Notes under the pieces: model-generated
The model's input: the letters and a program-made list of their open reading frames with translations, nothing else
Told to the model about the DNA's origin: nothing
Databases searched by the model: none
Origin: Desulfovibrio sp.
GTDB lineage: Bacteria; Bacillota; Dethiobacteria; DTU022
Reading direction: 5' to 3'
DNA length: 37,936 nucleotides
Assembly (NCBI GenBank): GCA_020060545.1
Contig: JAGUZX010000123.1
Location: 1-37,936 of the forward strand
In this document: piece by piece, positions 1 to 37,936 of the stretch
Layout: the number at the start of each line of letters is the position of its first letter
How positions within the stretch are numbered: the first letter of the stretch is position 1
Made by a program: the position numbers and the translations under genes

Positions 1-205
1 ACTTTTAATTTTTGTCCAGTACTTTTTGCGAAAAAATTTTTTAACAAGGTTCGAAAAACCTTTATATACCTGCGCGGCTACCCCCGTGCGTCAGCACTGC
101 CGTGCTGGGCGAAGCTGAGGATATAGTACAAACATGATTCCGGTTGCGATCGTCGTTGTTTCTATGAGGTATACTTAAAACGCTGCTGCCGGTGCCTGAC
201 CCTGG
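1..205. other. Intergenic segment at window edge
   Basis: No gene is supported here. It holds an AT-rich left edge, a small hairpin near 46-62 and a second hairpin, CAGCAC(92-97)/GTGCTG(102-107), with a tetraloop. It lies downstream of the minus-strand regulator, so the hairpins may belong to its 3' end or to a gene beyond the window. Confidence 0.5.
33..62 (-). terminator. Possible terminator of the XRE regulator
   Basis: Read on the minus strand, AAGGTT (62-57) pairs with AACCTT (51-46) over a 5-nt loop, and an A/T-rich stretch with a run of six T follows. The stem is short and AT-rich, and it lies about 145 nt after the stop codon of the regulator, so this is only a candidate. Confidence 0.35.
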
Positions 206-829
206 TTAGTCGAAATTAATAATGGCCCGGATAACTTTCCCCAGGATCCTGGCGCCGCCGCTCTGATCGACAACATCCGGTTTTAAACCGGGGTGGCCGG
301 TATCGAGAATTGTCTGGTTTTGAAGATGATAGACCCTGCGGATGCAGGCTTCTTTTTTTTTAAACCCTACCAGGGCCAGCTCCCCCTGCTTCACCTCGGC
401 GTCCAGTTTTACCAGCGCCAGGTCCCCCTGAAGCAACCTGCTGCCGAGCATGGTATCGTCTTTAACCCTGAAAAAAACAAGATTATCCCGATCTGATAGA
501 TCATCCATGCTGATGAAAAGAAAACGATCGATATTGCAGGGGTCGAGCAAAGGCTGGTGCAAGGTTGCCTGTTTGAGCAAGGGAATTTTCGACAAGTTCA
601 AAGAAGCGCTATCTTCGGCTACAATGGGGATGCTGCCGTATAATAGAGCGGACGGAGGCATTTTCAGGGCGGCGGCGATGCTTTTAAGCGTTTCAAGGGA
701 AGGGCTGCTTCTCCCCTTTTCAATGTCGCACAGGTAAGAACTTGAAATATTGGACTTTTGGGCGAGCAATTTAAGGGTAAACCGGGCTTGTTTCCGCAAG
801 GTCTTGATCTTTTCACCCAGGTCGTTCAC
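206..829 (-). CDS. XRE-family repressor with a degenerate S24 (LexA-like) domain
   Basis: A 207-residue DNA-binding protein. Residues about 5-60 form a helix-turn-helix of the XRE/HTH_3 type (SNISSSYLCDIEKGRSSPS). Residues about 115-205 resemble the C-terminal peptidase S24 fold of LexA/CI repressors (VKDDTM, QGDLALV). In active members a Ser sits in the (G/D)DSM motif and a Lys follows about 40 residues later; here these are Thr126 and Arg164, so self-cleavage is probably lost. The GTG start at 829 is preceded by AGGTGG (841-836, minus strand). It is divergent from the Spo0E/macro gene, and repeated CCAGTT(T)A/TAACTGG elements lie between them, which fits autoregulation. A stress or development switch that is not LexA-like in mechanism is an inference. 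Confidence 0.8.
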   Translation of the reverse strand: MNDLGEKIKTLRKQARFTLKLLAQKSNISSSYLCDIEKGRSSPSLETLKSIAAALKMPPSALLYGSIPIVAEDSASLNLSKIPLLKQATLHQPLLDPCNIDRFLFISMDDLSDRDNLVFFRVKDDTMLGSRLLQGDLALVKLDAEVKQGELALVGFKKKEACIRRVYHLQNQTILDTGHPGLKPDVVDQSGGARILGKVIRAIINFD

Positions 830-848
830 CTGTCCACCTCGCGCATAT

Positions 849-920
849 TAACTGGAGTAACTCAATTATAGCATGCCGTAACCCCGCCAGTTTACGCTTC
901 TAACGAATTATTGCCAGTTA
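849..920 (-). promoter_or_regulatory. Promoter/operator region of the XRE regulator
   Basis: A perfect minus-strand -10 hexamer TATAAT is at 870-865. The -35 is weak (around 888-894) and overlaps CCAGTTTA (887-894). Related elements TAACTGG (849-855) and CCAGTTA (914-920) flank it as an inverted pair. Such half-sites around a promoter suggest a repressor binding region, probably for the adjacent XRE protein. Confidence 0.45.
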
Positions 921-986
921 GAGAGTATATTAAAGAAAAAACGATTTATTCAGCCCTATTGACCATATGAGCCAGCAATTGGTAAA

Positions 987-1015
987 TTGATAATACGCCG
1001 GTAACGTATTATAAT
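987..1015 (+). promoter_or_regulatory. Sigma-A-type promoter with embedded palindrome, upstream of the Spo0E/macro gene
   Basis: TTGATA (987-992), a 17-nt spacer and TATAAT (1010-1015) form a near-consensus promoter, with the GTG start about 45 nt downstream. An 8-bp inverted repeat, ATAATACG (990-997) and CGTATTAT (1005-1012), fills the spacer and enters the -10. That position is typical of a repressor operator. Confidence 0.7.
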
Positions 1016-1059
1016 CAACTGGTCAGAAGTGATCATCGATTGATCCAAAGGGGAAAAGT

Positions 1060-1839
1060 GTGGTCGAAAAATATCTATTCGCCGTGATTGAAAAGTTGCG
1101 CACAGAACTGTTATCAGCCTTTGGCGATCGGTATAATTTTGAAGATCCTGCCGTTCAAAAAAAAAGCAGAAAGCTGGACCGGGCAATAAACCTGTTGATG
1201 AGGCAGCAGCGCCGCGGAAAGAATAAAAAGACAGCCGGATCTTCATTTGAAACAGGAAAACAGGATCCACACCTTGAATTAGAAAACGAGGTGAGCGGCA
1301 TGGAAACTGTTTTCAGAACCATTGGGGCTTCACGGGTCGAAATTGTGCGCGGGGATATAACCGGGCAGGACACGGAAGCGATTGTGAACGCGGCCAATAA
1401 TACGCTTGCACCGGGTGGCGGGGTATCCGGGGCGATTCACCGCGCCGCCGGCCCGGGACTCTGGGAAGAATGCCGCAGCCTGGGCGGCTGCGCCACCGGT
1501 GAGGCGAAGATCAGCGGCAGCCACGGGCTTAAGGCGCGGTATGTCGTCCACACCGTCGGTCCGGTATACAGCGGATCGGAGCAGGATCCGCTTTCGCTGC
1601 GCAGCTGTTACCGCAACTCCCTGCAGGCAGCCCTGGAGAGCGGGATTAAGTCGATCGCTTTTCCGTCCATCAGTACAGGGATTTTCGGCTACCCCGTAAC
1701 CGAGGCCGCGGCGGTGGCGCTGGAGGCGGTGCGCGGTTTTTTGGAGGAAAAAGCGGGCATCGAGCTGGTCCGCTTTGTCCTTTTCAGCGAAGCGGACTTC
1801 GAGGTTTACGCTAAAGCGTTGGAAGAAACGGTCGATTAG
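1060..1839 (+). CDS. Spo0E-like domain fused to a macro domain (ADP-ribose binding/deacylase)
   Basis: 259 residues with GTG start. Residues about 5-50 match the short helical Spo0E-like family: a helix with IEKLRTELL and the signature S-x-x-L-D at residues 36-40 (SRKLD). Spo0E proteins dephosphorylate Spo0A~P, a sporulation regulator. A charged linker (about 51-80) leads to a macro domain (about 85-259) with IVNAANNTLAPGGGVSGAIH and SISTGIFGYP, the ADP-ribose binding loops of the YmdB/MacroD group, which can remove acetyl groups from O-acetyl-ADP-ribose. An in-frame ATG at 1300 (Met81) has a good ribosome binding site (GAGGTGAG, 1288-1295), so a separate macro protein may also be made. No terminator is obvious after it. 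The fusion is seen directly; the joint function is inference. Confidence 0.8.
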   Translation: MVEKYLFAVIEKLRTELLSAFGDRYNFEDPAVQKKSRKLDRAINLLMRQQRRGKNKKTAGSSFETGKQDPHLELENEVSGMETVFRTIGASRVEIVRGDITGQDTEAIVNAANNTLAPGGGVSGAIHRAAGPGLWEECRSLGGCATGEAKISGSHGLKARYVVHTVGPVYSGSEQDPLSLRSCYRNSLQAALESGIKSIAFPSISTGIFGYPVTEAAAVALEAVRGFLEEKAGIELVRFVLFSEADFEVYAKALEETVD

Positions 1840-1964
1840 CCCTGGACCGCAGCCGGTTCCTGTTCCCGTCGGGCGCTTCCGCTGAAATGCCGCCCAGGCT
1901 GAAGGATGCCCTAAAGAACTGTGCAAACGAGTTGACAATAGACTTTTACAGGCGTCCCTGGTGC

Positions 1965-1993
1965 TTTACTTTTTAGGATAAACACCTTATAAT
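1965..1993 (+). promoter_or_regulatory. Promoter of tRNA-Val
   Basis: TTTACT (1965-1970), a 17-nt spacer and a perfect TATAAT (1988-1993) lie 21 nt before the mature tRNA 5' end. Confidence 0.7.
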
Positions 1994-2014
1994 AGGTTAT
2001 GGATCATACCGGAT

Positions 2015-2089
2015 GCGCCCGTAGCTCAGGGGGAGAGCGCCTGCTTGACACGCAGGAGGCCACAAGTTCAAATCTTGTCGGGCGCACCA
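2015..2089 (+). tRNA. tRNA-Val (anticodon GAC)
   Basis: A complete cloverleaf is visible: acceptor GCGCCCG (2015-2021) pairs with CGGGCGC (2079-2085); D stem GCTC/GAGC; anticodon stem CCTGC/GCAGG around the loop TTGACAC with anticodon GAC at 2047-2049; T stem ACAAG/CTTGT with loop TTCAAAT. The discriminator is A2086 and the CCA end is encoded (2087-2089). It reads the valine codon GUC (and GUU by wobble). Confidence 0.96.
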
Positions 2090-2104
2090 CTTAAAGAAAA
2101 ACTG

Positions 2105-2132
2105 CGGCGGGGTATCGGCCTCCGCCGTTTTT
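2105..2132 (+). terminator. Terminator after tRNA-Val
   Basis: CGGCGG (2105-2110) pairs with CCGCCG (2122-2127), followed by five T (2128-2132). It sits 16 nt after the tRNA CCA end. Confidence 0.8.
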
Positions 2133-2234
2133 AGATCCGGGTATGCCGAAACGGCCCTGAAGCCTTGATCTTTATTACTGCTTTTAAATTACAATTAATT
2201 TTGAGCGACCCGATTGAGCGCGGGAGGGTGGAGC

Positions 2235-3200
2235 GTGCCGGCCAATTTAACCCAACAGTACCATAAAGCCGAGGAGCAGTACCGCCGGGCGAAAACGCCT
2301 GAGGAGAAAATTAAAGCCCTGCAGGAGATGCTGGCGGTGATCCCGAAGCACAAGGGCACGGAGAAGCTGCAGGCCGACATCAAGAGCCGTATCGCCCGCC
2401 TGAAAGAGGAAGGGAAAAAGAAAAAGCAGTCCCGCGGCTTCAACCCTTTTGGCGTGGAAAAGCAGGGTGCGGGGCAGGTTGTCCTGGCCGGTTATCCCAA
2501 CAGCGGCAAGTCAGCCCTGGTGGGCGCCCTCTCCCGGGCCAAGGTCAAAGTCGCGGATTATCCTTTCTCCACCCCGCTGCCGGTTTCCGGGATGATGCCG
2601 TACGAGGACACCTATATCCAGCTGGTAGACACGCCGCCCGTATCTCCGGATAATATCCCGCCGGGCATCATCGGCACGTTCAGGGAAGCCGACGCCCTGC
2701 TGCTGCTGGTGGACGCCTCGACGGGTGAATGCCTGGATCAGCTGGAAGGGCTGCTGCAGCTGCTGCAGGAGCGGGAGGTAATCGACCTGTCCGAAGAAGG
2801 TGAGATCATCGCCCCGATCCCGTTCCTGGTGGCGGCCAACAAGATGGATCTGCCGGGAGCCGCCGATAACCTGGCGGTCCTGCGCGACTTGCGGCCGGAC
2901 GTAGAGATTTCCGCCATCTCCAGCACCGGATCCGGCCTGGAGCAGCTGAAAGAGAAGCTGTTTGCGGTCCTGGACATTATCCGCATTTACGGCAAGGCGC
3001 CGGGGCGTCCCGCGGATATGACGCAGCCGTTTATCTTGAAGCGGGGCAGCACGGTGATCGATTTTGCGGAGATGGTGCACAAGGACTTTCCCGAAAAGTT
3101 AAAAAGCGCCCTGGTCTGGGGCTCAACCCGTTTTGACGGGCAGGCGGTCCCCCGGGATTATGTGCTGGAGGACCGGGATATTGTTGAGCTGCAGCTGTGA
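2235..3200 (+). CDS. DRG/Obg-type GTPase with C-terminal TGS domain
   Basis: A 321-residue P-loop GTPase. The GTG at 2235 is chosen because GGGAGGGTGGAG lies just upstream; an in-frame TTG at 2214 lacks this. A basic helical N-terminus (about 1-70, ending in KKKKQSR) precedes the G domain: G1 GYPNSGKS, a G3 variant DTPP in place of DxxG, and G4 NKMD. The last 60-70 residues (from about ILKRGSTVIDFAEMVHKDF) are a TGS domain, found in DRG GTPases, ThrRS and RelA/SpoT. Family members usually associate with ribosomes or RNA. It appears to be transcribed alone, bounded by the tRNA terminator upstream and another terminator downstream. The precise role is unknown. Confidence 0.85.
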   Translation: MPANLTQQYHKAEEQYRRAKTPEEKIKALQEMLAVIPKHKGTEKLQADIKSRIARLKEEGKKKKQSRGFNPFGVEKQGAGQVVLAGYPNSGKSALVGALSRAKVKVADYPFSTPLPVSGMMPYEDTYIQLVDTPPVSPDNIPPGIIGTFREADALLLLVDASTGECLDQLEGLLQLLQEREVIDLSEEGEIIAPIPFLVAANKMDLPGAADNLAVLRDLRPDVEISAISSTGSGLEQLKEKLFAVLDIIRIYGKAPGRPADMTQPFILKRGSTVIDFAEMVHKDFPEKLKSALVWGSTRFDGQAVPRDYVLEDRDIVELQL

Positions 3201-3283
3201 TCCGGGCAACCTTTCGTCCGCCCCGCCCCGGATTGGCGGCGGTTCCAACCACGCTGGCCCGTCCATAGCAGCGAGGAAGATTA

Positions 3284-3314
3284 ATCCTGCAAAAACTGCT
3301 TGCAGGATATTTTT
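3284..3314 (+). terminator. Rho-independent terminator after the GTPase gene
   Basis: ATCCTGCAA (3284-3292) pairs perfectly with TTGCAGGAT (3300-3308) over a 7-nt loop, and a run of five T (3310-3314) follows. It separates the GTPase from lemA. Confidence 0.85.
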
Positions 3315-3391
3315 GTCTGGATTGCGAATAACCTTTGGGTAAGGGTGTTATTGCCGGAGGGTATCAATATTGAGGCAAAGGGGATGAAACG

Positions 3392-3946
3392 ATGTATTTC
3401 TGGCTGGTTTTCGCTATTATCGCCGTGGTGGTCTTTTTCCTGATCGGCTTGTATAACAAGCTGGTCACTTTGCGCCAGCGGTTTAAGAATGCCTGGGCCC
3501 AGGTCGAGGTCCAGCTCAAACGGCGTTACGACTTGATCCCCAACCTGGTCGCCACGGTGAAAGGCTATGCGACCCACGAGCGGGAAACGTTGGAGAACGT
3601 GACCAAAGCCCGCGCCACGGCGATCGACGCCAAAACCGTGTCGGAGCAGGCGGGGGCTGAAAACATGCTAACCGGGGCGCTGCGGCAGCTTTTCGCCCTG
3701 GCGGAAAATTACCCCCAGTTGAAAGCGGACGCCAACTTCCGCCAGCTCCAGGAGGAGCTGTCCAACACAGAAAGTAAAATTGCTTTCTCCCGCCAGTTCT
3801 ACAACGACACCATCCTGAAATACAATACGGCGATCCAGCGGTTTCCCGCGGTGCTGCTTGCCGGAATGTTCGGCTTCCACCAGGAAGCTTACTTCAACCT
3901 TGACGACGAGGCCGAAGCCCGCAAAGCGGTTAAGGTTGAGTTTTAG
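3392..3946 (+). CDS. lemA: LemA family membrane protein
   Basis: 184 residues, the usual LemA length. An N-terminal membrane segment (about 3-22, FWLVFAIIAVVVFFLIGLYN) is followed by the LemA helical-bundle signature (RFKNAWAQVEVQLKRRYDLIPNLV) and the C-terminal FNLDDEAEARKAVKVEF. The ATG has an AAAGGGGA Shine-Dalgarno. The bulk of the protein would lie outside the membrane. It is followed after 11 nt by a DUF2207 gene, a very common LemA partner, so the two probably form an envelope complex; the biochemical role of the family is not settled. A weak promoter candidate (TTGCGA near 3322, TGTTAT near 3346) precedes it. Confidence 0.93.
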   Translation: MYFWLVFAIIAVVVFFLIGLYNKLVTLRQRFKNAWAQVEVQLKRRYDLIPNLVATVKGYATHERETLENVTKARATAIDAKTVSEQAGAENMLTGALRQLFALAENYPQLKADANFRQLQEELSNTESKIAFSRQFYNDTILKYNTAIQRFPAVLLAGMFGFHQEAYFNLDDEAEARKAVKVEF

Positions 3947-3957
3947 GAGGACTGCAG

Positions 3958-5808
3958 ATGACCGCTCGCAGCGGGGTTCGTGCCGGCCGCGGGGGCGGAG
4001 CCTTCGGCTTGCCGCCCTTGTCAATCGCGGTACTGGTCGCCCTGATCTGCATGCTTTTTCTCCCGGCTGCAGCGGCTGCTGAAGAGAGCCGCTCGTTTTA
4101 CTTTCCCGAAGTGCGCATCGAGGCGGAGGTGCAGGCGGACGGTTCGATGCGCGTGGTGGAACACCGGACTTTTTACTTTCAGGGCCGCTACCGGGGAGCC
4201 TGGGAGTATATCTACCTCAAGCATAACGCAGCGATCACGGATGTCCTGGTCAGTGAGTCGGGCGCGCCGTACCGGCAGATGCCGCCCGGCACCCGGGATA
4301 TTCCGGGCGTTTTTTACGTCGAGTACCATCCGGATCACGTTTATATCGACTGGAGTTACGAAGCGGCAAACGAAAGCCGGACTTTCACCATCTCTTACCT
4401 GGTCGAAAACGCGGTCCTGGTCCACCGGGATGTGGCGGAGCTTTACTGGCAGTTTATCGGCGGCGAATGGGAAGAGCGGACCGGCTACGCGATCATCGCA
4501 TTGACGCTGCCCGCCGGGGCCGCCCTTGAAGACATCCGGGTATGGGCGCACGGTCCTTTACACGGCAGCGTCAGGATTGAAAGCCCGGTCCGGCTGGTGT
4601 GGGAGATTGCAAACCTGCCGGCCCGGAAATTCGTGGAAGGCAGGGTCGTTTTCCCGGCGGAGCTTGTGCCGGGGGCCGCGAACTTTTCCGGGAAGGAAGG
4701 GCTGCCCGGCATCCTGGCCGAAGAGGGTAAGTGGGCCCGCAAGGCGAACATAAGGCGCGCTCTGGCCAGGCTTGACTTTTTCCTGGCGCCGCTGCTGTTC
4801 CTGGCATCGCTCGGTTTTTTCCTGGTCCTGCGCTACCGGTCGACCAGGCACCGGTCCGCTTTCAGGGGGGATTACTACCGTGAGCTGCCTGGAAAATACT
4901 CTCCCGCCGAAGCAGGCTATCTGTTTCGCCTGGGCAGGACTAAGCCTGATGATTTTACGGCCACGCTTTTGGACCTGGCCCGGCGCGGTTACCTGCGGCT
5001 GGAAGAATACCAGGGTGAAAGCGGGCGGATCATGAAACGCCAGTTTACCGACTACCGCGTTTTCACGGAAAAGGGCAGTCAAAGCCTGAAAGGACATGAG
5101 CTGCAGCTGGCCAGGTTCATTTTTACGGATGCAGGCAAAGCGAACCAGGACGGGGGTGTAACCTTCCGGGATATAGAAAAATACGGGAAAAGCTCCCCGA
5201 GCTCTGTGCAACACTTTTACCAGAGGTGGCGCGAAACGATTCAAAAGAGCGTCAAGGCGCACGGGTTTTTCTCCGGCCCGGCCCGGGTGGGAGCAGTAGT
5301 TTTTCTATCGCTGGCGTTACTGGCGGTTCCGTTGTTTTTTCTGGAAATGCTTGTTACCGGGATCATCGCTTCCCTGGCGGGCATTATCCTGGCCGTGCTC
5401 ACGCTGCTGCGCAAAAATTTAAGCCCCGCCGGCGCCGATCATTACGCCAAGTGGAAGGCCTTCAGGCGGTTCCTCCTCCACTTTTCCGAGATGGAGCGCC
5501 AGGCGATCCCCGCCCTTGAGATCTGGGAGCATTACCTGGTCTATGCCGTGGCCCTGGGGGTGGCCAAGGAAGTGATGCGGCAGCTGCAGCTGGTTTATCC
5601 GCAGCTGAAGGACGAGGCTTTGATCAGGACTACCGCCTGGTCCAGGATGGCCGCCATGGATCATGCCCAATTTGACAGGGTTACCTCCGCCATGCAGCAG
5701 TCTTTCCGGACCGCCTTAAGTTCGACCCCCTCTTCCGGCTCCGGCGGCGGCGGGGGGTTCTCCGGCGGCGGCGGCGGTGGCGGCGGAGGAGGCGGCGGAG
5801 CGCGTTGA
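3958..5808 (+). CDS. DUF2207 membrane protein with Gly-rich tail (LemA partner)
   Basis: A 616-residue predicted membrane protein. A signal peptide/anchor is visible at about 18-42 (LSIAVLVALICMLFLPAAAAA), followed by an extracytoplasmic beta-rich DUF2207 domain (about 43-260) with the typical start (SFYFPEVRIEAEVQADGSM). Hydrophobic segments are at about 275-292 and a double span at about 442-482. A cytoplasmic part follows. The C-terminus ends in SGGG repeats, a feature shared by many DUF2207/YoaJ-like proteins. ATG start with AGGAGG, 11 nt after lemA: a clear two-gene operon. The function is not known; an envelope role is inferred. Confidence 0.9.
   Translation: MTARSGVRAGRGGGAFGLPPLSIAVLVALICMLFLPAAAAAEESRSFYFPEVRIEAEVQADGSMRVVEHRTFYFQGRYRGAWEYIYLKHNAAITDVLVSESGAPYRQMPPGTRDIPGVFYVEYHPDHVYIDWSYEAANESRTFTISYLVENAVLVHRDVAELYWQFIGGEWEERTGYAIIALTLPAGAALEDIRVWAHGPLHGSVRIESPVRLVWEIANLPARKFVEGRVVFPAELVPGAANFSGKEGLPGILAEEGKWARKANIRRALARLDFFLAPLLFLASLGFFLVLRYRSTRHRSAFRGDYYRELPGKYSPAEAGYLFRLGRTKPDDFTATLLDLARRGYLRLEEYQGESGRIMKRQFTDYRVFTEKGSQSLKGHELQLARFIFTDAGKANQDGGVTFRDIEKYGKSSPSSVQHFYQRWRETIQKSVKAHGFFSGPARVGAVVFLSLALLAVPLFFLEMLVTGIIASLAGIILAVLTLLRKNLSPAGADHYAKWKAFRRFLLHFSEMERQAIPALEIWEHYLVYAVALGVAKEVMRQLQLVYPQLKDEALIRTTAWSRMAAMDHAQFDRVTSAMQQSFRTALSSTPSSGSGGGGGFSGGGGGGGGGGGGAR
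5740..5803 (+). repeat. GGC-rich simple repeat coding the poly-Gly tail
   Basis: A run of GGC/GGA/GGG codons at the 3' end of the DUF2207 gene encodes about 20 glycines broken by Ser and Phe. Such tracts can vary in length by slippage. Confidence 0.85.
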
Positions 5809-5915
5809 ACTGGGTCCCGGGTCCGGCAAGGTGAACATTAATGAGGGCGGGAAGAAACAAATGACCAGCTGGCCCCGCCTCGATTTAAGATCAGCCTTAG
5901 ACGGGGGAGAATGCT

Positions 5916-6743
5916 ATCGACAAAAAAAGACGCTGTAACCTGCTTGACGGCAAGACATGGACCCGTTACAGCATCAGCGTTTGGAACGACCTGAAAAAAA
6001 CGCCGGCCGAGCTGCGGCTGAACCACCCGGCGGCGTTCCCGCTGCAGTTGGCCGAGCGCTGCATCGAAATATTTACCGCCGCGCCGGGAGAAGTGGTGCT
6101 GGACCCCTTCGCCGGCAGCGGCACCACCCTGATCGGGGCCTACAACCTGGGGCGCCAGGGTGTCGGCCTGGAGCTTTACGACCGTTTCGCCGGCATTTTC
6201 CGGGAGCGCCTGGAGCGGGAAGCGCTGCTCCGGGTCGATGCGCCGGCCTGTGAACCCCGCCTCTACCTTGAAGATGCCCGTAACCTGGCGCGCTATCTGT
6301 CCCCGGGGAGCGTCGATTTTATTCTCACCTCTCCCCCCTACTGGGATATCCTGCTGGCCAGGCGCTCAGCCGACCGGCGCGAACAGCGCGATTACGGCTC
6401 CGCCGGGGCGGACCTGGGCCGCCTGGAAGATTACCGCGATTACTTGCGGGAGCTGACCGCAGTGTTTGAGCGCGCCGCGGCCGCCCTGAAACCCGGCCGT
6501 TACTGTGTGGCGGTGGTGATGGATCTGCGCAAAAAGGACCGCTTCTACCCCCTGCACCTGGACTTAAGCGCGGCGCTGCGGCAGGTTGGTTTTCTGCTGG
6601 ACGATATTATCGTCTGGGATCGCCGCCACGAATACAACCGCCTGCGCCCGCTTGGTTTTCCCGCCGTTTTCAGGGTAAACAAGGTTCACGAGTATATTCT
6701 GATCTTTCAAAAGCCTGCCGGCGGCTGGAAAACGGGGGTATGA
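5916..6743 (+). CDS. DNA (N4-cytosine/N6-adenine) methyltransferase, irregular start
   Basis: An SAM-dependent DNA methyltransferase. Motif I (DPFAGSGT) precedes motif IV (TSPPYWD), the order of the alpha/gamma amino-methyltransferases; SPPY is frequent in N4-cytosine enzymes. The conserved N-terminus (LLDGKTWTRYSISVWNDL, then LNHPAAFPLQL) lies upstream of the first ordinary start, TTG at 6048, so the gene must begin earlier. In the same frame only ATC at 5916, 5 nt after GGGGGAGA (5903-5910), is well placed; a TAG at 5898 closes the frame. An ATG at 5911 is in the +1-shifted frame and would join this frame by a -1 slip on seven A (5922-5928). No restriction enzyme gene is adjacent, so it is an orphan methylase, perhaps epigenetic in role. 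Whether it is intact is uncertain. Confidence 0.8.
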   Translation: MDKKRRCNLLDGKTWTRYSISVWNDLKKTPAELRLNHPAAFPLQLAERCIEIFTAAPGEVVLDPFAGSGTTLIGAYNLGRQGVGLELYDRFAGIFRERLEREALLRVDAPACEPRLYLEDARNLARYLSPGSVDFILTSPPYWDILLARRSADRREQRDYGSAGADLGRLEDYRDYLRELTAVFERAAAALKPGRYCVAVVMDLRKKDRFYPLHLDLSAALRQVGFLLDDIIVWDRRHEYNRLRPLGFPAVFRVNKVHEYILIFQKPAGGWKTGV

Positions 6744-6783
6744 GCGGTTTGTTTGTGGAGATCAATGATAGCGAGGGAAGCCC

Positions 6784-7539
6784 GTGCAAACACTAATTGG
6801 TGTCACTTCAGCCTGGAGCGTGGAAACGTGGGGTGATCCACCCCGGCCCGGAGGTTATATCTACACGGATAAGGCCTATACCGGGGCCGTTTACGGCTGC
6901 GGCGCGCTGCCGCTGGTTCTCGTCCCCCCGCTGGAGCGGTATGCCGGTGAGGAACAAGGCGCGGTTGAAGCTTTCCTGGACCGCCTCGGGGGGTTAATCC
7001 TTACCGGCGGCGGCGGCGCCCGGAGGTTCAAAGCGGAGGAACTTCCCGGGCTGGCCGGGCAGCAACCGCTCCGCTACTGCTTCGAGTCTCTCCTGATCAG
7101 GGAAGCCTGGCGTCGGGGCATGCCGGTCCTGGGGATGTGCCGGGGGCACCAGATGATGGCCGAAGTGATGGGCGGGACAATCCAAAAGCAGACCGTGGAG
7201 GGGCACGTTCAGGAAGAGCAAGCCCTGACGGCCCATAGCGTCGAGCTTGTCCCGGGAACAAGGCTGGCGCGGCTGTGCGCGGCCGGCCGCTGGGAGGTAA
7301 ACAGCTTTCACCGCCAGGTTGTCGCGGAGGTGCCGCCGGGGTTTGTCGTTGCAGCCCGCAGCGCGGAGGGTTTGATCGAGGCGATGGAACCCCGGGAGGG
7401 TCCCTTTTGGCTAGGCTTTCAATTTCACCCCGAGCTGCTTTTCGATGAAGACGAGATGGCGCGCCGCATTTTCCGCAGTTTTGTGCAAGCGGCGGAGGAA
7501 TATTTGACGAAGAGCCGGCGCCCTGCCAACTCGATGTGA
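6784..7539 (+). CDS. Peptidase C26 / gamma-glutamyl-GABA hydrolase-like protein
   Basis: 251 residues, the size of PuuD-type class I glutamine amidotransferase-like hydrolases. The nucleophile elbow is GMCRGHQMM (Cys at about 119), and the His-Glu pair is in FQFHPE near residue 219. LILTGGG is the family's oxyanion-strand motif. GTG start at 6784 follows GCGAGGGAAG. PuuD cleaves gamma-glutamyl-GABA; related proteins cleave other gamma-glutamyl amides. It is convergent with the B12-enzyme operon, so a link with that amino-acid pathway is possible but not shown. Confidence 0.85.
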   Translation: MQTLIGVTSAWSVETWGDPPRPGGYIYTDKAYTGAVYGCGALPLVLVPPLERYAGEEQGAVEAFLDRLGGLILTGGGGARRFKAEELPGLAGQQPLRYCFESLLIREAWRRGMPVLGMCRGHQMMAEVMGGTIQKQTVEGHVQEEQALTAHSVELVPGTRLARLCAAGRWEVNSFHRQVVAEVPPGFVVAARSAEGLIEAMEPREGPFWLGFQFHPELLFDEDEMARRIFRSFVQAAEEYLTKSRRPANSM

Positions 7540-7598
7540 TTTAGGTCTTCAGAATTCTGTAGTTAGAATTAAGGATGCAGCGCGATTTGTTTTTAAAT

Positions 7599-7633
7599 CC
7601 CCCCCCCCTTTTTGCAAAGGGGGGGGGGGGGGG
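7599..7633. repeat. C10/G15 palindrome in convergent intergenic region
   Basis: Ten C (7599-7608), then TTTTTGCAAA, then fifteen G (7619-7633) form a near-perfect palindrome centred on TTTGCAAA. It resembles widespread intergenic CCCCCTTTGCAAAGGGGG elements. There is no T-tract directly after it on either strand. Homopolymer lengths may be unreliable. Confidence 0.7.
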
Positions 7634-7692
7634 ACAGTGGGTGCCAACAACAGAAAGTCCTCCGTTTTCAACGTTATTATTCTGGAGAAAAT

Positions 7693-7721
7693 CAGGGGAG
7701 GTGCTTGCTGTACCTCCCCTG
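7693..7721 (-). terminator. Terminator of the GntR-Opp-opine DH-B12 mutase unit
   Basis: CAGGGGAGGT (7693-7702) and ACCTCCCCTG (7712-7721) form a perfect 10-bp stem with a 9-nt loop. Read on the minus strand, ATTTTCT follows. It lies 26 nt past the stop codon of the fused B12 enzyme. Confidence 0.75.
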
Positions 7722-7746
7722 GCCGCGTGCGGCTGATTGGGTCCGT

Positions 7747-10700
7747 TTAGATCACCGGTACTTCTGTTTTTTGTACTGTGCTTACTTCCAGCGGCTGCAG
7801 GTAGCGTTTCATCATTTTTATGGCGCGTTCCGGGTCCAGCCGCCCGTAGAGTCCTCCGAGAATGGAGACCAGGTAATTGGCGTCGAGAAACACCTTGCCG
7901 TTCGGCCTGAGGATGCCGCCCTCCGCTTCGCGGTAGAGCGCCCCCGAGGCAATCAACTCCAGGTCCTGGCCGTGGTATTTCAGACTTTCCATGCACTTGT
8001 GGTAAATGGTGCCTCCGATTAGCAGGAGACTGCAGTCCCTGGTATAGAAATTGACCCCGTACTGCATAAAATAGGTATCCGTTTCTTCGACGTAGCCGAC
8101 GTTGTTGCCGGTGGCGACGCTCATTATTTCCCGGGCCATGAAGGCGAAGACCGTATTCCACTCCGGGGTTACGGGCATGACGTGGGGGTGGGAGTGGATC
8201 CAGCGCAGCATCTCTTCCAGCCGGATTGCCCAGCCGCCTGTAGTACGGGCGGCGAACCGGTCGAAGGGATCGCCCTGCTGTTGGAAATCCGGGTATCGCC
8301 GGTTGAAATAGTCATTCAATTCACGGTTCATGCTGCCGTCCCGGAAGCGCTTTAATTCCATGATGTTTTCGGCGTTGTAGCTGAGGCCGTATTTCCCTTC
8401 CACCCGCCGGTAGGCAAGAGGAGCGTTGGGCGTCTTGAGTATGGTTCGCTTCACCTTGCGGCGCGGGTCGTCTCCCGGGAAAATGTAAAGCGGGTTTTCC
8501 AGCACGTTGGCGTAAAAGTCGGTGGTGCAGCCTCCGATATCCAGCGCCACGATGTTGCCGAACCCCTTTTCAATGCCGTAACCCTTGGCCAGGAGCCTGA
8601 TTCCTAAAAAGGCGGCCCGGGGGGTGGGGATGAACTTGGCGCTCATGTACTCCTCGACCACGTCGAAACCTTTCCCCCGTATGATGATCGTCTGGAAGAG
8701 TTCCCGGATCGTTTCATTGACCACCTCGATATTGAAGGTGTTAACCTCGGGCATGACGTTGCCGGTAATCCTGATATCCACCCCGGCTTCCTTGAAGATT
8801 GCTTCGACCTCGCCGGCTATGTCCCGGTTGCCGGCATAGATCACCGGCACCCCGTACTTGGCGTAGGTGGCGTATTTTGCGCCGCCGGCCAGGACGCGGG
8901 CGTTTTGCAGCTGTGTCTCCGTTTCTCCTCCGTCGTTGACCCCGCCGGCCAGGAGGATGATTTCCGGCTGATCCTCTTCGTAAATCCGCCTGACTTCTTT
9001 TTCGGAGAGGGGGCCGTCATAGCTGTTCAACAGCTTCGCCCCGGCGGTCAGGGCGGCCAGCTCGGCGGCGAAGCCGCTCTCTTCCTTCACCAGCGAAACG
9101 GTGACCATCTTCAGGCCGCCCTTGGCGCTGCTGCAGGGCAGCTTGATGTCAAATTCTAGCATCTTGCGGGAAAGCGGCTCCCAGCTGCCGGCGCCGCGAC
9201 ACTCTTCCAGTACTCCCAGCCCGTTGGCCAGGCCTTCGCGGAGATCGTCAACGGTGGTGGGGACGTATTTCAGGTCGAATTTCTCGGTTGCCGTATCGAA
9301 GATCCCCACCTTGGTGTAGGTGCTGCCGAAGTCGACCACCAGCACCTTCTTGCCGGTGAAATCGTGCATCCCGAGTTGGTTGCGAAATTCCCGGACCACT
9401 TCATCCAACTCTTCGCCGGTTTCGCTGATGTGCGACTTGTCGTCGGCGACGCTAATCTCCTTGTTGAAGAACCAGGGCGTGCGCCTGTAGACCAGGTCCA
9501 CCCGCGCCATTTCATCCGAGACCTTGATCCGGTTGAACTCGTCGATGCGGCAGGCGCCTTCCACCATCCTGGTGCGGCATTTGCCGACCATTTCGTAGCG
9601 CTTATCGAGCACAGTAAGCTGCGGGGCCTGGCAGAGGCCCGTCTGCAGCGAAAGGTCCAGGGTGTCCGGGCTGATCATGCCGCAGCTGCCGCTGGGGTAA
9701 TTGGCCTCGTCCACGAAATCATAGAGCATGTTCTCGTAATGCTTTTCCCGCTCCGCCGGGTCGGGGCGTTTTTGCGCCTCCTCCTTGCAGACGGCCCAGG
9801 TTTTAAAATTTTCCCGGGTCACCTTGCCTTCATAACCGCCCATCAGCGCCAGGTGCAGGGCGTTGTACATGACCCCCATTTTCAGTTCTTCCTTGCGGCG
9901 CTTGAATTTGGGGTCGGCCATGATGTCGGGCTGCTCGCCCTTGTAAAAGTCCTTGACCACCTGCTTGACGATGTCGCAGCTTTCAATGATATCCGCCGCC
10001 TTGGCTTCGTGGTGGGCTTCAGGGAAGCTGACCACGTGGATGATCTCGGGTTCCATGTACATCTGCCAGTGGGTGGTCACGGCAAGATGCCCCTTGGCCA
10101 TATCAAGGTTGGGCGGGAAGCTGGAGAGCCCGCCGCGCGTTTCCTTGATGATGTTGAAGTCGTACCTGCGGGTCAGCGGTTCAATCAGTTCATAGGCGGC
10201 CATCATCTTCGCCAGGTCGTTGCACGCCGAGATCTCCGGCGGCAGGTCGAACATGAGCTGCATGATATAATTCTTAACGCCGCATTTAAGGGCGATCACG
10301 GCGCAAATGACGTGATCCAGCGCGTACATGTCGTCGGAGCAGTTGCGCAGCTGCCACTGGTGCGGGTCGTTGATTTCCACCGGTTTGCTCTGCTCCGCCC
10401 ACCAACGGATCACCTCCAAGTGCTCGTCAAAGCCTTCGCGGATGGCGATGGGCCCTCGACCGTCCAGTTCGTTGTAGAAAAATATGGGCACTGCGGGAAA
10501 GGGCATGTGAAAGTACTTCTCAAAAAGCTTTGCCAGCGCCAGCAGCTCGTCGGTTCCCGAGTAGATGCGGATCATTGGGTAATTGCCGCGCAGCGTCGCT
10601 TCCTTGAGCCGCCGCAGGTCCTCTTCGGTGCGGATCGGCACCCCGCCCTGCCCTTTTAAATACTTTTCAGGATCTTCCTCGCCGCGGATAAACTTGGCCA

Positions 10701-11433
10701 GGTGGGCCTGGGAGGGCTGATCCGGACCCAGGGAGACGATCTCCAGGGCCTGGGCGTCGCAGACTTTCTCGATATCCTCCAGGGTCGGTTCCACCGACTC
10801 CGCGGCGATGCCGATATGCGCGCGCAGGATCGGCCGGTTTTCCCGCTCCCTGACCTCCCTGATCCGCTCCAACAGGTCGTCGGACCAGGTGTACTTTTCC
10901 GTTTCATGCGGCGGCAGGGCGCGGGCAAAGCGTTCCAGCTCGTCCATGGTGACGTAGTCGTCGACGATCAGTTCGAAGAACCCGTGGTACTGTTTCAGCG
11001 GGGCATACTCCGACGCCACCTTATCCAGGTCGTAGTTGCGATCCTCCGGCGGAGAAAATTTATCCTCCAGGAGCGGCTGACCGGTCATGGCCCGTACCAG
11101 GTTGGCCGCGGGGCGCAGTCCGCCGAAGGAATACCGGATCCCGCTGTTTTGTGGATCGATTTTGTGCTCCAAGGCCTTGTCCATGAATTCCCTGATCAGC
11201 TTGTCGACATGCAGATCTCCCAGGCGGCTGGAAACCCCCACTACCGCCGGACGCGATTCCCTGATCTTATTAATCACGTCCTGGATCGGCACAGCCGGGC
11301 CGAGCTTGACGGCGATGTAGCCGATGTTCTTGTCTTCCATCCATTCGGCGAAGGTTTCCACGCCCAGGGAGTGCACGCAGTCGCCGATGGAGCCGACCAG
11401 GACCCGCTTTTTTACTTCAGTTATTTCCTTCAT
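7747..11433 (-). CDS. Fused B12-binding / glutamate-mutase-like barrel / MutL-type reactivase
   Basis: 1228 residues, ATG after GAGGAGG. (1) Residues about 8-130 are a Rossmann B12-binding domain like GlmS: CVHSLG (19-24, His21 the likely Co ligand; the usual DxHxxG Asp is Cys19, with Asp18 one place earlier), SSRLG, and FGG. (2) Residues about 135-640 resemble the catalytic TIM barrel of glutamate mutase GlmE: YPMIRIYSGTD (Arg289) lines up by eye with the GlmE PLQARHGTPD segment, and there are counterparts to GVKN and GGFP. (3) Residues about 695-1228 are a MutL/GlmL-type ASKHA ATPase (VVDFGSTYTKVG, Asp701; ALDIGGCTTD, Asp965), which reactivates B12 mutases. The substrate residues of GlmE are not kept, so the substrate is probably not glutamate. 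Last gene of the operon, followed by a terminator. The domain calls are firm for parts 1 and 3, inferred for part 2. Confidence 0.85.
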   Translation of the reverse strand: MKEITEVKKRVLVGSIGDCVHSLGVETFAEWMEDKNIGYIAVKLGPAVPIQDVINKIRESRPAVVGVSSRLGDLHVDKLIREFMDKALEHKIDPQNSGIRYSFGGLRPAANLVRAMTGQPLLEDKFSPPEDRNYDLDKVASEYAPLKQYHGFFELIVDDYVTMDELERFARALPPHETEKYTWSDDLLERIREVRERENRPILRAHIGIAAESVEPTLEDIEKVCDAQALEIVSLGPDQPSQAHLAKFIRGEEDPEKYLKGQGGVPIRTEEDLRRLKEATLRGNYPMIRIYSGTDELLALAKLFEKYFHMPFPAVPIFFYNELDGRGPIAIREGFDEHLEVIRWWAEQSKPVEINDPHQWQLRNCSDDMYALDHVICAVIALKCGVKNYIMQLMFDLPPEISACNDLAKMMAAYELIEPLTRRYDFNIIKETRGGLSSFPPNLDMAKGHLAVTTHWQMYMEPEIIHVVSFPEAHHEAKAADIIESCDIVKQVVKDFYKGEQPDIMADPKFKRRKEELKMGVMYNALHLALMGGYEGKVTRENFKTWAVCKEEAQKRPDPAEREKHYENMLYDFVDEANYPSGSCGMISPDTLDLSLQTGLCQAPQLTVLDKRYEMVGKCRTRMVEGACRIDEFNRIKVSDEMARVDLVYRRTPWFFNKEISVADDKSHISETGEELDEVVREFRNQLGMHDFTGKKVLVVDFGSTYTKVGIFDTATEKFDLKYVPTTVDDLREGLANGLGVLEECRGAGSWEPLSRKMLEFDIKLPCSSAKGGLKMVTVSLVKEESGFAAELAALTAGAKLLNSYDGPLSEKEVRRIYEEDQPEIILLAGGVNDGGETETQLQNARVLAGGAKYATYAKYGVPVIYAGNRDIAGEVEAIFKEAGVDIRITGNVMPEVNTFNIEVVNETIRELFQTIIIRGKGFDVVEEYMSAKFIPTPRAAFLGIRLLAKGYGIEKGFGNIVALDIGGCTTDFYANVLENPLYIFPGDDPRRKVKRTILKTPNAPLAYRRVEGKYGLSYNAENIMELKRFRDGSMNRELNDYFNRRYPDFQQQGDPFDRFAARTTGGWAIRLEEMLRWIHSHPHVMPVTPEWNTVFAFMAREIMSVATGNNVGYVEETDTYFMQYGVNFYTRDCSLLLIGGTIYHKCMESLKYHGQDLELIASGALYREAEGGILRPNGKVFLDANYLVSILGGLYGRLDPERAIKMMKRYLQPLEVSTVQKTEVPVI

Positions 11434-11507
11434 TGGGAATTGCCTCCTCGATAGATAAATATTAGTACGTATTAGCGATTTTGAGAGCTCACTTGCCTCT
11501 ACATTTT

Positions 11508-12713
11508 TTAGCCGTACCCCCCCAGGCTTACCGTGATCAACCTTAGCGCGTCGTTGATGCCGTAATGCTGGGGGATGCGGGCTTCCTTCAAATCCGGACC
11601 GGCCAGTTTTCCCCGCTGATCCAGGTAGTGCTTATTAATCCAGCCGGAGCAGGCGGTGATCACTTCGTTGATCCGGGGAGTGGGGCTGTCGATCATTTCG
11701 GCCACGGCCCGGCTGAACAAAAGCCCGAAAGGAATGTCCTCGGTCAGGTAGCGGCTTTCAAAATCGGGGATGTAGCCATCGGTCGTTTTTTTCACCGGTA
11801 GTTTCAGGCCGCTGTAGCTTCGGTTGGTGCGAAAGGCGCGCACCAGGGTGGATCTGTCTTCTATATGGCGGGCGTAAGCGCGCACCAGCCACTGCCCCAC
11901 CGTCAGCACCTGCTCCAGGTCCACGGGGAATTCACGGGCCAGGCGGGCCGCCATCCTCACAATTTCCGAGCTTAAATCTTCCAGGACCCGCGCCGTTTCT
12001 TCGGTAACCCCCTGGTAGAAGAGAGGAATCTCCGCTTCGCTCCAAACCTCGCCGCGGTAGTGTTTCAGTACTCCGTACATAATTCCCGGGTGGATCACCT
12101 GGCCGATGTTGCCCAGGGAAACGGTAAGGCTGTTGGGCAAAGCGTAAAAATTTACCTCCAGGGCTTTACTTAGGAAATCGGCCAGGGCCGGGGCGCTCTC
12201 CGGTGGAATCGCGGCCAGTCCCACCGACTCCTTCGTCCCCAGCACCCTGACCTTGCGGCCGTATGATTCAATCCGGCAGGCCCAGGGCAGGGTCTGGCCG
12301 CAGAAGATAATCTGTTTTTTCCCCCGCTCCGGGATGGCGTGCAGCGCCTGGAATTCGAACCCGCTCCGGGAAGGGATCGCTCCCACCGCCGTTCCGGCCG
12401 GCAAGTGAGGGGACAGCGCTTTCAGCAGCGGCCCGTGGGCAAATGCCGGTACTACCATCAGGATCAGGTCCGCTTCGGCGGCTTCTGCGGGATCCGTGGT
12501 GACCAAGTGGGGCGAGCCCCTGAGAACCCTCCCGTTGAAAAAGAGCGCCTCCAGCCCGCCTCCTGCCGCGGCTTCCCGAAAGCGCTCGGCCTCATCGGCG
12601 AAAGGGGCGTAGAGTGTAACCCGGCAGCCCCTATTGACCAGCAGCGGGATGACCACGTGGGCGGCGTTACCTCCGCCGCAGACGGTTATACGGGCAAAGC
12701 CGGTGGTAGCCAT
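11508..12713 (-). CDS. NAD/NADP octopine/nopaline dehydrogenase family protein
   Basis: 401 residues. The N-terminal Rossmann fold has VCGGGNAAHV (about 11-20). The C-terminal helical domain carries the catalytic-His motif QVIHPG and the conserved SRYLTEDIPFGL stretch of opine dehydrogenases. Such enzymes reversibly condense an amino acid with a 2-oxo acid to make an N-(1-carboxyalkyl) amino acid. ATG start with AAGGAG upstream. It lies between the ABC importer and the B12 enzyme in one orientation. The 126-nt gap before it holds a TAATAA/TTATTA palindrome and a possible extra promoter. Its direction (making or breaking an opine) cannot be told. Confidence 0.88.
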   Translation of the reverse strand: MATTGFARITVCGGGNAAHVVIPLLVNRGCRVTLYAPFADEAERFREAAAGGGLEALFFNGRVLRGSPHLVTTDPAEAAEADLILMVVPAFAHGPLLKALSPHLPAGTAVGAIPSRSGFEFQALHAIPERGKKQIIFCGQTLPWACRIESYGRKVRVLGTKESVGLAAIPPESAPALADFLSKALEVNFYALPNSLTVSLGNIGQVIHPGIMYGVLKHYRGEVWSEAEIPLFYQGVTEETARVLEDLSSEIVRMAARLAREFPVDLEQVLTVGQWLVRAYARHIEDRSTLVRAFRTNRSYSGLKLPVKKTTDGYIPDFESRYLTEDIPFGLLFSRAVAEMIDSPTPRINEVITACSGWINKHYLDQRGKLAGPDLKEARIPQHYGINDALRLITVSLGGYG

Positions 12714-12839
12714 ATTGTTAAATTCTCCTTACACATAATAACAGGTTATTACCAGTACTATTCAATGTCCCTTACAAACTTTCCTGCTTTTAGAATAATA
12801 ATTTTTATTTTTTTCCCGTGATTTTTTATACACGATTGG

Positions 12840-13835
12840 TTAGGCTGAATTAAGGTGACACATCACGAGATGATCACTCCGGACCTGGCGCAGTTCGGGG
12901 ATGACGCTGCGGCATAAATCCCCCTTCCTTTCCGGGCAGCGGGGATGAAAGGGACAGCCCGGGGGCACGTTAATCGGGCTGGGCACGTTTCCCTCAAGGA
13001 TGATCCGCTTACGTCGCGCCGTCCGGTCGACTACCGGGATCGCCGAAAGCAGCGCCCTGGTATAAGGATGCAGGGGGCTTTCAAACAAGGCCTTGGTTGC
13101 CGCGACTTCGACGATTTTACCCAGGTACATTACGGCAATGCGGTTGCTCACGTAATAGATTACACTCAAGTCGTGGGTGATGAACAGGTAAGTGAGGTTG
13201 AACTCTTGCTGCAAGTCCTCCAATAGATTAATAATCTGCGCCTGGACCGAAACGTCGAGGGCCGAAACCGGTTCATCGCACACAATAAATGAAGGCTTCA
13301 TCGCCAGGGCGCGGGCGATGCCGATGCGCTGGCGCTGTCCCCCGCTGAACTGGTGGGGATAATTGTTGATATGGTATTCCGACAAACCCACCCTGTTCAG
13401 TAACTCCATGATCCGCTCCTCGCGTTGAACTGGATTGTTGATCCCCTTTTGTAGCAGGGGCACGGCGATGATATCGCGTACCGTCTTGCGCGGGTTAAGC
13501 GACGAATAAGGGTTTTGAAAGATAATCTGTGCTTTTTCACGGAACTGCAGCAGCTTGGAAGGGTTGTATTTAAGGATATTCTCTCTCCGGTAAAGCACTT
13601 CCCCTTCTGTCGGAGGGAAAATATTCAATATTGATCTACCGAGGGTGGATTTGCCGCAACCGCTTTCTCCGACCAGGCCCAGTGTTTCCCCTTCCCTGAT
13701 TGCCAGGTCGACACCGTCGACGGCCCGGACCAGCAGGTTTTTCCGGCTGGCCAGGAGGCGGGTGATCAAGGAGCGGCGGATGATAAAATACTTCTTCAGC
13801 GCATTAATTTCGATCAGTGGTTGTTGAGCGTTCAC
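12840..13835 (-). CDS. Opp/Dpp-type ABC transporter ATPase (OppF/DppF)
   Basis: 331 residues. Walker A GESGCGKST, ABC signature FSGGQRQRIGIARAL, Walker B FIVCDEPVSALD, switch His in LFITHDLSV. The C-terminal oligopeptide-transport extension is present (PSPINVPPGCPFHPRCPERKGDLC), with Cys spaced as in the family [4Fe-4S] or structural motif. GTG start. It pairs with the second ATPase just upstream; together they power the importer from the cytoplasm. Confidence 0.95.
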   Translation of the reverse strand: MNAQQPLIEINALKKYFIIRRSLITRLLASRKNLLVRAVDGVDLAIREGETLGLVGESGCGKSTLGRSILNIFPPTEGEVLYRRENILKYNPSKLLQFREKAQIIFQNPYSSLNPRKTVRDIIAVPLLQKGINNPVQREERIMELLNRVGLSEYHINNYPHQFSGGQRQRIGIARALAMKPSFIVCDEPVSALDVSVQAQIINLLEDLQQEFNLTYLFITHDLSVIYYVSNRIAVMYLGKIVEVAATKALFESPLHPYTRALLSAIPVVDRTARRKRIILEGNVPSPINVPPGCPFHPRCPERKGDLCRSVIPELRQVRSDHLVMCHLNSA

Positions 13836-13853
13836 CTTGAGTATCTCTCCCGT

Positions 13854-14834
13854 TTATTTGTACCTGGCGCAGCGGACCAGCCTGCCGTTCCCCAGGTCCC
13901 GCATCTCTTGCGGTTCCTTGCATACTTCCACGGCATAGTCACAGCGCGGCAGGAAGGTACAGCCCGGCGGCAGGTTTAACAGGTCCGGTACAGTTCCCCG
14001 GATCGGCCTCAGACGTGGTTTATCCGGGACGATATGCGGTATCGAACGAAGCAGCCCCTGGGTGTAGGGGTGCAGCGGGTTTTCAATGATCTCGTCGGTC
14101 AGCCCCTGCTCGATAATCTTTCCGGCGTACATCACCGCGATCCGCCGGCAAAACTCGGCGGCGACCCCCAAGTCATGGGTGACCAGGATTACGGCCATGC
14201 CGTGCGAGCGGTTGATCCTTTCCATCAAATTTAAGATCTGCGCCTGGATCGTTACGTCCAAGGCGGTGGTAGGCTCGTCGGCCAGGAGAATTTTCGGCTC
14301 GCAGGAGAGGGCGATGGCGATAACTGCACGCTGCTGCATACCGCCGCTGAACTGGTGCGGGTACTCATAGTAGCGGTCCATGGGCGAAGGTATACCGGTC
14401 TCTTCCATCAGCTGGATCACTCGCTCTTTTTCCTGCTTCAGCCGTTTCCGTTCACTGAATCGGGATTGATTAAAGATATTATGAATGCGCAAGGACTCCC
14501 GGATCTGCTCCCCGACTTTAAACACCGGGTTTAGGGTGGTCATCGGATCCTGGAAGATCATCGCCAGGTCGCGTCCCCGCATCCGGGTCATCTCCCGGCT
14601 GCTCTTCTTGAGCAGGTCCCCGCCCTGGAAGAGAATTTCTCCGCCGACGATTGCCCCCGGGTGGGGGACCAGCCGTAACAGTGAAAGCAGCGTCATGCTC
14701 TTACCGCAGCCGGATTCTCCGACCAGGCCTAGAATTTCCCCCTGCTCCAGCTTGATACTGACGCCGTCCACCGCTTTAATCGAACCCCTGGAGGTTTGGA
14801 AATATGTTTGCAGGTTGTTGACTTCGAGAAGCAA
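13854..14834 (-). CDS. Opp/Dpp-type ABC transporter ATPase (OppD/DppD)
   Basis: 326 residues from the TTG at 14834, chosen because GGAGG lies 7 nt upstream and the stop of the permease gene precedes it by 16 nt. Walker A GESGCGKSM, signature FSGGMQQRAVIAIAL, Walker B ILLADEPTTALD, VTHDLGVAAE, and the C-terminal GTVPDLLNLPPGCTFLPRC extension. It forms a heterodimer with the OppF-like ATPase. Confidence 0.95.
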   Translation of the reverse strand: MLLEVNNLQTYFQTSRGSIKAVDGVSIKLEQGEILGLVGESGCGKSMTLLSLLRLVPHPGAIVGGEILFQGGDLLKKSSREMTRMRGRDLAMIFQDPMTTLNPVFKVGEQIRESLRIHNIFNQSRFSERKRLKQEKERVIQLMEETGIPSPMDRYYEYPHQFSGGMQQRAVIAIALSCEPKILLADEPTTALDVTIQAQILNLMERINRSHGMAVILVTHDLGVAAEFCRRIAVMYAGKIIEQGLTDEIIENPLHPYTQGLLRSIPHIVPDKPRLRPIRGTVPDLLNLPPGCTFLPRCDYAVEVCKEPQEMRDLGNGRLVRCARYK

Positions 14835-14850
14835 GGGCGAACCTCCTCTG

Positions 14851-15786
14851 TTACTCGATCCGACGCAGGCGCGGATCAAGGATATCTCTCAGGCCTTCCC
14901 CGAACATGTTGATCGCCAGGACCAGGAGCAGGATGGCCAGGCCCGAGAATGTGGAGATCCACCATGCGTTGAGCAGGTAGTTCCGGCCGACGTTGACCAT
15001 GGAGCCCCAGGCCGGCTCGGGGTACTGGATCCCCAGCCCGAGAAAACTTAACGAAGCTTCCATAATAATCATGAAACCGATGCGCAGCGTGCCCAGGACG
15101 ATAATCGAATTCATAATGTTCGGCAGTATTTCCTGGAACATAATTTTAAAGTGGCTCTGCCCCAGGGCCCGGGCGGCTTCGACGTATTCCTTGGTCTTCT
15201 CCGAGAGCACTTCTCCTCGGACCAGGCGGAAAAAGCCCACCCATCCCTTAAATGTCAGGGCGAAAACCAGGTTACCGAAACCCGGACCGATCACGGCCAT
15301 GGTAAAAATGGCAAAGATTAGCCAGGGAAAGGAGAGGAGCAGGTCGGCGAAGCGCGCCAGGATATTGTCCAGGGTGCCACGGTAATAACCCGACAGCATG
15401 CCCAGGGTTGTGCCGATCATAATGGAAATGCCGACGGTTAAGACCCCGATCAGCAGCGATATACGCGTTCCGGCGATAATGCGGGAGAACAGGTCCATCC
15501 CCAGCTGGTCGGTACCGAGGAGATACTCGCTCTTGCCGCCTTCCATCCAGGCTGGCGGAAGAAGCTTATCTTCAAGGTGTACCTCTTTCGGATTATGAGG
15601 TACAATCAGCGGGTCGGCGACGGCTATAAAAACAAAAAAAAGCAGTACGATCAACCCGGTCATCCCCGCCGGGTGGCGGCGCAGCTTATTTATAAACTGG
15701 AGAAAATTTATTCCTGCCAGGCGCAACCGCAACAGGTAGTATTCCCGGAGAACTGTTTTATCGGTGGATACTTGGACCTGGCTCAA
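14851..15786 (-). CDS. Opp/Dpp-type ABC transporter permease (OppC/DppC)
   Basis: 311 residues, TTG start with AGGAGG upstream. A cytoplasmic N-terminus leads to a first membrane span (GLIVLLFFVFIAVADPLIVP), the typical LLGTDQLGMDLFSRII motif, and a BPD_transp_1 core with the EAA-loop region (VEAARALGQSHFKIMFQEILPN). Inner-membrane half of the channel, partner of the OppB-like permease. Confidence 0.95.
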   Translation of the reverse strand: MSQVQVSTDKTVLREYYLLRLRLAGINFLQFINKLRRHPAGMTGLIVLLFFVFIAVADPLIVPHNPKEVHLEDKLLPPAWMEGGKSEYLLGTDQLGMDLFSRIIAGTRISLLIGVLTVGISIMIGTTLGMLSGYYRGTLDNILARFADLLLSFPWLIFAIFTMAVIGPGFGNLVFALTFKGWVGFFRLVRGEVLSEKTKEYVEAARALGQSHFKIMFQEILPNIMNSIIVLGTLRIGFMIIMEASLSFLGLGIQYPEPAWGSMVNVGRNYLLNAWWISTFSGLAILLLVLAINMFGEGLRDILDPRLRRIE

Positions 15787-15825
15787 TGGTAATCCTCCTT
15801 ATTCCGCAAGTAAACGCGCGATCGG

Positions 15826-16836
15826 TCAGATAGATATCTTGGGGTTTATATACGTATAAAGAATATCTACAACCAGGTTCGCCGCGACAAAAGTAAAGGC
15901 GTAAACCATGACCACGCCTTGGACAAGGGGGTAATCGCGCACAAAGATCGAATTCACTACCAGGCGGCCCAATCCCGGCCAGCTGAACACGGTTTCGACG
16001 ATCATGTTGCCTCCCAAAAGCATGCCGATCTCCAGGCCGATCACGGTTACCGTGGGGATCATCGCGTTGCGCATAGCATGCTTAACGATCACGCTAAACT
16101 CCCTTAACCCTTTAGCCCGCGCCATCACCACGTAATCGTTGCGCAGCACCTCGAGCATGCTCGAGCGCATTACCCGCGCCACTATGGCGGCCATCGGAAA
16201 ACCAAGGGTGATCGAAGGGAGGATCAGGTGCTTCAAAGTACTGCCCAGGGCGGCCCAGTTGCCGGTGATGATCGAATCAAGCATGTAAAAACCGGTCACC
16301 TTATGTAGCATCACCTCGTAACTGATCCGGCCGTAGGTGGGGAGCACGCCCATTTTCACGGAAAAGACGAGCATCAGGATAATCCCCAGGTAGAAAACCG
16401 GCATGCAGATGCCGAAAAAGGCCACCGTCATACTGGCCCGGTCAATGAAACTGTTCTGTTTTACCGCTGAAATAACGCCGATGGGGATGGCCAGCAACAG
16501 GGCAAATATCGCCGCGCCCAGGGCCAGTTCGAGCGTGGCCGGAAGGGCGCCCTTGATCAGGTCCCAGACCGGGCGGCCTTTGGTAAAGGACGTGCCCAGG
16601 TCGCCCCGGGCCAAATCCCTGAGAAAGTAGCCCAATTGGATGTGAAGCGGTTCGTTCAGGTGCCACTGTTCGGTGAGCAGCTCGATTTCCCTTGCGGAGA
16701 CGTGGCCGGCCTGGCCCATCATGATATCCACCGGATCTCCCGGGGTGAGACGCATAATCAGGAAAATGATAATGCCGATGCCGATAACTACAGGGATAGC
16801 GATCAGGATTCTTTCTGCAATTTTAGCCGCTTGCAT
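15826..16836 (-). CDS. Opp/Dpp-type ABC transporter permease (OppB/DppB)
   Basis: 336 residues, ATG with GAGGTGG upstream. The N-terminal span (ILIAIPVVIGIGIIIFLIMRL) and TPGDP motif are typical, as is LGTSF; the EAA loop (VMARAKGLREFSVIVKHAMRN) and the C-terminal VFSWPGLGRLVVNSIFVRDYP are diagnostic for this permease group. Six membrane spans expected. It lies after oppA with a stable hairpin between them. Confidence 0.95.
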   Translation of the reverse strand: MQAAKIAERILIAIPVVIGIGIIIFLIMRLTPGDPVDIMMGQAGHVSAREIELLTEQWHLNEPLHIQLGYFLRDLARGDLGTSFTKGRPVWDLIKGALPATLELALGAAIFALLLAIPIGVISAVKQNSFIDRASMTVAFFGICMPVFYLGIILMLVFSVKMGVLPTYGRISYEVMLHKVTGFYMLDSIITGNWAALGSTLKHLILPSITLGFPMAAIVARVMRSSMLEVLRNDYVVMARAKGLREFSVIVKHAMRNAMIPTVTVIGLEIGMLLGGNMIVETVFSWPGLGRLVVNSIFVRDYPLVQGVVMVYAFTFVAANLVVDILYTYINPKISI

Positions 16837-16935
16837 TGACTCACCACCTCTAATCTAGGCGCATCCCGCGGGCGCGAGAGTGCTTAAAGGGATTAGCGAG
16901 GGCAAATAGAAACATACTGTTTGTTAATGGGAGTG

Positions 16936-16959
16936 GCGGCGGGCCCCGGGACCCGCCGC
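16936..16959 (-). other. Intercistronic hairpin between oppA- and oppB-like genes
   Basis: GCGGCGGG (16936-16943) and CCCGCCGC (16952-16959) form a GC-rich 8-bp stem with a loop that can pair further. No T-tract follows on the minus strand. Such hairpins after binding-protein genes commonly stabilise the upstream mRNA or partly end transcription, so that binding protein exceeds permease. Confidence 0.6.
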
Positions 16960-16988
16960 TTCCCTGACGAATCGATCATCAGCCGAGG

Positions 16989-18539
16989 TTACTTCAGCTT
17001 TACCCTGTGCAGGTTGATCCGGCTGTCGGTGCTGGGTTGCCAGTTCTCTACGTTGGAGCGGCAGGCCTCGATTTCCCGGCCCACGTAGCTGAATACCCAC
17101 GGAGCATCTTCATAGATGATCGCCTGTGCCTGGTAGTAGAGTGTTTTCCGTACTTCGCGGTCCGTTTCCACTTCCGCCGCATCCAGGAGGGCATCCAACT
17201 CGGGGTTGGAGTAATGCGAATAGTTCCCGCGGTCGTTGCTCCGCAGTTTCGGAACGAGCAGGTCGCTGGGATCCAGGGTCGAGTTGCCCCAGTTGCCGAA
17301 GCACATCATCCGCTCTCCGGCCAGGAGCTGCTCCTTGAGCACGCCCCAGTCCCAGGTGCGGACGGTGGCTTCGATACCCACATCGGCCAGCATGCTGGCG
17401 GCGGCGTATACCACGTCCTTTAATTCATCGGTCGTATCGATCACCAGCTCGAAACCGTCGGCGTAGCCGGCTTCCTCCAGCAGCTTCTTTGCCTTCGCCG
17501 GGTCATAGCCATAGGGCTTCAGATCCGGATCGCGGGCGAACCCGTGCGGCAGCAGGGGACCGGCAACAACGGTGCCGTAGCCCGACAAAACGTTTTTCAC
17601 AATAGCATCCATGTCGATAGCATAGTTGACCGCCTGGCGGACCCGAACATCATCAAACGGAGGCTTGGTCACGTTCATTTCAAACATGTGCATCCGGGTG
17701 CCTTCCACTGTTTTGACGATCACGTTCGGATCGGCCTCCAGCGTGCTGACCATGTCGGGCGGGATGTTATGGATAATATGGACATCTCCGCCCTGCAGGG
17801 CGGCGATGCGGGTCGAGACTTCAGGCATAAATTCAAAGATCACCCGTTTAGCCGGGGCGGGGCCGACCGGCGGAATCTCCGGAGAGCCGCCGTAGTAATC
17901 GTCGAAACGCTCCAGGACGATGCGCTCGTCGATGGAGCCTTCGACAAATTTAAACGGCCCGCAGCCCATCGGCTTGGTGGCTATATCGGAGCCTACTTCT
18001 TCTACGTAGGCTTTCGAAACGATCTGCTGGTGCGGCAGCATCGCCAGGAGGATCGGCCACGGTTTCTTCAGGACGAAACGAATCGTATCGTCTCCGACGA
18101 TCTCGACCTCTGTCACCGGCCCCATCAGGCCTTTACGCGGCGAGGTCTCTCCCTCCATGGCTCCTTCCTGGATCACCCGGTCAAAAGTAAATTTGACGTC
18201 TTCAACGGTTAAATCGGATCCGTTGTGGAACTTGATCCCCGAGCGGATTTTAAATTCCCAAGTCAGCGGATCAGGGTTGGTCCACGATTCTGCAATCTCA
18301 GGAACAACCGTGCCGTCCGGCTTCCGGGTTACCAGGCCGTCGTAGATATTGCGGATTACCGTCTCGGTAACCCGGTCGCGGTGGTTGGCCGGATCAAGGG
18401 TCATGATCGTCTGTGAAAGGCCGACGATGATGGTGTAATCCTCGGCTTCTTTTTCAGCTGGTTGGCATCCGGCAAACAGGGAACCGATCATAAGTACGGC
18501 CAGCGCTAGAACCGCGAAATACCATGCTCTCTTCTTCAC
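16989..18539 (-). CDS. Extracellular solute-binding lipoprotein, family 5 (OppA/DppA type)
   Basis: 516 residues. A lipoprotein signal with lipobox LFAGC (Cys at about 25) anchors it to the outer face of the membrane. The mature part has the SBP_bac_5 pattern: LDPANHRDRVTETVIRNIYD, PEIAESWTNPDPLTWEFKI, FHNGSDLTVEDVKFTFDR, and AVNYAIDMDAIV. These receptors bind peptides, nickel chelates, opines or other amino-acid derivatives; the ligand cannot be read from sequence. GTG start at 18539 with AAGGAGGGGA upstream. First structural gene after the GntR regulator. Confidence 0.95.
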   Translation of the reverse strand: MKKRAWYFAVLALAVLMIGSLFAGCQPAEKEAEDYTIIVGLSQTIMTLDPANHRDRVTETVIRNIYDGLVTRKPDGTVVPEIAESWTNPDPLTWEFKIRSGIKFHNGSDLTVEDVKFTFDRVIQEGAMEGETSPRKGLMGPVTEVEIVGDDTIRFVLKKPWPILLAMLPHQQIVSKAYVEEVGSDIATKPMGCGPFKFVEGSIDERIVLERFDDYYGGSPEIPPVGPAPAKRVIFEFMPEVSTRIAALQGGDVHIIHNIPPDMVSTLEADPNVIVKTVEGTRMHMFEMNVTKPPFDDVRVRQAVNYAIDMDAIVKNVLSGYGTVVAGPLLPHGFARDPDLKPYGYDPAKAKKLLEEAGYADGFELVIDTTDELKDVVYAAASMLADVGIEATVRTWDWGVLKEQLLAGERMMCFGNWGNSTLDPSDLLVPKLRSNDRGNYSHYSNPELDALLDAAEVETDREVRKTLYYQAQAIIYEDAPWVFSYVGREIEACRSNVENWQPSTDSRINLHRVKLK

Positions 18540-18901
18540 AAAAATCCCCTCCTTGGCTTAATAAATTCGGCGAGATTACCCTAACAACCTGTTTCGCGGC
18601 GTTTACCTGTAAATATCACCTCCTTGAAATAATACTTATGCTGCTTACTGAAATCTTGTCCTGCAAACGAATAAGCCCTAACTGCCTCCCTTCCCGGTGA
18701 AGCTAATTGGAGGGGGTAATCATATCATGTTATGACCAGGTTGCCGATTAAAAAAGCCGGCGCACTAAATTATTTGATATTAAATGGTTGCATCTGGCTC
18801 AATAGGTGCTGGTGGTGAAATAGCCACACGATATTATTTTAAATATTGACTTCTATGAAGAAAATTAATCTCCTGCTTATTCTGAAAATTTTTTGTACTT
18901 T
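18540..18901 (-). promoter_or_regulatory. Leader/promoter region between gntR and the binding-protein gene
   Basis: No protein gene is seen in these 362 nt. On the minus strand there is a weak promoter candidate, TTGAGC (18802-18797), 17-nt spacer, TATCAA (18779-18774). There is an inverted TCATA/TATGA pair near 18719-18734, and a full-length Shine-Dalgarno (AAGGAGGTGAT, 18625-18615) without a proper reading frame after it. No T-box or cobalamin riboswitch consensus was recognised. Confidence 0.4.
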
Positions 18902-19651
18902 TTAGTTTACTTCCCGGCTGACGTGGAATTTGTAGCGGTCCCCGCGGTAGTAAGCCCGGCGCAGCTCGATCGGGTTTTCCTGTCGGGTGTAGATAATGGA
19001 GGTTACCTTGAACAGGGGGCTTCCTTCCGAAAGCAGCATCAGCTCTGCATGGTGCGGAGAAGCTACCGTAGCTTCAAAGGTTTGCTTTGCCAGGCCTAGG
19101 TCGATATGTTTTTGTTCGCGGTAGTAGCGGGTAAAAGAAAACCAGTCTCCTTTTTGTTCGAATGCCCGGATCAATTCGATCGCTTCGCGTCCCAGGGCTG
19201 CGGGAAGGTAATAATGAAAAAGAACCATCGGTTCTTCGTTGGCGATACCGAGCAGCTTGAAGCTGGCCACGTCGGCGCCGAAATCAAGGCCCAGCAAGGT
19301 CGTAATTTGCACGTCGGCCGTGATCATCTGGGCTTCGATAACCTTCATCGACGGTTTCAACCCCCTGGTCAGAAGCGTTTCCTCGAATCCGGTCAGGCGG
19401 ACCAAGCCCTGGTCGATTTTCGGTTCAGCGACAAAAGTTCCCTTTCCCTGGATCCGGTAAAGGAGGCCTTCGCTGATGGCCAGGCTGATTCCCTGGCGCA
19501 CGGTTGTCCGGCTTAGATTGTAGCGTTCACAAAGTTCCCGTTCCGAGGAAATCTGTTCGTGCGTTTTATACTTTTGTTCTCTTATTTCCTGGGCCAACAG
19601 CTCTTTCAGCTGGAGGTACAGGGCCACCGGAGATCGGCTTGATATTTCCAT
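18902..19651 (-). CDS. GntR/HutC-family transcriptional regulator with UTRA domain
   Basis: 249 residues from ATG 19651 (GGGAGG upstream; the longer frame to 19687 lacks a ribosome binding site). Residues about 5-70 are the winged helix (ISSERELCERYNLSRTTVRQ, GLLYRIQGKGTFV). Residues about 90-245 are a UTRA ligand-binding domain (ASPHHAELMLLSEGSPLF, ending YYRGDRYKFHV). HutC-type members are usually repressors released by a pathway intermediate. It heads the Opp/opine DH/B12 operon and is divergent from the flavoprotein operon, so it may control both. Confidence 0.92.
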   Translation of the reverse strand: MEISSRSPVALYLQLKELLAQEIREQKYKTHEQISSERELCERYNLSRTTVRQGISLAISEGLLYRIQGKGTFVAEPKIDQGLVRLTGFEETLLTRGLKPSMKVIEAQMITADVQITTLLGLDFGADVASFKLLGIANEEPMVLFHYYLPAALGREAIELIRAFEQKGDWFSFTRYYREQKHIDLGLAKQTFEATVASPHHAELMLLSEGSPLFKVTSIIYTRQENPIELRRAYYRGDRYKFHVSREVN

Positions 19652-19698
19652 ATTGTTATCTTCCTCCCGTCCATGAGCTGCCTGCAATCCTCCAATAA

Positions 19699-19727
19699 AT
19701 TATATGTTAACCAATCCCGAACGGCAA
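19699..19727 (-). promoter_or_regulatory. Promoter of gntR
   Basis: Minus strand: TTGCCG (19727-19722), 17-nt spacer, TATAAT (19704-19699), with the ATG about 48 nt downstream. Confidence 0.7.
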
Positions 19728-19800
19728 GAAAATTAACCGCATTTTCCGATCAAGGGCATCCGCGTCAAGGGCACCGCCACCCGGAAAAATAATAAGCCCA

Positions 19801-19827
19801 GCGCTTTCGCTATCGAATCCGAAGCGC
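19801..19827. promoter_or_regulatory. Inverted repeat, candidate operator in the divergent region
   Basis: GCGCTT (19801-19806) and AAGCGC (19822-19827) form an inverted repeat that extends inward with one bulge (TCG/CGA). It ends 10 nt before the -35 of the plus-strand promoter and could bind the adjacent GntR protein. The intergenic region 19652-19965 otherwise holds only the two promoters. Confidence 0.4.
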
Positions 19828-19836
19828 AAATAACTT

Positions 19837-19865
19837 TTGAGTTTCCATATTGAACATTATATAAT
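19837..19865 (+). promoter_or_regulatory. Promoter of the flavoprotein operon
   Basis: TTGAGT (19837-19842), 17-nt spacer, TATAAT (19860-19865), giving a leader of about 95 nt before the TTG start. Confidence 0.65.
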
Positions 19866-19965
19866 TAAGCCAGTCCCGGCATCTCAATCAAACGTCTGCC
19901 GATGGACGCATGAAGAATCGTTAAATTAACTGCACCAGGAGGCGCCAGGGAAAGGGGGAATATGA

Positions 19966-21438
19966 TTGCTTGATTTTAGCGAAATGATGCTCCAGGAACG
20001 GCAGCTCCTTTCCTCCGAATCTTCGGAATTGGCCGGCAAGCTGCGTGTCATCGCGGGAGAACAGGGGGTCTCCGCCAGCCCGGTCGACCGGCTGGCAACC
20101 TGCCGGGATTACTGGCCGATGGGCTCGCTCTGGTTCCTGGAAGGAAAAGCCCCGGCGCTGCCGGACCTGGTGGTCTGGCCCGCCGACACCGCGCAGGTGG
20201 CGGCTGTGCTGGCCCTGGCCGGCGAGCACGGCGTCCCGGTGACGCCTTACGGTGAGGGTTCCGGGGCCCTGGGCGGCGCCATCCCTTTAAGGGGAGGCAT
20301 AGTTCTCGATCTGAAGCGGATGAACCAGGTCAGGGAACTAGATGGGGAGAATCTAATGGTTACCGTGGAGTGCGGCCTCAACGGGGCGCTCTACGAAGAG
20401 CACCTGAACCGGCGCGGCTTTACCGGGGGCCACATCCCGCAGTCGATCCGCTGTTCCACCGTGGGCGGCTGGCTGGCCTGCCGCGCCGCCGGGCAGTTCT
20501 CGTCGCGCTACGGGAAAATCGAAGATATGGTGGTGGCCCTCGAGGCGGTGCTGCCCGACGGGACCGTCTTCAGCGGGCGCAGGGTGCCCCGCACCGCCAC
20601 CGGCCCCCGGTTGGATCATCTCTTCATCGGCTCTGAAGGCGCCCTGGGCGTGATTACAGCGGCCACCCTGCGCATCTGGCCCTGCCCGGAAGAGCGCAGC
20701 CTGCTGTCGTTTGCTTTTGCCGGCCTGGAAGAGGGCCTGGAGGCCGCCCGCCTGATTATCCGCGCAGGGGCCCGGCCGGCGGTGGTGCGCCTCTACGATT
20801 ACGCCGAAACCGGGCACCACTTCCCTGAAGTAAAAGAAGCGGGCGGGCGCTGCATGCTGATCCTGCTCATTGAAGGAGATCGCCGCCTCGCCGCCGCCGA
20901 GACGCAGATGGCCCGGGAGGCGGCCCTGGCACACGGCGGCGTGGATACCGGATGCGGGCCCGTGGAGCACTGGCTGGAGCGCCGCTTCAATATCAGCCTG
21001 GCCTCGAAGCTTTTCCGGCAGGGGGCCGTGGTGGACACGATAGAGGTTTCTTCCACCTGGACCGGCGCAGCCCCGCTCTACCGGGCCATGCAGGAAGCGA
21101 TGCTTGCGGTTGAGGGGACCGCCCTCGCTTCGGGCCATTATTCGCATGTTTACCCGGAGGGGGCCGCGCTTTACATGACCCTCTGCGGCTTCCCGCCCGG
21201 CGAAAAGGCGGATTACTATAAACGGATCTGGAGCGCGGCGATGGAGACCTGCCTTTCCCTGGGCGGGGCGATCAGCCACCACCACGGGATCGGGCTGCAC
21301 CGGGGGCTGTGGATGGAGCAGGAGCACGGCGGCGCGGGGCTGGAGGCGCTGCGGCGGGTTAAACAGGCTCTCGATCCCGGCGCGATCATGAACCCGGGCA
21401 AACTGGGCTTGGAGGAGGCTTTAGAATGGCGGAAGTAA
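19966..21438 (+). CDS. FAD-linked oxidase, alkyl-DHAP synthase / GlcD-like
   Basis: 490 residues. TTG at 19966 is preceded by AAAGGGGGAA; an ATG at 19962 is out of frame and stops after three codons. A PCMH-type FAD-binding domain (about 60-240: PVTPYGEGSGALGG, STVGGWLACRAAGQFSSRYG, GSEGALGVIT) is followed by a C-terminal oxidase cap ending in SHHHGIGLHRG and ALDPGAIMNPGKLGL. The SRYGKIEDMV segment and the HHH motif are closer to alkyldihydroxyacetonephosphate synthase than to typical GlcD or D-lactate dehydrogenase. It overlaps the next gene by 13 nt. Likely substrate: a 2-hydroxyacid or a glycerol-type lipid precursor; which one is not resolved. Confidence 0.88.
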   Translation: MLDFSEMMLQERQLLSSESSELAGKLRVIAGEQGVSASPVDRLATCRDYWPMGSLWFLEGKAPALPDLVVWPADTAQVAAVLALAGEHGVPVTPYGEGSGALGGAIPLRGGIVLDLKRMNQVRELDGENLMVTVECGLNGALYEEHLNRRGFTGGHIPQSIRCSTVGGWLACRAAGQFSSRYGKIEDMVVALEAVLPDGTVFSGRRVPRTATGPRLDHLFIGSEGALGVITAATLRIWPCPEERSLLSFAFAGLEEGLEAARLIIRAGARPAVVRLYDYAETGHHFPEVKEAGGRCMLILLIEGDRRLAAAETQMAREAALAHGGVDTGCGPVEHWLERRFNISLASKLFRQGAVVDTIEVSSTWTGAAPLYRAMQEAMLAVEGTALASGHYSHVYPEGAALYMTLCGFPPGEKADYYKRIWSAAMETCLSLGGAISHHHGIGLHRGLWMEQEHGGAGLEALRRVKQALDPGAIMNPGKLGLEEALEWRK

Positions 21439-22505
21439 ACCGGAAACGGCTGCTTGAATGCGCCCTTTGTCCGAATATGTGCCGCTGCGAATGCCCGGTG
21501 GCGCAGGCCGCGGGCCGGGAGGCGGTCGCCCCCTCCGGCAAGGCCCGCCTGGCCCACCTGCTCCTGGAAGGACGTCTTCCATGGAGCGAGGCCGCGCTGG
21601 AAGCCCTCTCTGCCTGCCTCGGCTGCCGCGGCTGCACGCTGTTATGCCCTTTTCCGGAGCTGGCCCTCGACGACGAACTGCTGGCGGCGCGCCGGAACGC
21701 GGCGGCCGCCGGGATTTGTTTGCCCGCCGCGGCCCCTTTTGATCACAATTTAAAAAAGTACGGCAGCCCCTACGGTTCCAGGGGCGGACCGGCGGCGGCA
21801 AAGTATGGGGACGGGGAGGTGCTTTATTTTACGGGCTGCACCGCCGCGGCCAATCATCCGGCGGCCGCCGGAGCAGCCCTGGCCCTGTTTGAGCAGGCGG
21901 GGGTATCATACCAGACGATAGATGAATATTGCTGCGGTTACCCGGCGGAGACCTGGGGCGGCGAAACCCTGGCACGGCAGCTGGCTGCTGAAAACCGCGC
22001 GCGAATTGCAAAGAGCGGGGCCCGGCGCCTGGTTACGGGATGCCCGGAATGCCGTTATACTTTTACCCGCCGTTACACCGAGTGGGGCGCGGCGCTGCCT
22101 CTCCCCGTGGTTGACAGCGCCGGCTTTTTCCTGGAACTGGTCCGGGAGGGACGGCTCAAACCCCGGGCGCTGGAGGGGGCCGGCCCGGTGACTTATCACG
22201 ACCCCTGCCTCGCAGCCCGGCTGGAAGAGAAGTGGGAAGAGCCGCGGATACTGCTCGGCTTTATACCCGGCCTCTCTTTGGCCGAAGCCGCCTGCGCCAA
22301 GCGGTCCACCCGCTGCTGCGGCGGCGGGCGGATGCTTCAGCTGACTTTTCCCGCCTTATCCGAAGCGATCGCGAAGCGGCGCCTGGCGGAGTTTCCCGCC
22401 GGTGCGGCCGTGGTTACCGCCTGTCCCTTCTGCCGCGAAAACCTCGCCGCCGGCGGCGGCGCGGTGCTGGATCTGGCGGAGCTGCTGGCCAGGGCCTGCC
22501 TCTGA
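21426..22505 (+). CDS. Iron-sulfur (Fe)S protein with two CCG domains, GlcF/LutA/HdrD-like
   Basis: 359 residues, translationally coupled to the flavoprotein. The N-terminal region has cysteine clusters CALCPNMCRCECP and CLGCRGCTLLCP for two [4Fe-4S] clusters. Two CCG (cysteine-rich) domains follow: FTGCT with YCCGYP and GCPECR, then YHDPCLAAR with RCCGGGRM and ACPFCRENL. Such proteins take electrons from a flavin dehydrogenase partner to quinone or a soluble carrier. The pairing suggests a two-subunit oxidoreductase. Confidence 0.9.
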   Translation: MAEVNRKRLLECALCPNMCRCECPVAQAAGREAVAPSGKARLAHLLLEGRLPWSEAALEALSACLGCRGCTLLCPFPELALDDELLAARRNAAAAGICLPAAAPFDHNLKKYGSPYGSRGGPAAAKYGDGEVLYFTGCTAAANHPAAAGAALALFEQAGVSYQTIDEYCCGYPAETWGGETLARQLAAENRARIAKSGARRLVTGCPECRYTFTRRYTEWGAALPLPVVDSAGFFLELVREGRLKPRALEGAGPVTYHDPCLAARLEEKWEEPRILLGFIPGLSLAEAACAKRSTRCCGGGRMLQLTFPALSEAIAKRRLAEFPAGAAVVTACPFCRENLAAGGGAVLDLAELLARACL

Positions 22506-22653
22506 TTGGAGGTTGGAGGTTAGAGCTCTCTCACCCTGACCTTCTCCCAATCCCAATAAAGAGGTCGGGGGATGAGCCTGCAAACTTGGGTCCGTTCCGA
22601 TCGGGGAGGCGCTTCAGGTGGGCATAAATAAAAACTGGAGAGGAGTGGAGCGG

Positions 22654-23580
22654 ATGGAAGGGGCGAAAACGGCGGTGGTGGTGAACCCGGCTTCGGCCAA
22701 CGGCAAGACCGGCAGGCGGTGGCCCGAAATCGCCGCCATGCTGGAGCGGGAAGGATTAAAGTTTGACGCGAACCTGACCGCGGGGCCGGGAGAGGCGACG
22801 GAGCTTACCCGCCGGGCCCTCCGCGGCGGTTGCGGGCTGGTCGTATCCGTCGGCGGGGACGGCACCGCCAACGAGGTGGTCAACGGATTTTTTACCGCGG
22901 AGGGGCCGGTAAAGAAAGAGGCGGCGGCCGGTTTTATCGCCATGGGGACGGGGAGCGACCTGATCAAGACGCTCGGCATCCCGAAGGATCCCGGCGAGGC
23001 GGTCAAACATCTGCTGCGCAGCCCTCGCCGCGCCGTGGATGTGGGTCGCGTCGCCTTCACCGATCACGCGGGCCTGGAAAAAACGCGTTATTTTATTAAT
23101 ATTGCCGACCTGGGCTTGGGCGGCGATACGGTGGCCCGGGTCAACCGGACCAGCAAGGCCCTGGGGGGCTTCGCCTCTTTTTTATGGGGGACCGTGGTCA
23201 GCCTGCTGCTTTACCGGAACCAGCCGATGTGCGTTTCCGTGGACGGACAGGTCGTCTGTGACGAACCGGTTACCATCGTGGTAGTCGGAAACGGCTGCTA
23301 TTTCGGGGGGGGGATGCAGATCGCCCCCGGGGCGGAGATGGCGGACGGGTTTTTCGATATCGTCATCTTACATAACATGAACAAAGCCTCCCTTTTGGCC
23401 AACCTGCCCAAGGTCTACAAGGGCGCCCACCTTACCCATCCCCGGGTTACCAGCCTGCGCGGCCGGAAGGTGGCGATCCGCTCCACCGGGACGGCGCTGC
23501 TGGACTTGGACGGCGAACAGCCGGGCCGGGCGCCCGTGGATATCGAGCTGCAGCCCGGAGCGCTGCTGGTCCAGGGGTAG
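22654..23580 (+). CDS. Diacylglycerol kinase family lipid kinase (DagK/YegS)
   Basis: 308 residues from ATG 22654, which fits the family start (KTAVVVNPASANGK); a GTG at 22618 is an alternative with GGGGAGG upstream. The catalytic domain has the diagnostic VSVGGDGTANEVVNGF and AMGTGSDLIKTLGIP. A beta-sandwich C-terminal domain follows (MQIAPGAEMADGFFDIV). It phosphorylates diacylglycerol or a related lipid in the membrane. It lies in the same direction 148 nt after the Fe-S gene; the spacer has a short GGAGGTT repeat. The same family linkage (FAD oxidase of the AGPS type next to a DagK) is recalled from actinobacteria. Confidence 0.9.
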   Translation: MEGAKTAVVVNPASANGKTGRRWPEIAAMLEREGLKFDANLTAGPGEATELTRRALRGGCGLVVSVGGDGTANEVVNGFFTAEGPVKKEAAAGFIAMGTGSDLIKTLGIPKDPGEAVKHLLRSPRRAVDVGRVAFTDHAGLEKTRYFINIADLGLGGDTVARVNRTSKALGGFASFLWGTVVSLLLYRNQPMCVSVDGQVVCDEPVTIVVVGNGCYFGGGMQIAPGAEMADGFFDIVILHNMNKASLLANLPKVYKGAHLTHPRVTSLRGRKVAIRSTGTALLDLDGEQPGRAPVDIELQPGALLVQG

Positions 23581-23592
23581 CGGTCAAGCGCT

Positions 23593-23637
23593 CCATAACT
23601 TAATAAATGGTGCCTGGCACCATTTATTAAGTTATGG
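23593..23637. repeat. Perfect 22-bp inverted repeat (REP-like palindrome)
   Basis: The arms 23593-23614 and 23616-23637 are exact reverse complements around a single T, with GTGCCTGGCAC at the centre. It sits 13 nt after the lipid kinase stop. No T-tract follows. The GGTGCC core is typical of REP-like intergenic palindromes. Confidence 0.85.
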
Positions 23638-23702
23638 CTTTCGGCGGCGGGTATATCATTTCGGGCTTTCCTCATATAATAGGATAGAGAGGAGGAAACC
23701 CG

Positions 23703-24605
23703 GTGAAAATTTTTTTGCTTGTCGTCAGGCGCTCCTTTGCTCTCTTGCAGCACAGGCTGGAGCAAAGAAGCGTTTGTTTAAATAATTTACCATTCATTTA
23801 TAACTGGCAAGACTGCGGGCGGCTGGGGAAGATGCTCTATTTTTTCCCCCGGTTCCCGGAACCCGAGAAAGAAGAACACCGTATCCTGGAATCTTATATC
23901 GCCTCGTTAATCGCGCAGTTTATCGTTTTTGATCTAAAGGAGCTCCTGCTGCAGGATATGCTCCGTTTTAATTATTTCTACTTCCGCAGGGATGAACGGG
24001 AGGAAATCCTGAATCTGGCGCGGCGCAACCTGGAGAGCGGCATCCTGAAACACCGCCAGGATACTTACCGGGATGTGATCGAGCGCAAGGTCAGGGATTA
24101 TTTGCATGAACAGAGCGAGCACATCAATGTCGAGGGGTTTCTGCATTTCCGGCTGCAGGATTACCAGCAGGAGTTGAAACGGGTGGTGGATGATGCCGTG
24201 GAGAGTTACCTGACGGAAAAGGAATACCGCGAATTTGTGCGTCTCCTGAAGTATTTTCTGGACCTCCAGCAGCCCAGGATTGACCTGGTCCACCTGGCGG
24301 TGGATGAAAAGGGCCAGTTCCAGATCACCGACCAGCGCTTCAATAAGATCGATCCCCGCGACTGGGAAGAGTTTGACCTGGAAGATTACGAGGGAGACAA
24401 CGATTACGAGGATGTCCTGGTCAGCATGCTTGTCTCCGTCGCCCCCCGCCAGATCATGCTCCACCAGAATGTCCTGCCCCGTTATCCCAGGGCGGTGGAA
24501 ACGCTGCGGCGCATCTTTGACCGGCGGCTTCTTTTTTGTCAAAATTGCGCTTACTGCCGCCAGGAGGCGCTGAACCTGGTTACCACCGACACGAATAAAG
24601 TCTAA
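23703..24605 (+). CDS. ytxC: YtxC-like putative sporulation protein
   Basis: 300 residues, GTG with GAGGAGG. It matches the YtxC family in length and in the pattern RDVIERKVRDYLHEQSEHIN, HFRLQDYQQELKRVVDDAVE and IDLVHL; no enzyme motif is seen. A Cys-x-x-Cys-containing tail (FCQNCAYCRQEAL) ends the protein. In Bacillus ytxC also lies beside thrS, and the next gene here is thrS. A perfect TATAAT at 23675-23680 lies just upstream with a poor -35. The family is linked to sporulation, with no known biochemical role. Confidence 0.85.
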   Translation: MKIFLLVVRRSFALLQHRLEQRSVCLNNLPFIYNWQDCGRLGKMLYFFPRFPEPEKEEHRILESYIASLIAQFIVFDLKELLLQDMLRFNYFYFRRDEREEILNLARRNLESGILKHRQDTYRDVIERKVRDYLHEQSEHINVEGFLHFRLQDYQQELKRVVDDAVESYLTEKEYREFVRLLKYFLDLQQPRIDLVHLAVDEKGQFQITDQRFNKIDPRDWEEFDLEDYEGDNDYEDVLVSMLVSVAPRQIMLHQNVLPRYPRAVETLRRIFDRRLLFCQNCAYCRQEALNLVTTDTNKV

Positions 24606-24643
24606 CCCCGTATTGCTAGGGCGGCGTTTAAGCCTCCCTTCTC

Positions 24644-24672
24644 TTGACAGGCCCGTAGACAAGCTTTATGAT
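24644..24672 (+). promoter_or_regulatory. Promoter of thrS
   Basis: Consensus TTGACA (24644-24649), 17-nt spacer, TATGAT (24667-24672). The leader is only about 30 nt, so there is no T-box, unlike many Firmicutes thrS genes. Confidence 0.8.
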
Positions 24673-24710
24673 TAAGCTACGCATCCGGGTTGATGAAGGA
24701 GGCTCTTTTT

Positions 24711-26480
24711 TTGTCGCAGATCAGGGTCAGGCTTGATGACGGTGTCACCTTTTTGGATTTTGACTCGCCCCGGGGAGCCAGGGTTTACCGCCACAGCGCC
24801 GCCCACATCCTGGCTCAGGCGGTAAAAAGGCTATACCCGAACGCCAGGCTCGGCATCGGGCCGGCGATCGAGAACGGTTTTTACTATGATTTTGAGTTCG
24901 ACGCGCCGATCTCAGCCGCGGCACTGGAGCGGATCGAACAGGAGATGAAAGAAATCATCGGGGCCAGGCTCCCTATCCGCCGCCGCGAAATGAGCCGGGA
25001 AGAAGCCGTGGCTTTGTTCCAGGAAAAAGGCGAACCGTACAAGCTGGAACTGATCGCCGATCTGCCCGCAGATGCTTCGCTTTCCTGCTATGAACAGGGC
25101 GATTTTATCGATCTTTGCGCCGGCCCGCACCTCTCCGATACCGGTCAAATCAAGGCCTTTAAGCTGACGGGCCTGGCGGGCGCCTACTGGCGCGGCGATG
25201 AGCGGAACCAGATGCTGCAGCGCATTTACGGCACCGCTTACCCCTCTCAGGAGCAGCTTGACGCATACCTGCGCCTGCTTGAAGAGGCCAAAAAAAGGGA
25301 CCACCGTAAACTGGGCCGCGAACTCGATCTGTTCAGCCTGCATGACGAAGGGCCCGGTTTTCCATTCCTGCACCCGCACGGGATGGTTATCTGGCAGGAG
25401 CTGACCGACTTCTGGCGCCGGGAGCACCGCCGGGCCGGTTACGAAGAGATCAAAACCCCGATCATCCTGAACCGCTCCCTGTGGGAGCAGTCGGGCCACT
25501 GGGATCATTTCCGCGAAAACATGTACTTTACCCGGATCGACGACCAGGACTACGCGGTCAAGCCGATGAACTGCCCCGGAGGGATGCTGGTTTTCCGTTC
25601 CCGCATGCACAGCTACCGCGATCTGCCCCGGCGCATCGCTGAAATGGGCCTGGTCCACCGCCACGAGCTCTCCGGCGCTTTGCACGGCTTGACCCGGGTG
25701 CGCAGCTTTACCCAGGACGACGCCCATATTTTCATGCTGCCCGAACAGGTGGAGCCCGAAGTCGGCGGAGTGATCGAAATGGTGGACCGTTTTTACCGCA
25801 TCTTCGGTTTCGATTACCGCGTGGAGCTGAGCACCCGGCCGGAAAAAGCGATGGGCAGCCTGGAGATGTGGGAGAAGGCGACCGCCATTCTGGAGAAAGT
25901 TTTACGGGACAGGAACATCGCTTACCGGGTCAATCACGGCGAAGGGGCATTTTACGGGCCGAAAATCGATTTTCACCTGATGGACTGCCTGGGGCGCAGC
26001 TGGCAATGCAGCACCATCCAGCTTGATTTCCAGATGCCCGAGAAATTCGATCTCACTTATATCGCCGAGGACGGCCAGAAACACCGGCCGGTGGTAATTC
26101 ACCGGGTGGTCTACGGTTCCATGGAACGTTTCTTTGCCCTGCTGATCGAACACTACGGCGGCGCTTTCCCGGCCTGGCTGGCGCCGGTCCAGGTTGCGGT
26201 AATCCCGATCACCGAACGGCATCACCCTTACGCCGCCGCAGTTTTTGAAAAGCTGCTCAACGCTTCCTTCCGGGCAACCTTGGACGACCGGAAGGAGAAA
26301 GTCGGCTACAAGATCAGGGAGGCGCAGGTCAAAAAGGTACCGTATATGCTGGTGCTGGGTGACCGCGAGGCCGAAGCGGGCCTGGTGGCCGTCAGGCACC
26401 GGGAAGAAGGAGACCGCGGCGCCTGCAGCCTCGCAGACTTTATCGCTCACCTGAACGAGATCGTCGCGGCAAAAAAATAA
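24711..26480 (+). CDS. thrS: Threonyl-tRNA synthetase lacking most of the TGS domain
   Basis: 589 residues from TTG 24711 (AAGGAGG at 24696-24702). The usual enzyme is about 640 residues. Here only the first strands of TGS remain (RVRLDDGVTFLDF) before the editing domain begins at HSAAH (His28/His32), with CAGPH completing the editing site. The class II core follows: MNCPGG zinc Cys, motif 2 RHELSGALHGLTRVRSFTQDDAH, motif 3, and the anticodon-binding domain at the C-terminus. It charges tRNA-Thr in the cytoplasm and clears Ser-tRNA-Thr. Own promoter upstream, infC promoter downstream. The short N-terminus is not caused by start choice: TTG 24711 leaves only the remnant, and the in-frame TTG 24690 adds just 7 residues. 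Confidence 0.96.
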   Translation: MSQIRVRLDDGVTFLDFDSPRGARVYRHSAAHILAQAVKRLYPNARLGIGPAIENGFYYDFEFDAPISAAALERIEQEMKEIIGARLPIRRREMSREEAVALFQEKGEPYKLELIADLPADASLSCYEQGDFIDLCAGPHLSDTGQIKAFKLTGLAGAYWRGDERNQMLQRIYGTAYPSQEQLDAYLRLLEEAKKRDHRKLGRELDLFSLHDEGPGFPFLHPHGMVIWQELTDFWRREHRRAGYEEIKTPIILNRSLWEQSGHWDHFRENMYFTRIDDQDYAVKPMNCPGGMLVFRSRMHSYRDLPRRIAEMGLVHRHELSGALHGLTRVRSFTQDDAHIFMLPEQVEPEVGGVIEMVDRFYRIFGFDYRVELSTRPEKAMGSLEMWEKATAILEKVLRDRNIAYRVNHGEGAFYGPKIDFHLMDCLGRSWQCSTIQLDFQMPEKFDLTYIAEDGQKHRPVVIHRVVYGSMERFFALLIEHYGGAFPAWLAPVQVAVIPITERHHPYAAAVFEKLLNASFRATLDDRKEKVGYKIREAQVKKVPYMLVLGDREAEAGLVAVRHREEGDRGACSLADFIAHLNEIVAAKK

Positions 26481-26481
26481 T

Positions 26482-26510
26482 TTGACCGGATGGAATTTTT
26501 TTGATATAGT
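26482..26510 (+). promoter_or_regulatory. Promoter of the infC-rpmI-rplT operon
   Basis: TTGACC (26482-26487), 17-nt spacer, TATAGT (26505-26510), starting 2 nt after the thrS stop codon. Confidence 0.8.
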
Positions 26511-26516
26511 TTCATT

Positions 26517-26655
26517 CAGGTGAATATGGTTTGCTTTTTAAGCAGAAGCCACCGCTTCTCACCCTGCGGCGCCGGGGGCTGCCGGCAGGGTTAGCCTGAA
26601 AGACGAGCAAAGGATAAACCGAGCAGGTGGCTTGCACCTGCTCTTTATATATTTG
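26517..26655 (+). ncRNA. infC leader, L20-type attenuator
   Basis: A roughly 180-nt leader with mutually exclusive structures. AAGCCACC (26546-26553) is perfectly complementary to GGTGGCTT (26626-26633), which lies in the left arm and loop of the terminator hairpin, so pairing would block the terminator. A middle stem CCCTGC (26562-26567)/GCAGGG (26585-26590) is also present. In Firmicutes this operon is repressed by L20 binding to its leader; the arrangement fits that scheme, but the L20 site itself was not identified. Confidence 0.65.
26621..26654 (+). terminator. Attenuator hairpin before infC
   Basis: GAGCAGGTG (26621-26629) pairs perfectly with CACCTGCTC (26635-26643) over a 5-nt loop, followed by TTTATATATTTG. 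It ends about 45 nt before the infC start. Confidence 0.8.
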
Positions 26656-26696
26656 CGGTGCGCTTGGGGATAGATTATAACTGGAGGTGAAAAGAG

Positions 26697-27206
26697 ATTA
26701 GTAAAAATTTGTTCGTCAATGAGCAAATCAGTGCCCGGGAAGTGCTCGTGATCGATACCGACGGTACGCAATTGGGCGTGATGCCGACCGCAGAAGCGCT
26801 GGAGATCGCCGAAAAGAAGAAGTTGGACCTGGTCAACGTGGCTCCCGCCGCGCGCCCGCCGGTCTGCCGGTTGATGGACTACGGTAAATTCAAGTACGAG
26901 CAAAGCAAGAAAGACCGCGAGGCGCGCAAGAAGCAAAAGCTGACGACGCTCAAAGAAATCAAGCTCCGCCCCAACATCGAGAAGCATGACCTGGCTGTAA
27001 AAGTTAAAAGCAGCCGCCGCTTCTTGGAGAGCGGAGATAAAGTTAAGGTGACGGTAATGTTCCGGGGACGGGAGATCACCCATCCCGAGATCGCCCAGCG
27101 CCTCTGCCAGCGGATGGCCGAAGATTTGGCGGAATGCGCGGTGGTCGAACGTGTCCCCAAGTTGGAAGGGCGCAACATGATCATGATTTTAACGCCCAAA
27201 TCATAG
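26697..27206 (+). CDS. infC: Translation initiation factor IF-3
   Basis: 169 residues from the ATT at 26697, 7 nt after GGAGGTG. IF-3 genes typically use the rare AUU start, which lets IF-3 repress its own translation; the N-terminus [11 protein letters not shown] matches the family. The N-terminal domain (about 1-80) has [22 protein letters not shown], and the C-terminal domain has [17 protein letters not shown] and [16 protein letters not shown]-3 binds the 30S subunit and checks the initiator codon. First gene of the infC-rpmI-rplT operon. Confidence 0.97.
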
Positions 27207-27225
27207 CACAGGGGAGGCAGCAGCA

Positions 27226-27417
27226 ATGCCGAAAATGAAAACCCACCGGGGGGCGGCGAAGCGGTTCAAAAAAACCGGCTCGGGGAAAGTGAAGCGCTTC
27301 CGCGCCTACAGCAGTCACCTCCTGGAGAAGAAGAGCCCCCGCCGCAAGAGAAGGCTGCGCCAGTCCACTTTGATTAGCGCCGCCGATGCCAAGCGGGTGC
27401 AGAGGCTTTTACCTTAA
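27226..27417 (+). CDS. rpmI: 50S ribosomal protein L35
   Basis: 63 residues, very basic, with the family start [24 protein letters not shown] (in part) and the RRKRRLRQS segment. ATG with GGGGAGG upstream, 19 nt after infC. Part of the large ribosomal subunit. Confidence 0.98.
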
Positions 27418-27463
27418 GTTTCACCCGAAAGAGATTAGCTGCAGTTAAAAAGGAGGTTCGGTT

Positions 27464-27817
27464 ATGCCTCGTGTTAAAAATGGTTCAACCGCCCGTAAAA
27501 GGCGCAAAAAAATATTGAAACTGGCCCGGGGTTACTACGGGGCCAAGAGCAAGCTTTTCCGGGTCGCGAACGAGCAGGTCATGAAATCGCTTTCCTACGC
27601 TTACCGCGACCGGCGGCAGCGCAAGCGGGATTTCCGCAAGCTCTGGATCGCCCGGATTAACGCCGCGGCCCGTTCCGGCGGCCTATCCTACAGCCGTTTT
27701 ATCAACGGCCTGAAAAAGGCCGATATTCAGATCAACCGGAAGATGCTCGCCGACATGGCCGTAAACGACAGGCCCGGTTTCGACCGCCTGCTGCAAGTGG
27801 CCAGGGAACACAACTAG
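27464..27817 (+). CDS. rplT: 50S ribosomal protein L20
   Basis: 117 residues. [20 protein letters not shown] and [19 protein letters not shown] (in part) are typical, as is [17 protein letters not shown]. It binds 23S rRNA early in 50S assembly and is the likely repressor of this operon through the infC leader. AAGGAGG precedes the ATG. No clear terminator follows. Confidence 0.98.
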
Positions 27818-27849
27818 GCCGCGGAAATGCCGATCAAAAATCATTTTTT

Positions 27850-27872
27850 ACCTCCGGTTTTATATTGGAGGT
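27850..27872 (+). promoter_or_regulatory. Hairpin that masks the trkH/ktrB ribosome binding site
   Basis: ACCTCC (27850-27855) is complementary to the Shine-Dalgarno GGAGGT (27867-27872), 13 nt before the ATG. Pairing would hide the site, suggesting translational control or coupling. Confidence 0.4.
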
Positions 27873-27885
27873 GCAATTGTATTAA

Positions 27886-29220
27886 ATGACAACCCCGCAC
27901 AGGCCTTACAACCCGGCCCGGTACCTGGTCGGCGGCTTTATTGCGGTAATCCTGACCGGGTCGTTTATTTTAAGCCTGCCGGTGTCTTACCACGGCGAAG
28001 GGATTGCTTATATCGACGCTCTGTTTACCGCCACTTCTGCGGTCTGTGTGACCGGCCTTGTGGTTGTCGATACGGGGACCTTTTACAGCCCGTTCGGCCA
28101 GGCGGTCATTATGCTCCTCATTTTTATCGGCTCCCTGGGCTTTATGACCATGGCCACGCTGATCTTTATTTTTTTGGGACGGCGGATCACCCTGCGGGAT
28201 CGCCTGGTAGTCCGGGAAGCCTTAAACCAGGAAACGATGACGGAACTGGTCCCCTTGGTCAAAGCGGTGGTGCGCATGGCGGTTATCTTCGTTCTGGCCG
28301 GGGCCGCCCTGCTCAGCCTGCGCTTAATCCCCGGCTTGGGGTTGAGGCGCGGTATTTTCTTTGCCCTGTTCCACGCGGTTTCGGCTTTCGGGAACGCCGG
28401 CTTCGACCTGTTCGGCGGCTTTGACAGCTTGACCCGGTTCCCCGCCGACTACCTGGTCAACGGCACGATCCTGGCCCTGTTCATATGCGGGGGGCTTGGA
28501 TTTCCCGTCATTTTTGACGTGATCAAGTGCGTCCGCCGGCGCTGCCGCCCGTCGCTGCACACCAGGCTGGTCCTGATTATTACGGGCCTGCTGCTGGTTT
28601 TGGGGACAGCCCTGGTGCTGGCGCTCGAATCCGGCAACCCGGGGACGATGGCGGCTTTGCCTTTTGGGGCCAAGATTTTCACGGCATTCTTTACCGCCGC
28701 CACGCCGCGCACCGCCGGGTTCAGCGTGCTGGATACCGGGGCGCTGCTCCACCCCACCATACTGGGGCTGATGGCTTTAATGTTTATCGGTGCTTCTCCC
28801 GCTTCCACCGGGGGCGGGATTAAAACGACTACCGCCGGGATCGTGTTTATCTCTTTAATCGCACTGGTCCGGGGACGGCAGGAACCGGTCCTCTTCCGGC
28901 GCCGGATCCCGATGAACCAGATCCTGAAAGCGATGGCAATTTCAGGCGCCGCGGCCAGCCTTGTCTTTGTGACCACTTTTTTGCTGGCGCTTTTTGAAGA
29001 GAAGGAATTCATCTCCCTTTTCTTTGAATCCGTTTCCGCCTTCGGCACGGTGGGGTTGAGCCGCGGTATTACCCCCGATCTGGCCTGGCCAAGCAAGGTT
29101 GCGTTGATCGTAACCATGTTCGGCGGGCGGGTCGGCCCCCTGACCCTGCTGGTGGCCCTGGCCCGGCAAAAACGGGAGGAAGGCCTGCTCTATCCTGAAG
29201 AAAAGCTTCTCATCGGTTAG
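27886..29220 (+). CDS. ktrB: Trk/Ktr potassium uptake channel subunit (TrkH/KtrB)
   Basis: 444 residues with about eight to ten membrane spans plus pore loops. The four selectivity-filter repeats are visible: AVCVTGLV, AFGNAGFD, TPRTAGFS and FGTVGLSRG, each with the central Gly. STGGGIKTTT is a further family motif. KtrB length fits better than the longer TrkH. It forms the membrane channel for K+ (with Na+ or H+ dependence) and is gated by the KtrA ring encoded just downstream. Confidence 0.94.
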   Translation: MTTPHRPYNPARYLVGGFIAVILTGSFILSLPVSYHGEGIAYIDALFTATSAVCVTGLVVVDTGTFYSPFGQAVIMLLIFIGSLGFMTMATLIFIFLGRRITLRDRLVVREALNQETMTELVPLVKAVVRMAVIFVLAGAALLSLRLIPGLGLRRGIFFALFHAVSAFGNAGFDLFGGFDSLTRFPADYLVNGTILALFICGGLGFPVIFDVIKCVRRRCRPSLHTRLVLIITGLLLVLGTALVLALESGNPGTMAALPFGAKIFTAFFTAATPRTAGFSVLDTGALLHPTILGLMALMFIGASPASTGGGIKTTTAGIVFISLIALVRGRQEPVLFRRRIPMNQILKAMAISGAAASLVFVTTFLLALFEEKEFISLFFESVSAFGTVGLSRGITPDLAWPSKVALIVTMFGGRVGPLTLLVALARQKREEGLLYPEEKLLIG

Positions 29221-29256
29221 TAAAAATCGCGCAGTATAGCTGTGGGGTGTATGTTA

Positions 29257-29910
29257 ATGGCAAAGCAGTTTTTGATCATCGGAGCCGGCCGTTTCGGCTC
29301 CAGCGTCGCCCGGACCCTCTTTGAACTCGGCCACGACGTTATGATTGTCGACAAGCACGAAGCGCTGATCCAGCAGATCAGCAATTCCGTTACCCACGCG
29401 GCCCAGGCCGACGTGACCAGCGAGGTCGTGCTCAAGGCGCTGGGAGTGAAGGATTTTGACGTGGTCGTGGTGGCCATCGGCCACGAGGTCCAATCCAGCA
29501 TCATGGCCTGCATCCTTTTAATCGAAAATGGCGCCCGGTACGTCGTGGCCAAAGCCCAAACGGAACTGCACGGCAAGGTTTTGAAAAAGATCGGGGTCAA
29601 CAGGGTTGTTTTTCCGGAAAGGGATATGGGGCAGAAGCTGGCCCACAGCCTGATTGCCCACAATATCATTGATTTAATCGAGCTTTCCCCGAATTACAGC
29701 GTGGTGGAAGTAGCCGCCCCGGAAGATATGCTCGGCAAAAACTTGCAAGAGCTTAACCTGCGGGCCCGTTTCGGGGTCAACGTAATCGCCCTGCGGGATA
29801 AGGCGGGGAATACCAACATCGCACCGGGGGCGGAGGATAGGATTACCGCCGGAGATGTTATTGTAGCGATCGGAGAGAATAAAGCGCTGCACAAGATGGG
29901 GTGGATTTAG
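29257..29910 (+). CDS. ktrA: Potassium uptake regulatory subunit (TrkA/KtrA), RCK
   Basis: 217 residues from ATG 29257 (GGGGTG 7 nt upstream; ATG 29251 is an alternative). RCK_N Rossmann domain begins FLIIGAGRFGSSVARTL with the acidic IVDKHE at the end of strand two, binding ATP/ADP or NAD(H). RCK_C lies at about 140-217. In Firmicutes RCK_C may bind c-di-AMP, but no c-di-AMP riboswitch was seen. Operon with ktrB. Confidence 0.94.
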   Translation: MAKQFLIIGAGRFGSSVARTLFELGHDVMIVDKHEALIQQISNSVTHAAQADVTSEVVLKALGVKDFDVVVVAIGHEVQSSIMACILLIENGARYVVAKAQTELHGKVLKKIGVNRVVFPERDMGQKLAHSLIAHNIIDLIELSPNYSVVEVAAPEDMLGKNLQELNLRARFGVNVIALRDKAGNTNIAPGAEDRITAGDVIVAIGENKALHKMGWI

Positions 29911-29911
29911 G

Positions 29912-30721
29912 TTGTCCTACCCGGATATAACCAGCATACAAAATCCCCTGGTAAAAGATTACCTCAGCCTGTCGGGGAACCGGAGGCGCCGGCGTGCAGC
30001 CGGGAAATTGGCCCTGGAGGGGCGGCACCTGCTGGGGGAGGCGCTTGCGGCGGGGTTGATTCCGGAAGTGGTTTTTTACGCCGGCGGCAGCCTCGCCGAG
30101 GTGGCGGGCGGCCGGGTTGCCGCTTTATTGCCTCCGGAAACCAAACAGGTATCGATTGCACCCGCCCTGTTCAAGCGGCTGGCCGGAACCGAGACTCCCC
30201 AGGGGGTTGCCGCCGTGGTTCGCTACCGTGAAAAAAGCATCGGCCATATTTTGCGGCAGGAACTTAACCTTGCCCTTTTTCTCGATCGCATTCAGGATCC
30301 CGGCAACCTGGGGACGATCATCCGGACCGCGGCCGCGGCGCAGGCCGGAGCCGTATTTTTATCTCCCGGCTGCGCCGATCCTTACAGCCCCAAGGTTTTA
30401 CGCTCCACGGCGGGAGCCGTGTTCCATATCGATCTGGCGGAAGTCCCCGATCCGTTAACGGCGATCAAACAATTGCAGGAAAGTAAATGCCAGGTAATTG
30501 CCGCTCACCCCGGGGCTAAGGCTCACTATTGGGAACCCGATTACAGCAGGCCGACGGCGCTGTTAATCGGCAATGAAAGCGGCGGCCTGGACCCCGGGCT
30601 GCTTGCCGCCGCGGATATGGCCGTAAGCATACTCCAACCAGGGTTACCGGCTTCATTGAACGCCGCGGTTGCCGCGGGAATCATTTTGTTTGAGATTTTG
30701 AAACAACGCTACCGGGAATAG
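29912..30721 (+). CDS. TrmH/SpoU-family RNA 2'-O-methyltransferase
   Basis: 269 residues, TTG start 1 nt after the ktrA stop. An N-terminal substrate-binding domain (IQNPLVKDYLSL, LEGRHLLGEAL) precedes the SPOUT knot with motif 1 LDRIQDPGNLGTIIRTAAA, motif 2 LLIGNESGGL and motif 3 SLNAAVAAGIILFE. These residues bind SAM and catalyse ribose methylation of tRNA or 23S rRNA. Its position just before pheS is common in Firmicutes (the ysgA locus). Confidence 0.92.
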   Translation: MSYPDITSIQNPLVKDYLSLSGNRRRRRAAGKLALEGRHLLGEALAAGLIPEVVFYAGGSLAEVAGGRVAALLPPETKQVSIAPALFKRLAGTETPQGVAAVVRYREKSIGHILRQELNLALFLDRIQDPGNLGTIIRTAAAAQAGAVFLSPGCADPYSPKVLRSTAGAVFHIDLAEVPDPLTAIKQLQESKCQVIAAHPGAKAHYWEPDYSRPTALLIGNESGGLDPGLLAAADMAVSILQPGLPASLNAAVAAGIILFEILKQRYRE

Positions 30722-30811
30722 CGCCGGTAAAATGATGGCATGAACAATCAGGCTGCAGGCCGGGTAAAAGAAAAAGCTACGACAGCGCATTTTGCCTGGG
30801 ATAGCGTAGCG

Positions 30812-30840
30812 TTGTATTTGCCGGGCAACTATGCTATAAT
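30812..30840 (+). promoter_or_regulatory. Promoter of the pheST T-box transcript
   Basis: TTGTAT (30812-30817), 17-nt spacer, perfect TATAAT (30835-30840), about 40 nt before T-box stem I. Confidence 0.75.
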
Positions 30841-30880
30841 CCTGTTAATTTGGCGATGTGTTTAAAGCACATACTGACCG

Positions 30881-31122
30881 GCGATGAAGGAGAAGAGTAA
30901 GCGGGAGAGATGTGCCGCCCAGGGAGGCGGGGCCGGTGACTGCAAGCCCTGCCCGGTGCGGCCCGCTGAAGTTCGCTCCCGAGCTTCCGGCTGAACGGCG
31001 AAGCTTCGCCTGCGTAGGCCGTGACGGGTTGCCCCGTTACCGGAAACAAGCGGAGCCGGCGCCGGCTAAGATGGGTGGTACCGCGGAAGAAAACTTTCGT
31101 CCCTCGCAAGAGGGCTTTTTGT
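30881..31122 (+). ncRNA. T-box riboswitch, phenylalanine specifier
   Basis: The T-box consensus GGGTGGTACCGCGG is at about 31073-31086. In stem I, GGAG (30889-30892) pairs with CTCC (30976-30979), the loop-E AGTA is at 30896-30899, GCGGG (30901-30905) pairs with CCCGC (30962-30966), and then GAA precedes the specifier TTC (30972-30974), a Phe codon. Uncharged tRNA-Phe would stabilise the antiterminator and permit pheST expression. The 470-nt gap between the methyltransferase and pheS is filled by this element, its promoter and a palindrome. Confidence 0.95.
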
Positions 31123-31126
31123 TTTT
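31101..31126 (+). terminator. T-box-regulated terminator
   Basis: CCCTC (31101-31105), tetraloop GCAA, GAGGG (31110-31114), then C and TTTTTGTTTTTT. It alternates with the antiterminator formed by the T-box sequence. Confidence 0.9.
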
Positions 31127-31142
31127 TGGCACACAATTGCAA

Positions 31143-31171
31143 TAAGTTAAAGGGTCAGACCCCTTAACTTA
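31143..31171. repeat. REP-like palindrome before pheS
   Basis: TAAGTTAA (31143-31150) pairs with TTAACTTA (31164-31171), with GGG/CCC inside after one mismatch and TCAGA in the loop. The GGGTCAGACCCC core is a common REP-type core. It separates the T-box from the pheS ribosome binding site. Confidence 0.7.
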
Positions 31172-31192
31172 GCCAATAATTGGAAGGGAGCG

Positions 31193-32224
31193 ATGATCGG
31201 CATGTTAGACCGGCTGGACCAGCTGGAACGGGAAGCGGAAGAGGCGATTACCGCCGCCTCGGACATCGAAGAGTTACGGGCGCTGCGGGTGCGCTTCCTC
31301 GGCAAAAAGGGCGCGCTGACCGCCCTGCTGCGCGGCATGAGCCAGCTTCCGCCCGGGCAGAGGCCCGCGGTGGGGCGGAAGGCCAACGACCTCCGCGATC
31401 GCCTGGAAGAGCTGCTTCGCCAAAAAGAGGCCGCGGTGCGGGAAGCCGCTTCCGGCGCCCGGTGGGAGAAGGAGCGCATCGATGTAACCCTGCCGGGCAG
31501 CCCGGTTCTCCTGGGGCGGAAGCACCCGCTGACGCTGATCCTGGACGAGATCAAGGGGATTTTCACCGGCCTGGGCTTCCAGACGGCGCGCGGTCCGGAG
31601 ATAGAAAGCGAATATTATAATTTTGAGGCGCTGAATATGCCTTCCGATCACCCGGCCCGGGATATGCAGGATTCTTTTTACGTCTCGCCCCAGTTCCTGC
31701 TGCGTACCCATACCTCGCCCGTGCAGGTCCGGACGATGGAGCTGCAGGCGCCCCGTTTGCCGGTGCGCATTATCGCCCCGGGCAAGGTTTTCCGCCGGGA
31801 TGACGATGCCACCCATTCGCCGATGTTCCACCAGGTTGAAGGCCTGGCGGTGGACCGGGGCGTTACTTTCGCCGATTTGAAAGGGACGCTGCTCCTCTTT
31901 GCCCGCGCCATGTTCGGGGAGCGCCAGCAGATTCGCCTGCGGCCCAGCTTCTTTCCGTTTACCGAACCCAGTGCGGAGGTGGACATTTCGTGCATCATGT
32001 GCGGCGGGTCGGGGTGCCGGGTTTGCAGCCACGGCGGCTGGCTGGAAATTCTGGGCGCGGGAATGGTGCATCCCCGGGTCCTGGAGATATCGGGTTACGA
32101 TCCTCAGGCCGTGACCGGTTTCGCGTTCGGCATGGGGGTGGAGCGCATCGCCATGCTCAAATACGGCATCGACGACATGCGCCTGCTTTTTTCCAACGAC
32201 CTGCGCTTCCTGAGGCAGTTTTAA
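31193..32224 (+). CDS. pheS: Phenylalanyl-tRNA synthetase alpha subunit
   Basis: 343 residues. An N-terminal coiled coil (about 5-90) precedes the class II catalytic domain: [14 protein letters not shown], motif 2 with [20 protein letters not shown], and motif 3 [34 protein letters not shown] is also typical. It forms an alpha2-beta2 enzyme with PheT that charges tRNA-Phe. ATG 31193 has GGAAGGGAG close upstream; ATG 31202 is an alternative. Controlled by the T-box. Confidence 0.97.
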
Positions 32225-32229
32225 GGTCA

Positions 32230-32261
32230 GGGGACAGGCCTGCAAGCATCGGTCTGTCCCC
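32230..32261. repeat. REP-like palindrome between pheS and pheT
   Basis: GGGGACAGGCC (32230-32240) pairs with GGTCTGTCCCC (32251-32261) with one G-U pair and a 10-nt loop. The GGGGACAG...CTGTCCCC form is a frequent REP/RAYT-type palindrome. There is no T-tract after it. Confidence 0.75.
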
Positions 32262-32271
32262 ATTGGACACA

Positions 32272-32313
32272 GAAGTCAGAAGTCAAAAGTCAGAAGCCGG
32301 AAGTCAGGAGTCA
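32272..32313 (+). repeat. 7-bp tandem repeat, six copies
   Basis: Six adjacent heptamers of the form GAAGTCA (variants AAAGTCA, GAAGCCG, GGAGTCA) run from 32272 to 32313 in the pheS-pheT spacer. The spacer (32225-32433) has no gene. Confidence 0.85.
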
Positions 32314-32433
32314 GAAAAAAAGAACCGGAAAGAACTCAAAAGGTAGAATGGGCGCTTGTTTGCGCTTACATTGTTACTTTTTTTGAGAGGACGTTTCCGA
32401 AGGTAGTATTACCGCTAAAGGCAGGAGGGGTCC

Positions 32434-34854
32434 GTGTTGCTTGTATCATACAACTGGCTCAAGGAATATGTGGATCCGGGTATTTCGCCCCGGGAATTGG
32501 CCGATAGGCTGGCCCTGGCCGGGATTGAGGTGGAATCGGTGGAACCTTTCCGCCCGGATTTGCCCGGCGTGGTTGTCGGTTCGATTACCGCGATCGAACC
32601 TTTTCCCGGCAGTGAAAAACTGCTGCTGGCCCGGGTGAACCCCGGCGGACCGGAAGTAAGCATCGTCTGCGGGGCCCGGAATATCGCCGTGGGCCAGAAG
32701 GTGCCCCTGGCCCTGCCCGGCAGCGAACTGCCCGGCAGGGGGCGGATTACACAGGCCACGATACAGGGTGTGGTTTCTTCCGGTATGCTCTGCTCGGCGG
32801 AGGAATTGGGGCTCGCACTGGGGCCGGCGGAGGCAGGAATCCTGATCCTGGATCCTTACGCTGTTCCCGGGACTCCCGCAGGCAGGCTCCTCGGCTTCGA
32901 TGATTATATCCTCGCCCTGGCGCTTACGCCGAACCGGGCCGACTGCCTCGGTATGCTCGGCGTCGCTTACGAGGTGGCTGCGCTAACCGGATCCAGGGTC
33001 AAGCTTCCACCCGCGCAACCGCCCGAAAGCGAAAAAGAGATTAACGAAGCCGCCCGGGTGACCGTCCTCGATCCCGATCTCTGCCCCCGCTATACGGCGC
33101 GCGTAATCAACGGGGTCAAAACCGGCGCCGCGCCGCTCTGGATGCAGCTGCGTTTAATCAAGGCCGGTATCCGGCCGATTAATGTCATCGTCGATATCAC
33201 CAATTACGTGATGCTGGAATACGGCCAGCCGCTGCACGCTTTCGATTATGACCTGCTGCGGAACGGGGAAATCATCGTGCGCCGCGGCCGCCCCGGCGAG
33301 ACGCTGATCACCCTGGATGGACTGGAGCGTTCCTTGGATTCCGATGTGCTGGTGATCGCCGGCAAGGCGGGGCCGGTGGGGCTGGCCGGGGTGATGGGCG
33401 GGGAGAACACCGAAATCGGGCCGGCTACCCGCCGGGTCCTGCTGGAAGCGGCCCGCTTCAACCCCGCCGTGATCCGGCGCACGGCCCGCCGCTTTAACCT
33501 TCCCTCGGAAGCCTCACAGCGATTCGAGCGCGGGGTAAACCCGGAATGGGTCCCCGCCGCCCAAAACCGCGCCGCCCGGTTGATGGCGGAGCTGGGCGGG
33601 GGCGAGGTGCTGCGCGGCATGATCGATGCCGACGCCTCGCCCGCCCGCCCGCGCCTGATCAGCGTCCGGCCCCACCGGATCAACGAAATTCTCGGGGTCA
33701 AAATCCCGGTGGAGGAGGTTGTCTCCATTTTAGAGAGGCTCGACTTTACCGTGGAGCGGGGGAGCGGGAGAACCCTCGCCATTACCGTGCCGCTGCGCCG
33801 GGGCGATATCTTCCTCGAAGAGGATGTGGTGGAAGAGGTGGCCCGTCTCTACGGCTACGAAAAGATACCGGTAACGCTGCCCCGCGGCGAGCTGGTGGAA
33901 AACTTTGCTGCGCCGGACCAGCGGGTTGAGGCGCTGGCCAGGCAGACCCTCACCGCCAGCGGTTTTTTCGAGGCGATCACCTATGCTTTCATCAACCCGG
34001 CCCAACTGGAAAAACTCGGGCTGCCGCCGGGCGACCCCAGGCGGGCGGCGATCCCCTTGCAGAACCCTCTATCCGAGGAGCAGAGCGTGATGCGCACCAC
34101 CCTGCTGCCGGGCCTGCTCAAGGTGATCCAGCATAACTTCAACTTCCGGGAGATGAATCAGCTCTTTTATGAAATCGGCACGGTCTATTTCTCCCGGCGG
34201 CTGCCCCTGGACGAGCTGCCTGCTGAAAAAACAAGCCTGGCCCTGGCCGCGACCGGTTTTGCTCCGGAAGCCAACTGGTACACTCCCTCCCGGCCCGCCG
34301 GTTTCTTTACCGTGAAGGGGGCCCTGGAGGCCTTGTTCCGGCGGCTGGGGCTCCACCGGGTGGATTTTGTGCCCGCGAAGTTGCCCTTAACCCACCCGAC
34401 GCGGGCCGCGCGGGTATTTGTCGGCGGTGAGGAAGCCGGTTTTTTGGGAGAGCTTCATCCCGAAACGGCGGGGAAGTGGGATTTTCCCCAGGCCGTCACG
34501 GTCGCCGAGCTGGACTTGAGTGTCCTTACCGCCGCGGCCGACCTCGTGCCGCGGGTCGCCCCGCTCCCCCGCTACCCCGCCGCCCGGCGGGACATTGCCG
34601 TCGTCTCCTCCGGGGAGATACCGGCGCAAAGGTTTGAACAGGCTATCTTCGAAGCGGGAGGCGGCCTGGTCGACCGGGTGGCCCTGTTTGATCTCTATGA
34701 AGGAGAGCAGATCCCGGCGGGCAAACGAAGCCTGGCTTTCACCATTACCTACCGCCGCGCCGAGGGAACCCTTACCGAGCAGGAGATCAATGCGGCCCAG
34801 GAGAGGATTGAACAGGCCCTCTCCGGCATGGGAGCGGCATTACGCCGCCGCTAG
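32434..34854 (+). CDS. pheT: Phenylalanyl-tRNA synthetase beta subunit
   Basis: 806 residues, the usual size. N-terminal signature MLLVSYNWLKEYVD, an EMAP/OB tRNA-binding domain (about 40-150, VCGARNIAVGQKVPLALPG), B3/B4 editing domain (about 205-375), B5 (about 405-470), a catalytic-like core (MRTTLLPGLLKVIQHNFNF) and a C-terminal FDX-ACB domain (about 712-805, PLPRYPAARRDIAVV) that grips the anticodon stem. GTG start just after GGAGGGG. It is separated from pheS by 209 nt of repeats, which is unusually long for this pair. Confidence 0.97.
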   Translation: MLLVSYNWLKEYVDPGISPRELADRLALAGIEVESVEPFRPDLPGVVVGSITAIEPFPGSEKLLLARVNPGGPEVSIVCGARNIAVGQKVPLALPGSELPGRGRITQATIQGVVSSGMLCSAEELGLALGPAEAGILILDPYAVPGTPAGRLLGFDDYILALALTPNRADCLGMLGVAYEVAALTGSRVKLPPAQPPESEKEINEAARVTVLDPDLCPRYTARVINGVKTGAAPLWMQLRLIKAGIRPINVIVDITNYVMLEYGQPLHAFDYDLLRNGEIIVRRGRPGETLITLDGLERSLDSDVLVIAGKAGPVGLAGVMGGENTEIGPATRRVLLEAARFNPAVIRRTARRFNLPSEASQRFERGVNPEWVPAAQNRAARLMAELGGGEVLRGMIDADASPARPRLISVRPHRINEILGVKIPVEEVVSILERLDFTVERGSGRTLAITVPLRRGDIFLEEDVVEEVARLYGYEKIPVTLPRGELVENFAAPDQRVEALARQTLTASGFFEAITYAFINPAQLEKLGLPPGDPRRAAIPLQNPLSEEQSVMRTTLLPGLLKVIQHNFNFREMNQLFYEIGTVYFSRRLPLDELPAEKTSLALAATGFAPEANWYTPSRPAGFFTVKGALEALFRRLGLHRVDFVPAKLPLTHPTRAARVFVGGEEAGFLGELHPETAGKWDFPQAVTVAELDLSVLTAAADLVPRVAPLPRYPAARRDIAVVSSGEIPAQRFEQAIFEAGGGLVDRVALFDLYEGEQIPAGKRSLAFTITYRRAEGTLTEQEINAAQERIEQALSGMGAALRRR

Positions 34855-34921
34855 AAGGATATCGGCTTACCTTTCGCGAATAAGTTTCCAGGACGCCCTG
34901 CCGGCGGGAGGACATAAAAGC

Positions 34922-35197
34922 GTGGTGGAAAAATCGAAAAACCGGGTAACAGTGAATATTATGGGGGAAGAATATACCATCAGGGGAACCGCTTCGCCTG
35001 AAATGATGCACCAGGTTGCCCGCTACGTGGACGAGTTAATGCGCTCGCTGGCGGAAAAAAACTGCCACATCAGCAGGCACAAGATCGCGGTGCTGACGGC
35101 GATCAACCTGGCCGACGAGTTGATGAGGCTGAAAACACACCTGCGCCGTTTTTCCGATGAGCAAAAGGAAAGGGGTGAAGAGGATGAACTGGTTTGA
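34922..35197 (+). CDS. zapA: Cell division protein ZapA-like
   Basis: 91 residues from GTG 34922, 9 nt after GGGAGGA. The pattern VTVNIMGEEYTIRGTASPEMMHQVA then VDELMRSLAE and KIAVLTAINLADEL is the ZapA family: an N-terminal beta part and a C-terminal coiled coil that crosslinks FtsZ filaments at mid-cell. The order pheT-zapA-cvpA-polX is common in Firmicutes. Overlaps cvpA by 14 nt. Confidence 0.92.
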   Translation: MVEKSKNRVTVNIMGEEYTIRGTASPEMMHQVARYVDELMRSLAEKNCHISRHKIAVLTAINLADELMRLKTHLRRFSDEQKERGEEDELV

Positions 35198-35765
35198 TTT
35201 TTTGCTGCTCGGCGTCATCGCTTTGTATACCATCTTCGGTTTCGCCGGGGGTTTGATCAAACAGCTCTTCAACCTGTTCGGTTTCTTTGTCGTGATCGCG
35301 CTGGCTTTTACCGGGAGCCGCATCTTGAGCGGTTACGTCGCCTCTTATCTTGACCCGGCCTCCCTGCTCCCTTACTGGGAAGTGATCCACGGCCTCGGCG
35401 TCGATATTTCCATCGATCGGGTGCACCAGATGGCAGCCGCGGTAATCACTTTCCTGGCGCTGTTCCTGATCCTGCAAATTGTATTGCGCCTGATTGCCGC
35501 CGGTTTCAAGTCCATTAACCGGATCCCGGTCATCGGGCTGCTTAACCGGGCCGGCGGCGCGGCGATCGGCGGCCTGATCGGGATCGCTTTTGCTTATATG
35601 CTGGTGAGTTTGGCTTCCCTGGCGCCGCTGCAGTTTTGCATGGACGCCGTAAACGGCTCAAAAGTAGCCGGGTGGGCGGAAATTTACCTGCCTCCCGTTA
35701 CCGCCGCCCTGAAAGAGCTTTTCCTGAAGTTCTTCCTGCAAACTGTAACCGGCGGGGAAGCTTGA
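35184..35765 (+). CDS. cvpA: CvpA family membrane protein
   Basis: 193 residues from ATG 35184 (AAGGGGTGAAGAGG upstream). The start MNWFDFLLLGVIALYTIFGF and the FAGGLIKQLFNL motif are typical of CvpA (colicin V production homologue). Four membrane spans are visible near 5-22, 32-48, 84-106 and 125-150. Role in Firmicutes unknown. Operon with zapA and polX. Confidence 0.92.
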   Translation: MNWFDFLLLGVIALYTIFGFAGGLIKQLFNLFGFFVVIALAFTGSRILSGYVASYLDPASLLPYWEVIHGLGVDISIDRVHQMAAAVITFLALFLILQIVLRLIAAGFKSINRIPVIGLLNRAGGAAIGGLIGIAFAYMLVSLASLAPLQFCMDAVNGSKVAGWAEIYLPPVTAALKELFLKFFLQTVTGGEA

Positions 35766-35782
35766 AAGGTGAGCCTGGAAAA

Positions 35783-37531
35783 TTGCAGAACTGGGAAGTT
35801 GCGGCGGCGCTGGAGCGGATGGCCGGCCTGCTGGCGCTGAAGGGCGAGAACGATTTTAAAGTGCGGGCTTACAGCCAGGCGGCGCGGCAGGTAATCCGAC
35901 TATCCGAGCCCCTGGCTGTGTTGATTGACGAGGGAAGGCTGGACCGGCTGCCCGGCATCGGGAAAGCCCTGAGGGCCAAAATCGAAGAACTGGTAGCCAC
36001 CGGTCAGAGCGCCTTTTTGGCCAGGTTGGAAAACGAGGTCCCCCCGGAACTGCTGGCGCTTTTCGCCATCCCCGGGGTTGGTTATAAAACAGCCGCCGCC
36101 CTGGTGCAGGGGCTGCGCCTCTCCAACATGGGCGAGCTGGAACGGGCCGCCCAAAACGGCCGGGTCCGGAGCCTGCCCGGGTTGGGCGGCGCCCTGGAGA
36201 GAAATATTATCGCCTATTTTCAGGAGCGGAGCCGGGAACAGGAGCTTTTTCACCGCGGTGTGGCGGTGCCGCTGGCTGAACAGCTCCGGCGCTATTTGGA
36301 AGAGCTCCCGCTTGTCAAGCTCTACCGCACGGCCGGCGAAGTAAGGCGGGGCAAGGAAGCGGTAGCGGCGGTAGAAGGGGTGGCGGTTTTAAGCCCCGCA
36401 GGCGGCCGGGAGGCCTTGATCCGGGCCCTGCGCGGACTGCCGTGGGCGGCGTCGATCAACCAGGCCGAGCGGGAGGAAGGCCCGCTTCACCTGGAGACCC
36501 TCTTCGGCCTGCCTGTATCCCTGCACCTGGTCAGTGAAGAAGCGTTTCCGGCCGCCCTGGTGAAGCTGACCGCGTCGGCGGAACACTGGGAGCGGCTGGC
36601 CGGCCGTGCCCGGGAGTTCGGTTTTACCCTGACCGGCGAAGGCTTGCGAGACGCCGCCGGCCGGGGGCTGCCCCTGCATGCGGAAGAAGACCTTTACCGG
36701 GCGCTGGAACTGCCCTTTATCCCGCCGGAGCTGCGGGAAGATGAGGGCGAATGGGAAGCCGCCCTGTCGGGCCGGCTCCCCGTCCTGCTGGAAGCGGAGC
36801 AGATCCGGGGCGATCTCCACCTGCACAGCGATTGGAGCGACGGCACCGCTTCGCTCGAGGCGATCGCCGCTGCCGCGTCCGCGATGGGTTACGCCTATGC
36901 CGCCATTACAGACCACTCCCCGGCGCTGCGCATCGCCGGAGGCCTTACGCCGGAAAAACTCCGCTTGCAGTGCGAGGCCATCAGGCACCTGAACGAAACA
37001 AACGGCGGATGTTACCTTTTTACCGGGATGGAGGTCAATATCAACTCCGACGGCTCCCTGGACCTGCCCGACAAACTTTTGGCCGGGCTGGAGCTGGTGG
37101 TCGCCTCTGTGCACAGCAACTTCCGGCAGAGCCGGGCGGAGATGACCGGCCGGCTCTGCCGGGCGATGGAACACCCGTCGGTGCATATCATCGGGCACCC
37201 CACCGGCCGCCTCCTGGGCAGCCGGGGCGGTTACCAGGTGGACGAGGAAGCGCTGATCCGGCAGGCCGCCGCTACCGGCACGATCATCGAGATCAACGCC
37301 TCTCCGCAGCGGCTGGATCTGCCCGAGGCGCATATTCGCCGCGCCCGTGACGCCGGGGTGCGCCTGGCCGTCAGCACGGACGCCCACAGCATCGCCACGA
37401 TGGAAGATATGCCCTATGGGGTTACGGCGGCCCGGCGGGGCTGGCTGGAAGCCGGCCAGGTCGTCAACACCCTGCCCCTGCCGGAACTGCGGGCGCTTTT
37501 ACGAAAAAAACAGCTCAGCCGCAAGGGGTGA
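35783..37531 (+). CDS. polX: PolX-family protein: degenerate polymerase, intact PHP phosphoesterase
   Basis: 582 residues from TTG 35783 (GGTGAG 9 nt upstream). Helix-hairpin-helix elements ([28 protein letters not shown]) and a polymerase X fold are present, but the catalytic carboxylates are missing: after [10 protein letters not shown] the expected GDxD reads A195-A196-V197-E198, and the later DLR motif reads S246-L-H248 (GLPVSLHLV). The C-terminal PHP domain (about 340-575) is complete: [11 protein letters not shown] (His346, His348), [39 protein letters not shown] and STDAHS. PHP domains of PolX have Mn-dependent 3'-5' exonuclease or AP-endonuclease activity. So it probably acts in DNA repair as a nuclease, not as a polymerase. 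Confidence 0.9.
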
Positions 37532-37538
37532 AAGCGCG

Positions 37539-37936
37539 CTGCTGCAACCGCTGGAGCCTTCCTTCTATACCCGGGATACCGTCACCGTGGCCCGGGCGCT
37601 GCTCGGGCGGCTTCTCTGTCACGAAACCGCCGCGGGGTTGGCGGCGGGGCTGATCGTGGAAACCGAGGCCTATTTAAGCGGCGATGACCCGGCCTGCCAC
37701 GCCTTCCGGGGCCAAACCAGGCGCAACGCGCCCATGTTCGGCCCTCCCGGGACGGCGTATATCTATTTCATTTACGGCGCGCATTACTGCTTTAACGTGG
37801 TGACCGCCCCCGCGGGGATTGGGGAAGCCGTTTTGGTGCGCGCCCTGCAGCCCTGGCAAGGCATCGAGCTGATGCGGCTGCGCCGGGGCGGGGACTGCCG
37901 GCTGCCGGACCTGGCCGGCGGGCCGGGGAAGCTCTG
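37539..37936 (+). CDS. 3-methyladenine DNA glycosylase (AAG/Mpg family), partial
   Basis: The 5' part (about 132 codons) of an AAG-type base-excision glycosylase that runs off the window. Motifs: [20 protein letters not shown] with the catalytic Glu, [19 protein letters not shown], and [18 protein letters not shown] with the intercalating Tyr. It removes alkylated purines. No ATG, GTG or TTG is in frame near the start; CTG at 37539, 8 nt after GGGGTG, is the best candidate. It follows polX by 7 nt, suggesting a repair-gene operon. Confidence 0.92.

Follow-up and report, generated by a model that had tools for sequence, protein, structure and literature searches.

Within a stretch of 37,936 nucleotides (hereafter the window), we found a gene in which a Spo0E-like domain is joined in frame, through a linker, to a macro domain, and in which a ribosome-binding site and ATG are retained directly ahead of the macro part, so that the locus probably makes both a Spo0E-linker-macro protein of 259 aa and the macro domain alone (179 aa). 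We tentatively read this locus, with a probability of about 0.45, as encoding a negative regulator of Spo0A, of the Spo0E type, joined to a macro protein that binds ADP-ribose, so that a ligand would tune or direct the brake on Spo0A. Spo0E phosphatases are known mostly as tiny single-domain proteins with poorly understood input signals, and for most bacterial macro domains the role in the cell is open. The physical and translational link of the two across three genera gives a concrete hypothesis, namely that ADP-ribose metabolites feed Spo0A control, and raises a possible connection between NAD metabolism and spore formation that has so far not been described. The features of the locus are listed in Table 1.

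Table 1. Features of the spo0E-macro locus and its surroundings (positions in the window).
Feature	Position	Strand	Remarks
Sigma-A-type promoter TTGATA-N17-TATAAT, 5' of the fusion gene	987..1015	+	11/12 consensus positions
Weak Shine-Dalgarno AAAGGGG of GTG 1060	1047..1053	+	Longest exact anti-Shine-Dalgarno match, 4 nt
Fusion gene, Spo0E-like + linker + macro	1060..1839	+	GTG start, 259 aa, no internal stops
Spo0E-like domain, residues 1-50	1060..1209	+	Pfam PF09388; predicted helices
Spo0E signature SRKLD, residues 36-40	1165-1179	+	S36-RKL-D40 intact
Linker, residues 51-80	1210..1299	+	Mostly predicted disordered, poorly conserved
Internal Shine-Dalgarno GAGGTGAG and in-frame ATG	1286..1302	+	ATG 1300-1302 is Met81; putative second start, 179 aa
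Macro domain	1300..1839	+	Pfam PF01661, Foldseek
tRNA-Val(gac), separating the fusion gene from the conserved block 3' of it	2015..2089	+	
TGS-domain GTPase	2214..3200	+	Syntenic marker 3' of the macro gene in G001, G024, G010 and G012

Profile searches supported both domain assignments. The SpoOE-like family (PF09388) matched residues 10-48, scoring 29.2 bits over the full protein and 32.0 bits with residues 1-80, above the curated Pfam cut-off of 23 bits, and the Macro family (PF01661) matched residues 109-220 with 143.3 bits (E 4e-42; cut-off 22 bits). The NCBIfam model NF001664, "O-acetyl-ADP-ribose deacetylase", matched residues 92-256 at 210.3 bits against its cut-off of 200. These results bear out the original prediction, which had placed a Spo0E-type match at residues 5-50 with the SRKLD signature at 36-40, and a macro domain at residues 85-259; its coordinates, 1060-1839, were right, and both domains lie in one frame. 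A chance match of the Spo0E part is ruled out, since the copies in the relatives G001, G016 and G024 all score 45-47 bits (45.7 bits for the fusion of G001). The genomes compared are draft assemblies, and an assembly artefact is unlikely, because the in-frame fusion recurs in G001, an independent assembly from a different genus, and the frame through SRKLD is intact. In the AlphaFold2 model of the 259-aa protein (mean pLDDT 85.8), the Spo0E part forms a predicted helical hairpin (helices at residues 2-21 and 30-58, block pLDDT 66-83), residues 60-79 of the linker are disordered (pLDDT <50), and the macro fold is predicted at residues 83-258. The top solved Foldseek match of the macro part was the O. 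iheyensis MacroD structure 5fud (42% identity, E 2.7e-21, rmsd 1.4-1.5, target TM 0.89-0.90). Promoter-like sites numbered four in the region, against 1.1 expected. Divergent from the fusion gene, at 206-829 on the minus strand, lies a LexA/CI-type regulator with HTH_3 and S24-peptidase-like domains.

The original prediction had pictured a single protein; the fusion is real, and the macro domain alone is possibly made too, from the start at 1286-1302 that had been overlooked. A Shine-Dalgarno sequence with its ATG stands ahead of the macro domain in the window (GAGGTGAGCGGCATG, within 1286-1302) as well as in G001 (GGAGGTGATTGAGATG), with exact anti-Shine-Dalgarno matches of 7 and 9 nt, respectively. 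In a 206 kb sample of the window's genome, which served as the null for internal starts, a match of at least 7 nt was present at 4 of 660 internal in-frame ATGs, the window's own included (3 of 659 for the others). The internal ATG sits exactly where stand-alone orthologous macro genes start, and in most stand-alone relatives a good Shine-Dalgarno sequence precedes a start that lies 5 to 10 codons ahead of the aligned region, at this same place. That so strong a signal is kept in both fusions at the stand-alone start makes two products probable. Between the two fusions, identity is 38% in the Spo0E part, 75% in the macro part and 27% in the linker, and the persistence of the Shine-Dalgarno sequence in this otherwise unconserved linker suggests that the second start is selected for.

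The original prediction had pointed to related genomes as the place to look for the fusion, and to parts that are always separate genes as the outcome against it. The fusion recurs in G001, of another genus in the same family, with 62-64% identity over residues 4/5-256, and in genus g17 (G016 and G024) spo0E and macro are neighbouring genes, separate but overlapping, a form that had likewise escaped notice. In these two genomes the genes lie in different frames, the TGA of spo0E is overlapped by the ATG of the macro gene by 1 nt (TGATG), and a Shine-Dalgarno sequence (GGAGGTGA or GGGGGTGA) lies inside the 3' end of spo0E. A stop/start overlap of this kind, with the Shine-Dalgarno sequence in the upstream gene, is the classic arrangement of translationally coupled genes. 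The link is thus that of a coupled pair, fused in two of three genera. In the sister genomes G010 and G012, the orthologous macro gene stands at the same locus without an upstream Spo0E. After the TGS-domain GTPase come LemA and DUF2207 in G001 and a DNA methyltransferase in G012 and G024, a block that matches the window's, and the contig of G016 stops just past the macro gene; the downstream block common to the window and its relatives therefore places the macro gene at a single conserved site. The four macro domains linked to Spo0E formed one clade in a tree of 65 macro domains (SH-aLRT 98), and did so again in a smaller tree (97/96). One clade at one conserved locus is explained by a single event in which spo0E joined the macro locus. 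The grouping of the window's copy with that of G001 had support of only 67/79 in the smaller tree, so that either the fused or the overlapping form may be the older. The series of macro alone, overlapping genes and in-frame fusion with the old start kept makes this locus a case for studying how gene fusions originate. Contig C74 of G024 (L008/L094) carries a macro locus identical to the one in G010; as G024 has an estimated contamination of 7%, the contig is probably foreign.

The Spo0A side was approached through co-occurrence. The window's genome has Spo0A (Spo0A_C match of 153.8 bits, G000:C135). Spo0A was searched for in 27 genomes of the family (f1, G000-G026). Each of the 10 that have the regulator also has one or more Spo0E domains, and of the 17 that lack it, 16 lack Spo0E too; the exception, G026, is a draft of 400 contigs in which Spo0E is present and Spo0A was not detected. 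This tracking of Spo0A by Spo0E supports Spo0A as the target and an anti-Spo0A role of the Spo0E part. In C. difficile Spo0E, the Asp of the SxxxD motif has been called critical (PMC11115286). Control of the window gene through a Spo0A box was not supported. A perfect box (TGTCGAA) near the promoter occurs only in G016 and G024, 5' of spo0E and about 14 nt past TATAAT (L061 and L060), and is absent in the window and G001; it suggests that the spo0E-macro pair of genus g17 is controlled by Spo0A.

In the macro domain, the ADP-ribose-binding loops are intact (GDIT, NAAN, GGGV and STGIFGYP). The Asp of the MacroD His/Asp dyad (Asp102 of MacroD2) is replaced by Ser123, in GGGVSG, and the surrounding macro subclade has Ala or Ser at this position. 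Hydrolysis is uncertain with Ser in place of the catalytic Asp, and the domain may be a hydrolase or a reader; the Af1521 macro domain, with Ala there, was reported active (PMC5413906). Sirtuins were present in six of six genomes tested, and no DarT was found in six genomes searched for DarT, as distinct from other ADP-ribosyltransferases, which rules out a DarT-type system. Sirtuins make O-acetyl-ADP-ribose. With regard to the proposed link from ADP-ribose or NAD to the phosphorelay, co-occurrence thus speaks for the Spo0A half of the original prediction, and control of sporulation by ADP-ribose or NAD is plausible, with indirect support from the fold, the binding motifs and the sirtuins.

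Under our preferred reading, spo0E would have come to sit directly 5' of a resident macro gene, the two would have become translationally coupled, and in the window's genome and G001 the two frames would have run together. One messenger would then give two products, the full-length protein from GTG1060 and the macro domain alone from the internal ribosome-binding site and ATG1300. The Spo0E hairpin would dock on Spo0A and strip its phosphate, while the tethered macro domain would bind an ADP-ribose metabolite, for example sirtuin-made O-acetyl-ADP-ribose, or an ADP-ribosylated partner, and the NAD/deacetylation state could thereby tune or direct the brake on sporulation. The joining of Spo0E to GGDEF/HD domains elsewhere in the class speaks for this reading; the fast divergence of the Spo0E part, the replaced MacroD Asp and the Spo0E of G026, where no Spo0A was detected, speak against it. 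A more specific form, in which a Spo0A phosphatase has a built-in sensor of ADP-ribose or O-acetyl-ADP-ribose, free macro domain competes for the ligand and sirtuin/NAD sets the threshold of sporulation, seems rather unlikely to us.

The strongest rival, and a substantial possibility, is an incidental fusion, in which two operon genes lost the stop between them, the macro domain is made mainly from the internal start, and Spo0E carries an inert tail with no signalling. A linker of such length stays open in 0.19 and 0.25 of shuffles, that is, about 20-25%; an open linker is therefore not rare by chance, and the in-frame fusion could be neutral. The retained internal Shine-Dalgarno sequence and ATG, the disordered, unconserved linker and the two separate products kept by genus g17 also fit such an origin, which is harder to reconcile with a fused frame common to two genera at the macro identity given above, and with a pair kept in all three genera having it, though macro alone fills the locus in G010 and G012.

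Two further explanations give one of the domains a different task. The Spo0E hairpin could serve for docking rather than as a phosphatase and bring a macro hydrolase to Spo0A or to a kinase of the phosphorelay, and the hydrolase would remove ADP-ribose there. The intact binding motifs, the NF001664 score above cut-off and the reported activity of Af1521, a macro domain lacking the Asp, make this conceivable, but the replacement of that Asp by Ser and the lack of DarT in the genomes searched count against it, and we consider it improbable. We also know of no ADP-ribosylated Spo0A or kinase, which weakens it further. Alternatively, the N-terminus could be a decayed Spo0E-like sequence, a mere translated leader that couples or tunes macro translation, as its faster divergence and lower third-position GC (0.50 vs. 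0.70) might indicate. The signature S and D, D29-P30 and the I-N-L motif are, however, invariant in all four linked Spo0E copies, the profile scores of the relatives are high, and spo0E shows a dN/dS of about 0.3 between G016 and G024, where it is under purifying selection by this estimate; we regard such a leader as very improbable.

The fusion was rare in the genomes searched. It was found only in the window's genome and G001 among 98 genomes of the class, and only in the former among 398 genomes of the phylum at E <= 1e-70; none was found in viral contigs, and the plasmid matches listed comprised macro domains and no fusion. A widespread fusion is rejected by these searches. Nothing was found for "Spo0E" together with "macro domain" in the open-access literature searched, which is not proof of absence and agrees with the earlier statement that no described Spo0E-macro protein was known.

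Neither the Spo0E nor the macro part is new by itself, and it is fair to claim novelty for their combination with an unusual dual-start layout. With the Spo0E proteins of B. subtilis and C. difficile (PF09388; PMC11115286), the window's domain has in common the helical hairpin (predicted here), the SxxxD motif, occurrence in Spo0A-containing genomes and a score above the Pfam cut-off. Described members are small single-domain proteins, whereas the present one continues in frame into a macro domain; the C. difficile study filtered for 40-100 aa and would miss a fusion of 259 aa (PMC11115286). The macro part shares its fold and ADP-ribose-binding loops with MacroD-type proteins (human MacroD1/2, E. 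coli YmdB, O. iheyensis MacroD and NF001664), but differs from them in Ser123 for the dyad Asp, in belonging to an Ala/Ser subclade and in its N-terminal Spo0E extension. Af1521 of Archaeoglobus also lacks the catalytic Asp (PMC5413906), but is more distant (1hjz, 75.8 bits vs. 157 for MacroD2) and has no partner domain. In the same class, Spo0E-like domains are found at the C-terminus of GGDEF-HD_5 proteins by Pfam (L088:1763-4537 in G089, which also has PAS domains; L089:323-1867 in G079; L090:1614-2831 in G072), and N-terminally in one HD_5 protein from the window genome's family (L091:1159-1893 in G018). The open-access literature searched held nothing on Spo0E together with HD-GYP. A link from cyclic-di-GMP signalling to Spo0A through the GGDEF-HD_5-Spo0E proteins is possible. 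In these proteins, as in the window's, Spo0E is joined to a nucleotide-signalling domain, but the partner is of cyclic-di-GMP type, not macro. These GGDEF/HD proteins hint at Spo0E as a portable output module of nucleotide signalling.

Follow-up and report, generated by a model that had tools for sequence, protein, structure and literature searches.

In glutamate mutase, three functional parts (GlmS, GlmE and GlmL) are separate proteins. The window analysed here, the whole stretch of 37,936 nucleotides, encodes a polypeptide in which counterparts of all three lie in one chain, raising the question of which reaction such a protein catalyses and what its MutL ATPase does for it; the role of MutL/GlmL proteins beside B12 mutases has so far been assigned by analogy. 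We describe the architecture, fold relationship, gene partnership and distribution of this protein as they stand in sequences and structural models, and weigh what it may do.

Three functional parts in one reading frame

The gene is an uninterrupted open-reading frame from ATG to stop (window positions 7747–11433, minus strand) encoding 1228 residues, arranged from the N- to the C-terminus as a B12 domain, a GlmE-type TIM barrel and a MutL ATPase domain. The initial annotation had placed all three parts in a single 1228-residue chain on the basis of short motifs, which we locate at residues 19 (CVHSLG), 68 (SSRLG), 103 (FGG), 699 (VVDFGSTYTK) and 963 (ALDIGGCTTD), and this is borne out by the intact reading frame and by the same domain order in all complete relatives. 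Scanning genome contigs recovered 41 further loci of the fused form with 59–82% identity in the best segment, one of them (L011) being a 3.7-kb contig; every complete copy among these relatives has the identical domain order, which excludes a chance origin of the fusion. The hosts are foremost Chloroflexota, next Atribacterota and Bacillota, with single assemblies labelled SAR324, Bipolaricaulota, Actinomycetota and Lokiarchaeota (labels of metagenome-assembled genomes as given). At two loci, L025 and L037, the fused gene is split; the breaks fall within the barrel, away from the domain borders, and are therefore probably frameshifts. No description of the fusion was found in the open-access literature, most subscription journals lying outside the search.

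The B12 domain and a GlmE-type barrel

The B12-binding Rossmann domain occupies residues 1–115 (11089–11433, minus strand). Pfam B12-binding matches residues 10–105 (E 4.6e-6) with 26.9 bits, hence below the curated cut-off of 32.1, and the domain as modelled by AF2 matches GlmS in a fold search against the PDB. The lower-ligand motif (C19-V-H-S-L-G) reads CxHxxG instead of DxHxxG, Cys taking the Asp position in every one of 36 readable fused sequences and in 22 of 28 short-form relatives (B12 domain and barrel only, see below); the His and Gly are retained. A single-sequence search of the PDB returned B12 domains, the best being methyltransferase corrinoid proteins, and one chance aminotransferase match, with nothing found for the barrel. 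No Lys is invariant among residues 1–115 in the 37-sequence alignment; in KamE and OraE the PLP lysine sits in the Rossmann domain.

The barrel covers about residues 150–655 (9469–10986, minus strand), and Pfam gives no hit to residues 120–697, not even at E ≤ 1. An AF2 model of residues 1–705, built from the 37-sequence alignment (mean pLDDT 87, pTM 0.80), had GlmE as its top PDB fold match in Foldseek (6h9e_B, E 1.4e-13, TM 0.66 by target length), followed by lysine 5,6-aminomutase (KamD), ornithine 4,5-aminomutase (OraE) and acyl-CoA mutases. Comparing a barrel-only profile with GlmE in hhalign gave a probability of 93.6 (E 2.1e-7, about 395 columns), whereas KamD reached only 9.6 and the negative controls (reversed, shuffled and unrelated profiles) 0.1–1.2. 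Judged by both the predicted fold and the controlled profile comparison, the nearest relative of the barrel is GlmE, ahead of KamD and OraE; the initial annotation had called this middle part GlmE-like. The GlmE Pfam model PF06368 weakly matches several of the short-form relatives, a few just above the cut-off; the genome that encodes the fusion protein has no match to this model at all. Fused and short forms separate in a quick tree of the barrel. One further weak GlmE match (G106:C12, L100) belongs, by its sequences, to an ordinary acyl-CoA mutase cluster and was set aside.

A re-modelled active site

Glutamate mutase binds the glycyl part through R66, R149 and E171 and the acrylate part through R100 and Y177 (PMC10947579). 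We mapped these residues onto the fusion barrel with the larger profile alignment, a mapping made without coordinates and dependent on the register. GlmE R66 falls on an invariant His206, with an invariant Arg204 two residues earlier in the same strand, and R149 falls on an invariant Tyr291, with an invariant Arg289 again two residues earlier in its strand. Arg100 has no Arg counterpart in this alignment, Glu171 has no acidic one, and Lys326 is lost, its position being taken by Val468; Tyr177 is kept as Tyr320 (Phe in a few relatives), and Glu330 corresponds to an invariant Glu472. A mapping by eye that equated Arg204 with Arg66 and Arg289 with Arg149 was dropped, as the larger profile alignment puts His206 and Tyr291 at these positions. 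If the register is right, the claw would be set deeper, suiting a longer or N-substituted substrate, and the lost Glu171 and Arg100 contacts, together with arginines apparently two residues deeper, would likewise fit a bulkier, N-substituted molecule.

The MutL domain

Barrel and ATPase are joined by a linker at about residues 656–696 (9346–9468, minus strand), with low pLDDT at residues 662–679. The MutL domain follows at residues 697–1228 (7750–9345, minus strand), where Pfam MutL (PF13941) matches residues 697–1212 with E 1.5e-81, and the NCBIfam GlmL model NF040745 scores 275 bits, under its equivalog cut-off of 475 bits. Fused domains share 30–37% identity with GlmL, and the residues of the GSTxTK- and DxGGxTTD-type motifs are invariant in an alignment of 26 fused domains and nine GlmL proteins. 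The model of the domain (pLDDT 88) matches ASKHA proteins, best of all acetone/acetophenone carboxylase subunits and glycerol or sugar kinases, with no B12-enzyme reactivase among the 50 best matches listed; the fold matches and the invariant motifs together make the ATPase fold well supported. The fusion protein is the sole MutL-family match in its own genome, and in a tree the fused MutL domains form one clade (support 100/100). GlmL has been called a reactivating chaperone, with citation to diol dehydratase work (PMC4682846), and by analogy the fused domain may be a reactivase, which would give the 'self-repairing' enzyme of the initial annotation.

An operon with an opine dehydrogenase

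The mutase gene ends a co-directional run from 19687 to 7747, all on the minus strand, which starts with a GntR/UTRA regulator, probably of the mutase operon (18902–19687; Pfam GntR and UTRA; the same cluster in L003 and L004), and continues with a peptide-type ABC transporter: a family 5 solute-binding protein (16989–18539; SBP_bac_5, 1e-91), two permeases (15826–16836, BPD_transp_1; 14851–15786, BPD_transp_1 and OppC_N) and two ATPases (13854–14879 and 12840–13835, each ABC_tran and oligo_HPY). Between transporter and mutase, 74 bp upstream of the latter, lies an opine (octopine-type) dehydrogenase (11508–12713; Octopine_DH, 3.1e-32). Such a dehydrogenase adjoins the fused gene in 33 of the 34 loci with enough flank, the exception being L024. 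Its nearest solved structure is octopine dehydrogenase of Pecten maximus (3c7a, E 1e-62, full length), and all 64 homologues compared keep the equivalents of His212, Arg324, Asp329 and Trp278, and with them the His-Asp dyad and the NADH-sensing Arg of octopine dehydrogenase. Unlike in the Pecten enzyme, where Glu142 binds the guanidinium group (PMC2924402), the equivalent residue is Gln in 58 of 64, and the partner is therefore probably not arginine-specific. In one fused subclade (L020, L022, L036 and L041) the partner lies downstream and is of the short-form dehydrogenase type, so that it changed yet remained an opine dehydrogenase.

Importers, either ABC or TAXI-TRAP, recur near fused genes. 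The neighbours of other fused genes include hydrolases (D-aminoacylase-like amidohydrolases, AAT-type proteins, gamma-glutamyltranspeptidase, M20 and M81 peptidases) as well as racemase-like (L006 and L007), D-glutamate-cyclase-like and enolase-superfamily proteins, and what these neighbourhoods have in common appears to be that N-substituted amino acids are imported and deacylated. No enzymes of known mutase pathways were found near the mutase gene. At one locus (L042) the fused gene shares its 3′ end with an overlapping gene for a cobalamin (corrinoid) adenosyltransferase, and the window's own genome holds a single BtuR-type enzyme, both of which favour adenosylcobalamin (AdoCbl) as the cofactor. 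In an Rfam search, neither the window nor any of seven related loci yielded a cobalamin riboswitch.

Short relatives without a MutL domain

Among 348 genomes of the phylum searched with the 37-sequence alignment, about 70 have a short form of roughly 540–640 residues, with the B12 domain and barrel only; the fused form occurred in three, and one genome carries both. Seven short-form genomes were tested for MutL, five of them giving no match and two a weak partial one, so the isomerase can function in its absence. At two loci, L109 and L121, a separate GlmL-like MutL gene directly follows the short-form mutase. We considered whether the fused form derived from a separate MutL of this type and rejected this, as in the tree those proteins group with GlmL and are not sister to the clade of fused domains; MutL was thus apparently joined to the mutase at least twice.

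An opine dehydrogenase gene adjoins the short-form mutase in 34 of 35 genomes examined (exception L110). A B12-dependent protein family, then new, was predicted by Zhang et al. in 2009 in 11 bacteria, its genes always lying beside one for an octopine/nopaline dehydrogenase and sometimes near those for D-Ala-D-Ala ligase and asparagine synthase (PMC2667541). The short form matches this family, compared by description and gene context rather than by sequences; Ddl-like genes occur at two short-form loci (L073 and L077) and one fused locus (L035), and L124 has an asparagine synthase gene. Neither later work on the 2009 family nor a report of its substrate was found in the open-access literature, again with most subscription journals outside the search; on opine dehydrogenases together with B12, the 2009 paper was the sole relevant one to emerge. 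The opine dehydrogenase partner, the MutL-less sister family, the Cys in DxHxxG and the re-modelled active site were all absent from the initial annotation.

Proposed function and alternative readings

We put at about 60% the probability that the fusion protein is an AdoCbl-dependent carbon-skeleton isomerase of an amino-acid derivative tied to the opine dehydrogenase, with a MutL ATPase in the same chain for cofactor maintenance. In the scheme we infer, which extends from the AdoCbl radical chemistry and substrate class to the catabolic direction and reactivation by MutL, homolysis of the Co–C bond would generate a 5′-deoxyadenosyl radical, which would take a hydrogen from the substrate, bound in the barrel by the pairs Arg204/His206 and Arg289/Tyr291; the radical so formed on the substrate would then undergo a 1,2-shift before hydrogen is given back. 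A probable substrate is an amino-acid derivative that is the product or the precursor of oxidative CH–NH cleavage by the opine dehydrogenase, and would have no free alpha-amino group for the Glu171 equivalent and no gamma-carboxylate for the Arg100 equivalent. The operon is probably catabolic, an N-acylated, peptide-like or opine-like amino acid being imported and passed to the dehydrogenase and the mutase, and the MutL domain probably spends ATP on removing damaged cobalamin or exchanging it, as proposed for GlmL. Several observations weigh against this reading: most of the short forms tested manage without MutL, the B12 domain falls short of the Pfam cut-off and among PDB sequences is nearest to methyltransferase corrinoid proteins, the riboswitch search was negative, no enzyme of a known mutase pathway lies nearby, and the mapped residues depend on a profile alignment. 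A more specific version, in which opines themselves are the substrate, is a tentative suggestion to which we give low odds: the protein would represent a new class of AdoCbl isomerase that acts on an N-(carboxyalkyl) amino acid and moves either its amine or the carbon carrying its carboxyl, turning for instance an N-(1-carboxyethyl) into an N-(2-carboxyethyl) compound, with the dehydrogenase making or cleaving that secondary amine.

The same three functional parts, a barrel nearest to GlmE by fold and profile, and a MutL domain 30–37% identical to GlmL would also describe a plain glutamate mutase with its parts fused, converting L-glutamate to 3-methylaspartate. This reading is left with a very small probability by the missing Arg100 and Glu171 equivalents and lost Lys326, by a GlmE Pfam model that is silent in the genome, by a GlmL score well short of equivalog level (275 against 475 bits), and by an opine dehydrogenase as partner in place of methylaspartate ammonia-lyase; with its claw altered and the Arg100 and Glu171 contacts gone, the fusion protein is not a glutamate mutase. 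The initial annotation had left open a carbon-skeleton mutase or an aminomutase, of which the latter is the weaker guess. An enzyme of the lysine 5,6- or ornithine 4,5-aminomutase type, using PLP with AdoCbl, would suit the amino-acid context of the operon, the racemase-like gene at two loci and the place of KamD and OraE next after GlmE among the fold matches, yet it is improbable given the poor KamD profile match (9.6 against 93.6 for GlmE), a Rossmann domain without the invariant Lys expected where KamE and OraE carry the PLP lysine, and a separate KamD in the same genome.

That the B12 domain finds its best PDB sequence matches among methyltransferase corrinoid proteins could point to a corrinoid methyl carrier or methyltransferase rather than an AdoCbl isomerase, but the GlmE-like barrel and the adenosyltransferase gene overlapping the mutase gene in L042 make this highly improbable. 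A further alternative accepts the isomerase and gives the MutL domain another task, the use of ATP to activate the substrate or load the cofactor. Its fold matches to carboxylase subunits and kinases, without a B12 reactivase among the 50 best listed, are in keeping with such a role, as is the fact that most short forms tested manage without MutL. We nevertheless regard it as unlikely, since the same family stands alone beside glutamate mutase and beside two short-form mutases, and its presence next to several different mutases suits cofactor maintenance better than a substrate-specific role.

Relation to known systems

The short B12 family, whose B12-dependent reaction was predicted in 2009, is present in roughly one in five of the genomes sampled from the phylum and is tied to opine dehydrogenases; what is new here is the three-part fusion as a variant and the assignment of the family's barrel to the GlmE type. 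With the 2009 family (PMC2667541) the window protein shares the B12 domain, the barrel and the adjoining octopine/nopaline dehydrogenase, and it adds a C-terminal MutL domain, two internal insertions and an importer operon. Glutamate mutase (GlmS/GlmE with GlmL) has the three parts, the GlmE-like barrel and the MutL ATPase motifs in common with the fusion, but as separate proteins, with other active-site residues and in another gene context. KamDE and OraSE likewise combine a related TIM barrel with a B12 domain but use PLP, whereas the fusion protein has a weak profile match to them and no candidate for the PLP lysine. A MutL domain fixed 1:1 to its mutase, alongside natural sister enzymes that lack MutL, makes the role of MutL testable in one purified protein. 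The initial annotation likened the design to IcmF, and the likeness stands, with the B12 domain first and a helper NTPase in the chain of the catalytic barrel; in contrast to IcmF, the helper is MutL, an ASKHA ATPase and not a MeaB-type G protein, the order is B12 domain, barrel, helper, and the barrel is GlmE-like, not that of a CoA mutase.

Gene neighbourhoods of fused and short-form mutases

Separate GlmL-like MutL genes lie immediately 3′ of a short-form B12 mutase, which lacks a MutL domain, and an opine dehydrogenase at two loci in other genomes, L109 (1–1261, minus strand) and L121 (1–1262, minus strand). These gene sets are the unfused counterpart of the fused mutase-MutL and opine dehydrogenase set, and the MutL tree indicates an apparent origin independent of the fused form. 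In the DxHxxG cobalamin motif, Asp is replaced by Cys in the window mutase (residues 19–24, nucleotides ca. 11362–11379) and in all fused homologues; a minority of short-form mutases retain the Asp.

D-Ala-D-Ala-ligase-like ATP-grasp genes adjoin the mutase/opine dehydrogenase pair in L035 (12339–13250, a fused-form locus) and in the short-form loci L073 (5287–6156) and L077 (10306–11292), an assemblage of ATP-grasp, mutase and dehydrogenase whose likeness to PylB-PylC-PylD of pyrrolysine synthesis is limited to the kind of parts. An asparagine-synthase-type amidotransferase adjoins short-form mutases in L124 (2918–4081), L108 and L131, the assignment resting on Pfam in L124 only. Lgt (prolipoprotein diacylglyceryl transferase, by eye) is near the short-form mutase in L112, L113, L114, L118 and L125, loci of related genomes, which is probably plain synteny. 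Near the fused-form gene of L042 are D-glutamate-cyclase-like and mandelate-racemase/enolase-superfamily genes (7750–8802 and 19146–20264), and an adenosyltransferase gene overlaps it as well.

In the window, a Peptidase C26 gene (gamma-glutamyl hydrolase-like; 6784–7539, plus strand) is convergent with the mutase, and a homologue is found within the operon in L004 and close to it in L002 and L003. Divergent from the GntR regulator, at 19966–22505 on the plus strand, are genes for a GlcD-like FAD oxidase and, adjoining it, an iron-sulfur-type protein (GlcF-like, by eye). As a hydroxy-acid dehydrogenase they might act in the pathway of the mutase operon, but this pairing is not conserved. A T-box leader (30875–31107, plus strand, 98.1 bits) precedes genes that by eye resemble phenylalanyl-tRNA synthetase, an ordinary arrangement.
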